A stretch of 64,000 nt of DNA from Stutzerimonas nosocomialis (lineage in GTDB: Bacteria > Pseudomonadota > Gammaproteobacteria > Pseudomonadales > Pseudomonadaceae), in assembly GCF_005876855.1 (NCBI RefSeq), contig NZ_QLAE01000001.1, forward strand, positions 186,001 to 250,000. The letters run 5' to 3'. The notes under the pieces are model-generated. The model was not told the DNA's origin. It saw only the letters and a program-made list of their open reading frames with translations, and searched no databases. Of this stretch, positions 1-64,000 are shown piece after piece. The translations under genes were made by a program, and so were the position numbers. The stretch's first letter is position 1; the number at the start of each line of letters is the position of its first letter.

Positions 1-126
1 GCGCCGCGCAGGGCGCTGTGGGCGTCGTCACGCTGGGTCGCGTGGCGAAAAATCTGCTAACAATGGGTGCCAATGGTTCGCAGACTGCTGCGCCATAATG
101 CACCGATACCAGTTCCGGGAGTTTCC

Positions 127-858
127 ATGAGTACCGCATCTGCCAATGAAGGCGAAAAGATCCTCATCGTCGACGACGATTCCCGACTTCGGCGCCTGCT
201 GGAACGCTTTCTCGATGAGCAGGGTTACCGCGTGCGGACCGTGGAGAACACCGAGCAGATGGACCGTCTGCTCAGCCGCGAGCTGTTCCACCTGGTGGTG
301 CTCGACCTGATGATGCCGGGCGAGGACGGACTGTCCGCCTGCCGCCGGCTGCGCGAGGGCAGCAACCAGATCCCGATCATCATGCTCACCGCCAAGGGCG
401 ACGAGTCGAGCCGCATCCAGGGGCTGGAGGTCGGCGCCGACGATTACCTCGCCAAGCCGTTCAACCCCCGCGAGCTGCTGGCGCGCATCAAGGCGGTGCT
501 GCGCCGCCAGGCGCCCCAGGTGCCGGGCGCGCCGGCCAGCGACGACGAGGTCGTGACCTTCGGCGAATATGAGCTGTACCTGGCCACCCGCGAGCTGAAG
601 AAGGGCGACGAGGTGCACATGCTCACCACCGGCGAATTCGCCGTGCTCAAGGCGCTGGTGCAGCATGCGCGCGAGCCGCTGACCCGCGACAAGCTGATGA
701 ACCTGGCCCGCGGCCGCGAGTGGGATGCCCTGGAGCGCTCCATCGACGTGCAGATCTCGCGCCTGCGCCGGCTGATCGAGCCCGATCCGTCCAAGCCGCG
801 CTACATCCAGACCGTCTGGGGCGTGGGCTACGTGTTCGTGCCGGACGGCAACAAGTGA
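127..858 (+). CDS. ompR: OmpR-family response regulator
   Basis: This is a 243-residue DNA-binding response regulator, the partner of the EnvZ-like kinase downstream. The receiver domain (about residues 10-125) shows the acidic pocket VDDD at 15-18, the phospho-acceptor Asp60 in VVLDLMMPG and the conserved Lys in MLTAKGD. A winged-helix output domain follows from about residue 140 and ends with the family motif VWGVGYVF. I chose the ATG at 127 because the protein then begins like other OmpR proteins just before KILIVDDD. An in-frame ATG at 67 would add an unsupported extension. In P. aeruginosa the equivalent pair is AmgRS, which responds to envelope stress and aminoglycosides. That role is carried over from synteny. 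Confidence 0.95.
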   Translation: MSTASANEGEKILIVDDDSRLRRLLERFLDEQGYRVRTVENTEQMDRLLSRELFHLVVLDLMMPGEDGLSACRRLREGSNQIPIIMLTAKGDESSRIQGLEVGADDYLAKPFNPRELLARIKAVLRRQAPQVPGAPASDDEVVTFGEYELYLATRELKKGDEVHMLTTGEFAVLKALVQHAREPLTRDKLMNLARGREWDALERSIDVQISRLRRLIEPDPSKPRYIQTVWGVGYVFVPDGNK

Positions 859-898
859 GCAGTCAAGCTGCAGACTGCAAGCCGTGACGAAAAGCGGG

Positions 899-913
899 GC
901 GCCATCATGGCGC
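899..913 (+). other. stem-loop in the ompR-envZ gap
   Basis: The 104-base gap between ompR and envZ holds a hairpin with stem GCGCCA/TGGCGC and loop TCA. It is followed by a pyrimidine-rich tract (TCTTCTTCTT). The U-run is broken, so this would be a weak terminator or an attenuator that lowers envZ expression relative to ompR. No function is shown. Confidence 0.35.
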
Positions 914-962
914 TCTTCTTCTTCCTGCAACCTGAGACTTATGGCGTGACGCCGCCTTCCCC

Positions 963-2282
963 ATGAAAGCCCCCCTGTGGTTCCCGCAAAGCTTCTTCGC
1001 CCGCACCCTGTGGCTGGTGCTCATCGTCGTGCTCTTTTCCAAGGTGCTGACGCTGTTCTACCTGATGATGAACGAGGACGTGCTGGTCGACCGCCAGTAC
1101 AGCCATGGCGCGGCCCTGACCCTGCGCGCCTACTGGGCCGCCGACGACGAGAACCGCGAGCGCATCGCCAAGGCGGTCGGCCTGCGGCGGGTGCCGGAGC
1201 AGGAAGTGCCGGCCAGCGAGTACCACTGGCCGTACTCGGAAATCTTCAAGCGGCAGATGCAGGCCGAGCTGGGTCCGGAGACCGAGGTCCACGTGCGCAT
1301 CCAGCCCTCGCCGGCGCTCTGGGCCCGTTCCCCGGGGCTGGGGCGTGGCTGGATCGAGGTGCCGCTGTATCCCTATCCGCTGCAGGGGCAGCGCATCTGG
1401 AGCGTGCTGGCCTGGTTCCTCGGCATCGGCCTGCTGTCGACCGCGGCCGCCTGGATCTTCGTCAGCCAGCTCAACCTGCCGCTCAAGCGGCTGGTCTACG
1501 CCGCCCGGCAGATCGGCCAGGGGCGCAGCGTGCGGCTGCCGGTCAGCGACACGCCGAGCGAGATGACCGAGCTGTATCGCGCCTTCAACCAGATGGCCGA
1601 GGATGTCGAGCAGGCCGGGCGCGAACGCGAGCTGATGCTGGCCGGCGTTTCCCATGACCTGCGCACGCCGCTGACCCGTCTGCGCCTGTCGCTGGAGCTG
1701 ATGCCCAACGACGCCGAGCTGACCGAGGAGATGGTCCGCGACATCGAGGACATGGACGCCATCCTCGACCAGTTCCTGGCGTTCATCCGCGACGGGCGGG
1801 ACGAGCCGGTGGAGCCCACCGATCTCGGCGAGCTGATCCGCGAGGTCGTGCAGCCGTACAACCAGCATGCCGAGACGGTGCGCCTGTGCGTCGAGCCGAT
1901 CCCGGTGCTGGCGCTGCGCCGGGTGTCGATCAAGCGTCTGCTGGTGAACCTGATCGAGAACGCGCTGCGCTACGGCGGTCACGGCGTCGAACTCGAGGCG
2001 CACTGCTCGGGCGATCCGAACGCACCCTACGTGGTGATCAGCGTGCTGGACCGCGGAACGGGCATCGATCCACGGGAAATGACCGAAATCTTCAATCCCT
2101 TCATCCGTGGGGACCGCGCCCGTGGCGGCAAGGGCGCCGGCCTGGGGCTCGCGATCGTCAAGCGCATCGCCGCGCAGCACGGTGGCGTGGTCGAGCTGCG
2201 CAACCGTTCGGGTGGTGGTCTGGAGGCCCGCGTCAGCCTGCCGCTGGGGCTGTTGCTGCCGCGGAATGTGTTGAAAAACTGA
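963..2282 (+). CDS. envZ: EnvZ-family sensor histidine kinase
   Basis: This 439-residue inner-membrane sensor kinase has transmembrane segments at about 16-36 and 146-168 around a periplasmic domain of roughly 110 residues. A HAMP linker follows, then the H box VSHDLRTPL with His231 as the phosphorylation site. The ATP-binding domain shows the N box NLIENALRYGG and the G boxes DRGTGIDP and GAGLGLAIV. It lies 104 bases after ompR on the same strand and is its likely partner. In P. aeruginosa the orthologous position is amgS. The periplasmic stimulus cannot be read from the sequence. Confidence 0.94.
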   Translation: MKAPLWFPQSFFARTLWLVLIVVLFSKVLTLFYLMMNEDVLVDRQYSHGAALTLRAYWAADDENRERIAKAVGLRRVPEQEVPASEYHWPYSEIFKRQMQAELGPETEVHVRIQPSPALWARSPGLGRGWIEVPLYPYPLQGQRIWSVLAWFLGIGLLSTAAAWIFVSQLNLPLKRLVYAARQIGQGRSVRLPVSDTPSEMTELYRAFNQMAEDVEQAGRERELMLAGVSHDLRTPLTRLRLSLELMPNDAELTEEMVRDIEDMDAILDQFLAFIRDGRDEPVEPTDLGELIREVVQPYNQHAETVRLCVEPIPVLALRRVSIKRLLVNLIENALRYGGHGVELEAHCSGDPNAPYVVISVLDRGTGIDPREMTEIFNPFIRGDRARGGKGAGLGLAIVKRIAAQHGGVVELRNRSGGGLEARVSLPLGLLLPRNVLKN

Positions 2283-2327
2283 GCGCCCCGCCGGGAGATC
2301 GCTCAGCTGCAATGGCTTCCCCCTTCG

Positions 2328-3233
2328 CTACCCCTTGCCCTTGGTGCGGGTCAGGTGCGGGCCGCCGTTCTTTTCCAGGTACTGGATGATCATGCCGGCC
2401 ACATCCTTGCTGGTGGTGACTTCGATGCCTTCCAGGCCAGGGGACGAGTTGACCTCCATCACCAGCGGCCCGTGATTGGAACGCAGGATGTCCACGCCGG
2501 CCACGTTCAGGCCCATCACCTTGGCCGCGCGGATGGCGGTCATGCGTTCTTCCGGCGTGATCTTGATCAGGCTGGCCGAGCCGCCGCGATGCAGGTTGGA
2601 ACGGAATTCGCCGGGCTTGGCCTGGCGCTTCATCGCGGCGATGACCTTCTCGCCCACCACGAAGCAGCGGATGTCGGCGCCGCCGGCTTCCTTGATGTAC
2701 TCCTGCACCATGATGTCCTGCTTCAGCCCCATGAAGGCCTCGATCACCGACTCGGCGGCCTTTTCGGTTTCGCAGAGCACCACGCCGATGCCCTGGGTGC
2801 CTTCGAGCACCTTGATCACCAGGGGCGCGCCGCCAACCATCTGGATCAGGTCGGGAATGTCGTCGGGCGAGTGGGCGAAGCCGGTCACCGGCAGGCCGAT
2901 GCCGCGTCGCGAGAGCAGTTGCAGCGAGCGCAGCTTGTCACGCGAGCGGGCGATGGCCACCGACTCGTTGAGCGGGAAGACGCCCTGCATCTCGAACTGG
3001 CGCAGCACCGCGCAGCCATAGAAGGTCACCGAGGCGCCGATGCGCGGGATGACCGCGTCGAAGCCCTCCAGCGGGCGGCCGCGGTAATGGATCTGCGGCT
3101 TGTGGCTGGCGATGTTCATGTAGGCGCGAAGGGTGTCGATCACCACCATCTCGTGGCCACGCTGCTGGCCGGCCTCCACCAGTCGGCGGGTTGAATACAG
3201 ACGCGGATTGCGCGACAGCACGGCGATTTTCAT
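2328..3233 (-). CDS. rimK: RimK ATP-grasp ligase (alpha-L-glutamate ligase)
   Basis: RimK adds glutamate residues to the C-terminus of ribosomal protein S6. The 301-residue length matches the family. The protein begins [18 protein letters not shown], and the ATP-grasp fold shows the Gly-rich loop EGTQGIGV and the metal-binding end [13 protein letters not shown]. The ATG at 3233 overlaps the stop of the upstream gene by four bases (ATGA), so the two are translationally coupled. In P. fluorescens rimK works with rimA and rimB in translational control. No rimA-like gene sits in this pair. The last part faces envZ tail to tail. Confidence 0.95.
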
Positions 3234-3724
3234 TGGGCACCGGGGACAGTGAGGATCTGGGGTTTGTCTTGGATATAGGTTCGTGCCGGGTCGACCAGGC
3301 ATCGGCCGTCGACCAGCGCCTTGGAGCCCAGCAGCAGGCGGTAGCGCATGGTCTTGCGGCAGGTCAGGGTGAACTCGACCGGCCAGGCGCAATCGCCCAT
3401 GGCCAGCAGGGTGCGGATCACGTAGCGTGTCTGCGCGTGGCCGTTGGAGCTCTTGATGGTCTTGCGTGTCAGCAGCGGGGCTTCGCAGCGATGGCGTCGC
3501 TGCACCAGGGTGCCCAGATGCGCGGTGAAGCGAACCCAGCGCTGGCCGTCGCGTTCGAATTCCGAAATGTCGGTGGCGTGCAGCGCTGAGGTGCTGGCCC
3601 CCGTATCGATCTTCGCGCGCAGGCCGACGACGCCCAGGTCAGGCAGGGCGATCCATTCACGCAGGCCGATAACGGTAGGGGTCTGGTCTGGCTTCAAGGT
3701 GGTGTCCGGGCGATTTGCGCGCAT
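3230..3724 (-). CDS. rimB: RimB-like retropepsin-fold protein (ATP-dependent zinc protease family)
   Basis: This 164-residue protein carries [13 protein letters not shown], the DTGA-type signature of the PF05618 family, which has a retropepsin-like fold and is often annotated as an ATP-dependent zinc protease. It is the first gene of a two-gene operon with rimK and overlaps it by four bases. In Pseudomonas, RimB belongs to the RimABK system, which sets the extent of S6 glutamylation. The start at 3724 gives a short polar N-terminus before the conserved core ([15 protein letters not shown]). Family membership is confident, and the exact enzymatic role follows from the pairing with rimK. Confidence 0.85.
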
Positions 3725-3798
3725 TCTAGACGGGGCAGTATGCCAACTGCATCTGTCTGCTGCACCCTAGGACAACGGCGTTTGGAAAGAGTAGGGCG

Positions 3799-4194
3799 AT
3801 GAGCGAAAAAGACGATGGCAAGGTGCGTCTGGACAAGTGGCTGTGGGCGGCGCGTTTCTTCAAGACGCGGGCGCTGGCCAAGGCCGCGATAGAAGGCGGC
3901 AAGGTGCATTGCCGGGGCGAGCGCTGCAAGCCGGGCAAGGAGCCGAAGGTGGGCGAGACGTTCACCATCAGGGCCGGTTTCGACGAGCGCACCGTGGTGG
4001 TCAAGGGGCTGTCGGCGGTGCGCCGTGGCGCGCCCGAGGCGCAGCTGCTCTACGAGGAGACCGCCGACAGCCTGGCCCGTCGCGAGCAGGCCGCGGCCAT
4101 GCGCAAGGCCGGCACGCTCGGCCTGCAGACCGACGGCCGGCCGAGCAAGAAGCAGCGCCGGCAGCTGCATCACTTTCGCGATTTCGAGGGCTGA
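3799..4194 (+). CDS. hslR: Hsp15 ribosome-associated heat-shock protein (S4 domain)
   Basis: Hsp15 binds 50S subunits that carry a stalled nascent chain and helps recycle them after heat shock. The 131-residue protein opens with a canonical S4 RNA-binding domain at about residues 9-70 (VRLDKWLWAARFFKTR, then AIEGGKVHCRG). The C-terminus is basic (RPSKKQRRQLHHF). It ends where the convergent PAP2 gene ends, with no gap. It sits two genes from hslO, an arrangement conserved in gammaproteobacteria. Confidence 0.93.
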   Translation: MSEKDDGKVRLDKWLWAARFFKTRALAKAAIEGGKVHCRGERCKPGKEPKVGETFTIRAGFDERTVVVKGLSAVRRGAPEAQLLYEETADSLARREQAAAMRKAGTLGLQTDGRPSKKQRRQLHHFRDFEG

Positions 4195-4992
4195 TCAGTC
4201 CTGGCGCAGCACGGCCAGCTGGCGCACCCCGGGAAGTACGCGCGCAAGGGTGAAGGCCGGGCGCGCGAGCCACTGCAGCAGCGCCGCGATCTGCGCGCCC
4301 AACGGGGTGCAGTAGCCCCAGCCCAGCGCCAGCAGGGCGATCAGCAGCCCGCCGACGAAGTCGTCGCTGAGCCAGTGGGCGCCGGCCACCAGGCGCGGCA
4401 GCATGAACGCCAGGGTGACGCCGAGCACCACCGCCAGCTTGGCGCCCCGGGCGAAGAGCGCCATGAACAGGCCCCAGATCAGCAGCACCGAGGCATGGTC
4501 GCCGGGAAAGCTCTTGCTGGAGCGATCCTTCAGTTCGAAGACCCGCTCGAGCAGCGGGAAATGGTCGCTCAGGTGATAGGCGGTGGCGAAATGCATCGAC
4601 GGACTGGCGTGCTGCCAGCCGAGGTGCGCGCCGATCTTGGTGACCAGCACGCGAATCACCAGAAGCACCAGCAGCAGGCCGACGAAGGTGAACAGCGCCG
4701 GGCGCAGCTGGGCCTGGCCGAACAGCCAGTCCTTGCGGATCAGCAACGTCAGCAGGACGGCGCCGACCAGGATGTCGAACACGCGGATGCTGGCCAGTGC
4801 CCACAATCCGTCCCACACCGGCGAGACGCCGAGCGAGCCGTTGAGCAGATGGAACACGGCCGCATCGGCCTGGTCCCAATATTGGCGGGTAGCGGGCCAC
4901 AGCCAGCTGGCCAGCAGCAGGGCGGCAAGGGCATGGCAGGCGATCAGCGGCAGCGGGCGCCAGCGTGACTGGGGCATGGAGGCGGAGGTCAT
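4195..4992 (-). CDS. PAP2-family membrane phosphatase
   Basis: This 265-residue integral membrane protein belongs to the type 2 phosphatidic acid phosphatase superfamily. A hydrophobic N-terminal helix (ACHALAALLLASWLW) is followed by several more membrane segments. Two catalytic signatures are visible: SFPGDHAS, a variant of PSGH, and LVAGAHWLSD, the domain with the catalytic His and Asp. The substrate could be undecaprenyl pyrophosphate, phosphatidate or a lipid A phosphate, and the sequence does not decide. The ATG at 4992 was chosen because the upstream in-frame stretch is charged and not conserved-looking. It lies between hslR and hslO, as recalled for P. aeruginosa. Confidence 0.85.
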   Translation of the reverse strand: MTSASMPQSRWRPLPLIACHALAALLLASWLWPATRQYWDQADAAVFHLLNGSLGVSPVWDGLWALASIRVFDILVGAVLLTLLIRKDWLFGQAQLRPALFTFVGLLLVLLVIRVLVTKIGAHLGWQHASPSMHFATAYHLSDHFPLLERVFELKDRSSKSFPGDHASVLLIWGLFMALFARGAKLAVVLGVTLAFMLPRLVAGAHWLSDDFVGGLLIALLALGWGYCTPLGAQIAALLQWLARPAFTLARVLPGVRQLAVLRQD

Positions 4993-5185
4993 GGACGCGT
5001 CCCTTCGAGGATGAAGGCGCGCGATCTTAGGCGTGGCGGGAGCCGCTGTCCGGGCGACGTGCGACTCGTTCAGCTGCCGTTCAGTTTGCCTGCGGCGATG
5101 CGTTTTGCCCCGGTGCTTGGTCGAGTCGCCCTTTGCGCCTAAAATCGCCGGCCCTTTCGCTGTTCCAGTCCTTGCGAGCCTTGGC

Positions 5186-6073
5186 ATGTCCGATCATACC
5201 CAGCGTTTCCTTTTCGACGATTCCGACGTGCGTGGTGAAATCGCCAGCCTTGGCGAGAGCTACCAGCACGTGCTGGCCAAGCATCCCTATCCGGAGCCGG
5301 TCGCCCAGCTGCTCGGCGAATTGCTGGCCGCCGCGGCGCTGCTGGTCGGCACGCTGAAGTTCGATGGCCTGCTGGTCCTGCAGGCCCGCTCCTCCGGCCC
5401 GATCCCGCTGCTGATGGTCGAGTGCTCCAGCGAGCGCGACGTGCGCGGTATCGCCCGCTACGAAGCCGATCAGATCGCCGTTGGCGCCACGCTCTCGGAG
5501 CTGATGCCCGAAGGGGTGCTGGCGATCACCGTCGACCCGGCGCGGGGGCAGCGCTACCAGGGCATCGTCGCGCTGGAGGGCGTCAGCCTGGCGGCCTGCC
5601 TGTCCGACTACTTCGCCACTTCCGAACAGCTGCCGACGCGCTTCTGGCTGAACGCCGACGGCCGCCGCGCCTGCGGCATGCTGCTGCAGCAGCTTCCGGC
5701 CGATCGGATCAAGGACGCCGAGGCGCGGCAGGCCAACTGGCAGCACCTCACCACCCTGGCCGACACCCTGACCGCCGAAGAGCTGCTCGGGCTGGACAAC
5801 CAGACGCTGCTGCACCGTCTCTACCACGAGGAGCAGGTGCGCCTGTTCGAGCCCCGCCCCCTGCAGTTCCACTGCAGCTGCTCGCGCGAGCGCTCGGCCA
5901 ACGCGCTGGTGAGCCTGGGCCAGGCGGACGCCGAGGCGCTGGTCCTGGAGCAGGGCGGGTCGGTCACCATCGACTGCCAGTTCTGCAACCAGCGCTACGT
6001 CTTCGATGCCGCCGATATCGCCCAGCTGTTCGCCGGTGGCGGCAGCGATGCGCCCTCGGCCACCCGCCACTAA
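5186..6073 (+). CDS. hslO: Hsp33 redox-regulated chaperone
   Basis: Hsp33 is a cytosolic holdase that is switched on by oxidation of a zinc-bound cysteine cluster. The 295-residue protein begins [18 protein letters not shown], as is usual for the family. It carries the four zinc cysteines near the C-terminus in FHCSCSRER and CQFCNQRY. The ATG at 5186 starts the conserved core, and the longer in-frame upstream part looks like non-coding sequence. It is divergent from the PAP2 gene, and pckA follows after 158 bases that contain the pckA leader. Confidence 0.95.
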
Positions 6074-6135
6074 AAAGCCATTATTTTTTCGGAACCATTC
6101 CGAGGCCCTGTCGCTCATACCCAGCGGCTCGGCTT

Positions 6136-6231
6136 TTTGGCATAATCGGGCACTTTTTTCGATGTAGCCTGTCGCATGGCCGGCTACAACATATAAGGAG
6201 GATTCGGCTTAAGAAGCCGACGGGGATCATC
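6136..6231 (+). promoter_or_regulatory. pckA leader with two hairpins and a displaced Shine-Dalgarno
   Basis: A -10-like CATAAT lies at 6141-6146. Downstream, GTAGCC at 6164-6169 can pair with GGCTAC at 6182-6187. A near-perfect Shine-Dalgarno (AAGGAGG) ends at about 6202, some 29 bases before the ATG at 6232. The spacer holds a second hairpin, 6204-6210 with 6214-6220 and a three-base loop. Folding this hairpin would bring the Shine-Dalgarno near the start codon. Confidence 0.45.
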
Positions 6232-7773
6232 ATGACGCAAGCCACTCACGCCGTTTACAGCGACATCAGCACCGCTCAACTGGTTGAAGAAGCCCTCCGC
6301 CGCGGTGAAGGCGAACTGGCCGCCAATGGCTCGCTCGTTGTGAAGACAGGCCACCGCACGGGCCGTTCGCCCGCGGATCGGTTCATCGTTCAGGAACCTT
6401 CCACCGACTCGAAGATCGCCTGGGGCGCCATCAACCGCCCGTTCCCGGCCGACAAGTTCGATGCCCTGTGGGACCGCGTCCAGGCGTTCAACGATGCTCA
6501 GGATCACTTCGTTTCCCACGTCCATGTAGGCTCCTCCGAAGCCCACTACCTGCCGGTCAAGATGACCACCGCCACCGCCTGGCAGAACCTCTTCGGTCGC
6601 CAGCTGTTCATCAACCCGCAGCCGTACAACCCGGCCGGGAAAGAGGAATGGCAGGTCCTCAACGTCGCCAACTTCGAGTGCGTACCGGAGCGCGACGGCA
6701 CCAATTCCGATGGCTGCGTGATCATCAACTTCGCCCGGAAGAAGGTCCTGATCGCCGGCATGCGCTACGCCGGTGAGATGAAGAAGGCCATGTTCAGCGT
6801 GCAGAACTTCCTGCTGCCCGAGGCCGACGTGCTGCCGATGCACTGCGCGGCCAACATCGGCGAGGAAGGCGACGTCACCCTGTTCTTCGGTCTGTCGGGC
6901 ACCGGCAAGACCACCCTGTCGGCCGACGAGTCGCGCTACCTGATCGGCGACGACGAGCACGGCTGGGGCAAGGGCGTGGTGTTCAACATCGAAGGCGGTT
7001 GCTATGCCAAGTGCATCGACCTGTCCGAGAAGAACGAGCCGGTGATCTGGAAGGCCATCCAGTTCGGCGCCGTGCTGGAAAACGTCGTGCTCGACGAGAA
7101 CCGCGTGCCCGACTACGCCGACGACAGCCTGACCCAGAACAGCCGCGCGGCCTACCCGCTGGAGCACGTCGAGAAGCGCTCGGAGAAGAACCTCGGCGGC
7201 GAGCCGAACGCGGTGATCTTCCTGACCTGCGACCTGACCGGCGTTCTGCCGCCCGTGTCGATCCTCAACGAAGAGCAGGCGGCCTACCACTTCCTGTCCG
7301 GCTACACCGCGCTGGTCGGTTCGACCGAGATGGGCAGCGGCGCCGGCATCAAGTCGACCTTCTCCACCTGCTTCGGCGCGCCGTTCTTCCCCCGTCCGGC
7401 GGGCGAGTACGCCGAGCTGCTGATCAAGCGCATCCAGGAGTTCGGCTCCAAGGTGTACCTGGTCAACACCGGCTGGACCGGCGGTGGCTACGGCATCGGC
7501 AAGCGCTTCAACATCCCGACCACCCGCAGCGTGATCGCGGCGATCCAGAGCGGTGCGCTGATCGGTACCGAAACCGAGCAGCTGCCGATCATCAACCTGA
7601 GCGTGCCCAAGTCCGTGCCGGGGGTTGAAACCAACCTGCTGAACCCGCGCAACACCTGGGAAGACAAGAACGCCTACGACGAGGCCGCCAAGGGCCTGGC
7701 CAAGCTGTTCATCGAGAACTTCAAGAAGTTCGACGTCTCCGACGCGATCCGCGACGCCGGCCCGCAGCTCTAA
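6232..7773 (+). CDS. pckA: phosphoenolpyruvate carboxykinase (ATP)
   Basis: This enzyme converts oxaloacetate and ATP to PEP, CO2 and ADP, the first committed step of gluconeogenesis from TCA intermediates. The 513 residues match the ATP-dependent family. The kinase P-loop is [11 protein letters not shown] at about 219-230, followed by the metal/nucleotide motif [18 protein letters not shown] near the N-terminus is part of the substrate site. The start [11 protein letters not shown] is at 6232, and the same frame continues upstream through hslO sequence without coding meaning. A strong terminator follows at 7789. The leader is unusual (see the entry at 6136). Confidence 0.97.
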
Positions 7774-7788
7774 GCCGCGCGCCGTTCG

Positions 7789-7813
7789 AAAAGCCGCCTT
7801 CGGGCGGCTTTTT
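7789..7813 (+). terminator. Rho-independent terminator of pckA
   Basis: The stem AAAGCCGCC/GGCGGCTTT with loop TTCG runs into a T-run. It lies 16 bases after the pckA stop. Confidence 0.9.
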
Positions 7814-7890
7814 CATTTGGCGCCGACTATTCACCCAGCATCGGCCGCGCTATGGTCAGGGGCCATCGGGCGGTCAACGGAGTGACAGCC

Positions 7891-9810
<1,920 letters not shown>

Positions 9811-9903
9811 CGCACGGGTCGACCGGCCGGTCGGAAGAAAAAGCTGAACCTCGGCCGGTCAGTCGCCTCGAAACTACAAGCACGTCAGAACGAGGTAGGC
9901 TCC

Positions 9904-10329
9904 ATGCAAGTTCAAGTGAACACCAATCACATCCAGGGCAGTGCCGAGCTACAGGAGTGGGTAGGAGCGGCCGTCACCGAGCGGCTGGAACGGTTCGATG
10001 ACCTGTTGACCCGGGTGGAGATCCACGTCGGCGACGAAAACGCGCAGAAGGCCGGTGCCGACGACAAGCGCTGCCAGATCGAAGCGCGGCCCAAGGGGCA
10101 TCAGTCCCTGTCGGTGACGCACAAGGCCGAATCCCTGCAGCTGGCGGTCGATGGCGCCGCCGAGAAGATGCGCAACGCCCTCGAGCACCTGACGGGCAAG
10201 CTGGACGCCAAGACCGTATCCACCGGACATCTGGACGACCCGCTGCTGAGCGAAGACCCGCCGCAGGTGACCGATGCCCTGCTGCAGGAAGAATTCCTGG
10301 CCCGCCAGGAGGCGCTGGGCAAGGAGTGA
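9904..10329 (+). CDS. HPF/RaiA-type ribosome hibernation factor
   Basis: The 141-residue protein begins MQVQVNTNHIQGSAEL, the fold start of the sigma-54 modulation/ribosomal S30AE family. These proteins bind the 30S decoding region and inactivate or dimerize ribosomes in stationary phase. The S30AE domain covers about residues 1-105. A short acidic tail follows (LLSEDPPQVTDALLQEEF), much shorter than the tail of long HPF. It is monocistronic with its own terminator and is not next to rpoN, where Pseudomonas keeps its main hpf. It is therefore a second, stand-alone family member. Confidence 0.85.
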   Translation: MQVQVNTNHIQGSAELQEWVGAAVTERLERFDDLLTRVEIHVGDENAQKAGADDKRCQIEARPKGHQSLSVTHKAESLQLAVDGAAEKMRNALEHLTGKLDAKTVSTGHLDDPLLSEDPPQVTDALLQEEFLARQEALGKE

Positions 10330-10376
10330 CCGGACAGGCGTCGGGCGACGCCGCCCGGCGATGCTTCCTTTGGCGG

Positions 10377-10403
10377 CGTGCTTGCGAGCACGTCGTTTTT
10401 TTT
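10377..10403 (+). terminator. Rho-independent terminator after the HPF-like gene
   Basis: The stem CGTGCT/AGCACG with loop TGCG is followed by TCG and eight T residues at 10396-10403. Confidence 0.9.
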
Positions 10404-10508
10404 GCGGCTGCACCGGCGTTTTTTCGGAACGGGTATGGCTGTCTGGCAAAGCGGAACGATCGGCTCGCGACGCAGGCCAAAGAGGGAAAGCCTTCGGAGC
10501 ATCGTCCC

Positions 10509-11186
10509 ATGACCTTTTCGATCATCGCCCGCTGTCCGCGCACCGGACAGTTCGGCGTGGCGGCCGCCACTGCCATGCCCGCGGTGGGCAAACTGCTGAC
10601 CCATGCCGCCGCCCGCGTCGGCGCCGTGGCGACCCAGGCGCAGATCAACCCTTACCTGGGCATCGACGGGCTGAACCTGCTGCGCCAGAACCGCTCGGCC
10701 GCCGAGGTGATCGAACAGCTGCACCGCACCGACCCCTGCATGGCCTTGCGCCAGTGCGCGGTGATCGATCCCCAGGGGCGCAGCGCGTGCTGGACCGGCG
10801 AGAAATGCATCCCCTGGGCCGGCTCGCTGGCCGGCGAGCAGTTTTCCGTGCAGGGCAACCGGCTCACGGGGCCGCAAGTGCTGGACGCGATCGCGGGGGC
10901 CTTCATGCACGAGCCGGCGCTGCCGCTGGTGGAGCGGCTGATGGAGGCGATCGCGGCCGGCGACCGGATGGGCGGCGATCGGCACGGCGAATCCTCGGCG
11001 ACCATCTATGTGGTCGATCGCGAGGCGTACCCGCTCTGGGACATCCGGGTCGACCACCACCGCGATCCGTTCGCCGAGCTGCGGCGCCTGCATGAGGTGT
11101 TCGAGGCCCAGGTGTATCCCGAGATACTGGCCATGCCGACGCGGGAGAACCCCGCCGGCGCGGTGGCCAAGGAAGAGACGATCTAG
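10509..11186 (+). CDS. DUF1028 family protein (Ntn-hydrolase-like)
   Basis: The 225-residue protein opens MTFSIIARCPRTGQFGVAAAT, the conserved start of DUF1028 proteins. Their fold resembles N-terminal nucleophile hydrolases, but their substrate is not established. Typical features are GAVATQAQINPYLG and the motif VQGNRLTGPQVLDA. The ATG at 10509 is preceded by GGAGCATCGTCCC, and the upstream in-frame extension is low-quality coding sequence. The M14 carboxypeptidase follows after 82 bases, so a peptide or amide hydrolysis context is possible but unproven. Confidence 0.85.
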   Translation: MTFSIIARCPRTGQFGVAAATAMPAVGKLLTHAAARVGAVATQAQINPYLGIDGLNLLRQNRSAAEVIEQLHRTDPCMALRQCAVIDPQGRSACWTGEKCIPWAGSLAGEQFSVQGNRLTGPQVLDAIAGAFMHEPALPLVERLMEAIAAGDRMGGDRHGESSATIYVVDREAYPLWDIRVDHHRDPFAELRRLHEVFEAQVYPEILAMPTRENPAGAVAKEETI

Positions 11187-11268
11187 CCGGGCGCTCTTTG
11201 CCGCGCGGGCATTTCCCTGCGCGTGAAGACCTGCGATGCTCGGCGCAACGTTTCGAGCAGAGGCAAGC

Positions 11269-12399
11269 ATGCGCATCAGTTCCGATTTCGACAGCGGCAA
11301 CATCATCGTCCAGGACGCCAGCGACCCGCGGCAGGTGCGCCTGGCGATCCGCCCCGATACCCGCAGCCATCACTTCCAGTGGTTCCACTTCAAGGTCGAG
11401 GGGCTGACGCCGGGCGCGCGCTGCGATTTCAGCCTGACCAATGCCGGCGACTCGGCCTACAGCCACGCCTGGACGGGATATCACGCCGCCGCGTCGTACG
11501 ATCAGGTCAACTGGTTCCGCGTGCCGAGCCGCTTCGAAGACGGTGCACTGCACTTCGGCCTGGAACCCGAACAGGCACAGATCTGGTTCGCCTATTTCGA
11601 ACCCTACAGCCGCGCCCGCCACGACTGGCTGATCGAGCAGGCGCTGAGCCGCGCCGGCGCCGAACGGGTCGCCTGCGGCAAGAGCCTGGAAGGTCGCGAC
11701 ATCCAGCTGCTGCGGATCAGCCGCCGGCCGGATGCGGCGCGCAAGCTGTGGATCATCGCCCAGCAGCATCCGGGCGAGCACATGGCCGAGTGGTACATGG
11801 AAGGGGTGATCGAGCGGCTGCAGAACCGGGACGATCCCGAACTCGAAACCCTGCTGAGCCAGGCCGACCTCTACCTGGTGCCGAACATGAACCCCGATGG
11901 CGCCTTCCATGGTCACCTGCGGACCAACGCCGCCGGCCGCGATCTCAACCGCGCCTGGCAGGATGCCAGCGAGGCCGAGACGCCCGAGGTGTTCTTCGTC
12001 CAGCAGCAGATGCGCGCCATCGGCGTGGACCTGTTCCTGGATATCCACGGCGACGAGGAAATTCCCCACGTGTTCACCGCGGGCGGGGAGGGCAACCCCG
12101 GCTATACCCCGCGCATCGCCGGGCTGGAGGAGGAGTTCCGCCGTCGCCTGGTGGAGATGGGCGCCGAATTCCAGACCCGTTACGGCTACCCGCGCAGCGC
12201 GCCGGGCAAAGCCAATCTGACCCTGGCCTGCAACTCGGTCGGCCAGGAGTTCGATTGCCTGGCCTTCACCATCGAGATGCCGTTCAAGGACCACGACGAC
12301 ACGCCGAACCCGGCGACAGGCTGGAACGGTGCGCGCTCCAAGCAGCTGGGCAAGGACGTCCTGAGCGTGATGGCGCAGATGGTCGATCACCTGCGCTAA
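11269..12399 (+). CDS. M14-family zinc carboxypeptidase, cytosolic carboxypeptidase type
   Basis: The 376-residue protein has the N-terminal beta domain typical of cytosolic carboxypeptidases (about residues 1-125) and a C-terminal M14 domain. Zinc ligands are in HPGEHMAEW (His167, Glu170) and in FLDIHGDEE. Substrate-binding residues are in NPDGAFHGHLRTNAAGRDLNRAW, and the catalytic Glu is in FTIEMPFKD. No signal peptide is present, so it acts in the cytosol. Eukaryotic relatives trim polyglutamate chains. A role in removing C-terminal residues such as glutamates added by RimK is only a speculation. Confidence 0.9.
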   Translation: MRISSDFDSGNIIVQDASDPRQVRLAIRPDTRSHHFQWFHFKVEGLTPGARCDFSLTNAGDSAYSHAWTGYHAAASYDQVNWFRVPSRFEDGALHFGLEPEQAQIWFAYFEPYSRARHDWLIEQALSRAGAERVACGKSLEGRDIQLLRISRRPDAARKLWIIAQQHPGEHMAEWYMEGVIERLQNRDDPELETLLSQADLYLVPNMNPDGAFHGHLRTNAAGRDLNRAWQDASEAETPEVFFVQQQMRAIGVDLFLDIHGDEEIPHVFTAGGEGNPGYTPRIAGLEEEFRRRLVEMGAEFQTRYGYPRSAPGKANLTLACNSVGQEFDCLAFTIEMPFKDHDDTPNPATGWNGARSKQLGKDVLSVMAQMVDHLR

Positions 12400-12411
12400 G
12401 GCAAGATCGGT

Positions 12412-12434
12412 GGCGCCTGCCAGCAGGCGCCGTT
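12412..12434 (+). terminator. terminator-like hairpin after the carboxypeptidase gene
   Basis: The stem GGCGCCTG/CAGGCGCC with loop CCAG begins 12 bases after the stop codon. The T-run after it is short (GTTTCG), so termination may be partial. Confidence 0.6.
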
Positions 12435-12652
12435 TCGACGCGCTGACATCCTTCTGAAACATTCCGAAAAGCACGCCCGGGCCCTGGTCCGGGCATCCGC
12501 GTCAGCTTCTTCCATACTGATCAGCTTCGGCCGCGTGCCCCGGCGGCTCTGCCGTGCGGGTTCGGCAGCCCGGTGGTCGCCCCGTGCGGCCGCTGCCGGG
12601 ACGGTCCGCCAGGGCGACGGTCCGATCCGAAATAGACAGAGGAGAAGCATCG

Positions 12653-13564
12653 ATGAAGCGTCGTCAGTTCGTCCACAGCGCCGCGGCCGCCGCCGCCCTG
12701 GCTGCCCTCGGGCCGCTGCCTTCCCTGGCCCTGGCTGCCGACGGCGTGCTCAAGCGCAGGATTCCTTCCAGTGGCGAAGCGCTTCCGGTCATCGGCCTCG
12801 GCACCTCGCAGACCTTCAACGTGGAGATCGACGACGAGGCGCTCGAGCCGCTGCTCGAAGTGGTGCGTACCTTCGTCAACGGCGGCGCCCGGTTGATCGA
12901 CACCGCGCCCAGCTACCGGGCCGCCGAGCAGGTGACGGGCGAACTGGTGAGCCGGCTGGACGTGCGCGACAAGGTGTTCCTCGCCAGCAAGGTATCGAGC
13001 ACCGGCCGCGAGGCGGGCCAGCGGCAGAACCAGGCCAGCTTCGAGGCGCTCCAGACCGACACCATCGACCTGATGCAGGTGCACAACCTGCAGGACACCA
13101 CCACCCAGCTCAACCTGCTGCGCGACCTGCGCGAGCAGGGCAAGGTGCGCTACATAGGCGTGACCCATTACGTCGACTCGGCCCATGACGACCTGCTCGC
13201 CGTGCTGCAGAAGGAAAAGCTCGACTTCGTCCAGTTCAACTACTCGGTGGCCGAACGCAACGCCGAGAAGCGCCTGTTGCCCTATTGCGCCGACAACGGC
13301 ATCGCCACCCTGATCAACCGTCCCTTCACCCGTGGGGGATTGCTGTCGAAGGTCCGCGACCAGCCGTTGCCGGACTGGGCCGTGGAGGTCGACGCGACGT
13401 CCTGGGCGCAGCTGCTGCTCAAGTTCATCCTGGCCAACGAGGCGGTCACCGCGGTGATCCCGGCCACCTCCAACCCACGCTACATGGCCGACAACCTCAG
13501 GGCCGGGCAGGGCCGCCTGCCCGACGCCAGGCAGCGCGAGCGCATCGTCCAGGCCTTCTCGTGA
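12653..13564 (+). CDS. Tat-exported aldo/keto reductase
   Basis: The 303-residue protein begins MKRRQFVHSAAAAAALAALG, a twin-arginine signal followed by an Ala-rich hydrophobic stretch and a probable cleavage at LALAAD. The mature part is an aldo/keto reductase barrel. Its catalytic tetrad is visible as Asp and Tyr in LIDTAPSY, Lys in FLASKV and His in MQVHN. Tat export fits an NADP-binding enzyme that folds before export. The substrate is unknown. A good AGAGGAG ribosome binding site precedes the ATG. The next gene, a nucleotide-transporter homologue, starts 52 bases on and may be co-transcribed. Confidence 0.88.
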   Translation: MKRRQFVHSAAAAAALAALGPLPSLALAADGVLKRRIPSSGEALPVIGLGTSQTFNVEIDDEALEPLLEVVRTFVNGGARLIDTAPSYRAAEQVTGELVSRLDVRDKVFLASKVSSTGREAGQRQNQASFEALQTDTIDLMQVHNLQDTTTQLNLLRDLREQGKVRYIGVTHYVDSAHDDLLAVLQKEKLDFVQFNYSVAERNAEKRLLPYCADNGIATLINRPFTRGGLLSKVRDQPLPDWAVEVDATSWAQLLLKFILANEAVTAVIPATSNPRYMADNLRAGQGRLPDARQRERIVQAFS

Positions 13565-13616
13565 CCCCACTGCGCGGCGCATCGATCCACGTGCCGCGCT
13601 TTCGCAGGAGTTTTCC

Positions 13617-14966
13617 ATGAGCACCGCTGCCTCTTCGGCGACCCGCCGGCTGGCCCGTTCGATCAACGCCGAGCCGGGTGAACTGCTGGCGGTGCTGGCT
13701 GGCTTCGGGCTGTTCTTCTGCCTGTTCTGCGGTTACTTCATGCTGCGCCCGATTCGGGAGTCCATGGGCATCATGGCCGGCGTGGAAAACCTGCAATGGC
13801 TGTTCACCGCGACCTTCTTCGCCATGCTGCTGGCGGTGCCGCTGTTCGCCTGGCTCAACTCCCACGTGGCGCGCATCCACTACATCGACTGGGTGTACGG
13901 CTTCTTCTGCCTGAACCTGCTGCTGTTCGCCGGGCTGTTCCTGGGCAGGGGCGAGGACGTCTGGCTGGCGCGGGTGTTCTACGTCTGGATCTCGGTCTAC
14001 AACCTGTTCGTGGTGTCGGTGGCCTGGAGCCTGATGGCCGATGTCTTCGATTCGCCGCAGGCCAAGCGCCTGTTCGCCTTCATCGCCGCCGGCGCGAGCG
14101 TCGGCGGGCTCAGCGGGCCGGCCTTGAGCGCCCTGCTGATCGGCGTGCTGGGCGAAGCCGGGCTGATGCTGCTGGCGGCGCTGCTGCTCGCCGCCGCGGT
14201 GGTGCTCAAGCATTACCTGATGCGCTGGCGCGAGGTCGGCGGTGCCGGGCGGCCGGGCGCGGTGCCGACGGAACACACGCGCCGACCGGTGCCGGGCAAC
14301 CCGTTCAGCGGACTGACGCGGGTGCTGGGCTCGACCTACCTGCTGGGCATCAGCGCCTTCGTCATCCTCCTGGCCACGGTCAGCACCTTTCTCTATTTCG
14401 AGCAGGCGCGGCTGGTGTCCGAACTCTTTCCCGACCGTGCCGAGCAGGTGCGGGTGTTCGGCATCATCGACTTCGTGGTGCAGGCCGGTGCGTTGCTGTC
14501 GCAGCTGTTCATCACCGGCCGCATCGCGCAGCGCCTGGGCGTGCGCGTGCTGCTGGCGATCGTCCCGGCGCTGGTCTGCCTGGGGTTCATCGGCCTGGCG
14601 ATGGCGCCGACCTTCGCCGTGCTGGCGGCGCTGATGATCGTGCGGCGGATCGGCGAATACGCCTTCGTCCGGCCCGGGCGCGAAATGCTCTTCGCCCCGC
14701 TCGATGCCCAGAGCAAGTACAAGGCGAAGAATTTCATCGACACGGTGGTCTATCGCGGCGGCGATGCCATCAGCGGCTGGGCCAAGGCCTTCATCGACAT
14801 GCTTGGCCAGGGCGCCGTGCTGGTGGCGCTGGTGGGCGCGGTCTGCGCCGCCGTCTGGGGCGCGCTGGGCTGGTACCTGGGCGGGCGCGCGGATCGCGGC
14901 CGGCCCGACGCGTCGGCCACAGTGCCGGACGATCGGGACGGCTCCGAGAAGGCCGGCGTCCACTGA
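13617..14966 (+). CDS. NTT-type (ATP/ADP translocase-like) membrane transporter
   Basis: The 449-residue protein has about eleven or twelve hydrophobic segments. It resembles the nucleotide transporter family of Chlamydia, Rickettsia and plastids (COG3202), and not common MFS pumps. Supporting stretches are FFCLFCGYFMLRPIRESMG in the first helix and KYKAKNFIDTVVYRGGDA near the C-terminus. That second pattern matches the conserved KxKxKxxxD region of the family. Homologues in free-living bacteria are of unknown substrate, so it should not be assumed to exchange ATP. It follows the Tat-exported aldo/keto reductase. Confidence 0.75.
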   Translation: MSTAASSATRRLARSINAEPGELLAVLAGFGLFFCLFCGYFMLRPIRESMGIMAGVENLQWLFTATFFAMLLAVPLFAWLNSHVARIHYIDWVYGFFCLNLLLFAGLFLGRGEDVWLARVFYVWISVYNLFVVSVAWSLMADVFDSPQAKRLFAFIAAGASVGGLSGPALSALLIGVLGEAGLMLLAALLLAAAVVLKHYLMRWREVGGAGRPGAVPTEHTRRPVPGNPFSGLTRVLGSTYLLGISAFVILLATVSTFLYFEQARLVSELFPDRAEQVRVFGIIDFVVQAGALLSQLFITGRIAQRLGVRVLLAIVPALVCLGFIGLAMAPTFAVLAALMIVRRIGEYAFVRPGREMLFAPLDAQSKYKAKNFIDTVVYRGGDAISGWAKAFIDMLGQGAVLVALVGAVCAAVWGALGWYLGGRADRGRPDASATVPDDRDGSEKAGVH

Positions 14967-14990
14967 GCCTGCGCGCGGTTACGCGTGACT

Positions 14991-15057
14991 ATGGCAAAAG
15001 GCTTACACGCCGTCGCGACGTTCTGCGCTTTTTCGGACCCGTGCGGCTCCCTAAGAT
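14991..15057 (+). promoter_or_regulatory. upstream control region of the first RsmX-like RNA
   Basis: A 22-base block starting at 14991 recurs upstream of the second RNA. It contains CTTACA at 15002-15007, the right half of the GacA box (TGTAAG-N6-CTTACA). The left half is not recognisable. A -10-like TAAGAT lies at 15052-15057, exactly 50 bases after the start of CTTACA, and no good -35 is present, as expected for an activator-dependent promoter. Confidence 0.6.
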
Positions 15058-15063
15058 AGGCCC

Positions 15064-15172
15064 ATCTCTGACGCACAGGACGTGCTCGGGATCATGGATG
15101 ATCGACCACCGCCAGGATGGCGCTCCAATGATTTGGACATGGTCAGGAAAAACCCGCTTCGGCGGGTTTTTT
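15064..15172 (+). ncRNA. RsmX/RsmY/RsmZ-type RsmA-sponge RNA, copy A
   Basis: This RNA of roughly 109 bases has GGA motifs presented in hairpin loops: GCAC-AGGAC-GTGC, GATC-ATGGAT-GATC and CGCC-AGGAT-GGCG, with a linear TCAGGA before the terminator. This is the architecture of the GacA-controlled RNAs that titrate RsmA/CsrA. A fourth stem, CCAA/TTGG, has lost GGA from its loop. The terminator AAAACCCGC-TTCG-GCGGGTTTTTT ends it. The 5' end is estimated from the -10 element. A similar RNA lies 611 bases downstream. Confidence 0.82.
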
Positions 15173-15209
15173 GCTTTCCGGCCCCGGACGAACCGGCGCC
15201 ATCGGGCCC

Positions 15210-15515
15210 TCAGTCGCGGGTGCCGGTGATCTGCACCAGGGTGCCGTCGATGAAGCGCAGGTAGCGCGTCATGCCGTTGCGCGGGCCGTAGGCCCAGCGC
15301 TCCACCGTGACCGAACCTTCAGGCGGCAGGCCGTTTTCCTGCAGGGTGGGCACGCTTCGTTCGCGCGCATCCGGCTCCCCGCATTTGCGCAGCACCTCCA
15401 GGCTGTTGTCGCCCTCGTTGATCAGGCCCCCGTTGCAACGCATCGACGCGAGCGCGGTGCTGCTCGTTGCCAGCAGCAGAACGGTCAGCAGGCCTTGGCA
15501 GATCGGCTTGAACAT
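15210..15515 (-). CDS. DUF2845 small secreted protein
   Basis: The 101-residue protein has a signal peptide (MFKPICQGLLTVLLLATSSTALA) with probable cleavage before SMRCNGG. The mature domain follows the DUF2845 pattern: C-x-G-x-L-I near the start, then VLRKCGEPDARE and a C-terminal strand RYLRFIDGTLVQI. Two cysteines may form a disulfide in the periplasm. The function is unknown. It lies alone on the minus strand between two homologous small RNAs on the plus strand, so RNA copy A is transcribed towards its 3' end. Confidence 0.8.
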   Translation of the reverse strand: MFKPICQGLLTVLLLATSSTALASMRCNGGLINEGDNSLEVLRKCGEPDARERSVPTLQENGLPPEGSVTVERWAYGPRNGMTRYLRFIDGTLVQITGTRD

Positions 15516-15601
15516 ACAGAACTCCCGAATGATCGCTCCCGCATCCTAGCCCGACGGCAGGGCTGGGTGAACCGTCGGGCGGGCAGCGTCTCCATGGGCG
15601 A

Positions 15602-15668
15602 ATGGCAAAAGGCTTACACGCCGCCGCGGCGTTCTGCGCTTTTGTCGCGGCGGGCTCGCCCCTAGGAT
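15602..15668 (+). promoter_or_regulatory. upstream control region of the second RsmX-like RNA
   Basis: The block at 15602-15623 is identical to that at 14991 and contains CTTACA at 15613-15618. The -10-like TAGGAT is at 15663-15668, again exactly 50 bases after the start of CTTACA. The fixed spacing argues that both copies answer to the same activator, presumably GacA. Confidence 0.6.
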
Positions 15669-15674
15669 AGCGCC

Positions 15675-15784
15675 ATCTCTGCAGCGCACGGATGCGCTCA
15701 GGATCAAGGATGATCGACCATGGCCAGGACGGCGTTCCAAAAGGATTTGGATGGTCAGGAAAAACCCGCTTCGGCGGGTTTTTT
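15675..15784 (+). ncRNA. RsmX/RsmY/RsmZ-type RsmA-sponge RNA, copy B
   Basis: This second copy is about 110 bases long. Its hairpins are AGCGCA-CGGA-TGCGCT, GATC-AAGGAT-GATC, GCC-AGGAC-GGC and CCAAA-AGGA-TTTGG. A linear TCAGGA and the same terminator as copy A follow. All four loops show GGA. Stem bases differ from copy A but pairing is kept (first hairpin), which supports a real folded RNA. It is expected to bind RsmA/CsrA dimers and free target mRNAs under Gac control. Confidence 0.84.
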
Positions 15785-15837
15785 GCTTTCTGGGCACGCT
15801 CGGCGCTTCCGGTACCCCGAGGCCGAAAAAGCCCGCC

Positions 15838-17313
15838 TCAGGGGCGTTGGCGCAGCCAGATGATCACGGCCGTGAGCCCCAGCAGGGCCGCGCAGACCAT
15901 GACGACCCCATCGAAGCCCGCATCGAACGCGCCCTTTGCCAGCCCGTGCAGCGCCGCTGCAGCGGGTGGCGACATCCCCTCGGCCAGCAGATAGGCCTCA
16001 TCGAGGCTGCCGTAGGCCTTGGCCGGCAGCCTCGGGTCGGCCAGGGTCAGCGCTCGGCTGTACAGCACGGACGCCAGGCTGCCCATCAGGGTGATACCCA
16101 GCGCACCGCCCAGCTCATAGGACACCTCTTCGATCGAGGCAGCCATGCCGGCCTGTTCCGCCGGAGCGCCCAGCATGATGCTGCTCGAGGCCGCGGTCAT
16201 CGTCGCGCCAAGCCCGGCCCCCAGGATGGCCAGGCTGGCGATCTGGGACACGAGGCCGCCGTCGCGTACCAGCAGGTACGCGGCCATGCCGACGGCGGAG
16301 ACCGCCAGGGCACCGAACAGCACGCGGGCATTGCCGATACGGGGCAGCATGAGACCGGTCAGCGGCCCCGAGACGAATGCGGCCAGCGGTAGCGGCAGTA
16401 TCGCCAGCCCGGCCTCCAGCGGCGAAAGGCCCAGCACCAGTTGCAGGCGCTGGCTCAACACCAGCTCCATACCCATCAACGCGGCTGCGGCCACGAGCGC
16501 CGCGGCCACACCCGCGCTGACGACCCGGTTGCGGAAGATGGAAAAGTCGACCATCGGCTGCGGGCTCCGACGCTGGCGCCGGACGAACAGCGCCAGGGCC
16601 AGCGTGCCGACGACGGCCGCGGCCAGCACCGCCCCGATCGATGGCTCGCGCATGCTCGACCCCTTGATCGCATAGGCCAGCGCCACCAGCCCGACCATCG
16701 CCTGGATCGAGCCGAGCAGATCCCAGGCGCGTTCGGGGTTGCCCGGCCGGGCCGGAATCAGCCGCAAAGCCAGCACCAGCGCCAGCACGACGATGGGCAC
16801 GTTGATCAGGAACACCGAGCCCCACCAGAAATGCTCCAGCAGGGCTCCGCCGATGACCGGCCCGAATGCCGCGCCTCCCGAGGCGATGGCCGCCCAGATG
16901 CCGATCGCCAGGGAGCGCTCGCGTTCGTCTTCGAAGGTCAGGCGGATGATCGAGAGCGTGGCGGGCATCATCATCGCGGCGCCTACGCCGAGCAGGGCAC
17001 GGGCGGCGATCAGCCAGCCGGGGCTCGGTGAAAAGGCGGCCGCCAGCGACGCGACGCCGAACACCCACAGGCCTGCGATGAAGAGCCGCCGATGGCCGAG
17101 GCGGTCGCCGAGCGTGCCCATGCCCAGCAGCAACCCGGAGACGACCAGCGCATAGCTGTTCACGATCCACAGCTTTTCGCTGGCGTTGGCCTGCAGGTCG
17201 TGGGTCAGGGAGGGCAGCGCCGTGTACAGTACGGTCATGTCGATGACGATCATCAACAGGGCGCTGGAAACGATGGCCAGAACCAGCCAGCGTCCCGTTT
17301 TGGAGTTAGGCAT
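15838..17313 (-). CDS. MFS drug-efflux transporter (EmrB/QacA, 14-helix type)
   Basis: The 491-residue inner-membrane protein has about 14 hydrophobic helices. It carries the DHA2-family motif in the first helix (VIDMTVLYTALPSLTHDL) and LGDRLGHRRLFI in the first cytoplasmic loop. The motif C region GxVIGGALLEHFWWGSVFLINVP is also present. These mark drug:proton antiporters such as SmvA and LfrA. It is divergent from a TetR gene with a palindromic operator between them, so the pump is probably de-repressed by a ligand of that regulator. I chose the ATG at 17313. The upstream in-frame stretch reads through the operator and is not protein-like. Confidence 0.9.
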   Translation of the reverse strand: MPNSKTGRWLVLAIVSSALLMIVIDMTVLYTALPSLTHDLQANASEKLWIVNSYALVVSGLLLGMGTLGDRLGHRRLFIAGLWVFGVASLAAAFSPSPGWLIAARALLGVGAAMMMPATLSIIRLTFEDERERSLAIGIWAAIASGGAAFGPVIGGALLEHFWWGSVFLINVPIVVLALVLALRLIPARPGNPERAWDLLGSIQAMVGLVALAYAIKGSSMREPSIGAVLAAAVVGTLALALFVRRQRRSPQPMVDFSIFRNRVVSAGVAAALVAAAALMGMELVLSQRLQLVLGLSPLEAGLAILPLPLAAFVSGPLTGLMLPRIGNARVLFGALAVSAVGMAAYLLVRDGGLVSQIASLAILGAGLGATMTAASSSIMLGAPAEQAGMAASIEEVSYELGGALGITLMGSLASVLYSRALTLADPRLPAKAYGSLDEAYLLAEGMSPPAAAALHGLAKGAFDAGFDGVVMVCAALLGLTAVIIWLRQRP

Positions 17314-17331
17314 GAGCTTTCTCGAGATTAA

Positions 17332-17345
17332 AATACGATCGTATT
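17332..17345. promoter_or_regulatory. palindromic TetR-type operator
   Basis: AATACGATCGTATT is a perfect 14-base palindrome in the 47-base gap between the divergent efflux pump and TetR genes. It is AT-rich against a GC-rich background and is well placed to block both promoters. Confidence 0.75.
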
Positions 17346-17360
17346 GTATTGGAGCGCAGG

Positions 17361-17918
17361 ATGGGTAGGCCATCGATCATCGATCGCGATCGGGTACTCG
17401 GGTGTGCCGAGCAGATCCTTCGCGCCTCCGGCGTCGCCGGGCTCAGCATCGGTGCCGTCGCCAAGGCCGCCGGGATCAGCAAGGGTGGGGTGCAGTCGGC
17501 CTTCGGCACCCGGGAGCAGTTGCTCCAGGCCCTCTATGACCGCTGGGCCAACGAATACCTGGACGCGGTCCGTCAGCGTGTCGGCCCGGCGCCGACACGC
17601 GAAGAGGCGGTGCAGGCGCACATCGCGCTGACCCGCGAGCTGGACAACCAGGAGGCCGATCGCGCGGCCGGGCTGATGGCGGCCACGCTGGATGCCCCGC
17701 AGGTTCGCCGCGAGGCCCAGGCGTTCTATCGAAGCCTGCTGGAAATGGACGCGCCGCTGGACGCCGCCGGGCGTCGTGCGCGGCTGGCGCTGCTGGCCAC
17801 CGAGGGGGTGTTCCTGCTGCGCTGCTTCGGTCTGCTGGAGCTTGGCGAGGACCAGTGGCAGGGCATCTTCGACGACATCGAGGGTTCGCTCACCGATCAG
17901 GCACCCTCGCGGGGCTAG
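17361..17918 (+). CDS. TetR-family transcriptional repressor
   Basis: The 185-residue protein begins MGRPSIIDRDRVLGCAEQIL, and its helix-turn-helix (GLSIGAVAKAAGISKGGVQSAFGTREQLL) covers about residues 24-55. The C-terminal ligand domain is short and hydrophobic. It probably represses itself and the divergent MFS pump through the palindrome at 17332-17345. The ATG at 17361 follows GGAGCGCAGG, and a TTG four codons upstream is less likely. The inducer is unknown. Confidence 0.88.
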   Translation: MGRPSIIDRDRVLGCAEQILRASGVAGLSIGAVAKAAGISKGGVQSAFGTREQLLQALYDRWANEYLDAVRQRVGPAPTREEAVQAHIALTRELDNQEADRAAGLMAATLDAPQVRREAQAFYRSLLEMDAPLDAAGRRARLALLATEGVFLLRCFGLLELGEDQWQGIFDDIEGSLTDQAPSRG

Positions 17919-18047
17919 GCGCCTGGAGCGCCTGGCGCTGCCCGTTCATCCTCTGGCGCCCCTGTCGGATCGACGGTCGCGCACCTTCCCGCGCCGGGAT
18001 TTTCTTATGGAAGAGGGTCACCGGTGGCCCTGGTGAGAGGTGAAATC

Positions 18048-18209
18048 ATGAGCGAAGACAGCATCTGGCAAAGCGTCGCGCAGGCGCCCGGCGAGTCGGA
18101 CGATACGGGCATCGACGATGCACCGATTTCCGATCCGAACGATGAGTCGGGCGTGACCGACGAAGACATCGACATGTTCGAGGACGACCCGAACATTCCA
18201 ACGGAGTGA
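18048..18209 (+). CDS. small, extremely acidic protein of unknown function
   Basis: The ORF encodes 53 residues starting MSEDSIWQSVAQAPGESDD. It holds 18 Asp/Glu and no Lys or Arg. No signal peptide or membrane segment is present, and the composition suggests a disordered or nucleic-acid-mimicking chain. A plausible ribosome binding site (GAGAGGTGAA) precedes the ATG at 18048. It lies 129 bases after the TetR gene and converges on the LysR gene. I do not recognise a family. It could be a small stress or partner-binding protein. Confidence 0.6.
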   Translation: MSEDSIWQSVAQAPGESDDTGIDDAPISDPNDESGVTDEDIDMFEDDPNIPTE

Positions 18210-18270
18210 GCGTCCGTCGCCATGTCGCCCCGGCCCCCTGCCGGGGCGGCATGGCCCTTTCCCCCGGCGG

Positions 18271-19179
18271 CTACGGCTTCGTGACGCCGCCCACCGCGAC
18301 GATCTGCTCGATCAGCCACTGCAGGGCCGCGTCCCGTTCGCGCTGCGCAATGCTCACGATGTCCAGGCGAAACGTGCCGAGATCGAACGGCAACTCCAGC
18401 AGTTGCAGCGGAAGCAGCTTCGCGAAATGCCGTGCGAGCTGGGTCGGCAGCACCGCCGCCAGGTCGCTGCTGGCCACGATGTGGGCGGCCTGAAGGTAGT
18501 TGGGTGTGGTGTAGACGACGTCGCGTTCGAGGCCCTGATCTTCCAGCCACTGGTCGACCATGCCCCGCGTCTGGCCGCCGTGGACCCAGAGATGGCGCAG
18601 GCGCAGGAAGCCGGGCAGGTCCAGCCGCTCGCCGATCAGCGGATGCCCGCGACGCACCGCGACCCGCAGGGTTTCGCTGGCCCAGTGGCGCGTATGAAAA
18701 CGCGCCGGCACGTCGACGAAGCGCCCGAGGACGAGGTCCAGCTCGCCGTCGTCCAGCGCGTCGGCGGGCAGGCTCGGGGTGAGATGCTCGATCGCCAGCT
18801 GGATGCCCGGCGCGGCCTGGGCCAGGTGCGCCATCAGCGCGGGCATGCAGATCAGCTCGACGTAGTCGGTCACCGCGATGACGAAGCGCTGGCGGCTGGT
18901 GGCCGGGTCGAAGAAGTCGCCGGCATTGAGCGTGTGTTCGATCTGCTGCAAGGCGTCGCGGATCGGCGCCTCCAGGCCCAGCGCCCGTGGGGTGGGCTGC
19001 ATCACGCGGCCGACGCGCACCAGCAGCGGATCGTCGAGCAGTTCACGCAGGCGGTTGAGCGCATTGCTGACGGCCGGCTGGCTGAGCGACAGGCGCTCGG
19101 CCGCACGGGAGACGTTGCGTTCGCGCAGCAGGGCGTCCAGCACGCGCAGCAGGTTGAGGTCGAAGTTGTAGATATTCAT
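18271..19179 (-). CDS. LysR-family transcriptional regulator
   Basis: The 302-residue regulator has an N-terminal winged helix-turn-helix (FDLNLLRVLDALLRERNVSRAAERLSLSQPAVSNALNRLR). A periplasmic-binding-protein-like effector domain starts near residue 90. It is divergent from the 3-hydroxyacyl-CoA dehydrogenase operon across 102 bases that include AT-rich sequence, the usual LysR arrangement. It therefore probably activates that operon in response to a pathway intermediate. The N-terminus (MNIYNFDLNLLRV) resembles the NodD/NahR-like branch. Confidence 0.9.
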   Translation of the reverse strand: MNIYNFDLNLLRVLDALLRERNVSRAAERLSLSQPAVSNALNRLRELLDDPLLVRVGRVMQPTPRALGLEAPIRDALQQIEHTLNAGDFFDPATSRQRFVIAVTDYVELICMPALMAHLAQAAPGIQLAIEHLTPSLPADALDDGELDLVLGRFVDVPARFHTRHWASETLRVAVRRGHPLIGERLDLPGFLRLRHLWVHGGQTRGMVDQWLEDQGLERDVVYTTPNYLQAAHIVASSDLAAVLPTQLARHFAKLLPLQLLELPFDLGTFRLDIVSIAQRERDAALQWLIEQIVAVGGVTKP

Positions 19180-19281
19180 CTAATGAATTGCAAACATCAC
19201 AAGACTAAATTTCAAAAATAGTACTCGTTTCATCTAAGGTAGGTCTTCTGATTTTTCCGCCTTGCGACGAGGACAGCTGCA

Positions 19282-20523
19282 ATGAGCCAAACCCGCTTCG
19301 ATATCCAGACCGCCGCCGTGATCGGGGCGGGCACCATGGGCCGCGGTATCGTCATGAGCCTGGCCAATGCCGGGGTGCAGGTGCGCTGGCTGGACAACAA
19401 CCCGCAGATGCTCGAACAGGCACTGGGCGTGGTGGCCGATACCTATGCGCACAACGTGCGCCAGGGGCGGATCGACGACGCCCAGGCCCAGGCCCGTCGC
19501 GCCTGCATCAGCCAGGCGGCAGATTATCGGGCATTGGCGGACGTGGACCTGGTGATCGAGGCGGTCTACGAGAACCTCGAACTCAAGCAGACCCTCTTCC
19601 GCGAGCTGGACGGCATCCTTAAGCCCGAGGCGATCCTCGCCAGCAACACCTCGGCGCTGGACATCGACGCCATCGCGGCGGTCACCAGGCGCCCGGAACA
19701 GGTGGTGGGCCTGCACTTCTTCAGCCCGGCGCACATCATGAAGCTGCTTGAAATCGTCCGTGGTGCGAAAACCTCGCAAGCGGTGCTCGACGCCTCCAGC
19801 GAACTCGGCAAGCGCATGGGCAAGGTCAGCGTGATCGCCGGCAACTGCCCGGGTTTCATTGGCAACCGCATGCTCAAGACCTACGTGCGCGAGGCGCGGA
19901 TGATGCTGCTCGAAGGCGCCTACCCACATCAGGTGGACGCCGCGCTGCAGGGCTTCGGCTTCGCCATGGGGCCGTTCCGCATGTACGACGTGGTCGGCAT
20001 CGACCTGGAGTGGCGCGCCCGCGAGCTGGCCGGCAAGGGGCAGGACGAAGCCGAGGTACAGGTCGACAACCGCCTCTGCGAACTGGGCCGCTTCGGCCAG
20101 AAGTCGCGCATGGGGTACTACCGCTACGCCGAGGGCAGCCGCCAGGCCGAGCACGACCCGGACGTGGATGCGCTGGTGCAGCGCGAATCCGAACGGTTGG
20201 GCTTCCAGCGCCGCGAGATCGGCGAAGAGGAAATTCGCGAGCGCTGCCTGCTGGCCCTGGTCAACGAAGGCGCCAAGATCCTCGAGGAAGGCATGGCCGA
20301 GTCCAGCACCGACATCGACACCGTTTACCTCTACGGCTACGGCTTCCCGGCCGAGGTCGGCGGGCCGATGACCTGGGCGGACCGCCAGGGCCTGCCGGCC
20401 ATTCGCGACCGGCTCAGCGCACTGGCCGAGCGCCACGGACCGCATTGGCAACCAGCCGAACTGATCGACAGCCTGGCCACCCTCGGCGGCCGCTTCGTCG
20501 ACTACAAGAAGAAGGAGGCCTGA
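19282..20523 (+). CDS. 3-hydroxyacyl-CoA dehydrogenase
   Basis: The 413-residue enzyme oxidises 3-hydroxyacyl-CoA to 3-ketoacyl-CoA with NAD. A Rossmann domain opens with VIGAGTMGRGI. The catalytic His is in GLHFFSPAHIMKLLE, and the family motif GNCPGFIGNRML follows. Two C-terminal 3HCDH domains are present (around DAALQGFGFAMGPF and YGYGFPAEVGGPM). The architecture is that of FadB without its hydratase half. It is the first gene of an operon whose next start lies two bases past its stop. Confidence 0.92.
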   Translation: MSQTRFDIQTAAVIGAGTMGRGIVMSLANAGVQVRWLDNNPQMLEQALGVVADTYAHNVRQGRIDDAQAQARRACISQAADYRALADVDLVIEAVYENLELKQTLFRELDGILKPEAILASNTSALDIDAIAAVTRRPEQVVGLHFFSPAHIMKLLEIVRGAKTSQAVLDASSELGKRMGKVSVIAGNCPGFIGNRMLKTYVREARMMLLEGAYPHQVDAALQGFGFAMGPFRMYDVVGIDLEWRARELAGKGQDEAEVQVDNRLCELGRFGQKSRMGYYRYAEGSRQAEHDPDVDALVQRESERLGFQRREIGEEEIRERCLLALVNEGAKILEEGMAESSTDIDTVYLYGYGFPAEVGGPMTWADRQGLPAIRDRLSALAERHGPHWQPAELIDSLATLGGRFVDYKKKEA

Positions 20524-20525
20524 CC

Positions 20526-22316
20526 ATGGACTACAAGGCACCGCTGCGCGACATGCGCTTCGTCCTGCACGAGTTGTTCGACGCCACCGCGCACTGCGAG
20601 CAGCTGGGTAACGGCCTGGACCGCGAGCTGATCGATGGCGTGCTGGAGGAAGCCGCGCGCTACACCGGCGGCGAGATCGCGCCGCTCAATCGCAACAGCG
20701 ATGAGGAAGGCGTGACCCTTGAGAACGGTGAGGTGAGGACGCCCAAGGGCTTCGTCGAGGCTTACAAGCAGTATGTCGATAACGGCTGGGCGAGCATGAC
20801 CGGCCCGACCGAGTACGGCGGCCAGGGATTTCCCCAACTGGTGGCCTGCAACTTCCACGAGATGCTGATGGCGGCGTCGCTGTCCTTTCGCATCTATTCG
20901 GGGCTGACCGAAGGCGCGGTGCTGGCGCTGTACAAGCACGGCAGCGAGGCGCTGAAGAATGCCTACCTGGCCAAACTGGTCAGCGGTAGCTGGAGCGGCA
21001 CCATGTGCCTGACCGAGCCCCAGGCCGGTACCGATCTCGCGCTGCTGCGCACCCGCGCCGAACCGCAGGCCGACGGCAGCTACCGGGTCACCGGCAGCAA
21101 GATCTTCATCTCCGGCGGCGAGCACGACATGAGCGAGAACATCGTTCATCTGGTGCTGGCGCGCCTGCCCGATGCGCCGGCCGGGGTGAAGGGCATCAGC
21201 CTGCTGCTGGTGCCCAAGTTTCTCGCCAACGTCGACGGCACGCCCGGCGAGCGCAATGCGCTGTCCTGTGGCGCCATCGAGCACAAGATGGGTATCAAGG
21301 GCGCGGCCACCTGCGTGATGAATTTCGACGGCGCCACGGGCTGGGTCGTCGGTGAGCCGAACCAGGGCCTGGCCTGCATGTTCACCATGATGAACGATGC
21401 GCGCTTCCAGGTCGGGTTGCAGGGCCTCGGGATCGCCGAGCAGGCCTACCAGGGTTCGCTCGCCTATGCCCGCGAGCGGTTGCAGTCGCGTGCGCTGTCG
21501 GGCGTGGCGCACCCGGACAAGCCCGCCGACCCGATCATCGTTCATCCGGATGTGCGCCGCATGCTGCTGATCCAGAAGACCTTGGTCGAGGGCTGCCGCA
21601 TGCTGGCAGCCTACTGCGCCCGTGAGCTGGACCTGGAGCACGGCCATCCGGATACCGCCGCGCGCAAGGCCGCCGGCAAGCGCGCGGCGTTGTTGATCCC
21701 GATCGTCAAGGCGTTCTTCACCGACATGGGCCAGGAAGTGGCGAGCCTGGGCGTGCAGGTCTATGGCGGCCATGGCTACATCCGCGAATGGGGCATGGAG
21801 CAGTTGATGCGCGACAGCCGCATCACCCAGCTGTACGAAGGTACTAACGGCATCCAGGCGCTGGATTACATCCGCCGCAAGCTGATGGGGGACGGTGGTG
21901 CCGAGCTGCAGGCGATTCAGGCCGAATTCCTGTCACTGTGCGACGAGCTGGAAACCCTCAAGGCGCTAGCCGACCTCATCGGACCGGTGCGCGCGCGCCT
22001 GATCCAGTGGCGTGAACTCACCGACGAAGTGCTGACCCGTGTCGTCCAGGACCCGCAGGAAATCGGTGCGGTGTCGGTGGATTTCCTGCACTACTCATCG
22101 TACGCCCTGCTGGCCGGGCTCTGGCTGAAGGCGGCCGGCACTGCACAGCAGGCGCTGGATGCTGGCAGCGGCGAGGCGGCCTTCTATGAGGCCAAGCTGC
22201 ATAGCGCCCGCTTCTACATGCGACGCGTACTGCCGCGCGCCAGCGGCCACCGCGAGGCCTTGCTCGGGGGTGCCGAATGCCTCATGGCGATGCCGGAGGC
22301 GCAGTTCGCGTTTTGA
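20526..22316 (+). CDS. acyl-CoA dehydrogenase, long form
   Basis: This FAD enzyme introduces the 2,3 double bond of acyl-CoA. At 596 residues it belongs to the longer class with a C-terminal extension. Typical stretches are TGPTEYGGQGFPQLV, MCLTEPQAGTDLALLRTRA and, with the likely catalytic Glu, QLYEGTNGIQALDYIRRKL. The start MDYKAPLRDMRF at 20526 lies just past the stop of the preceding gene after a GGAGG ribosome binding site. With the dehydrogenase upstream it supplies two beta-oxidation steps. No hydratase or thiolase is in this operon. Confidence 0.92.
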   Translation: MDYKAPLRDMRFVLHELFDATAHCEQLGNGLDRELIDGVLEEAARYTGGEIAPLNRNSDEEGVTLENGEVRTPKGFVEAYKQYVDNGWASMTGPTEYGGQGFPQLVACNFHEMLMAASLSFRIYSGLTEGAVLALYKHGSEALKNAYLAKLVSGSWSGTMCLTEPQAGTDLALLRTRAEPQADGSYRVTGSKIFISGGEHDMSENIVHLVLARLPDAPAGVKGISLLLVPKFLANVDGTPGERNALSCGAIEHKMGIKGAATCVMNFDGATGWVVGEPNQGLACMFTMMNDARFQVGLQGLGIAEQAYQGSLAYARERLQSRALSGVAHPDKPADPIIVHPDVRRMLLIQKTLVEGCRMLAAYCARELDLEHGHPDTAARKAAGKRAALLIPIVKAFFTDMGQEVASLGVQVYGGHGYIREWGMEQLMRDSRITQLYEGTNGIQALDYIRRKLMGDGGAELQAIQAEFLSLCDELETLKALADLIGPVRARLIQWRELTDEVLTRVVQDPQEIGAVSVDFLHYSSYALLAGLWLKAAGTAQQALDAGSGEAAFYEAKLHSARFYMRRVLPRASGHREALLGGAECLMAMPEAQFAF

Positions 22317-22376
22317 GCGCCGAGCGCTTTGGGCGGTGTTCGCCGAAGCCCAATCCAATAAAAATCAGGAGGCACC

Positions 22377-23540
22377 ATGCACCCGTTCAGTTTTGCCACC
22401 ACCGCCCAGCTGATTTGCGAGCCGGGCTCAGCCAAGCGTCTTGCCAGCCTGTGCCGCGACCGCGAGGCGCGCTCGGTGCTGATCGTCACCGATCCGGGCA
22501 TCACCCGCCTTGGGCTGTTGAGCGAGGTTATGCCTGGCTTCCAGAGCGAAGGGCTGGAGGTGGGCATCTACGACCAGGTGATCGCCGACCCGCCGGAGGC
22601 GATCGTGCTCGCTGCGGTGGAGCAGGCGAAGGCGAGCAAGGCCGACCTGATCGTCGGCTTCGGCGGCGGCAGCTCGATGGACGTTGCCAAGCTGGTCGCG
22701 TTGCTGGCGCATCCTGACAACACCCAGTCGCTGCAGGACATCTACGGCGTCGGCAACGCCAAGGGCAAGCGCCTGCCGCTGATTCAGGTGCCGACCACCG
22801 CCGGCACCGGCTCGGAAGTCACGCAGATCGCCATCATCACCACCGGAGAGACGACGAAGATGGGCGTGGTCTCGCCGATGCTGTTGCCGGACCTGGCGCT
22901 CCTCGATGCCGATCTCACCCTCGGCCTGCCTCCGGCGGTCACCGCGGCGACGGGGATCGACGCCATGGTGCATGCCATCGAGGCCTATACCAGCGCGTTG
23001 AAGAAGAATCCCATGTCCGACCTGCTGGCGCGGGAGGCGCTGCGCCTGCTGGCGGCCAACCTCGACGAGGCGGTGCACAACGGGCAGAACCGCGAGGCGC
23101 GCCAGGCCATGCTGCTCGGCGCCTGCCTGGCCGGCCAGGCGTTCGCCAATGCGCCAGTGGCGGCGGTGCATGCGCTGGCCTATCCGCTGGGTGGCAACTT
23201 CCATATTCCGCACGGGCTGTCGAATGCGCTGGTGCTGCCGCAGGTGCTGCGCTTCAACGTCAGCGCGGCGACTACCCATTACGGTGAACTGGCGCCGATC
23301 GTCCTCGGTGACCGGCTGCGCTCGGGCGATCCATCCACCTATGCCGAGCAATTGATCGAGGAATTCGAGCGGATGAGCGCCCGCGTCGGGCTGCCGACCC
23401 GCCTGCGCGACGCCGGCGTACCGGAAGACATGCTGCCGCAACTGGCCAAAGAGGCGATGCTGCAACAGCGTTTGCTGGTCAACAACCCGCGAGAGGTCAC
23501 CGAGGCCGACGCGCTGGCGATCTACCGCGCCGCTTATTGA
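22377..23540 (+). CDS. iron-containing alcohol dehydrogenase (group III)
   Basis: The 387-residue NAD-dependent enzyme shows [13 protein letters not shown] for cofactor binding and [11 protein letters not shown]. Metal ligands are seen in [12 protein letters not shown] (Asp/His) and in [23 protein letters not shown]. The family includes butanol, lactaldehyde and 4-hydroxybutyrate dehydrogenases. The substrate cannot be set from motifs. In this operon it may make an aldehyde or hydroxy-acid interconversion that feeds the acyl-CoA steps. An AGGAGG site precedes the ATG. Confidence 0.92.
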
Positions 23541-23596
23541 TCCTCTGCGGCGCGCGGCCTCCGTCGCGCGCCGGCCCGCCTTCAAGGAATTTTCGA

Positions 23597-24028
23597 ATGG
23601 CCGAACAACCGCAGCATCTGCGCGCCGACTACCGCCACTTCCGACCGATCACCACGCGCTGGCACGACAACGACCTCTACGGCCACGTGAACAACGTCGT
23701 CTACTACAGCTATTTCGACAGCGCGGTGAACGCCTACCTGATCGAGCGCGGCGGGCTGGATATCCATGAGGGCGAGGTGGTCGGATTCGTGGTGAGTTCG
23801 TCCTGCGACTACTTCGCCTCCATCGCCTTTCCGGACGCCCTGGACGTCGGCCTGCGGGTCGGCAAGCTGGGCAACAGCTCGGTGCAGTACGAGCTGGCGA
23901 TCTTCAAGGCGGGCGAAGAGCAGGCGTGCGCGGCGGGGCGTTTCGTCCACGTCTTCGTCGACCGCGCCAGCAACCGGCCGGTGCCGATTCCCGCCAGGTT
24001 GCGCGAGGCGCTGGTAGCGCTGGGCTGA
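23597..24028 (+). CDS. hotdog-fold acyl-CoA thioesterase (4HBT type)
   Basis: The 143-residue protein has the 4-hydroxybenzoyl-CoA thioesterase signature [18 protein letters not shown], with Asp in the catalytic position and the HVNN motif. It is the fourth gene in the catabolic run and could release CoA from an intermediate or an inhibitory by-product. The ATG at 23597 follows AAGGAATTTTCGA, and the longer in-frame upstream sequence is not conserved in character. Confidence 0.88.
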
Positions 24029-24083
24029 CCGTCCGTACCGGCCACCCAACGCAGCGGCAAGGGTTCCGTTATGCTCGGCGATC

Positions 24084-25523
24084 ATGACGACCGATGATTT
24101 CTATCTGCTGGGCTTCCTGCTCGGCCTGATCCAGATGCTGGGCATCGCCGCGGCCCTGCATGCCGTGTACACCGTGCGCACGGCGCAGGGGGCGATCGCC
24201 TGGGCGATCTCGCTGGTGTTCATGCCCTACCTCACGCTGCTGCCTTACCTGGTCTTCGGCCGCAGCCGTTTCGATGCCTACATCCGCGCCCGACGCGCCG
24301 CCGACGACGAAATGCGCGAGGCGATACGCGACCTGGACTGGCGGCCCTGGGTCGAGGAGGCGCAGGCGGCGCGCGAGTCGCCCGCCTATGGCGAGCTGAA
24401 GGTGCTGGCCGGGCTCGCCGGGCAGCCGGTGCTGGCCAACAACCGGGTGCGCCTGCTGATCGACGGCGAGGCGGCCTTCGAGGCGATCTTCGAGGCCATC
24501 GAGACGGCCCGAAAGGTGGTGCTCGTCCAGTTCTTCATCGTGCGCGACGACAGGCTCGGCCGCCGTCTGCAGGCCTTGCTGCTGCGCAAGGCCGCCGAGG
24601 GCGTGAAGGTCTACCTGCTGTTCGACAGCATCGGCAGCCATGCGCTGTCGCAGGGTTACGTGAGGGCCCTGCGCGAGGGCGGTGTGAAGGTGAAGGGCTT
24701 TTCCGCGCGGCGCGGCATGATCACCCGCTTCCAGCTCAATTTCCGCAACCACCGCAAAGTGGTGGTGGTCGATGGCCGGGTCGGCTTCATCGGCGGGCTC
24801 AACGTGGGCGACGAGTACCTCGGCCTCAAGCCGCCGCTGGCGCCCTGGCGCGACACCCACCTGGAGCTCGAAGGACCGGTGCTGGCCTGCCTGCAGGAGT
24901 CCTTCGCCCAGGACTGGTACTGGGTCACCCACAAGCTGCCGCCGCTGCTGCTGCCCGAGACGTATCCGGAGAACGGGGTGATCTGCCAGATGGTCGCCGC
25001 CGGCCCGGCCGACAGCCAGGAAACCGGGTCGCTGCAGTTCGTCGCGGCGATCAACGCGGCGCGCCAGCGAATCTGGCTGACCAGCCCGTATTTCGTGCCC
25101 GACGAGTCCGTGCTCGGGGCGTTGCGCCTGGCGGTGCTGCGGGGTGTCGAGGTGCGCCTGCTGCTGCCGTCCCGTCCCGATCACCGGGTAGTCTATGCCG
25201 CCTCGAGCCTGTATGCGGGCGAGGCGTTGAAGATAGGCATCCGGGTGTTCCGCTACCAGCCGGGGTTCATGCACCAGAAGGTCCTGCTGATCGATGACAT
25301 CTGCGCGGCGGTGGGCAGCGCGAACCTCGACAACCGGTCGTTCCGGCTGAATTTCGAGCTCACCGTGTTCACCGTCGACGAGGTGTTCGCCAGCGAGGTC
25401 GAGGCCATGCTGATGGATGATTTTGACCGCTCGATCGAGCTCAGCCGGCAGAGCCAGCGCAGCACTCACCGCTTGCGGCGATTCGGCATGCGCATCGCCC
25501 GCCTGGTCTCTCCGGTGCTCTAA
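24084..25523 (+). CDS. cls: cardiolipin synthase
   Basis: The 479-residue phospholipase D-family enzyme condenses two phosphatidylglycerols into cardiolipin. It has two N-terminal transmembrane helices (about 5-25 and 35-58). Two HKD motifs follow: [19 protein letters not shown] and [26 protein letters not shown]. This is the ClsA layout. It starts 55 bases after the thioesterase gene and probably has its own promoter. Confidence 0.94.
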
Positions 25524-25593
25524 CACGGGGGCTGAAGGAACGACGGCCGCGCCGGACGACTCCAATGGACGAGGAATCCCAACGGAGTCGGGC

Positions 25594-26085
25594 ATGATCA
25601 GGAAAGGCAATCCCGAGGATCTGGAAGCCCTGCTGGCGATCTGGCTGGCCGCTTCGCTGCAGGCGCATGACTTCATCGAGCCGACCTTCTGGCAGAGCAA
25701 GATGGAGGACATGCGCAATCGCTACCTGCCCAGCGCGGAGATCTGGGTTTACGAGCAATCCGGCGCGATCGAAGGCTTCTGCGCGTTGCAGGGGGATATT
25801 CTCGCCGCCCTGTTCGTCGATCCGGAAAACCACAACCAGGGCGTGGGCTCGGCACTGCTGGACAAGGCCATGGAATGCTCCGGTGGCAGGCTCGAAGTCT
25901 GTGTCTACGAGCGCAACAGCGACGCCGTCGCCTTCTATCAGCGCCATGGCTTCGTGCAGATCGACCTGCGCACCGACATGCGCTCCGGCCACGTCGAGCT
26001 GGTGATGCTGCACATGCGGGAACTCAGTGACCAGGCGCAGCGCGAGGCGGATCGCGACGCCACGGCCCTGCTCGAACCGTCCTGA
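25594..26085 (+). CDS. GNAT-family N-acetyltransferase
   Basis: The 163-residue protein starts MIRKGNPEDLEALLAIWLAAS. Its acetyl-CoA-binding motif is ALFVDPENHNQGVGSALLDKAM (Q/RxxGxG/A as NQGVGS). The C-terminal part (CVYERNSDAVAFYQRHGF) is typical of the family, and the N-terminal half resembles the YjaB-like branch. The substrate is unknown. The start at 25594 follows GGAGTCGGGC. Confidence 0.88.
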   Translation: MIRKGNPEDLEALLAIWLAASLQAHDFIEPTFWQSKMEDMRNRYLPSAEIWVYEQSGAIEGFCALQGDILAALFVDPENHNQGVGSALLDKAMECSGGRLEVCVYERNSDAVAFYQRHGFVQIDLRTDMRSGHVELVMLHMRELSDQAQREADRDATALLEPS

Positions 26086-26120
26086 ACCGCGGACGCCGCG
26101 CAAGCTCCCGTTGCGTGGCC

Positions 26121-26152
26121 AAAGAAAAAGGCCTGCGGGTTTCGCAGGCCTT
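26121..26152 (-). terminator. terminator of the glycine-zipper gene
   Basis: The stem GGCCTGCG/CGCAGGCC at 26130-26150 is followed on the minus strand by TTTTTCTTT. It lies directly after the stop of the minus-strand gene and may also stop the plus-strand GNAT transcript. Confidence 0.8.
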
Positions 26153-26156
26153 CTGT

Positions 26157-26618
26157 TCAACGATGTTTCTTGTGCCACTCGTGCTTGTGGTGGCCCTTGC
26201 CCGGGTGCTTGCGGTGATGCTTGGCGTATCGCTTGTCGTGACGGTGCCTGTCGCTGTCGTCGTCGGCGCCGTAGGCATTGCCGAGCGCGCCGCCGGCGCC
26301 GCCACCCACCGCGGCGCCGATCAGCCCGCCGGTGCTGCCGCCGACCTGCTGGCCGATCACGTTGCCGCCCGCCGCGCCGAGACCGCCGCCGATCGCCGCT
26401 TCCGTACGGCTGCGCTTGTCGGCACCGACGGCGCTGCCGGCGGCGCCGCCGAGGCCCGCACCGATCGCCGCGCCGGTCGATCCGCCCAGGTGTTCGCCTA
26501 CCACTGTGCCCAGGGCGCCACCGAGGGCGCCGCCCACGCCGGCTTCGACCGAGCTGCCGGCCATGGCGCTGCTGGCGCAAAGGCCAAGGGACAACAGGAG
26601 CATCGAGGAATACTTCAT
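26157..26618 (-). CDS. glycine-zipper protein with His/Lys-rich tail
   Basis: The 153-residue protein has a signal peptide (MKYSSMLLLSLGLCASSAMA). About 90 residues of glycine-zipper repeats follow (GGALGGALGTVVGEHLGGS and similar), broken once by a charged segment (ADKRSRTE). The last 30 residues are almost entirely His, Lys and Arg (KHHRKHPGKGHHKHEWHKKHR). Glycine zippers pack into membranes or oligomers, and the tail could bind metal, LPS or nucleic acid. No specific function is known. Confidence 0.8.
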   Translation of the reverse strand: MKYSSMLLLSLGLCASSAMAGSSVEAGVGGALGGALGTVVGEHLGGSTGAAIGAGLGGAAGSAVGADKRSRTEAAIGGGLGAAGGNVIGQQVGGSTGGLIGAAVGGGAGGALGNAYGADDDSDRHRHDKRYAKHHRKHPGKGHHKHEWHKKHR

Positions 26619-26805
26619 AGGGGCTGCGCCTCCACGGGATGACGGCGCGATCCTCGCTTCGCTTGCAGGGCCGGCGCAAGCGATTTCGGCGGGGCGGTGT
26701 GAATCACCGCACGTTCGCTAAGTTTTTGTTTTTTCAGGGGGAACCAGCAGCGAAACGGCGGGTCCGATGCCGCTTCGGAGGGCGAAAGCTGCTGGCTGCG
26801 AGGTT

Positions 26806-27642
26806 CTAGCGGCGCGCCAGTCCGGCGGCGCTGTAGACCCGCGGCGGCGAATGCTGGGGCAGGTGGATCAGGTTCAGCGCGTGGCGCTGGGCCCACTGTA
26901 CCGCCAGGGCCGTGGGTGCCGACAGCGACGCCAGGGTGGGAATCCCGGCGCGGACCACCTTGTGGATCAGCTCCAGGCTGCACCGGCTGGTGACGATGGC
27001 GACACCGGCGCTGGCGTCGATCTTCTGCCGCACCAGCGCACCGATCAGCTTGTCCAGCGCGTTATGCCGACCGATGTCCTCGCGCCCCAGCCGCAGCGTG
27101 CCGTCGCCATCCATGAACAGCGCGGCATGGACCGCACCGCAGTGGCGCCCCAGGACCTGGAAATCACCGATCTTCTGCCGCAGCCCCTCGAACCACTCGG
27201 CGCGCGGCAGGCTGCCGGCCGGCAGGGACTCGAGCTCCGGCAACGCCTGCTCCAGCGCCTCGACGCCGCACAGCCCGCAGCCGCTGTTGCCCGCCAGCTG
27301 CCGGCGTTGCTGCTTGAGCTGCCAGAAAGCGCGGTTGCTCAGGTTCACCTCGGCCCGGCGGGCCTCGCCTTCGCCTTCGATCTGCACGTCGTAGAGATCG
27401 TCCGGCGACTCGGCCAGCCCCGCGGTCAGGGTGAACCCGACCACGAAGTCTTCCAGGTCCAGCGGCGAGACCATCATCACGCTGTGGCTGAGCCCGTTGT
27501 AGGCGATCGACAGCGCGACTTCCGCCGCCAGCGCGCTGATGCCGACGCTCTGCCCGGGGTTTTCCAGGCTGCTGTAGCGGGCCTGGTCCTGGGCGTGGGC
27601 GATGGCGGCGGGAATCGGGGTATCGGCGCTGGTGCGGGTCAT
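26806..27642 (-). CDS. fdhD: FdhD sulfurtransferase for formate dehydrogenase
   Basis: FdhD passes sulfur from IscS to the molybdenum cofactor, which activates formate dehydrogenases. The 278-residue protein has the CGxCG redox motif (SGCGLCGVEAL, about residue 122) and the GREDIGRHNALDKL signature. The C-terminal TSRCSLELIHKVVRAGIP is also typical. The ATG at 27642 was chosen over an upstream in-frame start that adds a Pro/Arg-rich stretch. No fdh structural genes are in this window. Confidence 0.93.
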   Translation of the reverse strand: MTRTSADTPIPAAIAHAQDQARYSSLENPGQSVGISALAAEVALSIAYNGLSHSVMMVSPLDLEDFVVGFTLTAGLAESPDDLYDVQIEGEGEARRAEVNLSNRAFWQLKQQRRQLAGNSGCGLCGVEALEQALPELESLPAGSLPRAEWFEGLRQKIGDFQVLGRHCGAVHAALFMDGDGTLRLGREDIGRHNALDKLIGALVRQKIDASAGVAIVTSRCSLELIHKVVRAGIPTLASLSAPTALAVQWAQRHALNLIHLPQHSPPRVYSAAGLARR

Positions 27643-27751
27643 CGGCGTCTCGTTACCGCTGGGCGGTGGTGCGGGGTCAGGAGCGCGAGGGTATGACCAA
27701 TAGCCTTGCCGGTAAACCCCGCTTGCCGAGCGGTCGCCCGGCAAGCGCGCC

Positions 27752-30682
27752 CTAATGCAGCGCCTCCTGGATCCGCAGGATCAGCTTGTCGATGGTGAAG
27801 GGCTTGGTGATCAGGTCCATGCCCGGTTCGAGGAAGCCGCTGCTGGCCGCCTGCTCGGCGTAGCCGGTCATGAACAGCACGCGCAACTGAGGCCGGTGCT
27901 GGCGGGCGATGTCGGCGAGCTGGCGACCGTTCATGCCCGGCAGGCCGACGTCGGTGAGCAAAAGGTCGATGCGCGCCGGGGAGCTCAGCAGCTCGATCGC
28001 GGTGTTGCCTTCGGCCGCCTCGAGGGTGGCGTAGCCCATTTCGCCGAGCGCATCGATGACCAGCATCCGCACCGCGGCGTCGTCTTCGACGACCAGCACG
28101 GTCTCGCCTTCGCTGGCCGGCAGGGCGTCCTGCCAGGAGCGCTCCGGCTCGACGGCCTCGTCCGGCTTCAGGCTGGCCGGCAGATAGATGCATACCTGGG
28201 TGCCCGAGCCGACCTCGCTGGTCAGCTGGACGCTGCCGCCGGACTGGCGGACGAAACCGTAGATCATCGACAGGCCGAGGCCGGTCCCCTGGCCGATGGG
28301 CTTGGTGGTGAAGAAGGGCTCGAAGGCGCTGGCCAGTACCTTGGGCGGCATGCCGCAGCCGGTGTCGCTGACGGTCAGGGTCACGTACTGGCCGGGCAGC
28401 AGTTCGGCCAGCGGCCTGTCTTCGGTGACCTCGACGTTGCGCGTGGCGATGCGCAGGATGCCGCCGTCGGGCATCGCGTCGCGGGCGTTGATGACCAGGT
28501 TCAGCAGCGCGCTTTCCAGCTGGTTCTCGTCGCTGTCGACCCGCCACAGCCCTTCCTGCAGGTCGCTGACGATCTGGATGTGCGCGCCGAGGGTGCGGCT
28601 GAGCAAGTCGCGGATCGAGAGGATCAGGCCGTTGAGCTCGACCTGCTTGAGGTTCAGTGGTTGGCGACGGGAAAACGCCAGCAGGCGGTGGGTCAGCGCC
28701 GAGGCGCGGTTGGCCGAGGTGATCGCCGCGTCGATGAAACGGCGGGTTTCGCCATGGCGGCCGGTCGCGATGTAGTGCTGCACCAGGTCCAGCCCGCCGA
28801 TGATGCCGGTGAGCATGTTGTTGAAGTCGTGGGCGATGCCGCCGGTGAGCTGGCCGACCGCCTCCATCTTCTGCGCCTGGCGCAGCGCTTCCTGGGCCTG
28901 CTCGCGCTTGGACATTTCGGCCAGCAGGCGCTCGTAGACCTCCGCCAGTGCGCGGGTGCGCTCCTGGATGCGGCTTTCCAGGTTCTCGTTCAGCTCGCGC
29001 AGCGACTGCTCGGCGGTGCGCCGGTCGTGGATGTCCTCGGCGGTGCCGTGCCAGCGGATCACCTGGCCGTCGGCATCGTGCAGCGGCAGCGCGCGCAGGC
29101 GCATCCAGTGGAAGTCGCCGCCGACCACCTGCAGGCAGTGCTCGATGTCGAACGGCAGCCCGCTGCGCTGGGCGTCCTGCCAGATGTTGCGCAGCGCCTG
29201 CGGGTGCCGCGCGCGGACCAGGTCGACCCAGAACCGCCCGAGCGCCTCGTCCTCGGGGACGCTGAGCTGCTGCAGCCAGCGCTCGGAGAGGAAGATGAAG
29301 CGGCCCTCGGCATCCAGGCTCCAGTGCATCGCCGGCGACAGGTCGATGGTGGCGCGCAGGTGCTGTTCGCTCTCGCGCAGCGCCCGCTCGGTGTTCCAGC
29401 GTTCGGTGACGTCCAGCGCCAGCACGTAGAAACCGTGCACCGCGCCGCCGGCATCGCGACGGGGCAGGTACTGCACCAGCGCGCGACGCTGCTGGCCGTC
29501 CTGGTGCGGGGTGTAGGCCTCGAAGGTGACCGGCGAGCCGGACAGCGCGGTGCGGATGTGCTGGCGGCGACTTTCGTAGTCGCGGTCTCCGAGCACCTGG
29601 CGCACGGTCTTGCCGGCCAGCCATTCGGGGGTGTGGCCGTACCACTCCTGGTAGGCGCGGTTGTTGAAGCGGTAGCGCTCGTTCTCGTCGATGTAGCCGA
29701 TCAGGATCGGCAGCGCGTCGGTGATCAGCTTCAGCTCCGCCTCGCTCTTGCGCAGCGCCTCTTCGCTGGCCTGCTGGCGGGTGATGTCCATCACCGCGCC
29801 GGGGAAGCGTACCGGGCGGTTCTGCTCGTCATAGTGGACGCGCCCGCGGGCGAAGGCCCAGCGCGTCTTTCCGCCGTCGGCGGCGAGCCGGTAGTACTCG
29901 GCGAAACTGCCGGTCTCGCGGATGCTCTGCTCCAGCGCCGCCTGGACGCGGGCGCGCTCCTCGGGATGGACGTGCAGGAAGAAGTCCTCGAGCGGCAGGT
30001 TGCGCTCGGCGTCGCTCATGTGCGGCGGCAGGAAGCGCGACAGCGTCATGTCGGCGACGGACGCATCGGCCCCGAGGGTCCAGTCCCAGATGCCGACCAG
30101 GTCGCTCGCCTCGAGGGCGGTCTGCAGGCGCTGCTCGTTCTGGCGGTGCGCTTCGGCGCTGAGCTTGTAGCCGAACGCGGCTTCCGCCAGGCGGGCTTCG
30201 GTGCGCATCTGGTCGGTCGTTTCGATGATGCACAGCAGCAGGCCGTCGACGGCGTCGTCGGGCTCGCCGCGGATCGGGCTCAGCGACAGGTCGAACCAGG
30301 CGTCGTGCCTGTCTTCGCCGCGCTCGATCTGCAGGTACTGGTTCCTGATCAGCCGCGGCTCGCCGCGACGGGCCCTGTCGCAGGCAGGCTCCAGCACTGA
30401 CCAGGTATCGCCCCAGCCCTGGCAGGCGGGCGTGCCCAGGTCCTGCCGGTCGCGGTTGCCGATGAGCCGGGCGTGGGCGTCGTTGTAGAGCTGGATGCCG
30501 TCGGCACCCCAGAGGATGCACATCGGCAGGGGTGCATCGAGGATGGTGTCGAGCAGGATGCGTAGCGAGGGCGGCCAGTTGGCCGGTGCGCCGAGTGGTG
30601 TTGCTGCCCAGTCATGACGGCGAATCCGTTCGCCCATCTTGCTCGTGCTGCGCGGCCAGGGCGCGGCTCCTTTGGAGGTCAT
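27752..30682 (-). CDS. soluble multi-PAS hybrid histidine kinase
   Basis: The protein is about 976 residues long and has no clear transmembrane segment. Several PAS/PAC domains fill the first 590 residues (for example VGIWDWTLGADASVADM, LPILIGYIDENERYRFNNRAYQEWYG and MHWSLDAEGRFIFLSERWLQ). A short coiled coil follows, then the kinase core with H box GGIAHDFNNMLTGIIGGL near residue 615. ATPase motifs include NLVINARDAMPDGG and GQGTGLGLSMI. A C-terminal receiver has the phospho-Asp in LLLTDVGLPGMNG near 910. The start is uncertain between 30682 and 30637. No dedicated response regulator adjoins it. Confidence 0.85.
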   Translation of the reverse strand: MTSKGAAPWPRSTSKMGERIRRHDWAATPLGAPANWPPSLRILLDTILDAPLPMCILWGADGIQLYNDAHARLIGNRDRQDLGTPACQGWGDTWSVLEPACDRARRGEPRLIRNQYLQIERGEDRHDAWFDLSLSPIRGEPDDAVDGLLLCIIETTDQMRTEARLAEAAFGYKLSAEAHRQNEQRLQTALEASDLVGIWDWTLGADASVADMTLSRFLPPHMSDAERNLPLEDFFLHVHPEERARVQAALEQSIRETGSFAEYYRLAADGGKTRWAFARGRVHYDEQNRPVRFPGAVMDITRQQASEEALRKSEAELKLITDALPILIGYIDENERYRFNNRAYQEWYGHTPEWLAGKTVRQVLGDRDYESRRQHIRTALSGSPVTFEAYTPHQDGQQRRALVQYLPRRDAGGAVHGFYVLALDVTERWNTERALRESEQHLRATIDLSPAMHWSLDAEGRFIFLSERWLQQLSVPEDEALGRFWVDLVRARHPQALRNIWQDAQRSGLPFDIEHCLQVVGGDFHWMRLRALPLHDADGQVIRWHGTAEDIHDRRTAEQSLRELNENLESRIQERTRALAEVYERLLAEMSKREQAQEALRQAQKMEAVGQLTGGIAHDFNNMLTGIIGGLDLVQHYIATGRHGETRRFIDAAITSANRASALTHRLLAFSRRQPLNLKQVELNGLILSIRDLLSRTLGAHIQIVSDLQEGLWRVDSDENQLESALLNLVINARDAMPDGGILRIATRNVEVTEDRPLAELLPGQYVTLTVSDTGCGMPPKVLASAFEPFFTTKPIGQGTGLGLSMIYGFVRQSGGSVQLTSEVGSGTQVCIYLPASLKPDEAVEPERSWQDALPASEGETVLVVEDDAAVRMLVIDALGEMGYATLEAAEGNTAIELLSSPARIDLLLTDVGLPGMNGRQLADIARQHRPQLRVLFMTGYAEQAASSGFLEPGMDLITKPFTIDKLILRIQEALH

Positions 30683-30770
30683 AAATCGTCCGATTGAACA
30701 CGTGGTGGAGGGATCTTCACCTTTCTCTGAGTGTGGTTGGTCAAATGGCTTCGGTAAAGCCGCCAGACGA

Positions 30771-31451
30771 TCAATTGACGAGACCGGCCAGGTTGCGTAC
30801 CAGCGCGAGGTAGTCCTCCACGGCGGCGAATTCCTCGGTATCGCGAGGGCCGCCCCGGCTGTCGGGTTCACGCACCGCCAGCAGGTGGGCGACACCGAAG
30901 CGCGCGGCGCTGCGCAGCACCGCCAGGCTGTCGTCGATGAACAGCGTGCGGGAGGGGTCGAAGGGGAAGTCCTGCCGCAGGGCGAACCAGAACTGCTGGT
31001 CTTCCTTGGGAAACCCGTAGTCGTGGGAGCTGATCATGCGGTCGAACCAGGGCGCCAGCTCGATGCGCTCGAGCTTGAGCGACAGCGAGTCGCGGTGGGC
31101 GTTGGTGATCAGGGCGACGTGCTTGCCGGCCTGGCGCAGGGCGCCGAGGAAGAGGTCGGCGGCCGGGCGCAGGGCGATCAGGTCGGCGATCTCGCGCTTC
31201 ATCTGGCGGATCGGCAGGTCGAGTTCGCGGGTCCAGAAGTCGATGCAGTACCAGGTCAACCGGCCCTGATGCTCCTTGAACAGCGGCGCCAGTTCCAGTT
31301 CGGCCATGGCCGGGCTGATGCCGTGGCGTTCGGCGTAGCGTTGCGGCAGGTACTGGAGCCAGAAATGGTTGTCGAAGTGCAGATCCAGCAGGGTGCCGTC
31401 CATGTCGAGCAGGACGGTGTCGATCTCGGACCAGGGCAGGGATGCGGTCAT
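30771..31451 (-). CDS. yrfG: HAD-family hydrolase, YrfG-type GMP/IMP nucleotidase
   Basis: The 226-residue HAD phosphatase has motif I DMDGTLLDL (nucleophile and acid/base Asp), motif II LITNAHRDS, the Lys in GFPKEDQQFW and the acidic motif FIDDSLAVL. It matches YrfG, which hydrolyses GMP and IMP in E. coli. It is divergent from nudE, and the pair is conserved in gammaproteobacteria as recalled. Confidence 0.88.
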   Translation of the reverse strand: MTASLPWSEIDTVLLDMDGTLLDLHFDNHFWLQYLPQRYAERHGISPAMAELELAPLFKEHQGRLTWYCIDFWTRELDLPIRQMKREIADLIALRPAADLFLGALRQAGKHVALITNAHRDSLSLKLERIELAPWFDRMISSHDYGFPKEDQQFWFALRQDFPFDPSRTLFIDDSLAVLRSAARFGVAHLLAVREPDSRGGPRDTEEFAAVEDYLALVRNLAGLVN

Positions 31452-31552
31452 GGCGGGCTCGTAGCGGGAAGGAAGGCCTCGGTCGTAAACCGGTCGCGGT
31501 CGTTGTCATTAGCCGGGGTATGATAGCCCCTCGCGTTTCCAGGAGTGATGCC

Positions 31553-32119
31553 ATGCGCCAGAAACCCACCGTGCTCGCCCGCGAGATCGTCGCCACCAGC
31601 CGGCTGTTCCGCGTCGAGGAGTTGCAGCTGCGCTTCGCCAACGGCGTGGAGCGAACCTACGAACGGCTGGTCGGCAAGGGGAGCGGCTACGGCGCGGTGA
31701 TGATCGTGGCGATGGAGGACGCCGAGCACGTGCTGCTGGTGGAGGAATACTGCGCAGGCACCGACGAATACGAGCTGTCGCTGCCCAAGGGGCTGATCGA
31801 GCCCGGCGAGGATGTCCTGGATGCCGCCAATCGTGAACTCAAGGAGGAGGCCGGCTTCGGTGCCCGCCGTCTGGAACATCTGACCGAGCTGTCACTTTCG
31901 CCCGGCTACATGAGTCAGAAGATCCAGGTCGTGCTCGCCCAGGACCTCTATCCGGAGCAGCTGCCCGGTGACGAACCCGAACCCCTGCGGGTGGATCGGG
32001 TCAACCTGCGCGAGCTGTCGAGTCTCATCCAGCATCCGCAGTTCAGCGAAGGGCGCGCGCTGGCCGCACTCTACCTGGCGCGCGATCTGCTTCAGCAACG
32101 AGGGGAGCTGACCCTATGA
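31553..32119 (+). CDS. nudE: NudE-type ADP compound hydrolase
   Basis: The 188-residue Nudix hydrolase cleaves ADP-ribose, Ap3A and NADH. The Nudix box GLIEPGEDVLDAANRELKEE, followed by AGF, is complete. The ATG at 31553 follows CAGGAGTGATGCC. The stop overlaps the start of cysQ by four bases (ATGA), so the two genes are translationally coupled. Confidence 0.93.
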   Translation: MRQKPTVLAREIVATSRLFRVEELQLRFANGVERTYERLVGKGSGYGAVMIVAMEDAEHVLLVEEYCAGTDEYELSLPKGLIEPGEDVLDAANRELKEEAGFGARRLEHLTELSLSPGYMSQKIQVVLAQDLYPEQLPGDEPEPLRVDRVNLRELSSLIQHPQFSEGRALAALYLARDLLQQRGELTL

Positions 32120-32934
32120 GCCATCCGTATCTGCCGACGGTGATCGACCTGGTCCGCGAGGCCGGCGAGGTGATCCTGCCTTACTGGCGCAGCGAACTCT
32201 CCGTCGAGGAAAAGGCCGACGCCTCGCCGGTCACCGCGGCCGACCTGGCGGCGCACCATCTGCTCAGCGACAAGCTCTCGGCGCTGGATGCGTCGATTCC
32301 GGTGCTCTCGGAGGAGGCCTGCGACCTGCCGTTCGACACGCGTTCGCGCTGGACGCGCTGGTGGCTGGTCGACCCGCTGGACGGCACCAAGGAGTTCATC
32401 GCCGGCACCGAAGAGTTCACCGTCAACGTGGCGCTGATCGAAGAGGGGCGCGTGGTCTTCGGCGTGGTCGGCATTCCCGCCACGGGCCGCTGCTACTACG
32501 GCGGCAGCGACATCGGCGCCTGGGCCTCGGAGAGCAGCGGCGACGCCCGGCCGCTGCGGGTGAGCACCGAGCAGTCGGGCGCCTTTCGCGTGGTGGCCAG
32601 CCGGCGCCACTCCAGCGCCGCCCAGGAGCAGCTGATCGACGGGCTGAAGCAGGCGTTCGGTGCGCTGGAGCTGGTCAACGTCGGCAGTTCGCTCAAGTTC
32701 TGCCTGCTGGCCGAGGGCGAAGCCGACTGCTATCCGCGGCTGGCGCCGACCTCGCAGTGGGACACGGCGGCGGCCCAGGGCGTGCTCGAAGGTGCCGGGG
32801 GGCAGGTACTGGACGTGACGGGCGCGCCACTCGATTACGCCGCGCGACACGACTTCCTCAACCCGTCGTTTCTCGCCCTGCCGCAGGGCGCGCCCTGGCG
32901 CGATCGGCTGGTCGAACTGGCCAATCGCGGCTGA
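32116..32934 (+). CDS. cysQ: 3'(2'),5'-bisphosphate nucleotidase
   Basis: CysQ recycles 3'-phosphoadenosine 5'-phosphate from sulfate assimilation to AMP. The 272-residue protein carries the Li-sensitive phosphatase motifs LSEEACDLP, WLVDPLDGTKEFI and SQWDTAAAQGVLEGAGG. It starts inside the stop of nudE. Both products deal with small nucleotide metabolites, which fits co-expression. Confidence 0.94.
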   Translation: MSHPYLPTVIDLVREAGEVILPYWRSELSVEEKADASPVTAADLAAHHLLSDKLSALDASIPVLSEEACDLPFDTRSRWTRWWLVDPLDGTKEFIAGTEEFTVNVALIEEGRVVFGVVGIPATGRCYYGGSDIGAWASESSGDARPLRVSTEQSGAFRVVASRRHSSAAQEQLIDGLKQAFGALELVNVGSSLKFCLLAEGEADCYPRLAPTSQWDTAAAQGVLEGAGGQVLDVTGAPLDYAARHDFLNPSFLALPQGAPWRDRLVELANRG

Positions 32935-32936
32935 GC

Positions 32937-32954
32937 CTGCCGCGCGCGCGGCAG
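32937..32954. terminator. palindrome between convergent cysQ and thioesterase genes
   Basis: An 18-base perfect palindrome (CTGCCGCGCGCGCGGCAG) fills the gap between the two convergent stops. It has no T-run, so terminator function is only suggested. Confidence 0.4.
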
Positions 32955-33407
32955 TTACTTGTGCAGGACGAACTGGCCGGTGAAACGCACCGCGTCACGG
33001 CCATCGGCCGCGAGGATGCGGCTCTGCAGGGTCAGGCGCGAACGTCCTCGGCGGCGGTAGATGGTCTCGAAGCGCTCCCAGGCGTCGTCGGCCGGCGCCG
33101 AGCAGATCGCCACGGCGTCGTCGACCACCGGCAGCGGGTATTCGATCTTGCCTTCGTGGATGACGATATGCCCATCCTCGATGCCCGCCTCGCGCAGCCG
33201 CAGGTGCAGCCAGCCCCAGCCGGCCAGCACCGAGGCGCAGTAGAGGCTGCCGCCGAACATGCTGCTCTTGTGGTTGACGTTGGCCTCCAACGGGACGTTG
33301 AGGCGAAGCTCGTGACCTTCCCATTGCAGTACACGCAGCCCCATGGCGCGCGTCAGCGGAATGTCGTGATGGAGGATGGCTTCCAGGTAGCGACTATCGC
33401 GGCTCAT
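32955..33407 (-). CDS. YiiD_C-type hotdog thioesterase
   Basis: The 150-residue protein begins MSRDSRYLEAILHHDIPLT and belongs to the putative thioesterase (YiiD C-terminal) family. The conserved core is LNVPLEANVNHKSSMFGGSLY, followed by ASVLAGWGWLHLRL. A second conserved region is RGRSRLTLQSRIL. The substrate is unknown. An in-frame ATG 16 codons upstream is possible but less likely. Confidence 0.78.
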   Translation of the reverse strand: MSRDSRYLEAILHHDIPLTRAMGLRVLQWEGHELRLNVPLEANVNHKSSMFGGSLYCASVLAGWGWLHLRLREAGIEDGHIVIHEGKIEYPLPVVDDAVAICSAPADDAWERFETIYRRRGRSRLTLQSRILAADGRDAVRFTGQFVLHK

Positions 33408-33589
33408 GCCGAGGAGGTTCCTAAATGTTTCGAAGACAAGGCAGACGCCAAGCATGACTGCTGAGTCACGCTTTTGCCACCCTCGGCGCCCATTCAGTTG
33501 CGCTCATCGACCCCTGGCGCCAGGGGCCGGCGCGGCATGTTCGCGGGTGTGATAGCAGGAGAACAAGGCGGCCTGGTCGCCACCCGATC

Positions 33590-33991
33590 TCAGCGCGCGG
33601 CTTTGGGCCGGTACGCGCAGTGGCCGGGGCGCGGGCCGATGCGCGGGTGGTTGCGACAGGTCTCGGGACGCTTGTCGTAGATGGTGCACAGGCGACTGAC
33701 GCGATCCAGATAGAGGCAGTCGTTGTTGGCCAGGCGCACCAGGGTGTAGACCTCGGTCTTCTGGTTGAAGCGCTCGACCACGCCCATCTTGATCAATCGC
33801 TTGGCGATCGACTTGCCCGGCTCGTCGCGCTCGAAGGCATCGACCACGCCGATGCGGATCAGGTCGTCGATGCGCGTTTCCACCGGCAGGGTGCAGCAGG
33901 TGGCGTCGCAGCTGCGGCACATGCCGTTGCTGTAGCGCGGCCAGGTTTCCAGGCGATCGAGGTCGGCGGCGGGGATGACTTTGGGCTTCAC
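33590..33991 (-). CDS. YkgJ-family cysteine cluster protein
   Basis: The 133-residue protein has the family pattern CRSCDATCCTLPV near residues 25-37 and further cysteines in CTIYDKRPETCRNHP. The cluster is predicted to bind zinc or iron. Function is not established, although distant relatives include flagellar lysine methylase FliB. It is divergent from glgP. Confidence 0.8.
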   Translation of the reverse strand: MKPKVIPAADLDRLETWPRYSNGMCRSCDATCCTLPVETRIDDLIRIGVVDAFERDEPGKSIAKRLIKMGVVERFNQKTEVYTLVRLANNDCLYLDRVSRLCTIYDKRPETCRNHPRIGPRPGHCAYRPKAAR

Positions 33992-34192
33992 GGGGCATGG
34001 CCAGGGCAGGGAGGCGCGCGATCATAGCCGGCGCGGGAAAAATATCCACTCCGTCCGACGAGGCGAAACCCTGACGGACGGTCACGCAGAGCCGCATGAA
34101 ACCTGCAACCCTTTGGGGAATCTATCGCAAGAGTGGCCGCGCAGCCGCCGTGGCCACCCCTCATGTGTTTTCCAATGTCCCGAGGTCAGCCC

Positions 34193-36646
<2,454 letters not shown>

Positions 36647-36690
36647 GGCGCGCCGTCTGGAGGGTGAAGGGGAAGGCGGTGCCGGGCGAT

Positions 36691-36712
36691 CAGCGCGGCG
36701 CACGCCGCGCTG
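36691..36712. other. stem-loop between glgP and fbp
   Basis: The stem CAGCGCGGCG/CGCCGCGCTG is a perfect ten-base inverted repeat with a two-base centre. It has no T-run. It could act as a weak terminator of glgP or as an RNA-stabilising end. Confidence 0.4.
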
Positions 36713-36809
36713 AACTCGCGCGGGCGGCTCCGGTCTCAGGGGAGATATTGCCGTGCCACCGCACTGCCGCCGCGCTAAACTGCGCCGATCCCTCACCCTG
36801 GAGCCTTCC

Positions 36810-37820
36810 ATGTCACGTACGACCCTCAGCCGCTACCTGATCGAGCAGACCCGAAGTCACAACACACCGGCGGATCTGCGCTTCCTCGTCGAGGTGGTGG
36901 CGCGCGCATGCAAGGCGATCAGCCATGCCGTGTCCAAAGGCGCGTTGGGTGGCGTACTCGGCAGCATGGACACCGAGAACGTCCAGGGCGAGGTGCAGAA
37001 GAAGCTGGACGTGATGTCCAACGAGATCCTGCTCGAAGCCAACGAGTGGGGCGGCACGCTGGCCGGCATGGCGTCCGAGGAAATGGACAAGCCGTACCAG
37101 ATTCCCGGCCGCTACCCCAAAGGCGCCTACCTGCTGCTGTTCGATCCGCTCGACGGCTCCTCCAACATCGACGTCAACGTCTCGGTCGGCACCATCTTCT
37201 CGGTGCTGCGCTGCCCGGGCGACTGCTTCAGCCAGAACGACGTACTCGGCGAAGAAGCCTTCCTCCAGCCGGGCACCAAGCAGGTGGCCGCCGGCTACGC
37301 GGTGTACGGCCCGCAGACCATGCTCATCCTGACCCTGGGCGACGGCGTCAAGGGCTTCACCCTCGACCGCGAGCTGGGCAGCTTCGTGCTCACCCACGAG
37401 AACATGCAGGTGCCGCAGAGCACCGCCGAATTCGCCATCAACATGTCCAACCAGCGCCACTGGGAACCGCCGGTGCAGCGCTACGTCGCCGAGCTCCAGG
37501 CCGGCGAGGAAGGCCCGCTGGGCAAGAACTACAACATGCGCTGGATCGCCTCGATGGTGGCCGACGTGCACCGCATCCTGACCCGCGGCGGCATCTTCAT
37601 GTACCCGCGCGATGCGCGTGAGCCGGACAAGCCCGGCAAGCTGCGCCTGATGTACGAGGCCAACCCGATGTCCTTCATCATCGAGCAGGCCGGTGGCATG
37701 GCGACCAATGGCCAGCAACGCATCCTCGAGGTGGAACCCAAGTCGCTGCACGAGCGTGTCGCGGTGTTCCTGGGCTCCAAGGAGGAAGTCGAGCGCATCA
37801 CCGGCTACCACCAGGCCTGA
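36810..37820 (+). CDS. fbp: fructose-1,6-bisphosphatase class 1
   Basis: The enzyme makes fructose-6-phosphate in gluconeogenesis, downstream of PckA. The 336-residue protein shows the metal-binding signature [19 protein letters not shown] and the substrate loop [20 protein letters not shown]. The start [13 protein letters not shown] at 36810 is standard. Its stop codon shares a base with the ATG of the next gene (TGATG), which couples their translation. Confidence 0.96.
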
Positions 37821-38425
37821 TGCAGGCCGCGCCCTGGCAGGACTTGCTGGACTGGTGGTTCGGCCAGGGCACCACGTCGATCGAGATCGCCGCCGAGAAG
37901 CAGGGCCTCTGGTTCGGCTACAAGGCGATTCAGGACGACGACGCCCGCCAGCGTTTCGGCCTCCAGGTCGAGCAGGCGCTGGCCGGTGAGCTGGATGGCT
38001 GGGCGAGCACGCCGCAGGGTTGGCTGGCGCTGATCCTGCTGCTCGACCAGCTGCCCCGCATGATCCACCGTGGCACGCCCCGTGCCTTCGCCGGCGACGA
38101 ACGCGCCCAGCATCTGGTCCACGACGGCATGGCCCAGGGCGGCGACGTGCTGCTGTCGCCGATCCAGCGGGTCTTCATCTACCTGGTCTGCGAACACGCC
38201 GAAAACCTCGCGGTGCAGGACATCGCCGTCACCCAGTTCACCCTCCTGCGCGACATCGCCGCGCCCGAAGAGCGCCCGCTGTTCGACGACTTCCTGATCT
38301 TTGCCGTGCGCCATCGCGACGTGATCGCACGCTTCGGCCGCTTCCCCCATCGAAACGAGGTGCTGGGCCGCGTCTCCAGCGAGGCCGAAGCGCAGTTTCT
38401 GCGCGAGCCCGGCTCGCGCTTCTGA
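37820..38425 (+). CDS. DUF924 family protein
   Basis: The 201-residue alpha-helical, TPR-like protein follows the DUF924 pattern. It starts with a WFG motif (DLLDWWFGQG) and has LILLLDQLPRMIHRGTPRAFAGD and the C-terminal RFGRFPHRNEVLGR. Function is unknown. Translational coupling to fbp suggests that they are expressed together. Confidence 0.86.
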   Translation: MQAAPWQDLLDWWFGQGTTSIEIAAEKQGLWFGYKAIQDDDARQRFGLQVEQALAGELDGWASTPQGWLALILLLDQLPRMIHRGTPRAFAGDERAQHLVHDGMAQGGDVLLSPIQRVFIYLVCEHAENLAVQDIAVTQFTLLRDIAAPEERPLFDDFLIFAVRHRDVIARFGRFPHRNEVLGRVSSEAEAQFLREPGSRF

Positions 38426-38563
38426 ACGCGGCGGCACGCTCCTTCCCCCTCGAGTGGCACAGCCCGCGGAACCTCCAGGCCGCGCCGGCCTCCTAACCAG
38501 AGGCGTGAGATGGCCGTACGGCTGTGAGAAGCTAGACGCTTTGCGAATCAGAGGATGGTGTTC

Positions 38564-38818
38564 ATGTCGCTGCGTCATCTCGCCCTGCTGGGCTGCGCGT
38601 TGTTTCTCGGGGCCTGCAACCCGATCACCCAGGACAACTACGCCAAGCTCCATGCCGGCATGCATCGCTCCGAGGTCGAGGCGCTGCTCGGCAAACCCTC
38701 CGAATGCGCCGGTGCGCTGGGCGTGTCCAGCTGCACCTGGGGCGACAAGAATCGATTCATCAGCATCCAGTATGCCGGCGACGACGTGATGATGTTTTCC
38801 GGCAAGGGACTGAAGTAA
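38564..38818 (+). CDS. small outer-membrane lipoprotein, SmpA/OmlA-like
   Basis: The 84-residue protein has a lipoprotein signal with lipobox LGAC (MSLRHLALLGCALFLGAC). A short domain follows (NYAKLHAGMHRSEVEALLGKP) that resembles BamE/SmpA. It is shorter than BamE, which lies elsewhere in Pseudomonas genomes. The start at 38564 is preferred over the upstream ATG at 38555 because the signal is more typical. Confidence 0.8.
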   Translation: MSLRHLALLGCALFLGACNPITQDNYAKLHAGMHRSEVEALLGKPSECAGALGVSSCTWGDKNRFISIQYAGDDVMMFSGKGLK

Positions 38819-38857
38819 AGCGGGACCGACCCTGGGCGGTTCCTGCAGGGAGCCGCC

Positions 38858-39421
38858 ATGCGTTATCTGTTCGCCGTGCTGTTCGCCGCCCTGGTCGCCG
38901 GCTGCGCCAGTTCCACGTCACAGACGCCTCCACTCACCGTCGGCAACGTCGACCTGGACCGTTACCAGGGCACCTGGTACGAGCTGGCCAGGCTGCCGAT
39001 GTTCTTCCAGCGCAAGTGCGTGCAGTCCGAGGCGCACTACCAGCGCCGGGACGACGGTCGTCTCGCGGTGACCAATCGCTGCCGCACGCTGAACGGCGAC
39101 TGGCAGCAGGCCACGGGCGAGGCCTGGCCGCAGGTCGAGGGCGAGACCGACAAGCTGTGGGTGCGCTTCGACAACTGGGCCAGCAAGCTGCTGCCCTGGT
39201 TCACCAAAGGCGACTACTGGGTCCTCTACCTCGACGAGGGGTACAACACGGCAGTGGTCGGGCACCCCGATCGCAAATACCTGTGGTTGCTGTCGCGTAC
39301 GCCGACCGTCTCGACGCAGACCCAGGCGCACCTGCTGGCCGAGGCGCACAGGCGTGGCTACGACACCAGCCAGCTGATCTGGCGGCTGGACGACGAGACC
39401 CTCGAGCGGCCGCTGCCCTGA
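38858..39421 (+). CDS. blc: bacterial lipocalin lipoprotein
   Basis: The 187-residue outer-membrane lipoprotein has lipobox VAGC (MRYLFAVLFAALVAGC) and a lipocalin barrel beginning with the GxW motif (YQGTWYELARLP). GDYWVLYLDEGYNTAVVGHPDRKYLWLLSR is the second conserved region. Blc binds lysophospholipids or fatty acids and is associated with envelope stress. It lies 39 bases after another lipoprotein gene and may be co-transcribed with it. Confidence 0.92.
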   Translation: MRYLFAVLFAALVAGCASSTSQTPPLTVGNVDLDRYQGTWYELARLPMFFQRKCVQSEAHYQRRDDGRLAVTNRCRTLNGDWQQATGEAWPQVEGETDKLWVRFDNWASKLLPWFTKGDYWVLYLDEGYNTAVVGHPDRKYLWLLSRTPTVSTQTQAHLLAEAHRRGYDTSQLIWRLDDETLERPLP

Positions 39422-39428
39422 GACCGCT

Positions 39429-39860
39429 TCAGTCCCAGTGCAGCCGCGCCAGGCGCCAGTCCCCGTCCTCGCGCCACCATTCGAGCCGAACGCTGTAGTG
39501 ACGGACGCTGTCGGGGATCAGGCCTTCGGCACCGGTCAGGGTGACCTGGGCGTCGGTGTAGCCCTTGTTGCTGTAGGTCGGGTCGAGTCGGCTCGACTGG
39601 CTCAGGGCTATGACGTTGATCGACCGGTGGCGCATGAACAGCAGCGTCATCGTGCGCTGCGCCCAGGCGCGGTCGCGGTCGTCCCCCGCGTGAAAATCGT
39701 CTGCCAGCTGTTCCATCACCGCCGAGGTACGGTGCGCCTCGATGTTTTCCTGCAGCCTGCGGGTGGCGGCTTCCAGTTCGGCCAGCGCGTCCTCGCGGGC
39801 GCAGCCGTGCAGCAGTGCCATAATGAAGAACAGCGGCAACATGAGCTTTCGCGGGGGCAT
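39429..39860 (-). CDS. lipoprotein with NTF2-like domain
   Basis: The 143-residue protein has a lipoprotein signal (lipobox LHGC) and a helical segment (ALAELEAATRRLQENIEAHRT). The C-terminal alpha/beta domain ends VRLEWWREDGDWRLARLHWD, typical of NTF2-like or DUF4440-type folds. The function is unknown. It converges on blc with a seven-base gap. Confidence 0.75.
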   Translation of the reverse strand: MPPRKLMLPLFFIMALLHGCAREDALAELEAATRRLQENIEAHRTSAVMEQLADDFHAGDDRDRAWAQRTMTLLFMRHRSINVIALSQSSRLDPTYSNKGYTDAQVTLTGAEGLIPDSVRHYSVRLEWWREDGDWRLARLHWD

Positions 39861-39993
39861 GCTCTACTCCTGATTCGTGGTTATGATGCCCACAGGCCAA
39901 GCCTGGCTATAGAAGGGCGGGAGGGCAGTCGCAGCGGCGCCGGCCATAGGATGACCTAACCGGCGCAGCGCGCCGCAGACTCGGGAGAGCTTC

Positions 39994-40965
39994 ATGCAGA
40001 ACCTGTTTCCAGAAATCAAACCCTACGCCCGGCACGAGCTGCCGGTCGGTGATGGTCATGTGCTTTATCTGGATGAAAGCGGCACTCCCGACGGCCTGCC
40101 GGTGCTCTTTATACACGGTGGCCCGGGTGCCGGCTGCGATGGGTTGAGCAGACGCTTCTTCGATCCCACGCTGTACCGCATCGTCACCTTCGATCAGCGC
40201 GGCAGCGGTCGCTCGACGCCCCACGCCAGCCTCGAGAACAACACCACCGGACACCTGATCGCCGATATCGAGCGCATCCGTGAATTTCTCGGCATCGACG
40301 GCTGGGTGCTGTTCGGCGGCTCCTGGGGCTCGACGCTGGCGCTGGCCTATGCCCAGGCGCATCCGGAGCGGGTGCAGGCGCTGATCCTGCGCGGCATCTT
40401 TCTCTGCCGTCCGCAGGATCTGCACTGGTTCTACCAGGAGGGCGCGAGCCGGCTGTTCCCCGATTACTGGGAAGACTTCCTCGCGCCGATTCCCCTGGAG
40501 GAACGTGGCGACCTGATGCAGGCGTTCTACCGGCGCCTGACCGGCAACGACCAGATCGCCCAGATGCATGCCGCCAAGGCCTGGTCCTGCTGGGAGGGTC
40601 GGACCGCCACGCTGCGTCCCAACCACCAAGTGGTGGAGCGTTTCACCGATGCCCACCGGGCCCTTTCGCTGGCGCGTATCGAGTGCCATTACTTCGTCAA
40701 CCAGGCGTTTCTCGAGCCTGACCAGCTGCTGCGCGACATGCCGAAGATCGCCCACCTGCCGGGGATCATCGTGCATGGCCGCTATGACCTGATCTGCCCG
40801 CTGGACAATGCCTGGGCGCTGCACAAGGCCTGGCCCAACAGCAAGCTGCATATCATCCGCGAAGCCGGTCACTCGGCATCCGAACCCTGCATCACCGATG
40901 CACTGGTGCGCGCCGCGGCGGACATCGCCCACCGGCTGCTCGACCTGCCGCCCGCGGACGCCTGA
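39994..40965 (+). CDS. pip: proline iminopeptidase
   Basis: The 323-residue alpha/beta hydrolase (peptidase S33) removes N-terminal proline. Visible features are the oxyanion HGGPGAG, the nucleophile elbow [14 protein letters not shown], the [13 protein letters not shown] loop and the C-terminal catalytic His in EAGHSASEP. Its stop overlaps the start of dtd (TGATG). The pip-dtd pair is conserved in Pseudomonas. Confidence 0.95.
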
Positions 40966-41402
40966 TGAAAGGCCTGCTGCAACGGGTCCGCCAGGCGCGG
41001 GTGGAGGTCGCGGGCGAGGTGGTCGGCTCGATCGACCAGGGCCTGCTGGTCCTGATCGGCGTGGAGCGGGGCGATGATCCGGCGCGAGCCGACAAGCTGT
41101 TGCACCGGTTGCTCAACTACCGCGTCTTCAGCGACGAGGCGGGCAGGATGAATCGCTCGCTCAGGGACGTCGAGGGCGGGCTGTTACTGGTGTCCCAGTT
41201 CACCCTGGCGGCCGATACCCGCAGCGGCATGCGCCCGAGCTTTTCCTCCGCCGCGCCGCCGGACGAGGGCGAGCGCCTGTACGACTACCTGCTCGAGCGG
41301 GCACGCGCCAGCCACCCGCAGGTGGCCTGCGGGCGTTTCGGCGCCGACATGCAGGTCCATCTCGTCAACGACGGGCCGGTGACCCTTCTGCTGGAAACCT
41401 GA
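40965..41402 (+). CDS. dtd: D-aminoacyl-tRNA deacylase
   Basis: Dtd removes D-amino acids, and glycine from mischarged tRNA-Ala. The 145-residue protein has the two active-site motifs SQFTLAAD and [10 protein letters not shown]. It starts within the stop of pip. Confidence 0.96.
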
Positions 41403-41405
41403 GGC

Positions 41406-41753
41406 TCAGAGCAGCAACCCGACCCGTTGCCGCTTCGGCAGGCGGGCCACCACCAGCTGGTGCGAGCGCGTCAGCAGGTCCTTCAGCTCCGCCGCAGCGA
41501 CGACGCCGGGACGGTCCAGGCTGACCCAGCGGGCCCGCGCGAGATAGGGCGCCGGACGAAAGCCGGGGCGATCGCAGAAGCCGAGAAAATGGTCGTCGTC
41601 GACCTTGAACGCCAGCGCGCCAGCGCCGGACAGGTGCAGGGTGGCGAACATCTTGCGCTCGCCCACCGAGAAGACATGCACGCCGCCCCATTGCACGCGC
41701 TTGTGCGTGCCGGGCAGCTGCAGGCAGAAACGTTCGATGTCGTCGATGCTCAT
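41406..41753 (-). CDS. MmcQ/YjbR-family DNA-binding-like protein
   Basis: The 115-residue protein has the MmcQ/YjbR fold pattern: an N-terminal helix (DIERFCLQLPGTH), then VFSVGERKMFATLHL, FKVDDDHFLGFCDRPGFRPAPYL and the C-terminal LKDLLTRSHQLVVARLPK. Members have a CyaY-like fold, and the biological role is unclear. It converges on dtd. Confidence 0.85.
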   Translation of the reverse strand: MSIDDIERFCLQLPGTHKRVQWGGVHVFSVGERKMFATLHLSGAGALAFKVDDDHFLGFCDRPGFRPAPYLARARWVSLDRPGVVAAAELKDLLTRSHQLVVARLPKRQRVGLLL

Positions 41754-41814
41754 CGCTGTATTTCCGTAGCCCTGAGAGCCGGCAGTCTAGCCGCTTCGCG
41801 ACGCCGTTTGCCGC

Positions 41815-42243
41815 TCAGCGGCGCGACGGTTCGAGGCCCTTGTCGTGCAGCCAGGTGATGGCGTATTCGCGCAGTTGGGTGGCCTGGTAGTGCAGCCAGC
41901 GTTCGCGGATACGCGGGAAGTCTTCCAGCTTGAAATCGAAGGTGCGCAGCGGCCGGCGCCCGGACAGTGCATCGCTCAGCACGGCGTGGGCCACGTGCGC
42001 GTCCGGATCGTGGATGGTGAAGAGGAAGGCCTCGCGCATCGCCAGCGACTGGGCCAGGTCCAGGCGCTCGATGTGCAGGTAACGGTCGTGCTGGACGTCG
42101 TACTTCTCCTCGGCTCCGGGCGCGGGGTCGCCGGGGAACACCGCGCGAATCTCCCCGGTTTCCTGGTCGAGGTAGTACTCGGCGGCGTCGCGGCTGTCGA
42201 GCGCGTATTCGAGGCGGTCGAGATCGATGGTCAGGGGGCGCAT
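41815..42243 (-). CDS. UPF0158 family protein
   Basis: The 142-residue protein begins MRPLTIDLDRLEYALDSRD and follows UPF0158, an uncharacterised cytosolic family with a YYLDQETGEI pattern and a C-terminal aromatic helix (RERWLHYQATQLREYAITWL). A longer form from 42273 would add ten residues (MLNPFFRKAL). That extension is the translated 21-base repeat described at 42253, so I prefer 42243. Confidence 0.75.
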   Translation of the reverse strand: MRPLTIDLDRLEYALDSRDAAEYYLDQETGEIRAVFPGDPAPGAEEKYDVQHDRYLHIERLDLAQSLAMREAFLFTIHDPDAHVAHAVLSDALSGRRPLRTFDFKLEDFPRIRERWLHYQATQLREYAITWLHDKGLEPSRR

Positions 42244-42252
42244 GAGAGCCTT

Positions 42253-42273
42253 TCGAAAAAAGGGGTTCAGCAT
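42253..42273 (-). repeat. 21-base leader element, copy 1 (upstream of the UPF0158 gene)
   Basis: This sequence matches the one at 42561-42581 at 19 of 21 positions. On the minus strand it begins ATGCTGAACCC and ends in a T-run and CGA. It lies nine bases upstream of the UPF0158 start. Confidence 0.6.
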
Positions 42274-42323
42274 TTCTGACCCTGGCGTCCCGAAGGGGTG
42301 CGCGACGTTCATCGGGCCGTGGT

Positions 42324-42542
42324 TCAGGCCCGCTCGACGGACTCCTGGGTGGTCCGGCTTGGCTGGGTGGTTTGCTCCAGCTGTGGTGACGGCGCCTCGC
42401 CGCCGGCCATGGTGCGGCGGAAGCCGCCCACCGCTTCGCCCAGGTCGCTGCCCAGGCTGCGCAGGCGCCGGCTGCCGAAGAGCATGAGGACGATGAGCAG
42501 GATGATGACCAGTTGCCAGATGCTGATACCGCCGAAGCCCAT
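42324..42542 (-). CDS. second TatA-like translocase subunit
   Basis: The 72-residue protein begins [28 protein letters not shown], a TatA transmembrane helix followed by the amphipathic helix [14 protein letters not shown]. The C-terminal tail ([12 protein letters not shown]) differs from the housekeeping TatA at 58680. It lies back to back with gspK and near two Tat-signal proteins (phoX and the SoxB-like gene), so it may tune Tat export of those substrates. No tatB or tatC is adjacent, and it must use the main TatBC. Confidence 0.9.
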
Positions 42543-42560
42543 GAGGTGTCTCCCTGTCTG

Positions 42561-42581
42561 TCGAAAAAATGGGTTCGGCAT
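42561..42581 (-). repeat. 21-base leader element, copy 2 (upstream of the second tatA)
   Basis: This is the second copy of the element at 42253. On the minus strand it begins ATGCCGAACCC and lies 18 bases upstream of the tatA paralogue start. Confidence 0.6.
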
Positions 42582-42678
42582 AGCCTGCCGCACGGGTGTG
42601 ACCGGGCGATGACGCCGAGGCCGGCCTGCCACGCTTCTGCAACCTTGCCCGCGTTTACTAGGGCGCCAGGATTGGTGG

Positions 42679-43698
42679 ATGGCAGTGATGAATTACGGGC
42701 GGCAGCGGGGCGTGGCCCTGCTCATGGTGTTGATGGCGCTGGCGATGCTGGCGGGCGGGCTGACCTGGCTGGTCCAGCAGGGCCGTGAGGAGATCGAGCG
42801 CACGCGGCAACTGCAGACGCGGATCCAGGCACGGGCGGTCGACACCGCGGCGCGGGCCTTCGCCGTGCAGGCGATGCGCGATCCGGCCTGGCGCGAGAGC
42901 CCCCTGTTCTGGCAGGCACTGCGCGGCATGCCGCTGCCGTACCGTTTCGAGGGCGGCCAGGCGCGCCTGCTGCTGCGCGACCTGCGTACCTGCTTCAACC
43001 TCAATGCGCTGGTTGGCGAGGATCAGGCCCGTGCACGGCGGCAACTGGCCCATCTGCTCGGCGGCGGACGGCCCTCGTTCGACGACGACCGCCTGATCGA
43101 TGGGCTGATCGACTGGATGGACGCCGATCACCAGGCGCAGGTGCTGGGCGCGGAAACCGACCAGTATCTGCGCCTGCCCCGGCCGCGGGTGGCCGCGAAC
43201 CAGCCACTGCGCGACACCAGCGAGCTGAACCTGCTGCTGCCGGCCGAACCGCAGCGCTACCTGCGCCACCCCCAGCTGTGCGCGCTGCCGGAAAACACAG
43301 GCTGGCGGCTCAACGTCAACGCGCTGACCCTGGAGCAATTGCCGCTTCTGGACGCGCTGTACGAGGGCGGACTGCCGCGCAGCCTGCTGACCCGCCTGAT
43401 CAGTGCGCGCCCCGCCGGCGGCTACCGTGACGCCGATGACCTGCGCCGCCATCTGGGCGCGCTGGACGAGGCGACCTTCGAGCGCCTGAGCGAAGGCCTG
43501 CTGCTGAACAGCGACCACTTCCTGTTGGGCATCGAGATACGGCTGGACGAGGCGGACTACCGAACCCTGCACCAGGTCGAGGTGCGCGGGGTCTCGCGCT
43601 GGCACAGTCGGGTGCCGGCGCAGCAGGTGCTCTTTCGCAGCCGCCAGCCCGCGCCGTTCTGGACCGCGCAGACGCCGGCCCGCCTCCTGGTGCCCTGA
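42679..43698 (+). CDS. gspK: type II secretion minor pseudopilin GspK
   Basis: GspK caps the pseudopilus tip with GspI and GspJ. The 339-residue protein has a prepilin leader cleaved after RQRG, then the hydrophobic stretch [16 protein letters not shown]. It lacks Glu at position +5, as GspK proteins characteristically do. The large periplasmic domain includes LIDWMDADH and RDTSELNLL, typical of the family. It is 4 kb upstream of gspC instead of between gspJ and gspL, and phoX is in between on the other strand. Confidence 0.92.
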
Positions 43699-43821
43699 GC
43701 CGAGCGTCGCTTGGGGGCCGGCAGGCCGAAGCACGCTTCGTTCGATCAGCGAATACGCAGCGAAGGGCGCCTTGCCGGGGCAGCCGGGTAGGCGTGCGGC
43801 TGCCGTTACGGAGAGGCGAAT

Positions 43822-43853
43822 AAAAAAGGCCGGCACCGTTTCCGGTGCCGGCC
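43822..43853 (-). terminator. Rho-independent terminator of phoX
   Basis: The stem GGCCGGCACCG/CGGTGCCGGCC with a four-base loop is followed on the minus strand by TTTTTT. It probably also stops the gspK transcript from the other side. Confidence 0.88.
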
Positions 43854-43871
43854 TTGTTCAGGCAGGAGGGA

Positions 43872-45923
43872 TCAGACGCCGATCGGGCCGCCGTCCACCT
43901 TCTGGATCACTACCGTCGAGGCGCGCGGGCGAACCGTGACGCCGGCCGGCGTCGCTTCGGTCGCATCGTCGCTGTACGGCCAGTTACCCGGATGCTGGAT
44001 GTTGACGAACATCGAGGTGTAGTCCGGGGTGTAGGCGATGCCGGTCACTTCGCTGCCATTGGGGCCGATGAAGAAGCGGCGCAGCTCGCTCTGGTTGTCG
44101 GCCGTCACCGGCACCTGGTTGCCCTGGGCGTCGACGAGGTTGGTCGGGATTACCGCCAGCATCTGGTCGTTGGTCTGGCTGGCCACGGCGTTGCCGCTGT
44201 TGTCGGTCTGGATCCAGAGGATGCCGCGGTTATCGAAGATCATGCCGTCCGGGCTGGCGAACTGGTTCAGGTCGGTCAGGCCCGAGCGGTTGGTGGAGGG
44301 GGCGGCGGTCGCCTCGGAACCGAAGACGAAGATGTCCCAGGTGAAGTTGAGCTGATCGTCGGCGTCGTGCCAGCGGATGATGTGGCCGTTGACGTTGTTC
44401 GTACGCGGGTTGGCTGCGTTCGGCGTGGTGCGCGATGAGTTGTTGGTCAGGGTCAGGTAGATGTCGCCGTTGAGCGGGTTGACCGTGGTCCATTCCGGGC
44501 GGTCCATCGGCGTGGCGCCAAGGGCGTCGGCCGCACCGCGGGTGTTGAGGATGATGTCGTCGATATCGCCGAACAGCGTGCCCAGGGTCTGCCCGTTGGT
44601 GGCGACGCTGGCGACCGTCAGCGGCAGCCAGACACCGGTGCCGTTGTCGTCGAAGCGCGCCACGTAGAGGGTGCCCTGGTCCATGTACTTGGCACCGGTG
44701 GCCAGGCGATCGCTCGGGTTGGCATCGGCCGGGTCCCAGAGGGCGGTGGAGACGAACTTGTAGACGTACTCGTTCTGAGCGTCGTCGCCGCTGTAGAACA
44801 CCACCGGCTTGCCGGCTTCCAGCAGGCCCGGCCAGCAGCCTTCGTGACGGAAGCGGCCCAGCGCGGTGCGCTTCACGGCGCGGGTGTTGGCATTGTACGG
44901 ATCGATCTCGACGATGTAGCCGTAGGTGCTCGCCTCGTTGCGGTAATCCTGGGTGAAGTCGGCCCCGGTCGGGGTGATGTTGAAACGGGCGAATTCGTCG
45001 TCGACCTCGCTCGGATCGCCCGCGGCGGTTTCCCAGGCGTACTGGCTGGTACCGCTGTTGCGGATGCCGATGCGCGCCTGGTCGGCGGGCAGGGGCTGCT
45101 GCGTGTTGACGAAGACGTTCGGCCAGTTCTCCTCGCAGGTCAGATAGGTGCCCCAAGGGGTGTAGCCGTTGCCGCAGTTGTTGTTGGTGCCGCGGGTCTC
45201 GGTGCCGTTGGGCGAGAAGGGCGTACGCACGTGGTCGGTGCCCCGCATCGGCCCGGACAGGTCCATCACGCTGGCGGTGGTGAAGCGACGGTTCAGCGGG
45301 TCGTTCTCGACCACCTGCCAGTTGCCGTTGATCTTGGTGATACGCACCACGGCCACGCCATGGGCGTTGATGTCCTTGCGCACTTCCTCTACCGGACGAA
45401 CGCCGCCGACCCGGGTCGGGCCGTTGGGGTGCAGCACGTTTTCGATGTACTCGTGGTTCATCACCAGCAGCCCGTCGTCCGAGCTGCCGTTGATGGGGAA
45501 GAAGTGCATGCCGTCGTGGTTCATGCCCATCGCGTTGGCCTGGTCGACCGAAGTGTTGGTGCCGTCGTCCTTCCAGGGAGCGGCGTTGCTGTTGATCGGC
45601 TGGCCCCAGGGCGCCAGGACACTCGCGGTATAGCCGGCGGCGACGACGCAGGCATCGGTGCGCGAAACAGGAATCGAGTCGAAGCTCAGGGCCAGCGGCT
45701 GTGCCGGGGTGTTCGGGTTGCCCGGGTTCGGGTTGTTCCGGCGCGAACTGCTGCCGCCGCTGTCGAAGCAACCGGTCAGGCCGGTGCCCGCGATCATGGC
45801 GATCGCAGCGCCCAGGCCGCCACGCAGAACGGTACGGCGGGAAAGGTAGGACTCGAGTACCGAGTCCATCGGCCGGTTGTCGCTGGGGTTGGCATTCACG
45901 TTGGTGCCAGTATGACGGCTCAT
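43872..45923 (-). CDS. phoX: PhoX-family alkaline phosphatase, Tat lipoprotein
   Basis: PhoX (DUF839) is a calcium/iron-dependent alkaline phosphatase that releases phosphate from organic esters. The 683-residue protein has a Tat motif SRRTVLRG at about 28-35, a hydrophobic stretch and then a lipobox (LTGC), followed by a Ser/Asn/Pro-rich linker. Family regions include GMNHDGMHFFP, LVMNHEYIEN and CGNGYTPWGTYLTCEENW. The start at 45923 has a good AAGGAGC site. The gene faces gspK and is divergent from the SoxB-like gene and the gspC-N operon. Phosphate control is likely (see 46053). Confidence 0.93.
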   Translation of the reverse strand: MSRHTGTNVNANPSDNRPMDSVLESYLSRRTVLRGGLGAAIAMIAGTGLTGCFDSGGSSSRRNNPNPGNPNTPAQPLALSFDSIPVSRTDACVVAAGYTASVLAPWGQPINSNAAPWKDDGTNTSVDQANAMGMNHDGMHFFPINGSSDDGLLVMNHEYIENVLHPNGPTRVGGVRPVEEVRKDINAHGVAVVRITKINGNWQVVENDPLNRRFTTASVMDLSGPMRGTDHVRTPFSPNGTETRGTNNNCGNGYTPWGTYLTCEENWPNVFVNTQQPLPADQARIGIRNSGTSQYAWETAAGDPSEVDDEFARFNITPTGADFTQDYRNEASTYGYIVEIDPYNANTRAVKRTALGRFRHEGCWPGLLEAGKPVVFYSGDDAQNEYVYKFVSTALWDPADANPSDRLATGAKYMDQGTLYVARFDDNGTGVWLPLTVASVATNGQTLGTLFGDIDDIILNTRGAADALGATPMDRPEWTTVNPLNGDIYLTLTNNSSRTTPNAANPRTNNVNGHIIRWHDADDQLNFTWDIFVFGSEATAAPSTNRSGLTDLNQFASPDGMIFDNRGILWIQTDNSGNAVASQTNDQMLAVIPTNLVDAQGNQVPVTADNQSELRRFFIGPNGSEVTGIAYTPDYTSMFVNIQHPGNWPYSDDATEATPAGVTVRPRASTVVIQKVDGGPIGV

Positions 45924-46052
45924 GCTTACAGCTCCTTGGCTTAGGTGTTGGCGAGCCAGGACTGTAGGTAGCGAATGTGATAATTCTTTTATAGTTATAT
46001 GAAGATATGTTCTAAAAAGAACTGCTTCTCCTGACAGACGGCCGATGGCTGT

Positions 46053-46070
46053 CTGACATGTCCCTGTCAT
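46053..46070 (+). promoter_or_regulatory. PhoB box in the phoX / SoxB-like intergenic region
   Basis: CTGACATGTCCCTGTCAT matches the consensus CTGTCAT-N4-CTGTCAT at 13 of 14 defined positions. A third, poor repeat follows in phase at 46075 (CTGCCGC). It ends 48 bases before the ATG of the SoxB-like gene and lies 130 bases from the phoX start, so it may serve both directions. Confidence 0.75.
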
Positions 46071-46118
46071 CTGACTGCCGCAATATCCCCACGCATTCGA
46101 GTTGTGGGTGACAGATTG

Positions 46119-47744
46119 ATGACAAGGTTGGCGCGCCGCGAGGCGCTGGCGTGGTTGATGGCGGGGGCCTCGCTGCCCTGGCTGGGGGGCTGCGCCAGCA
46201 GCGCGCGATCGGCCAGTGGCCGGGGCCCTTTCGAGCTTCTCTACTACGCCGATACCCTGGATGCACGCCAGCCGGGTTTGCCGGTGGTGCCGCGCACCCG
46301 GCTGGGCGCCGCCTCGCGTATCGGCCAGGCGCCGTGGCTGACCGGCCCGAGCGCCCGCGCCGCCTTCCCCGATGCCCCCCAGTTCGGACCCTTGCTCGAT
46401 GCCGCGTTGCCAGCGTCGGAAATCGGCGGTTACGCGACGCTCGGCGCCCTGCTCGAACATTTGCGCCGCGAAGCCGGCGTCGACAATTGCCTGGTGCTGG
46501 AGAACGGCCAGTGCTGGAACGGCAGCGGGCTGGCCATGCTGACCCAAGGGGCGTCGGGCCTCCAGGGCAGTGAACTGCTCGGCGCCGAGGTGCGGGTCAG
46601 CAGCGACGAGCGTGTGCTCTGGCCGGAGCAGGCCGCCGGGCTGTACCGCCAGTGGGGCCGCCCGGTGCTTGGCGCCGGGCTGCAGAGCCCGGGCGTTCAG
46701 CCGCTGGCGCGCTTTCGACGCGCAGGCGTCGAGATCGCCGTGGTCGGTCTGCCGGACCCCTATGCCGCGGACCAGGCCGGCACCCTGGCGCAATGGTTCG
46801 ACGCCCTTCAGCCGAGCCTCGACGAGGCCCGCCGGCAGGCCGACCTGGTGATCGCCCTGGCTGACGTTGGCACCGGCCCCGGCCTGTGGCTGGCCGAGCG
46901 GCTGGAACAGGTGGACCTGGTGCTCGCGGCCCGCGGGCAGGACCTCTGGCCGCGCCCGATCGAGGTCCGTCAGGCGTCGGGCCGCCGCGTGCCGCTGGTG
47001 GTGGCCGGCAGCCGCGGCTGCGGCGCCTTTCGCATTCGCTGCCTGCCGGGCGACACGGGCTGGCGCTTCGAGGCGAGCTTCCATCCGGCCTATGCCGGCA
47101 GCCTGGATGCCGCCGGCCGCGAGACCCAGGCCCGCTTGTCGCGCGAGCTCGCTGTCCAGCGTGCGGCCCATGCCGGCTGGCTCGACCAGCCGCTGGCACG
47201 GGCGCCCGAACCGCTCTGGCGGCGGGACGTGCGCGGTGGCAGCTGGGACCGCCTCATTCACCAGGCCCTCGCCGAGGGCTACGACGGCGGCGTGCTGCTG
47301 CCGGGCCTGCGCTATGACGTGCCGCTGCGCCAGGGCCAGGTCATCACCCGCGAACACCTGCTGTGCCTGACCGGCAGCCACCCGGCGCCGGTGCGCGAGG
47401 TGGCGGCGGGTTCGCTGGGGCGGGTTCTGGAGAACGCCGCCGAACAGCTGTTCGGCGACCTGGCCATTCTCGACAACAGCCAAGACCTGCCGCGCCTGTT
47501 CGGCCAGTCCTGGCAGGTCGCCTACAGCCCGAGCGGGCAGCGCGTCCAGGCGCCCGCCGCGCCGGCGCGGCTGCGTACCTTCGGCCTCGGTCCGCAGGCG
47601 GGCGGTCAACCGCTCTGGCAGATGCTGGAAGCCTACCTGCGCGAGCAGCCGGGCGACTGGCGACTGCCGGCGCTGGCCGTGCCGCAGTTGCGCTACCTGC
47701 AGGGCCATCCCGGTTGGCATCCGGCACCGGGGGAGACGGCATGA
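46119..47744 (+). CDS. SoxB/5'-nucleotidase-like Tat lipoprotein lacking metal ligands
   Basis: The 541-residue protein has a twin-arginine signal (LARREALAWLMAGASLP) ending in a lipobox (LGGC). The rest aligns by eye with the SoxB/UshA metallophosphatase family, but the metal-site motifs are altered. DTH is DTL (YYADTLDA), GGD is NGQ (VLENGQCWNGSG), the GNHE/GHWE site is SSDE, the TH site is AD (IALADVG) and GHTH is ARGQ. It is probably a non-catalytic binding protein or has a new activity. It is the first gene of the gspC-N operon (ATGA overlap), behind a PhoB box. A GTG at 46104 is an alternative start. Confidence 0.75.
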   Translation: MTRLARREALAWLMAGASLPWLGGCASSARSASGRGPFELLYYADTLDARQPGLPVVPRTRLGAASRIGQAPWLTGPSARAAFPDAPQFGPLLDAALPASEIGGYATLGALLEHLRREAGVDNCLVLENGQCWNGSGLAMLTQGASGLQGSELLGAEVRVSSDERVLWPEQAAGLYRQWGRPVLGAGLQSPGVQPLARFRRAGVEIAVVGLPDPYAADQAGTLAQWFDALQPSLDEARRQADLVIALADVGTGPGLWLAERLEQVDLVLAARGQDLWPRPIEVRQASGRRVPLVVAGSRGCGAFRIRCLPGDTGWRFEASFHPAYAGSLDAAGRETQARLSRELAVQRAAHAGWLDQPLARAPEPLWRRDVRGGSWDRLIHQALAEGYDGGVLLPGLRYDVPLRQGQVITREHLLCLTGSHPAPVREVAAGSLGRVLENAAEQLFGDLAILDNSQDLPRLFGQSWQVAYSPSGQRVQAPAAPARLRTFGLGPQAGGQPLWQMLEAYLREQPGDWRLPALAVPQLRYLQGHPGWHPAPGETA

Positions 47745-48166
47745 CCGGCGTCCTGCAGCTGGGGCTGGCCACGCTCGCCGCGTGGCTGGCCGCCCAGTGC
47801 CTGCTGACGCTCTGGCACGGGCCGGCACCCCTGCCGCTGACGGCCCCGGCCCGCACGGTGCCGCCGCTGGATCTTCTGACCGAGCACTGGACACCCCGCA
47901 CCGCGCCGGTCAGCGACGAGATTCCCGTGACCGGCCTGCCGCTGACCTGGGTGGGCGGGCTGAAGGCCGAGCCGCTGCAGGCCACCGTGGTCGTACTCGG
48001 TTACCGCGAGCAGCAGCACACCCTGACCGAGGGCCAGTCGCTGGCACCCGGCATCGTGCTGCGCCGCATCGACGAGCGCGGCCTGATCTTCGAACACAAC
48101 GGCCGGCTGGAGCGTCTGCCCTGGCCCGCCGAGCGCCCCCTGCAAGGACTCAAACGCCATGGTTAG
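47741..48166 (+). CDS. gspC: type II secretion inner-membrane protein GspC
   Basis: GspC links the inner-membrane platform to the secretin. The 141-residue protein has one N-terminal transmembrane helix (LQLGLATLAAWLAAQCLLTLW), a Pro-rich linker and a homology-region domain (ITVTGLPLTW-like strand, LGYREQQHTLTEGQSLAPG). It ends without a PDZ or coiled-coil domain, which makes it a short GspC. It overlaps both neighbours. Confidence 0.85.
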   Translation: MTGVLQLGLATLAAWLAAQCLLTLWHGPAPLPLTAPARTVPPLDLLTEHWTPRTAPVSDEIPVTGLPLTWVGGLKAEPLQATVVVLGYREQQHTLTEGQSLAPGIVLRRIDERGLIFEHNGRLERLPWPAERPLQGLKRHG

Positions 48167-50090
48167 GTTGTCCATAGCAACTCCGCTGCTGTTCTGCCTG
48201 CTCGCGTCGCCGCTCGCGGCCGAGGAATTCCCGCTCGCCGAGCCGCAGCGCTACGAGGTCAATTTCGTCGACACCGAGATGGGCGAGTTCATCGACAGCG
48301 TCTCGCGGATCACCGGCACCACCTTCATCGTCGACCCGCGGGTGCAGGGCAGGGTCACCGTGCGGACGGTCACCCGCCACACCCCGGACGAAATCTACGA
48401 CCTTTTCCTCGCTCAGCTGCGCGCCCAGGGCTTCGCCGCGGTGGACCTGGCCGACGGCCAGGTGAAGATCGTGCCCGACCAGGCGGCGCGCCTCGAACCG
48501 GTGCCGGTGGATACGCCGCAGCGCACCGCGCAGGCCGCCAACGGCATGGCCACCCGGGTGTTCAGCGTGCGCAATGCCAGCAGCGCCCAGATCCTGGACG
48601 TGATCAAGCCGCTGATCGACCCGCGGGTCGGGGTCATCACCCCCTATCCGTCGGCCAATCTGCTGGTGGTCACCGACTGGCGCAGCAACCTGGGCCGCAT
48701 CGAGGCCCTGCTGCGCCAGCTCGATCAGGTCAGCGACGAGCCGGTGGAGACCCTGCCGTTGCGTCATGCCAATGCCCGCGACACCGCTAAGGTGGTCACC
48801 GAGCTGCTGGGCCGGGAAGGCGCCGGCGACAGCGCCAAGGTGGTCGCCGACCAGCGCGGCAACGCCCTGCTGGTACGCGGCAGCGGCGCGGCCCGCGAGC
48901 GCGTGCGGCAGCTGCTCGGCCAGCTGGACGTGGCCCGCGAGCACGTCGGCAACACCGAAGTGATCTACCTGCGCCACGCCCGCGCCGGCGACGTGCTCAA
49001 GGTGTTGCGCGGGCTCGGCCAGGAGTCCGGCGCGGTGCCGGCCGAAGAGGGCGCGGCGGCAACGCCGGTGGCCACGGTCGAAGGCGTGCGGCTGGAAGCC
49101 GAGGAGGGCGCCAACGCCATCGTCATGCTCGGCCCCGACAACGATCTGTCCACCTACCGGCAGATCATCGAACGGCTCGACATCCGTCGTGCCCAGGTGG
49201 TGGTCGAGGCGATCATCGCCGAGGTTTCCGACACCCGTGCCCAGGAGCTGGGCGTGCAGTGGCTGTTCCTCGACCCGGACAGCAAGCTGCCGGCCGGCAG
49301 CGTCAGCTTCGGCAACAACGGCATCAATCGCCTCGCCGCGGCGGCGGCCAGCCGGAACTACACCCAGGCCGGCTCGCTGCTGTCGAACATACAGGGCGTG
49401 ACAGCCGGCGTCGGGCACGTCGGCGGCGGCATCAACTTCATCGCGCTGCTCAACGCCCTGCGCAACGAGAACGGCTTCAACCTGCTGTCCACGCCCACGC
49501 TGGTGACCCTCGACAATGCCGAGGCTTCCATCCTGGTGGGCCAGGAAGTGCCCTTCGTCACCGGTTCGATCACCCAGAACAACGCCAACCCCTACCAGAC
49601 CATCGAGCGCAGGGAAGTCGGCGTGAAGCTGCGCCTCAAGCCGCAGATCAACGTCGACAACACGGTGCGGCTGGACATCATCCAGGAAGTCTCCTCGATC
49701 GCCGATACCAGCAGCGCCAGCGACGTCATCACCAACAAGCGCGAGATCAAGACCACGGTGATGGTCGAGGACAACGGCATGGTGGTGCTCGGCGGGCTGA
49801 TCAGCGACGAGCGTGCCAACAGCGACCAGCGCGTGCCGCTGCTCGGCGACGTGCCCGGGCTGGGCCGGCTGTTCCGCTCCACCGCGCGCAGCCAGGTCAA
49901 GCAGAACCTGATGGTGTTCATCCGCCCGCGCATCGTGCGCGACGCCCTGACCCTCGGCCAGCTGAGCGACGAGAAATACCGCAACCTGAAGGCCGCCAGC
50001 CCCCTGGAACTGCCGGCCCTGGCCGAGCAGGGCGAGCTGCTCGGCCTGTTCCCCTCGAGCCGGGCGCGGCTCGGCGAACTGGTGCGCTGA
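48159..50090 (+). CDS. gspD: type II secretion secretin GspD
   Basis: The 643-residue outer-membrane secretin begins with a Sec signal peptide (LLFCLLASPLAAEEF). It is not a lipoprotein. N0 is at about 25-100 (VNFVDTEMGEFIDSVSRITG), three N1-N3 repeats follow, and the secretin domain contains the conserved VPFVTGSITQ and VGVKLRLKPQIN. The C-terminal VFIRPRIVRD and a short tail complete it. No pilotin gene adjoins it. Confidence 0.95.
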   Translation: MVRLSIATPLLFCLLASPLAAEEFPLAEPQRYEVNFVDTEMGEFIDSVSRITGTTFIVDPRVQGRVTVRTVTRHTPDEIYDLFLAQLRAQGFAAVDLADGQVKIVPDQAARLEPVPVDTPQRTAQAANGMATRVFSVRNASSAQILDVIKPLIDPRVGVITPYPSANLLVVTDWRSNLGRIEALLRQLDQVSDEPVETLPLRHANARDTAKVVTELLGREGAGDSAKVVADQRGNALLVRGSGAARERVRQLLGQLDVAREHVGNTEVIYLRHARAGDVLKVLRGLGQESGAVPAEEGAAATPVATVEGVRLEAEEGANAIVMLGPDNDLSTYRQIIERLDIRRAQVVVEAIIAEVSDTRAQELGVQWLFLDPDSKLPAGSVSFGNNGINRLAAAAASRNYTQAGSLLSNIQGVTAGVGHVGGGINFIALLNALRNENGFNLLSTPTLVTLDNAEASILVGQEVPFVTGSITQNNANPYQTIERREVGVKLRLKPQINVDNTVRLDIIQEVSSIADTSSASDVITNKREIKTTVMVEDNGMVVLGGLISDERANSDQRVPLLGDVPGLGRLFRSTARSQVKQNLMVFIRPRIVRDALTLGQLSDEKYRNLKAASPLELPALAEQGELLGLFPSSRARLGELVR

Positions 50091-51550
50091 TGGCCGAGCC
50101 CCTGCTGCCCTATCGTCTGGCCCGCCAGTGCGGCGTGGCCTTGCGCGCCGAGGCCGGCGGCTTGCACCTGCTGCTGCGCGAGGCGCCGGACCTGGGCCAG
50201 CTGCAGGAAGTGCTGCGGGTGCACGGCGCGCCGAGCGCCTGTACCACCCTGGCCGGCGAAGCCTTCGAGCAGGCTCTGGGGACGCTCTACCAGGCGGGGG
50301 AGCCGACCAGCGCGGCGTGGATCGACGGCATCGCCGAGCAGGTCGATCTGGCCGGATTGATGAGCGAACTGCCGCGCATCGAGGATCTGCTCGACAGCGA
50401 GAACGAGGCGCCGGTGATCCGGCTGATCAACGGGCTGCTGGCCGAGGCGCTGCGGCTCAAGGCCTCGGACATTCACATCGAGACCTTCGAGCAGTGCCTG
50501 GTGGTGCGCCTGCGGGTGGACGGCCAGCTGCGCGAGGTGCTCAGCCCGCCGCGAGCGCTGTCGGCCATGCTGGTGTCGCGGATCAAGGTCATGGCACGCC
50601 TGGACATCGCCGAGAAGCGCCAGCCGCAGGACGGCCGTATCAGCCTGCGCCTGGGCGGACGCGACGTGGACATCCGCGTCTCCACCCTGCCGGGCATCCA
50701 TGGCGAGCGGGTGGTGATGCGGGTGCTGGACAAGCAGGCCAGCCTGCTCGAACTCGCCAACCTGGGCATGCCGGCGGAGGTGGAGGAGCGCCTGCGGCGC
50801 TGCCTGCAGCAGCCCAACGGCATCCTGCTCAGCACCGGCCCGACCGGCTCGGGCAAGACCACCACGCTGTACGCCAGCCTCAATGGGCTCAACGACGGGA
50901 CGCGCAACATCCTCACCGTCGAGGACCCGGTCGAGTACGCCATCACCGGCATCGGCCAGACCGCCATCAACCCGCGCGCCGGCCTGACCTTCGCCAGCGG
51001 CCTGCGCGCCATCCTGCGCCAGGACCCGGACGTGATCATGGTGGGCGAGATCCGCGACATGGAGACCGCGCAGATCGCCGTGCAGGCCAGCCTCACCGGC
51101 CACCTGGTGCTCTCCACGCTGCACACCAACAGCGCGGTGGGCGCGGTGACCCGCCTGCGCGACATGGGCATCGAGCCGTTCCTGATCGCCTCCAGCCTCA
51201 AGGGCGTGCTGGCCCAGCGGCTGGTGCGCCAGCTGTGCGACTGCGCCCGGCCGCGATCGCTGCTGCCGGCCGAACAGGCTTTGCTCGAAGGGCTCGATGC
51301 GCTGGAGGCGCTCTTCGAGCCGGTCGGCTGCGAAGCCTGCGCCCACACCGGCTACCGCGGGCGGCTGGGGCTGTACGAATTCATCGAGCTGGACCCGGGC
51401 CTGATCGGCCTGCTCTACGCCGGTGCCAGCGAGCCGGAGATGGAGCGCTATCTCGCCGGCCGCCGCCAGAGCCTGGCTCAGGCGGCCCAGGCCCAGTTGC
51501 GCCAGGGCCGCACCAGCCTCGCCGAAGTGCTGCGCGCGGTGCAGCGCTAA
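50090..51550 (+). CDS. gspE: type II secretion ATPase GspE
   Basis: This cytosolic ATPase drives pseudopilus assembly. The 486-residue protein has an N1E-like domain, P-loop GPTGSGKTTTLYASL near residue 250, an Asp box (LTVEDPVEY), Walker B (DVIMVGEIRD) and His box (GHLVLSTLHTN). It also has the zinc tetracysteine (CDC, then CEAC). It shares a base with the gspD stop (TGATG). Confidence 0.95.
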   Translation: MAEPLLPYRLARQCGVALRAEAGGLHLLLREAPDLGQLQEVLRVHGAPSACTTLAGEAFEQALGTLYQAGEPTSAAWIDGIAEQVDLAGLMSELPRIEDLLDSENEAPVIRLINGLLAEALRLKASDIHIETFEQCLVVRLRVDGQLREVLSPPRALSAMLVSRIKVMARLDIAEKRQPQDGRISLRLGGRDVDIRVSTLPGIHGERVVMRVLDKQASLLELANLGMPAEVEERLRRCLQQPNGILLSTGPTGSGKTTTLYASLNGLNDGTRNILTVEDPVEYAITGIGQTAINPRAGLTFASGLRAILRQDPDVIMVGEIRDMETAQIAVQASLTGHLVLSTLHTNSAVGAVTRLRDMGIEPFLIASSLKGVLAQRLVRQLCDCARPRSLLPAEQALLEGLDALEALFEPVGCEACAHTGYRGRLGLYEFIELDPGLIGLLYAGASEPEMERYLAGRRQSLAQAAQAQLRQGRTSLAEVLRAVQR

Positions 51551-51562
51551 CGGGACGCCGCC

Positions 51563-52762
51563 ATGCCGACCTACCTCTACCACGCCCTCGACCCCCAGGG
51601 CCGCCGCTGCCGCGACCTGGTGCAGGCCGACAGCGAGCGCCACGCCCGCCAGCTGCTGCGCGAACAGGGCCTGTTCGCCCGCCGCCTCGAGCTGCAGGTG
51701 CAAGGCGGGCGGCGCGCGGCCGGTCGACGGCTGAGCCATGCCCAGCTCTGCGAACTGACCCGCCAGCTGGCGACCCTGCTCGGCGCGGCGATACCCCTGG
51801 CCGAGGCGCTGGCCACCCTGGAGCGCCAGCTCGACGCGGCGTCGCGGCGGGTGCTGGCCAGCGTCGGCGCCTCGGTGGCCGAGGGTCACGGGCTGGCCGA
51901 GAGCCTGCGCCGCCATGGCGCGCCCTTCGATACGCTCTATTGCGCGCTGGTCGAGGCCGGCGAGCGCTCCGGCCGCCTGGCGCCGGTACTCGAACGCCTG
52001 GCCGACTACCTCGAACAGGTCCAGCGCCAGCGCCACAAGGCACGTACCGCGCTGGTCTACCCGGCGGTGCTGATGCTGGTCTCGGTGATCGTCGTGGTGG
52101 GCCTGATGACCTTCGTGGTGCCGCGCCTGACCGAGCAGTTCGATCACCTCGGGCGCAGCCTGCCCCCCATCACCCGGGTGCTGATCGGCCTCAGCGAGGC
52201 GCTGGTCGCGGCCGGGCCCTGGCTGCTCGGCGCACTGGTGCTGGCCGCGATCGGCGGCGGCGCGCTGCTGCGACGGCCGCACTGGCGCTTTCGCCGCGAC
52301 CGCCTGCTGCTCGGCCTGCCGCGCGTGGGCGTGCTGCTGCGTGTGCTCGACAGCGCGCGCCTGTCGCGCAGCCTGGCGATCCTCTGCGGCAGCGGAGTTC
52401 CGCTGCTCGACGCCTTGCAGGTCGGCACCGCCACGGTCGGCAGCCTGCCGATCCGCGCGGCGCTCGAGCGTGCCCGCGAACAGGTCAAGGGCGGCCTGAG
52501 CCTCCACCGCTCGCTGTCCACCGACGGCCACTTCCCGCCGATGCTCATCAACATGGTGGCCAGTGGCGAGGCCAGCGGCACGCTGGCCGAGATGCTCGAG
52601 CGCGTGGCCGACAACCAGGAGCGCGCCTTCGCCCGCCAGGTCGACCTGGCCCTGGCGCTGTTCGAGCCGGCGATGATCCTGGTGATGGGTGCCATCGTGC
52701 TGTTCATCGTCCTCGCCGTGCTGCTGCCGATCATGCAACTCAACCAGGGCCTCACCTTCTAG
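51563..52762 (+). CDS. gspF: type II secretion platform protein GspF
   Basis: The 399-residue inner-membrane platform protein has two homologous cytoplasmic domains and three transmembrane helices (around VLMLVSVIVVVGLMTFVVP, LLGALVLAAIGGGALL and MILVMGAIVLFIVLAVLLP). Typical motifs are LTRQLATLLGAAIPLAEAL and SRSLAILCGSGVPLLDAL. The start follows a 12-base gap after gspE. Confidence 0.95.
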   Translation: MPTYLYHALDPQGRRCRDLVQADSERHARQLLREQGLFARRLELQVQGGRRAAGRRLSHAQLCELTRQLATLLGAAIPLAEALATLERQLDAASRRVLASVGASVAEGHGLAESLRRHGAPFDTLYCALVEAGERSGRLAPVLERLADYLEQVQRQRHKARTALVYPAVLMLVSVIVVVGLMTFVVPRLTEQFDHLGRSLPPITRVLIGLSEALVAAGPWLLGALVLAAIGGGALLRRPHWRFRRDRLLLGLPRVGVLLRVLDSARLSRSLAILCGSGVPLLDALQVGTATVGSLPIRAALERAREQVKGGLSLHRSLSTDGHFPPMLINMVASGEASGTLAEMLERVADNQERAFARQVDLALALFEPAMILVMGAIVLFIVLAVLLPIMQLNQGLTF

Positions 52763-52773
52763 GAGTCCAGACC

Positions 52774-53217
52774 ATGCGCGATTCGTCCTTGTCCTGCCGC
52801 CGGCAACGCGGTTTCACCCTGATGGAAATCATGGTGGTGATCTTCATCATCGGCCTGCTGGTGGCCATCGTCGCGCCCAACGTGCTCGGCAACCAGGATC
52901 AGGCCATGCAGCAGAAGGTGCGCGCGGATCTCGCCACCCTCGAGCAGGCGCTGGACCTCTACCGCCTGGAAAACCTGCGCTACCCGACCACCGAGCAGGG
53001 CCTGGCGGCGCTGATCGAAAAGCCCGTCAGCGAGCCGCTGCCGCGCGCCTGGCGTGCCGACGGCTACCTGCGCCGCCTGCCGAAGGACCCCTGGGGGCAG
53101 GCCTACCAGTACCGCTCGCCCGGACAGCACGGGCGCTTCGACGTCTATTCCCTCGGCGCCGACGGCATCGCGGGCGGCGAGGGCACCGATGCCGACATCG
53201 GCAACTGGAACCTGTGA
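52774..53217 (+). CDS. gspG: type II secretion major pseudopilin GspG
   Basis: GspG polymerises into the pseudopilus. The 147-residue protein has a prepilin leader cleaved after RQRG, followed by FTLMEIMVVIFIIGLLVAIV with Glu at +5. Typical family features are TTEQGLAAL, RLPKDPWGQAYQY and the calcium-site end DVYSLGADG. A GGAGTCC site precedes the ATG. It overlaps gspH by four bases. Confidence 0.96.
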   Translation: MRDSSLSCRRQRGFTLMEIMVVIFIIGLLVAIVAPNVLGNQDQAMQQKVRADLATLEQALDLYRLENLRYPTTEQGLAALIEKPVSEPLPRAWRADGYLRRLPKDPWGQAYQYRSPGQHGRFDVYSLGADGIAGGEGTDADIGNWNL

Positions 53218-53669
53218 AACGCCGCCGTGCCGCGGGCTTCAGCCTGCTGGAGCTGCTGCTGGTGCTGCTGATCGTCGGGCTGCTGACGGGGTTGTCGGTC
53301 GCCTGGCTGGCGCGGGGCGAAACCGCGGTGCCCGACGCGCTTGGCCGGCTGGCGCAGCGTGCCGCCAGCCTGGCCGAGGAGGCCCGCGACAGCGGTCGGT
53401 TGCTCGGGCTCGGCTGGTCGAACGGGGCGCCGGCGTTGCTGCGTCTGCACCCGAACACCGGCGGGACCGGCTGGCAGGCCGAACCGCTCGGCCTGGGCGA
53501 CTGGCCGGAGGCGCTGCAACCGCGGCCGGCGGCCGAAGGCCGGCCGTGGGTGGTGTTCACCCCGACCGGCGTCGCGGGCGCGGCGCTGCTCGACTGGTCC
53601 TGGCCGCAGGGCGGCGAGCGTTGGCAGTGGGCCGGCGACGGCCAGCTGCGAATCGGTCCGCAGCCATGA
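53214..53669 (+). CDS. gspH: type II secretion minor pseudopilin GspH
   Basis: The 151-residue minor pseudopilin starts at a GTG inside the gspG stop (GTGA). The leader ends RRRAAG, and FSLLELLLVLLIVGLLTG with Glu at +5 follows. The downstream domain (WVVFTPTGVAGAALLDWSW) matches the GspH beta fold. The non-ATG start is supported by the leader and by the coupling seen throughout this operon. Confidence 0.9.
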   Translation: MKRRRAAGFSLLELLLVLLIVGLLTGLSVAWLARGETAVPDALGRLAQRAASLAEEARDSGRLLGLGWSNGAPALLRLHPNTGGTGWQAEPLGLGDWPEALQPRPAAEGRPWVVFTPTGVAGAALLDWSWPQGGERWQWAGDGQLRIGPQP

Positions 53670-54025
53670 ACCGCAGCGCCGGCTTCACCTTGCTGGAGGT
53701 CATGGTGGCGCTGCTGATCGCGGCGACCCTGGCGGTGATGGTCGGCGGCGTGCTGCGTCAGCGCATCGACGGCCACCTGGCGGTACGCGACCACCAGTAC
53801 GGGGCGCTCTGCGCGCGCGAGCTGCTGGCGCGCTTCGAGGTCGAGCAGTACTGGCCGATGCGTGACGAGGTGGGCGGCGAACTGCGCCAGGGCCCCGGCC
53901 TGTGCCTGTGGCAGCTCACGCTCGGTTACACGGGCGTGGCCAATCTGCGCCGCGGCGAGTTGATGCTGCGCGCCGAGGACGGTCGTCCGCTCGGCCAGTA
54001 CAGCCTGTTCCTGCAACGACCATGA
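53666..54025 (+). CDS. gspI: type II secretion minor pseudopilin GspI
   Basis: The 119-residue protein begins MNRSAG, followed by FTLLEVMVALLIAATLAVMV. It belongs to the tip complex with GspJ and GspK. It overlaps gspH and gspJ by four bases each. Confidence 0.93.
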   Translation: MNRSAGFTLLEVMVALLIAATLAVMVGGVLRQRIDGHLAVRDHQYGALCARELLARFEVEQYWPMRDEVGGELRQGPGLCLWQLTLGYTGVANLRRGELMLRAEDGRPLGQYSLFLQRP

Positions 54026-54609
54026 TCGACCGCCAGCAGGGCCTGACCCTGATCGAACTGCTGGTGGCGATCGCCCTGACCGCCGTGCTCGGGGTGCTGG
54101 TCGCGGCGCTGGTCAACGGCTGGCTGCAGGTACGCGAGCGCCTGGGCGCCGCCGAGCGGCCGCCGGTGCTGGATTTCTGCCTGGCGCTCGAAAGCCGCTT
54201 CGACGGCCTTGCCCTGCGCCAGTTGTACGAGCAGCGCCTGCCGTTGCCGATGGCCTGGCTCGACTGGCAGCCCGACCGCCTGCAACTGCAGTGGACGGCC
54301 CTGACCGGCTGGCCGCCGGTTACCGAAGGCTCGCGCCTGCAGCGTCAGCGGCTGGTCTACCAGGCCGGGGACGCGCGACTGGCGCTGTACAGCAGCGACG
54401 ACCTCTACGCGGCCGATCAGCCGCAATGGAGGCTGCGCGAACGCCTGGAAGAGGTCACTCAGCCACGCCTGAGCTTTCGCCAGGGCCAGCGCTGGCTGGC
54501 CTATCCCTCCACGGTGGCGGCGCAGCCCAACGCGGGCGTGCGGCTCGAATTCCTGTTTCGCGGAGACCCTTATGTCTGCACCTTCGCCCTGCCGGATACC
54601 CGGCCATGA
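54022..54609 (+). CDS. gspJ: type II secretion minor pseudopilin GspJ
   Basis: The 195-residue minor pseudopilin has leader MIDRQQG followed by LTLIELLVAIALTAVLGVLV. Glu at +5 is present. The C-terminal beta domain contains RQRLVYQAGDARLALYS, as in the family. It overlaps gspI and gspL. Confidence 0.93.
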   Translation: MIDRQQGLTLIELLVAIALTAVLGVLVAALVNGWLQVRERLGAAERPPVLDFCLALESRFDGLALRQLYEQRLPLPMAWLDWQPDRLQLQWTALTGWPPVTEGSRLQRQRLVYQAGDARLALYSSDDLYAADQPQWRLRERLEEVTQPRLSFRQGQRWLAYPSTVAAQPNAGVRLEFLFRGDPYVCTFALPDTRP

Positions 54610-55715
54610 TTGAGGCCCTGCGGCGACACCTGGCCCGCCCGGCGGCGGACGACTGGCTGCTGCTGCGCCCGAGCGACGCCGGGCCGTGGCGCTGGCTGCA
54701 CTGGCGCGCCGGGCAGCTGCTTGCCGAAGGCGACTGGCCGCCCGCGCGGCATGACGAGACGCTGCGCCGTGCGCTGCTGGTTCCGGCGACGGCGTGCAGC
54801 CAGTTCGAAGTGGCGGCGCCACCGGGCGTGCGCCCGTCGGAATGGCCGCTGTTGCTCGAGGACCGCCTGCTGCAGCCTCCCGAGGCGGTGCAGGTGACCT
54901 GCGTCGGCCGCCACGCTGGGCGCTTGCGTCTGCTGGTCGTCGAGCGCAGCCGGCTGACCGCCTGGCAGCAGGCCGCCGCCGAGCATGGCATGCGCATCGA
55001 GCGCTGCTGGAGCGAGTATCAGCTGCTGCCCGACATCGCGCCGGGGCAGGCGCTCGTCTGGCCGCGTGACGGTTACCGGTGCGTGGCGGGTCTCGACGAG
55101 GCCGGGTTGCCGTACTGGTTCGCCTGGCCGGACCCGCTCGGACCCTGGACCTCCGCCGACGGGGCGCAGGAACTGCCGCGCCAGGCGCCGGGTGGGCCCG
55201 GGCAGCCACTGGCGTCGCTGGCCGACCTGACACCTGGGCATCGGGCACGGCGCCCGTCGGCTTCCGGTCGGGGCCTGCGCCAGCTGGCCGCGCTCTGCGC
55301 CGTTTGCGCCCTGGCCTGGGGGCTGGCGCAGCTTGGCCAGACCTACCGTGAGGGCGAGCAGGGGCGTGTGCGCCTGGCCGAACGGCTCGGCGGTGTGACC
55401 ACGCCGCCGCAGGCCGAGGCGCGCCTGCGGCGGCTGCAGCGGGACGACCAGGCGGCGGCGTTCCGTCAGCAGCAACTGGCCGCGCTGGGCTCGGCCGTTG
55501 ACGCCTTGCTGGCCGCAGCGCCTGGCGTCCAGCTGGAAGCCCTCGGCTTCGACGGTCGTCACTGGACCCTGACCCTGAGCGGCGCCGACGGCTCGTTGAG
55601 CGACGGACGACGTTGGGATGCCCTCGGCGAGGCGCTCGGGATGACTGCGACCCTGGAGCAGGACGGCACGCAGCTGACTGCCCGCTTCGATCTGGATACA
55701 GGAGGCGACTCATGA
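54606..55715 (+). CDS. gspL: type II secretion protein GspL
   Basis: The 369-residue protein has an actin-like cytoplasmic domain that recruits GspE (about 1-215), a single transmembrane helix (LAALCAVCALAWGLAQL) and a periplasmic ferredoxin-like domain. It directly follows gspJ, so gspK is missing from its usual position here. Confidence 0.9.
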   Translation: MIEALRRHLARPAADDWLLLRPSDAGPWRWLHWRAGQLLAEGDWPPARHDETLRRALLVPATACSQFEVAAPPGVRPSEWPLLLEDRLLQPPEAVQVTCVGRHAGRLRLLVVERSRLTAWQQAAAEHGMRIERCWSEYQLLPDIAPGQALVWPRDGYRCVAGLDEAGLPYWFAWPDPLGPWTSADGAQELPRQAPGGPGQPLASLADLTPGHRARRPSASGRGLRQLAALCAVCALAWGLAQLGQTYREGEQGRVRLAERLGGVTTPPQAEARLRRLQRDDQAAAFRQQQLAALGSAVDALLAAAPGVQLEALGFDGRHWTLTLSGADGSLSDGRRWDALGEALGMTATLEQDGTQLTARFDLDTGGDS

Positions 55716-56149
55716 GCCTGGACCGTTTGTTCAGCCACTGGCAGGGCCTGCCGCCGGCACGCCAGCGTCTGCTGGCCGTCGGCTGGCTGCTGGTGGCGCT
55801 GATGGCGGCCTACGTGGCCGGCCGCCCGTTGCTCAACGGCTGGCAGGACGCCCTGCGCTGGCGACAGCTGGCCATCGAGGCCCAGGCGCTGGCGCAGTCC
55901 CGCGCGCTGGTCGCCGACGACTGGGGCGCGCTGGGCCAGGCCAGCGGCGTAGTACTCACCGAAGTGCGCGAGGCCGATGGCGACTGGTCGGTGGAGGGCC
56001 GCCTGCCACGAGCCGGCGCCCTGGCGGCGTTGGTCGAGCGCGTGGTTGCCCAGGGCTGGCGAGTCGAGGCGTGGGCCGTGCGGCGCGATGCCGAGGGGTT
56101 CGCCTTCACCCTGGTGGCGCGGCCGGCCGGTCGGGAGCCGATGCGTTGA
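55712..56149 (+). CDS. gspM: type II secretion protein GspM
   Basis: The 145-residue inner-membrane protein has one transmembrane helix (LLAVGWLLVALMAAYVAG) and a small periplasmic ferredoxin-like domain (WSVEGRLPRAGALAALVERVVAQG). It pairs with GspL. A GGAGG site precedes the ATG. Confidence 0.9.
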   Translation: MSLDRLFSHWQGLPPARQRLLAVGWLLVALMAAYVAGRPLLNGWQDALRWRQLAIEAQALAQSRALVADDWGALGQASGVVLTEVREADGDWSVEGRLPRAGALAALVERVVAQGWRVEAWAVRRDAEGFAFTLVARPAGREPMR

Positions 56150-56820
56150 GGCCGGCGCTGCTCGTCTGGGCACTGGCGGTGTTCGTCCTGGTGGCGCTGG
56201 CCGGTGCGCCGGCCGCCTTCTGGTCGCGCTGGATACCCTGGCCGGAAGGCTGGGCGCCGCAAGCGGTCAGCGGCACCCTGTGGCGCGGCCAGGCCGAGCG
56301 GCTGGGTGCGCTGGCTCCGTTGCGCTGGCGGGTGCGGCTGGCCGACGGTCCGGCGCTCGAGGTGAGCGCCGGTGCCTTGCAGCGGGACTGGCATGCCGTC
56401 GTGCGCGGCTGGCCCTGGGCCTGGCAGGCGACGCTGGAGGATGGAGGGCCAGGACCGGCGAGCGGCGAGCTGGTTCGTCTGGAGGGTGCCTGGCAGGGCA
56501 GCGTGCTGGTGCGGGGGCAAGGCCGTCGTTGCGTGGCCGCCGAGGGCGGTTTGCACGCGCCACGGCTGGTCCTGATCGCCCCCTGGGGCATGCCGCTGGG
56601 ACGAGGCGATCTGGAACTCGACTGCACGGGACCGCCTCGGTTGAACGCGCGCCTGGAACGCGCCGGGCATCATCGCTTCGCGCTGACGGCGTTGCGGGAT
56701 GCGCGCCGCAGCGACCTGGCCGGCAGCGTCGAACCGGGCTCGGAACTGGCAGCGCTGCTCCGTCAGTTCGGCCTGATCGATGCCGGTCAGCAGCGTTTCG
56801 AGACGTCGATGAGCTGGTGA
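56146..56820 (+). CDS. gspN: type II secretion protein GspN
   Basis: The 224-residue protein has one N-terminal helix (LLVWALAVFVLVALAGAPAAFW) and the beta-rich domain of GspN (AVSGTLWRGQAERL, LRWRV). The best start is a TTG at 56146 inside the gspM stop, because no ATG or GTG lies at a plausible place. GspN is an accessory part, present only in some systems. It ends the operon four bases before rsmE on the other strand. Confidence 0.85.
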   Translation: MRPALLVWALAVFVLVALAGAPAAFWSRWIPWPEGWAPQAVSGTLWRGQAERLGALAPLRWRVRLADGPALEVSAGALQRDWHAVVRGWPWAWQATLEDGGPGPASGELVRLEGAWQGSVLVRGQGRRCVAAEGGLHAPRLVLIAPWGMPLGRGDLELDCTGPPRLNARLERAGHHRFALTALRDARRSDLAGSVEPGSELAALLRQFGLIDAGQQRFETSMSW

Positions 56821-56824
56821 GGCT

Positions 56825-57532
56825 TCAGAACAGCCGTGCCAGCAGCGCCGGGACGGCCGTCTCGACGCGCAGGATGCGCTCGCCCAGTTGCACCGGCGCG
56901 AGGCCGGCGGCGGCGAGCTTTTCCACTTCATAGGGAATCCAGCCGCCTTCCGGGCCGATGGCCAGGGTCACCGGCTCGCTCAGGGCGCGAGGGCAGGGCG
57001 GATAGTCGCCGGGGTGGCCGGTGAGACCGAGGCTGCCGGCCGCCAGGGCGGGCAGGCGATCCTCGACGAAGGGTTTGAAGCGCTTCTCGATGATGACCTC
57101 GGGCAGCAGGGTGTCGCGGGCCTGTTCGAGGCCGAGCACGAGCTGTTCGCGGATCGCGGCGGGTTCGAGGAAGGGGGTCTGCCAGAAGCTCTTTTCCACC
57201 CGGTAGCTGTTGAGCAGCACCAGACGCGGCACGCCCATGGCGGCGACCGTCTGCAGCACGCGGCGCAGCATCTTGGGACGCGGCAAGGCGAGCAGCAGGG
57301 TGAGGGGGAGCTTGGCCGGCGGCGGCTGGTCGAGACTGATCTCGAGTTCGGCTTCCTGTTCGTCCAGGCGTAACAGGCGCCCTTCGCCCATCAGCCCGCC
57401 GAGCTGGCCGACCCGCAGGGTCTGCCCGACCTCGGCCTCGTGGACCTCGCGCAGATGCCTGAGGCGCCGGTCGCGCAGGACGACCCGGTCGCCCGCCACA
57501 TGGTCGGCGGGCTCGAGCAGCAGCAGGTTCAC
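56825..57532 (-). CDS. rsmE: 16S rRNA m3U1498 methyltransferase
   Basis: The 235-residue SPOUT methyltransferase has the knotted SAM site [15 protein letters not shown] and [12 protein letters not shown]. An N-terminal PUA-like domain includes [21 protein letters not shown]. Its start overlaps the stop of tatC by four bases, so it is the last gene of the his-tat transcription unit. Confidence 0.95.
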
Positions 57533-58320
57533 GGGCGCGGTGCGGGCGGCTGGCTACCATTGGCCGCAGGGTCGGCCTCTTCGGCCTGCTGCTTCTTGGC
57601 CACCATGCTGCCGCAGATGACGCCCATCTCGAACAGCAGCCACATCGGCACGGCGAGCAGTGTCTGGGAGAAGACGTCGGGCGGCGTCAGCACCATGCCG
57701 ACACCGAAGCAGCCGACGATGACGTAGGGGCGGCTCTTGCGCAGTGTCTGCACGTCGACGATGCCGACCCAGATCAGCAGGAAGGTCGCCACCGGGATCT
57801 CGAAGGCCACGCCGAAGGCGAAGAACAGCGTCAGCACGAAGTCCAGGTACTGGCCGATGTCGGTCATCATCGCCACGCCCTGCGGGGTCACGCTGGCGAA
57901 GAAGCCGAACATGATCGGGAAAACCACGAAATAGGCGAACGCCATGCCAGCGTAGAACAGCACGATGCTGGAGATCAGCAGCGGCACCGCGATGCGCTTC
58001 TCGTGCTTGTACAGCCCGGGCGCGATGAAGCCCCAGATCTGGTGCAGGATGACCGGCATCGAGAGGAACAGCGCCACCATCAGGGTGAGCTTGAAGGGCG
58101 TCAGGAACGGCGAGGCGACGCCCGTGGCGATCATGGTCGCGCCTTCGGGCAGGTAGGCGCGCAGCGGCGCGGCCACCAGGGCGTAGATCTGCTGGGAGAA
58201 ATAGAACAGGCCGCCGAACAGCAGCAGGATCGCCACCACGCAGCGCAGGATGCGCTTGCGCAGTTCGGTCAGGTGGGCGACCAGGGGCATTTCCTGGTCA
58301 TCGTTGGCTCTGTTGGTCAT
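57529..58320 (-). CDS. tatC: Tat translocase subunit TatC
   Basis: TatC binds the twin-arginine signal. The 263-residue protein has six membrane helices and the conserved N-terminus [14 protein letters not shown]. It forms an overlapping run with tatB and rsmE. It would serve the Tat-signal proteins found in this window (PhoX, the SoxB-like protein and the aldo/keto reductase). Confidence 0.96.
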
Positions 58321-58664
58321 GGTTCAGGCGATCTGTCCGGACGTGGGGCGGGCGCGGTCGGTTCGGGAGCCGGTGCGACGTCTTGCGGCTCTGCCGGTTT
58401 GGTCTCGGGCGCGCTGGAAGGCGGCATGATGCTCTGCTTCATTTCCCGCTCGAGGTCGAGGATGCGCTCGTTGTGCAGCTGCCGGCGGATCTCGTCGGCC
58501 CCGATCTCCCGCTCGACCTCCGCCTTGATGGTGCTGAAGCTGCGCTTGAGCCGGCCGATCCACAGCCCGGCGGTCCGCGCGGCGCCGGGCAGGCGCTCGG
58601 GGCCGAGGACCAGCAGCGCCACCAGACCGACCAGCATCAGCTCGGTGAAACCTACGTCGAACAT
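58317..58664 (-). CDS. tatB: Tat translocase subunit TatB
   Basis: The 115-residue protein starts [26 protein letters not shown], the TatB membrane helix with Glu and Pro. The amphipathic helix [24 protein letters not shown] and a Pro/Glu-rich tail follow. It overlaps tatC by four bases and lies 15 bases after tatA. Confidence 0.95.
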
Positions 58665-58679
58665 CGCGGCGGACCCCGG

Positions 58680-58910
58680 TTAGTCTTTCTTGACCGGCTC
58701 GTCGACCTTGCGGGCTTCGGCATCGATGGTGTGCGGACGCTTTTCCTCGACGCCGGGTTTCTCGTCCTCGGTGCCCATGGACTTGCGGAATCCCTTGATC
58801 GCATCGCCAAGGTCCGAGCCCAGCCCTTTGAGGCGCTTGGTACCGAACAGCATGACTACGATGAGAAGGACGATCAGTAGTTGCCAGACGCTAATGCCAC
58901 CTAAACCCAT
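58680..58910 (-). CDS. tatA: Tat translocase subunit TatA
   Basis: This is the 76-residue housekeeping TatA in a tatABC operon ([23 protein letters not shown]). The amphipathic helix [17 protein letters not shown] and an acidic/basic tail follow. About two thirds of the first 45 residues match the second TatA at 42324. Confidence 0.96.
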
Positions 58911-58932
58911 GGTGATGTCTCCGGAAGATGAA

Positions 58933-59265
58933 TCAGGTTTGCGGGCGCGCGGCTTTTTCCGCGTGCCCAGAGAGGCCGAAGCGGCGATCCAGCTCGTCCA
59001 GCACGGCCTGCGGATGCTGGCCGAGGGCGGCGAGCATCACCATGCTGTGGAACCAGAGGTCCGCGGTTTCGTATATCAGGTCGCTGCAGTCGCCGCTGCC
59101 GGCAGCGTCCTTGGCGGCCAGGATGGTTTCCACCGATTCCTCGCCGACCTTTTCCAGGATCTTGTTCAGTCCCTTGTGATACAGGCTGGCCACATAGGAG
59201 CTGTCCGGCGCCGCACCCTTGCGGGCCTCCAGTACCTCGGCCAGACGGGCGAGCGTGTCAGTCAT
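58933..59265 (-). CDS. hisE: phosphoribosyl-ATP pyrophosphatase
   Basis: HisE performs the second step of histidine synthesis. The 110-residue all-alpha NTP pyrophosphatase has [15 protein letters not shown] and [16 protein letters not shown], the metal-binding Glu/Asp helices. It overlaps hisI by eight bases and precedes tatA by 22. Confidence 0.95.
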
Positions 59266-59653
59266 GCGTATGTCCTGCATAGATGGCGTGCGGGTCCTTG
59301 AGCACCGGCTCGACGGTTTTCCAGTCGCCGTCCTGGTAGACGCGGTAGAAGCAGCTTTCGCGCCCGGTATGGCAGGCGATGCCGCCGACCTGCTCAACCA
59401 TCAGGATGACCACATCGGCGTCGCAGTCCAGGCGCAGCTCGTGGAGCTTCTGCACATGCCCGGACTCCTCGCCCTTTCGCCATAGCCTGCCACGCGAACG
59501 TGACCAGTAGATGGCACGGCCTTCCTGCGCGGTCAGTTGCAGGGCTTCGCGGTTCATCCAGGCCATCATCAGCACCCGGCCGCTTTGCCAGTCCTGGGCG
59601 ATCGCCGGCACCAGGCCGTCGTCGTTCCAGTTGATTTCGTCCAGCCAGTTCAT
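59258..59653 (-). CDS. hisI: phosphoribosyl-AMP cyclohydrolase
   Basis: HisI opens the purine ring in the third step of histidine synthesis. The 131-residue protein has the zinc/magnesium site [23 protein letters not shown] and the N-terminal [13 protein letters not shown]. Pseudomonas keeps hisI and hisE as separate genes, as here. Confidence 0.96.
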
Positions 59654-59701
59654 CGCAATCTCCGCTAGAGGGCCAAGTGTGCCAGTGCGCTGCGCGGCTG
59701 G

Positions 59702-61312
59702 CTATCGGCGCACGACGATGAACAGGCCGGTCACCAGCATCACCCAGGCGGGCCAGGCAGCCGCGGCGGTGACGCTGTCGGCCCCGGCCGCGAGTGTCGC
59801 GCCGCTGCCGATCAGCACGGCCCCGATCAGCCGCAACGGCCAGCCGTGATGGCGCTCGCGCCACGGCGGCGGCGGGTTGTGGGCGTGCGGATGGGCCATG
59901 CGTTCGAGCAGCTCGCGGGTCATGCCGGCCAGGTGGGGAAGCTGTTCGATCTGCCCGTGCAGGTTCTTCACCAGTTGCCTGGGGCTCAGGCGCTCGCGCA
60001 TCCAGCGCTCCAGATAGGGCTGGCCGGTCTTCCACAGGTCCAGTTCGGGATAGAGTTCGCGGCCCAGGCCCTCGATGTTGAGCAGGGTCTTCTGCAGCAG
60101 CACCAGCTGCGGCTGGACTTCCATGTTGAAGCGCCGCGCCACCTGGAACAGGCGCACCAGCAGCTGGCCGAAGGAGATGTCCTTGAGCGGCTTTTCGAAG
60201 ATCGGCTCGCAGACGGTGCGGATCGCCGCCTCGAACTCGTTGACCTTGGTTTCGGCCGGCACCCAGCCCGAGTCGATGTGCAGCTGCGCCACTTTGCGGT
60301 AGTCGCGCTTGAAGAAGGCCATCAGGTTGCGCGCCAGATAGTCCTGATCCTCCGGCGTCAGGCTGCCGACGATGCCGCAGTCCACCGCGATGTACTGCGG
60401 GTCCCACGGCTGGCGGGTGCTGACGAAGATGTTGCCCGGATGCATGTCGGCGTGGAAGAAACTGTCGCGGAAGACCTGGGTGAAGAAGATTTCCACGCCA
60501 CGCTCGGCGAGCTTCTTCATGTCGGTGCGCTGATCGGCCAGGGCCGCCATGTCGGTCACCGGAATGCCGTAGATGCGCTCCATCACCAGCACCTTCGGGC
60601 GGCAGTAGTCCCAGTACACCTGCGGCACGTAGAGCAGCTGGGAATCTTCGAAGTTGCGCTTGAGCTGGCTGGAGTTGGCCGCCTCGCGCAGCAGGTCGAG
60701 TTCGTCGTAGATGGTTCTGGCGTAGTCGTCGACCACCTCCACCAGATGCAGCCGACGCGCTTCGGTGGAGGCGCGCTCGGCGGTCTTGGCGAGCACGAAC
60801 AGCCAGGCGATGTCCTGGGCGATCACCGGACGCAGGTTCGGTCGCACCACCTTGACCACCACTTCCTCGCCGCTGCGCAGCTTGGCGGCGTGGACCTGCG
60901 CGACCGAGGCCGAGGCCAGCGGCTTGCTGTCGAAGCGGGCGAACACCTGGCCCACCGGCGCGCCCAGCTGTTGCTCGATCAGCGCGATGGCCTTTTCCGA
61001 GCTGAACGGCGGTACGCGGTCCTGCAGCATCGCCAGCTCTTCGGCGATGTCCGGCGGCATGAGGTCACGGCGAGTGGACAGCAGCTGGCCGAACTTGATG
61101 AAGATCGGCCCCAGGCCTTCGAGGGCCAGCCGCAGGCGGGCACCGCGGCTGAGCGTGGTGCGCCGGCGCGGTATCCAGCGCCAGGGCAGCAGGTAGCTCG
61201 GCGCGCGCAGCCACCAGGGCATCGGCAGGTCGAGAATGATGTCGTCGAGGCGGTAGCGGATCACCACCAGCAGGATGCGGAACAGGCGGCGGGTGGCGGC
61301 GAACAGCTTCAT
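59702..61312 (-). CDS. ubiB: UbiB atypical kinase of ubiquinone synthesis
   Basis: The 536-residue ADCK/Coq8-type protein has the KxGQ region ([17 protein letters not shown]), VVVKVVRPN with the ATP lysine, [12 protein letters not shown] and the metal-binding VDCG. Two C-terminal transmembrane helices anchor it. It supports aerobic ubiquinone assembly with UbiJ and UbiE. Confidence 0.95.
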
Positions 61313-61935
61313 TCTTCGGCGTCGTTGGCGGTAAGGGGATGGGCGAGGCGGCGGTGGCGGGCTTCGAGTCGATCGAGCCGCAGCTTGAGGTCGTCCAGTT
61401 CGGCGAAGCGTGCCTCGGCTTCGGCCTTGCCGACCAGGCTGCGGCTTTCCTCGGCCAGGTAGTCGGCCAGGTCGCGGCGCAGCGTCTCGATGCTGTTGCG
61501 CGTCCAGCGCGCCTGGCCGCGAAGGCTCGAGCCGACCAGCTGCGCGCCCACCGGGCCGAGCCACTGGGAGAGCGAGTATTCCCAGTCCAGGTCGAGGTCC
61601 TGCAGTACGTCGGCGAGGCTGGTCAGGGCGTGGGTGTCGCCTTCCAGCGTGACGTCATCGGCATGCAGCACGGCGGTCTTGTTGCGGCTGACGGCCAGTT
61701 GCAGCAGGCGCGAGGCCGGTGCGGTCAGCCGGCAATCGGGTTCGGCCGCCCAGTCCGAAGCCAGGCGCAGGCCCTGCTCGTCGGCGAGGATGAACAGGGT
61801 CAGCGTGGGTGTGCTGCAGCGTACCTCGATGACCTTGCCGGCAAGACGGCCCAGGCGCGGCAACGCCGTGCTGTCCATCCGCAACACGCGGTTGAGGCCG
61901 GTTTCGGCGCTGGCGAGCAGGGCGGCGCGCAACAT
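61309..61935 (-). CDS. ubiJ: UbiJ accessory protein (SCP2 domain)
   Basis: The 208-residue protein has an N-terminal SCP2-like lipid-binding domain ([22 protein letters not shown]). A C-terminal coiled coil ([26 protein letters not shown]) follows. UbiJ holds the ubiquinone metabolon together with UbiK. It overlaps ubiB by four bases and ubiE by one. Confidence 0.93.
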
Positions 61936-62705
61936 CAGGGTTTGATACCGCGATGCAGGGCGACGATGCCGCCGGTCATGTTGTGATAGGTGACGCGCTC
62001 GAAGCCGGCCTCGGCCATCATCGACCTGAGCGTTTCCTGGTCCGGATGCATGCGGATCGATTCGGCCAGATAGCGGTAGCTGTCGGCGTCGTTGGTGATC
62101 AGCTTGCCCATCATCGGCAGCAGGCTGAACGAATAGGCGTCGTAGGCCTTGGAGAGCAGCGGATTGGTCGGCTTGGAGAATTCCAGCACCAGCAGTCGGC
62201 CGCCGGGCTTGAGCACGCGCAGCATGGAGGCGATGGCGTCCTCCTTGTGGGTCACGTTGCGCAGGCCGAAGGCGATGGTCACCACGTCGAAATGGTTGTC
62301 CGGGAACGGCAGCTTCTCGGCGTCGGCCTGGACGAACTTCACGTTGCCCGAAACGCCCTTGTCCAGCAGGCGGTCACGGCCGACCTTGAGCATCGAGGCG
62401 TTGATGTCGGCCAGCACTACCTCGCCGGTGGGGCCGACGATGCGCGAGAACTGGCGGGTCAGGTCGCCGGTGCCGCCGGCGATGTCGAGCACGCGGTTGC
62501 CGTGACGGGCGCCGGACAGCTCGATGGTGAAGCGCTTCCACAGGCGGTGCACGCCGGCGGACATGAGGTCGTTCATCAGGTCGTACTTGGCGGCCACCGA
62601 GTGGAAGACCTCCGCGACCTTCTGCGCCTTCTGGCTCTCGGGCACGCTCTGGTAGCCGAAATGGGTGATGCCGTCTACGTCTGGCTCTTTGCGGGGATCG
62701 GTCAT
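61935..62705 (-). CDS. ubiE: UbiE C-methyltransferase for ubiquinone and menaquinone
   Basis: The 256-residue SAM methyltransferase has motif [13 protein letters not shown] and the family signatures [18 protein letters not shown] and [17 protein letters not shown]. The ATG at 62705 starts [18 protein letters not shown], normal for Pseudomonas. It is the first gene of the ubiE-J-B run, behind a 297-base gap. Confidence 0.96.
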
Positions 62706-63002
62706 GTCACTTTCACCGGAAGAATGTGCCGGCATTCTAAACCTAAAAGGCTGCGCTTTTGCCCCACCTCGCGCGTCGCCTTCGCCAAGCGGGCCGGCGC
62801 GCCTGTCGCTTGAGGAGCGGGGCGCGGCTTTTTGACCCGGGGAGGCGGCGCCTGGATCGGTGTCCAGCGTGAATCGCGGAGTGAGAGGCACGGCGGCGGG
62901 CGCCGAAGCGTGCAGGCGGGAGGGCGGGCGGTGAACGCTCGGGGCGCCGGGCGGACGGGACGGGGCACTGGCGCTCGGTGCCGAGCGCCAGACCTCATCA
63001 GG
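62706..63002. other. non-coding gap between ubiE and DUF971
   Basis: I see no convincing gene in this very GC-rich stretch. A perfect inverted repeat (CTGGCGCTCGG/CCGAGCGCCAG, 62968-62991) lies just after the DUF971 stop and may end that transcript, though it lacks a T-run. The ubiE promoter should lie between about 62710 and 62800, where the sequence is less GC-rich. In P. aeruginosa the pha genes occupy this position. Confidence 0.6.
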
Positions 63003-63383
63003 TCAGAGCATCAGCTTGACCGGGGATACCTGAGGGTCGCGGGACTTGCCGGCGGCGGCCAGCTCTTCGAGGTAGGCGGCCCAGAGCGCATCCTGCTGGG
63101 TGGCCAGCTTCTCCAGGTAGTCCCAGGTGAACAGCCCGCTGTCGTGCCCGTCGCTGAAGGTGAGCTTGAGCGCGTACTGGCCGGCCGGTTCGATGTGGGT
63201 CAGCCCGACGCCGAGCTTGCCGGTCTGCAGGATCGGGTTGCCATGGCCCTGCACTTCGGCCGAGGGCGAATGGACGCGCAGCAGCTCGGCACTCAGCACG
63301 TAGCGCTCGTTCGGCCCGTATTCGAGCTCCAGCGTCTTGGAGGCCTTGTGCAGCTTGATGGCGGTGGGGATGCGCATGGGCAT
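63003..63383 (-). CDS. DUF971 family protein
   Basis: The 126-residue protein begins MPMRIPTAIKLHKASKTLELEYG and has the DUF971 pattern (YVLSAELLRVHSPSAEV, LTFSDGHDSGLFTWDYLEKLA), shared with the N-terminus of gamma-butyrobetaine hydroxylase. This domain can bind zinc, but its role as a stand-alone protein is unknown. It follows hslU on the same strand after 45 bases, the conserved Pseudomonas order. Confidence 0.88.
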   Translation of the reverse strand: MPMRIPTAIKLHKASKTLELEYGPNERYVLSAELLRVHSPSAEVQGHGNPILQTGKLGVGLTHIEPAGQYALKLTFSDGHDSGLFTWDYLEKLATQQDALWAAYLEELAAAGKSRDPQVSPVKLML

Positions 63384-63428
63384 GCTCCGTGTGAGCGGGA
63401 AGCTGGTGAACGCAGCTTCCGGCTGCTT

Positions 63429-64000
63429 TTAAAGGATGTACCGCGACAGGTCTTCGTCCTGGGCCAGCTCACCGAGGTGGCTGTTGACGTAGTCGGTATC
63501 GATACGGATCGGTTCGCCGTTCTGCTGGCCGGCCAGGTCGGCGGCGCTGAAGGATACTTCTTCCAGCAGCCGCTCGAGCAGGGTGTGCAGTCTGCGCGCC
63601 CCGATGTTCTCGGTCTTCTCGTTGACCTGCCAGGCGATCTCGGCGAGCCGCTTGATGCCGTCTTCGGCGAATTCGACGTGCAGCCCCTCGGTCTTGAGCA
63701 GTTCGCGGTACTGCTCGGTGAGCGACGCGTGGGGCTCGGTGAGGATGCGTTCGAAATCTTCCGGCGACAGCGCCTTCAGCTCGACCCGGATCGGCAGGCG
63801 ACCCTGCAGTTCGGGCACCAGGTCGCTGGGCTTGGACAGATGGAAGGCGCCGCTGGCGATGAACAGGATGTGGTCGGTCTTGACCATGCCCAGCTTGGTG
63901 TTGACGGTGCTGCCTTCGATCAGCGGCAGCAGGTCGCGCTGCACGCCTTCGCGGGACACGTCGGCGCCGCTGGTGTTGCCGCGCTTGGCCACCTTGTCGA
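63429..64000 (-). CDS. hslU: HslU ATPase of the HslVU protease (3' part, leaves the window)
   Basis: The visible 190 C-terminal residues contain [34 protein letters not shown], with the AAA+ sensor-1 region and arginine finger. Sensor-2 [19 protein letters not shown] and the C-terminal tail EDLSRYIL, which docks into HslV, are also present. The 5' half lies beyond the end of the sequence, so this is a truncated record and not a broken gene. Confidence 0.97.

Follow-up and report, generated by a model that had tools for sequence, protein, structure and literature searches.

Two tandem rsmX genes around a DUF2845 gene in Stutzerimonas: an ordinary pair with a slightly unusual history

The number of Rsm RNAs varies across pseudomonads (PMC7366521), and tandem rsmX genes are already in print for P. 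brassicacearum, F113, P. stutzeri and P. syringae (PMC7911923, Table 1). The rsmX-1/rsmX-2 pair of P. brassicacearum NFM421 has been tested by experiment: expression of both genes is reported to be exclusively GacA-dependent, and overexpression of rsmX-2 overrides a gacA mutation (PMC7911923). Its RNAs of about 110 nt are 75% alike and are preceded by near-identical GacA sites. The pair described here shares this tandem arrangement but is known from sequence, and species and spacing differ. The P. stutzeri pair rsmX-1/rsmX-2, entered in PMC7911923 under 'A150', which we read as A1501, belongs to the same RNA family and is also tandem, with RNAs of 109 and 107 nt; by the coordinates in that table its starts lie 239 bases apart, whereas ours are separated by 611 bases and enclose a DUF2845 gene. 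A tandem pair, rsmX-3/rsmX-4, is likewise listed for P. syringae (PMC7911923, Table 1, citing Moll et al. 2010), whose genomes are given five rsmX genes in the same source, against two in the genome studied here. The rsmX, rsmY and rsmZ genes are also spoken of in A1501 (PMC12459779). We found no paper on rsmX copies under the genus name Stutzerimonas, the P. stutzeri pair being in print under the older name. P. stutzeri belongs to the same genus as our organism, now called Stutzerimonas. Tandem rsmX having been published, our pair adds no new kind of system.

The window, by which we mean the whole stretch of 64,000 nucleotides that was analysed, carries two plus-strand units that match the Rfam rsmX model (RF02144) over positions 1-114 of 114 (Table 1). 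Copy 1 scores 80.4 bits (E 3.3e-13) and copy 2 79.3 bits (E 6.1e-13), for a curated cut-off of 56 bits, and the model matched none of 14 control genomes. Identity as RsmY was rejected, since both units reach only about 42 bits against the RsmY cut-off of 57; identity as RsmZ was rejected as well, the single match of the RsmZ model sitting elsewhere in the genome. Local alignment of the two stretches gave a score of 125.5, while 500 dinucleotide-preserving shuffles of one stretch gave at most 26.0. A preliminary description of this DNA had proposed two plus-strand units 611 bases apart with the layout of RsmX/Y/Z sponge RNAs, to be checked with the three Rfam models. Strand and distance are confirmed by the match starts, and the sponge layout is supported and can be narrowed to RsmX, as both copies exceed the cut-off and partner genes are present in the genome. 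As to identity and general mechanism, the pair almost certainly consists of two tandem rsmX genes, which would work as GacA-controlled RsmA sponges. The pair is real and ordinary, with a small evolutionary peculiarity.

Table 1. Features of the tandem rsmX locus (positions within the window)
Feature	Position	Strand	Remarks
GacA-type upstream site, copy 1 (TATGGCAAAAGGCTTACA)	14990..15007	+	15/18 letters match published site
-10-like element, copy 1	15052..15057	+	read from sequence
rsmX copy 1	15063..15172	+	110 nt by Rfam match; 6 GGA motifs; predicted fold -44.5 kcal/mol
Intrinsic terminator, copy 1	15147..15172	+	stem-loop and T run in fold and Rfam alignment
DUF2845 protein gene, between copies	15210..15515	-	101 aa; Pfam PF11006 58.8 bits, cut-off 21
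GacA-type upstream site, copy 2 (AATGGCAAAAGGCTTACA)	15601..15618	+	14/18 letters match published site
-10-like element, copy 2	15663..15668	+	read from sequence
rsmX copy 2	15674..15784	+	111 nt by Rfam match; 7 GGA motifs; predicted fold -46.4 kcal/mol
Intrinsic terminator, copy 2	15759..15784	+	in fold and Rfam alignment

The partners of the Gac-Rsm system were found in the same genome. It has one RsmY above the cut-off (100.4 bits, cut-off 57) and one RsmZ (80.4 bits, cut-off 44); a third rsmX match, below the cut-off (31.7 bits, C9), overlaps the RsmY gene. A GacA-family regulator is encoded directly upstream of uvrC (317.9 bits, cut-off 280). Two CsrA-family proteins are present: a typical CsrA/RsmA protein (119.8 bits, cut-off 73), and a protein of 67 residues (L101:1124-1327, minus strand) whose two solved matches are named RsmF and RsmN. 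RsmN has been described from P. aeruginosa (PMC3791407).

A putative GacA upstream activating site precedes both promoters, as judged by comparison with the published site TATAGCGAAACGCTTACA (PMC7911923, section 3.1). From the start of CTTACA to the start of the -10-like element we counted 50 bases in both copies (15002 to 15052 and 15613 to 15663), in agreement with the equal spacing first described. The control blocks had been called identical; the block bearing CTTACA is indeed common to both units, but it is near-identical, with 2 of 42 bases differing between 14991-15032 and 15602-15643. A pattern built from both blocks and allowing up to 3 mismatches found exactly these two places in the window and none in 100 shuffles. 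CTTACA alone was dropped as evidence, its frequency being no different from chance (4 found in the window, 4.35 expected). At 80 of the 81 rsmX places examined, it stands 58-62 bases ahead of the start of the Rfam match, the distance being 61 in both window copies.

Both RNAs are predicted to fold into a chain of hairpins closed by a strong terminator, and the two terminators agree in stem, loop and T run, as originally noted. Partition-function calculations left three of the six GGA motifs of copy 1 and four of the seven of copy 2 mostly unpaired (probability at least 0.64), the remaining ones being mostly paired, so that both copies are predicted to expose several GGAs in hairpin loops, as is expected of RsmX. 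The series of GGA-bearing loops is thus largely retained, except that the fourth hairpin loop, which has one GGA in copy 2, has none in the predicted fold of copy 1. The first hairpin had been said to differ in bases while keeping its pairing. This holds on both sides of the stem for one pair, where copy 1 has A-U and copy 2 has G-C, whereas another pair, U-G in copy 1 and U-A in copy 2, changed on one side only. Taken alone, a single compensated pair is weak evidence. Over 65 distinct RNAs (an alignment that omits the second-contig copy of G020 and the row of G034), standard pairing is kept at each of 30 predicted pairs in 60 to 65 sequences, and most pairs vary little.

Following the general mechanism, phosphorylated GacA would act at the upstream site of each copy, and RNA polymerase would start about 60 bases downstream of CTTACA to yield an RNA of about 110 nt ending at its own terminator. 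The GGA motifs in the hairpin loops would then bind RsmA, and perhaps also the RsmN-like protein, thereby removing RsmA from its target mRNAs. The two near-identical promoters should give a higher dose of RsmX under one signal, and dosage control by paired copies is a reasonable inference. The basis of this scheme is the sequence family, the predicted folds, the layout of the sites and the presence of genes for GacA, RsmA, RsmY and RsmZ; from it we infer that both genes are transcribed in dependence on GacA, that the RNAs bind RsmA and that two copies raise the dose. In P. stutzeri A1501, joint mutation of rsmY and rsmZ is reported to have the same effect on biofilm as a gacA mutation, and the authors deduce that biofilm formation in this strain involves no additional Rsm RNAs (PMC8249394). 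Since the double mutant matches the gacA mutant in this respect, rsmX may matter little for biofilm.

In Stutzerimonas, rsmX is usually found in tandem. A search of the genus gave matches above the rsmX cut-off in 46 of 56 genomes. Loci were retrieved for 48 genomes (49 loci in all), including two genomes with matches just below the Rfam cut-off (G034 and G044 among the 81 units). Two or three same-strand copies lying within 3 kb of each other were present at 30 of these loci, in 30 of the 56 genomes. Because contigs sometimes stop next to the gene (for example in G019), the single-copy counts are upper estimates. Ten genomes, seven without a match and three below the cut-off, were searched again with looser filters, and none of them gave a match above the rsmX cut-off; contig breaks or filter losses may explain the genomes that lack one. 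At the level of the family, matches above the cut-off occur in 199 of 398 genomes, with close pairs present among the matches listed.

Two side observations concern the arrangement of copies elsewhere. In G012, three rsmX copies follow each other at steps of 227 and 228 bases (L050:3040-3603); copies 1 and 3 have nearly the same RNA with different promoters, and copies 2 and 3 share a promoter, a pattern that suggests conversion. Searching plasmids for rsmX returned two places in one record, NZ_CP044084.1 of Pseudomonas luteola (586 kb, typed non-mobilizable). The better of these (L115:2577-2689) was rejected as RsmX, being instead RsmY (67.6 bits, cut-off 57), and it sits among the conjugative-transfer genes traC, traA and traV.

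The chromosomal surroundings are shared: at 46 of the 49 loci we matched at least one expected neighbour within the fetched stretch, namely an NTT-like transporter or hpf-like gene upstream, or a LysR or HCDH gene downstream. Copy 2 of the window is separated from LysR by an efflux transporter and a TetR gene, an arrangement shared among the 49 loci by that of S. azotifigens only. The preliminary description was correct that the pair surrounds one gene. This gene is divergent from copy 2 and is a neighbour rather than a part of the RNAs, but its presence there is atypical: DUF2845 lies between the copies at 2 of the 30 tandem loci, those of the window and of S. azotifigens, while a cold-shock gene is found at 22 and neither gene at 6. 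Its product had one relative in the scan of genome contigs, 91% identical, in Stutzerimonas azotifigens 115A1. At the 22 loci the cold-shock (CSD) gene runs antisense between the rsmX copies (for example L044 and L061). Elsewhere in the window, the plus-strand stretch 26518-26751 matched P34, an Rfam family of Pseudomonas sRNAs (53.8 bits, cut-off 44).

The source bacterium is a close relative of S. azotifigens, with HCDH genes 93% alike. An HCDH tree of 28 genomes with a match of at least 380 residues, out of the 48 for which an rsmX locus had been retrieved, was poorly resolved and was kept only for the sister pair formed by these two genomes. The window pair had initially been ascribed to recent duplication, and our data do not support this. 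A very recent local event would account for the near-identity of the 42-base promoter blocks and for the grouping of all four copies, two of the window and two of S. azotifigens, in a tree of promoters only (99/94). However, each copy is closer to its S. azotifigens counterpart (92% and 94% alike) than to its own neighbour. In a tree of 81 units, whose rows comprise 78 bases upstream plus the RNA, the four copies fall into a single clade (97/94), within which the two first copies are joined (99/94) and so are the two second copies (100/99); the pair thus predates the separation of these two bacteria. Among 32 comparisons of neighbouring copies at 30 loci, the window pair ranks second for the 25 bases after CTTACA (92% alike, median 56) and first, tied, for the terminator (97%), but 31st for the RNA bodies (81%, median 88). 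The best tree of RNA bodies alone also leaves the four copies ungrouped, although their grouping is not rejected (p-AU 0.165). A very recent duplication is highly improbable. The diverged RNA bodies, like the missing GGA in the fourth loop of copy 1, could also be taken as signs of a decaying or silent duplicate, with the other copy alone functional. This is unlikely, as both copies have full-length Rfam matches with similar scores, each retains its upstream site, the -10 spacing, its terminator and no fewer than three exposed GGAs, and both are also present in S. azotifigens.

The pair shared with S. azotifigens is probably a separate duplication, its main rival being promoter conversion in an older pair. 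According to this rival, the window holds the X1/X2 pair widespread in the genus, whose promoter blocks were later made alike by gene conversion. The neighbourhood is the same as that of other tandem pairs, and the promoter and RNA halves of the units give differing histories. In the promoters-only tree, all other second copies need no label change beyond two. The AU test gives no clear rejection of a single clade of all second copies, whether run on promoter plus RNA (p 0.0503, or 0.102 once G029 and G012 are excluded) or only on promoters (0.17); run on RNA bodies alone, it rejects that clade (0.005). Three long-branch rows were dropped from these trees (the middle copy of G022, the second-contig copy of G020, and G034). 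One clade of all first copies is rejected as well (p 3.7e-05), a result of little weight because the test shuts out several single-copy rows that the tree places among the first copies. The single clade of the four copies in the whole-unit tree and the different intervening gene also speak against conversion, which we regard as a serious but rather doubtful explanation. The AU tests favour an independent origin rather than establish it. A fuller reading, put forward tentatively and with a little less than even confidence, is that the S. azotifigens lineage duplicated rsmX independently of the common X1-cspA-X2 pair and around a different gene, and that conversion or selection has preserved the likeness of its two GacA promoters as the RNA bodies drifted. 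Recent duplication and conversion can each hold alongside the identity of the units as tandem rsmX genes.

The window pair is a further Stutzerimonas example of the known variability in rsmX copy number. If the S. azotifigens lineage did duplicate rsmX independently, the copy number of sponge RNAs would be a repeatedly tuned trait at one chromosomal neighbourhood. There is a gap in print at this point: the biofilm study of A1501 used RsmY and RsmZ (PMC8249394), yet PMC7911923 lists tandem rsmX genes for P. stutzeri. Work on the Gac-Rsm system in Stutzerimonas should take in rsmX.
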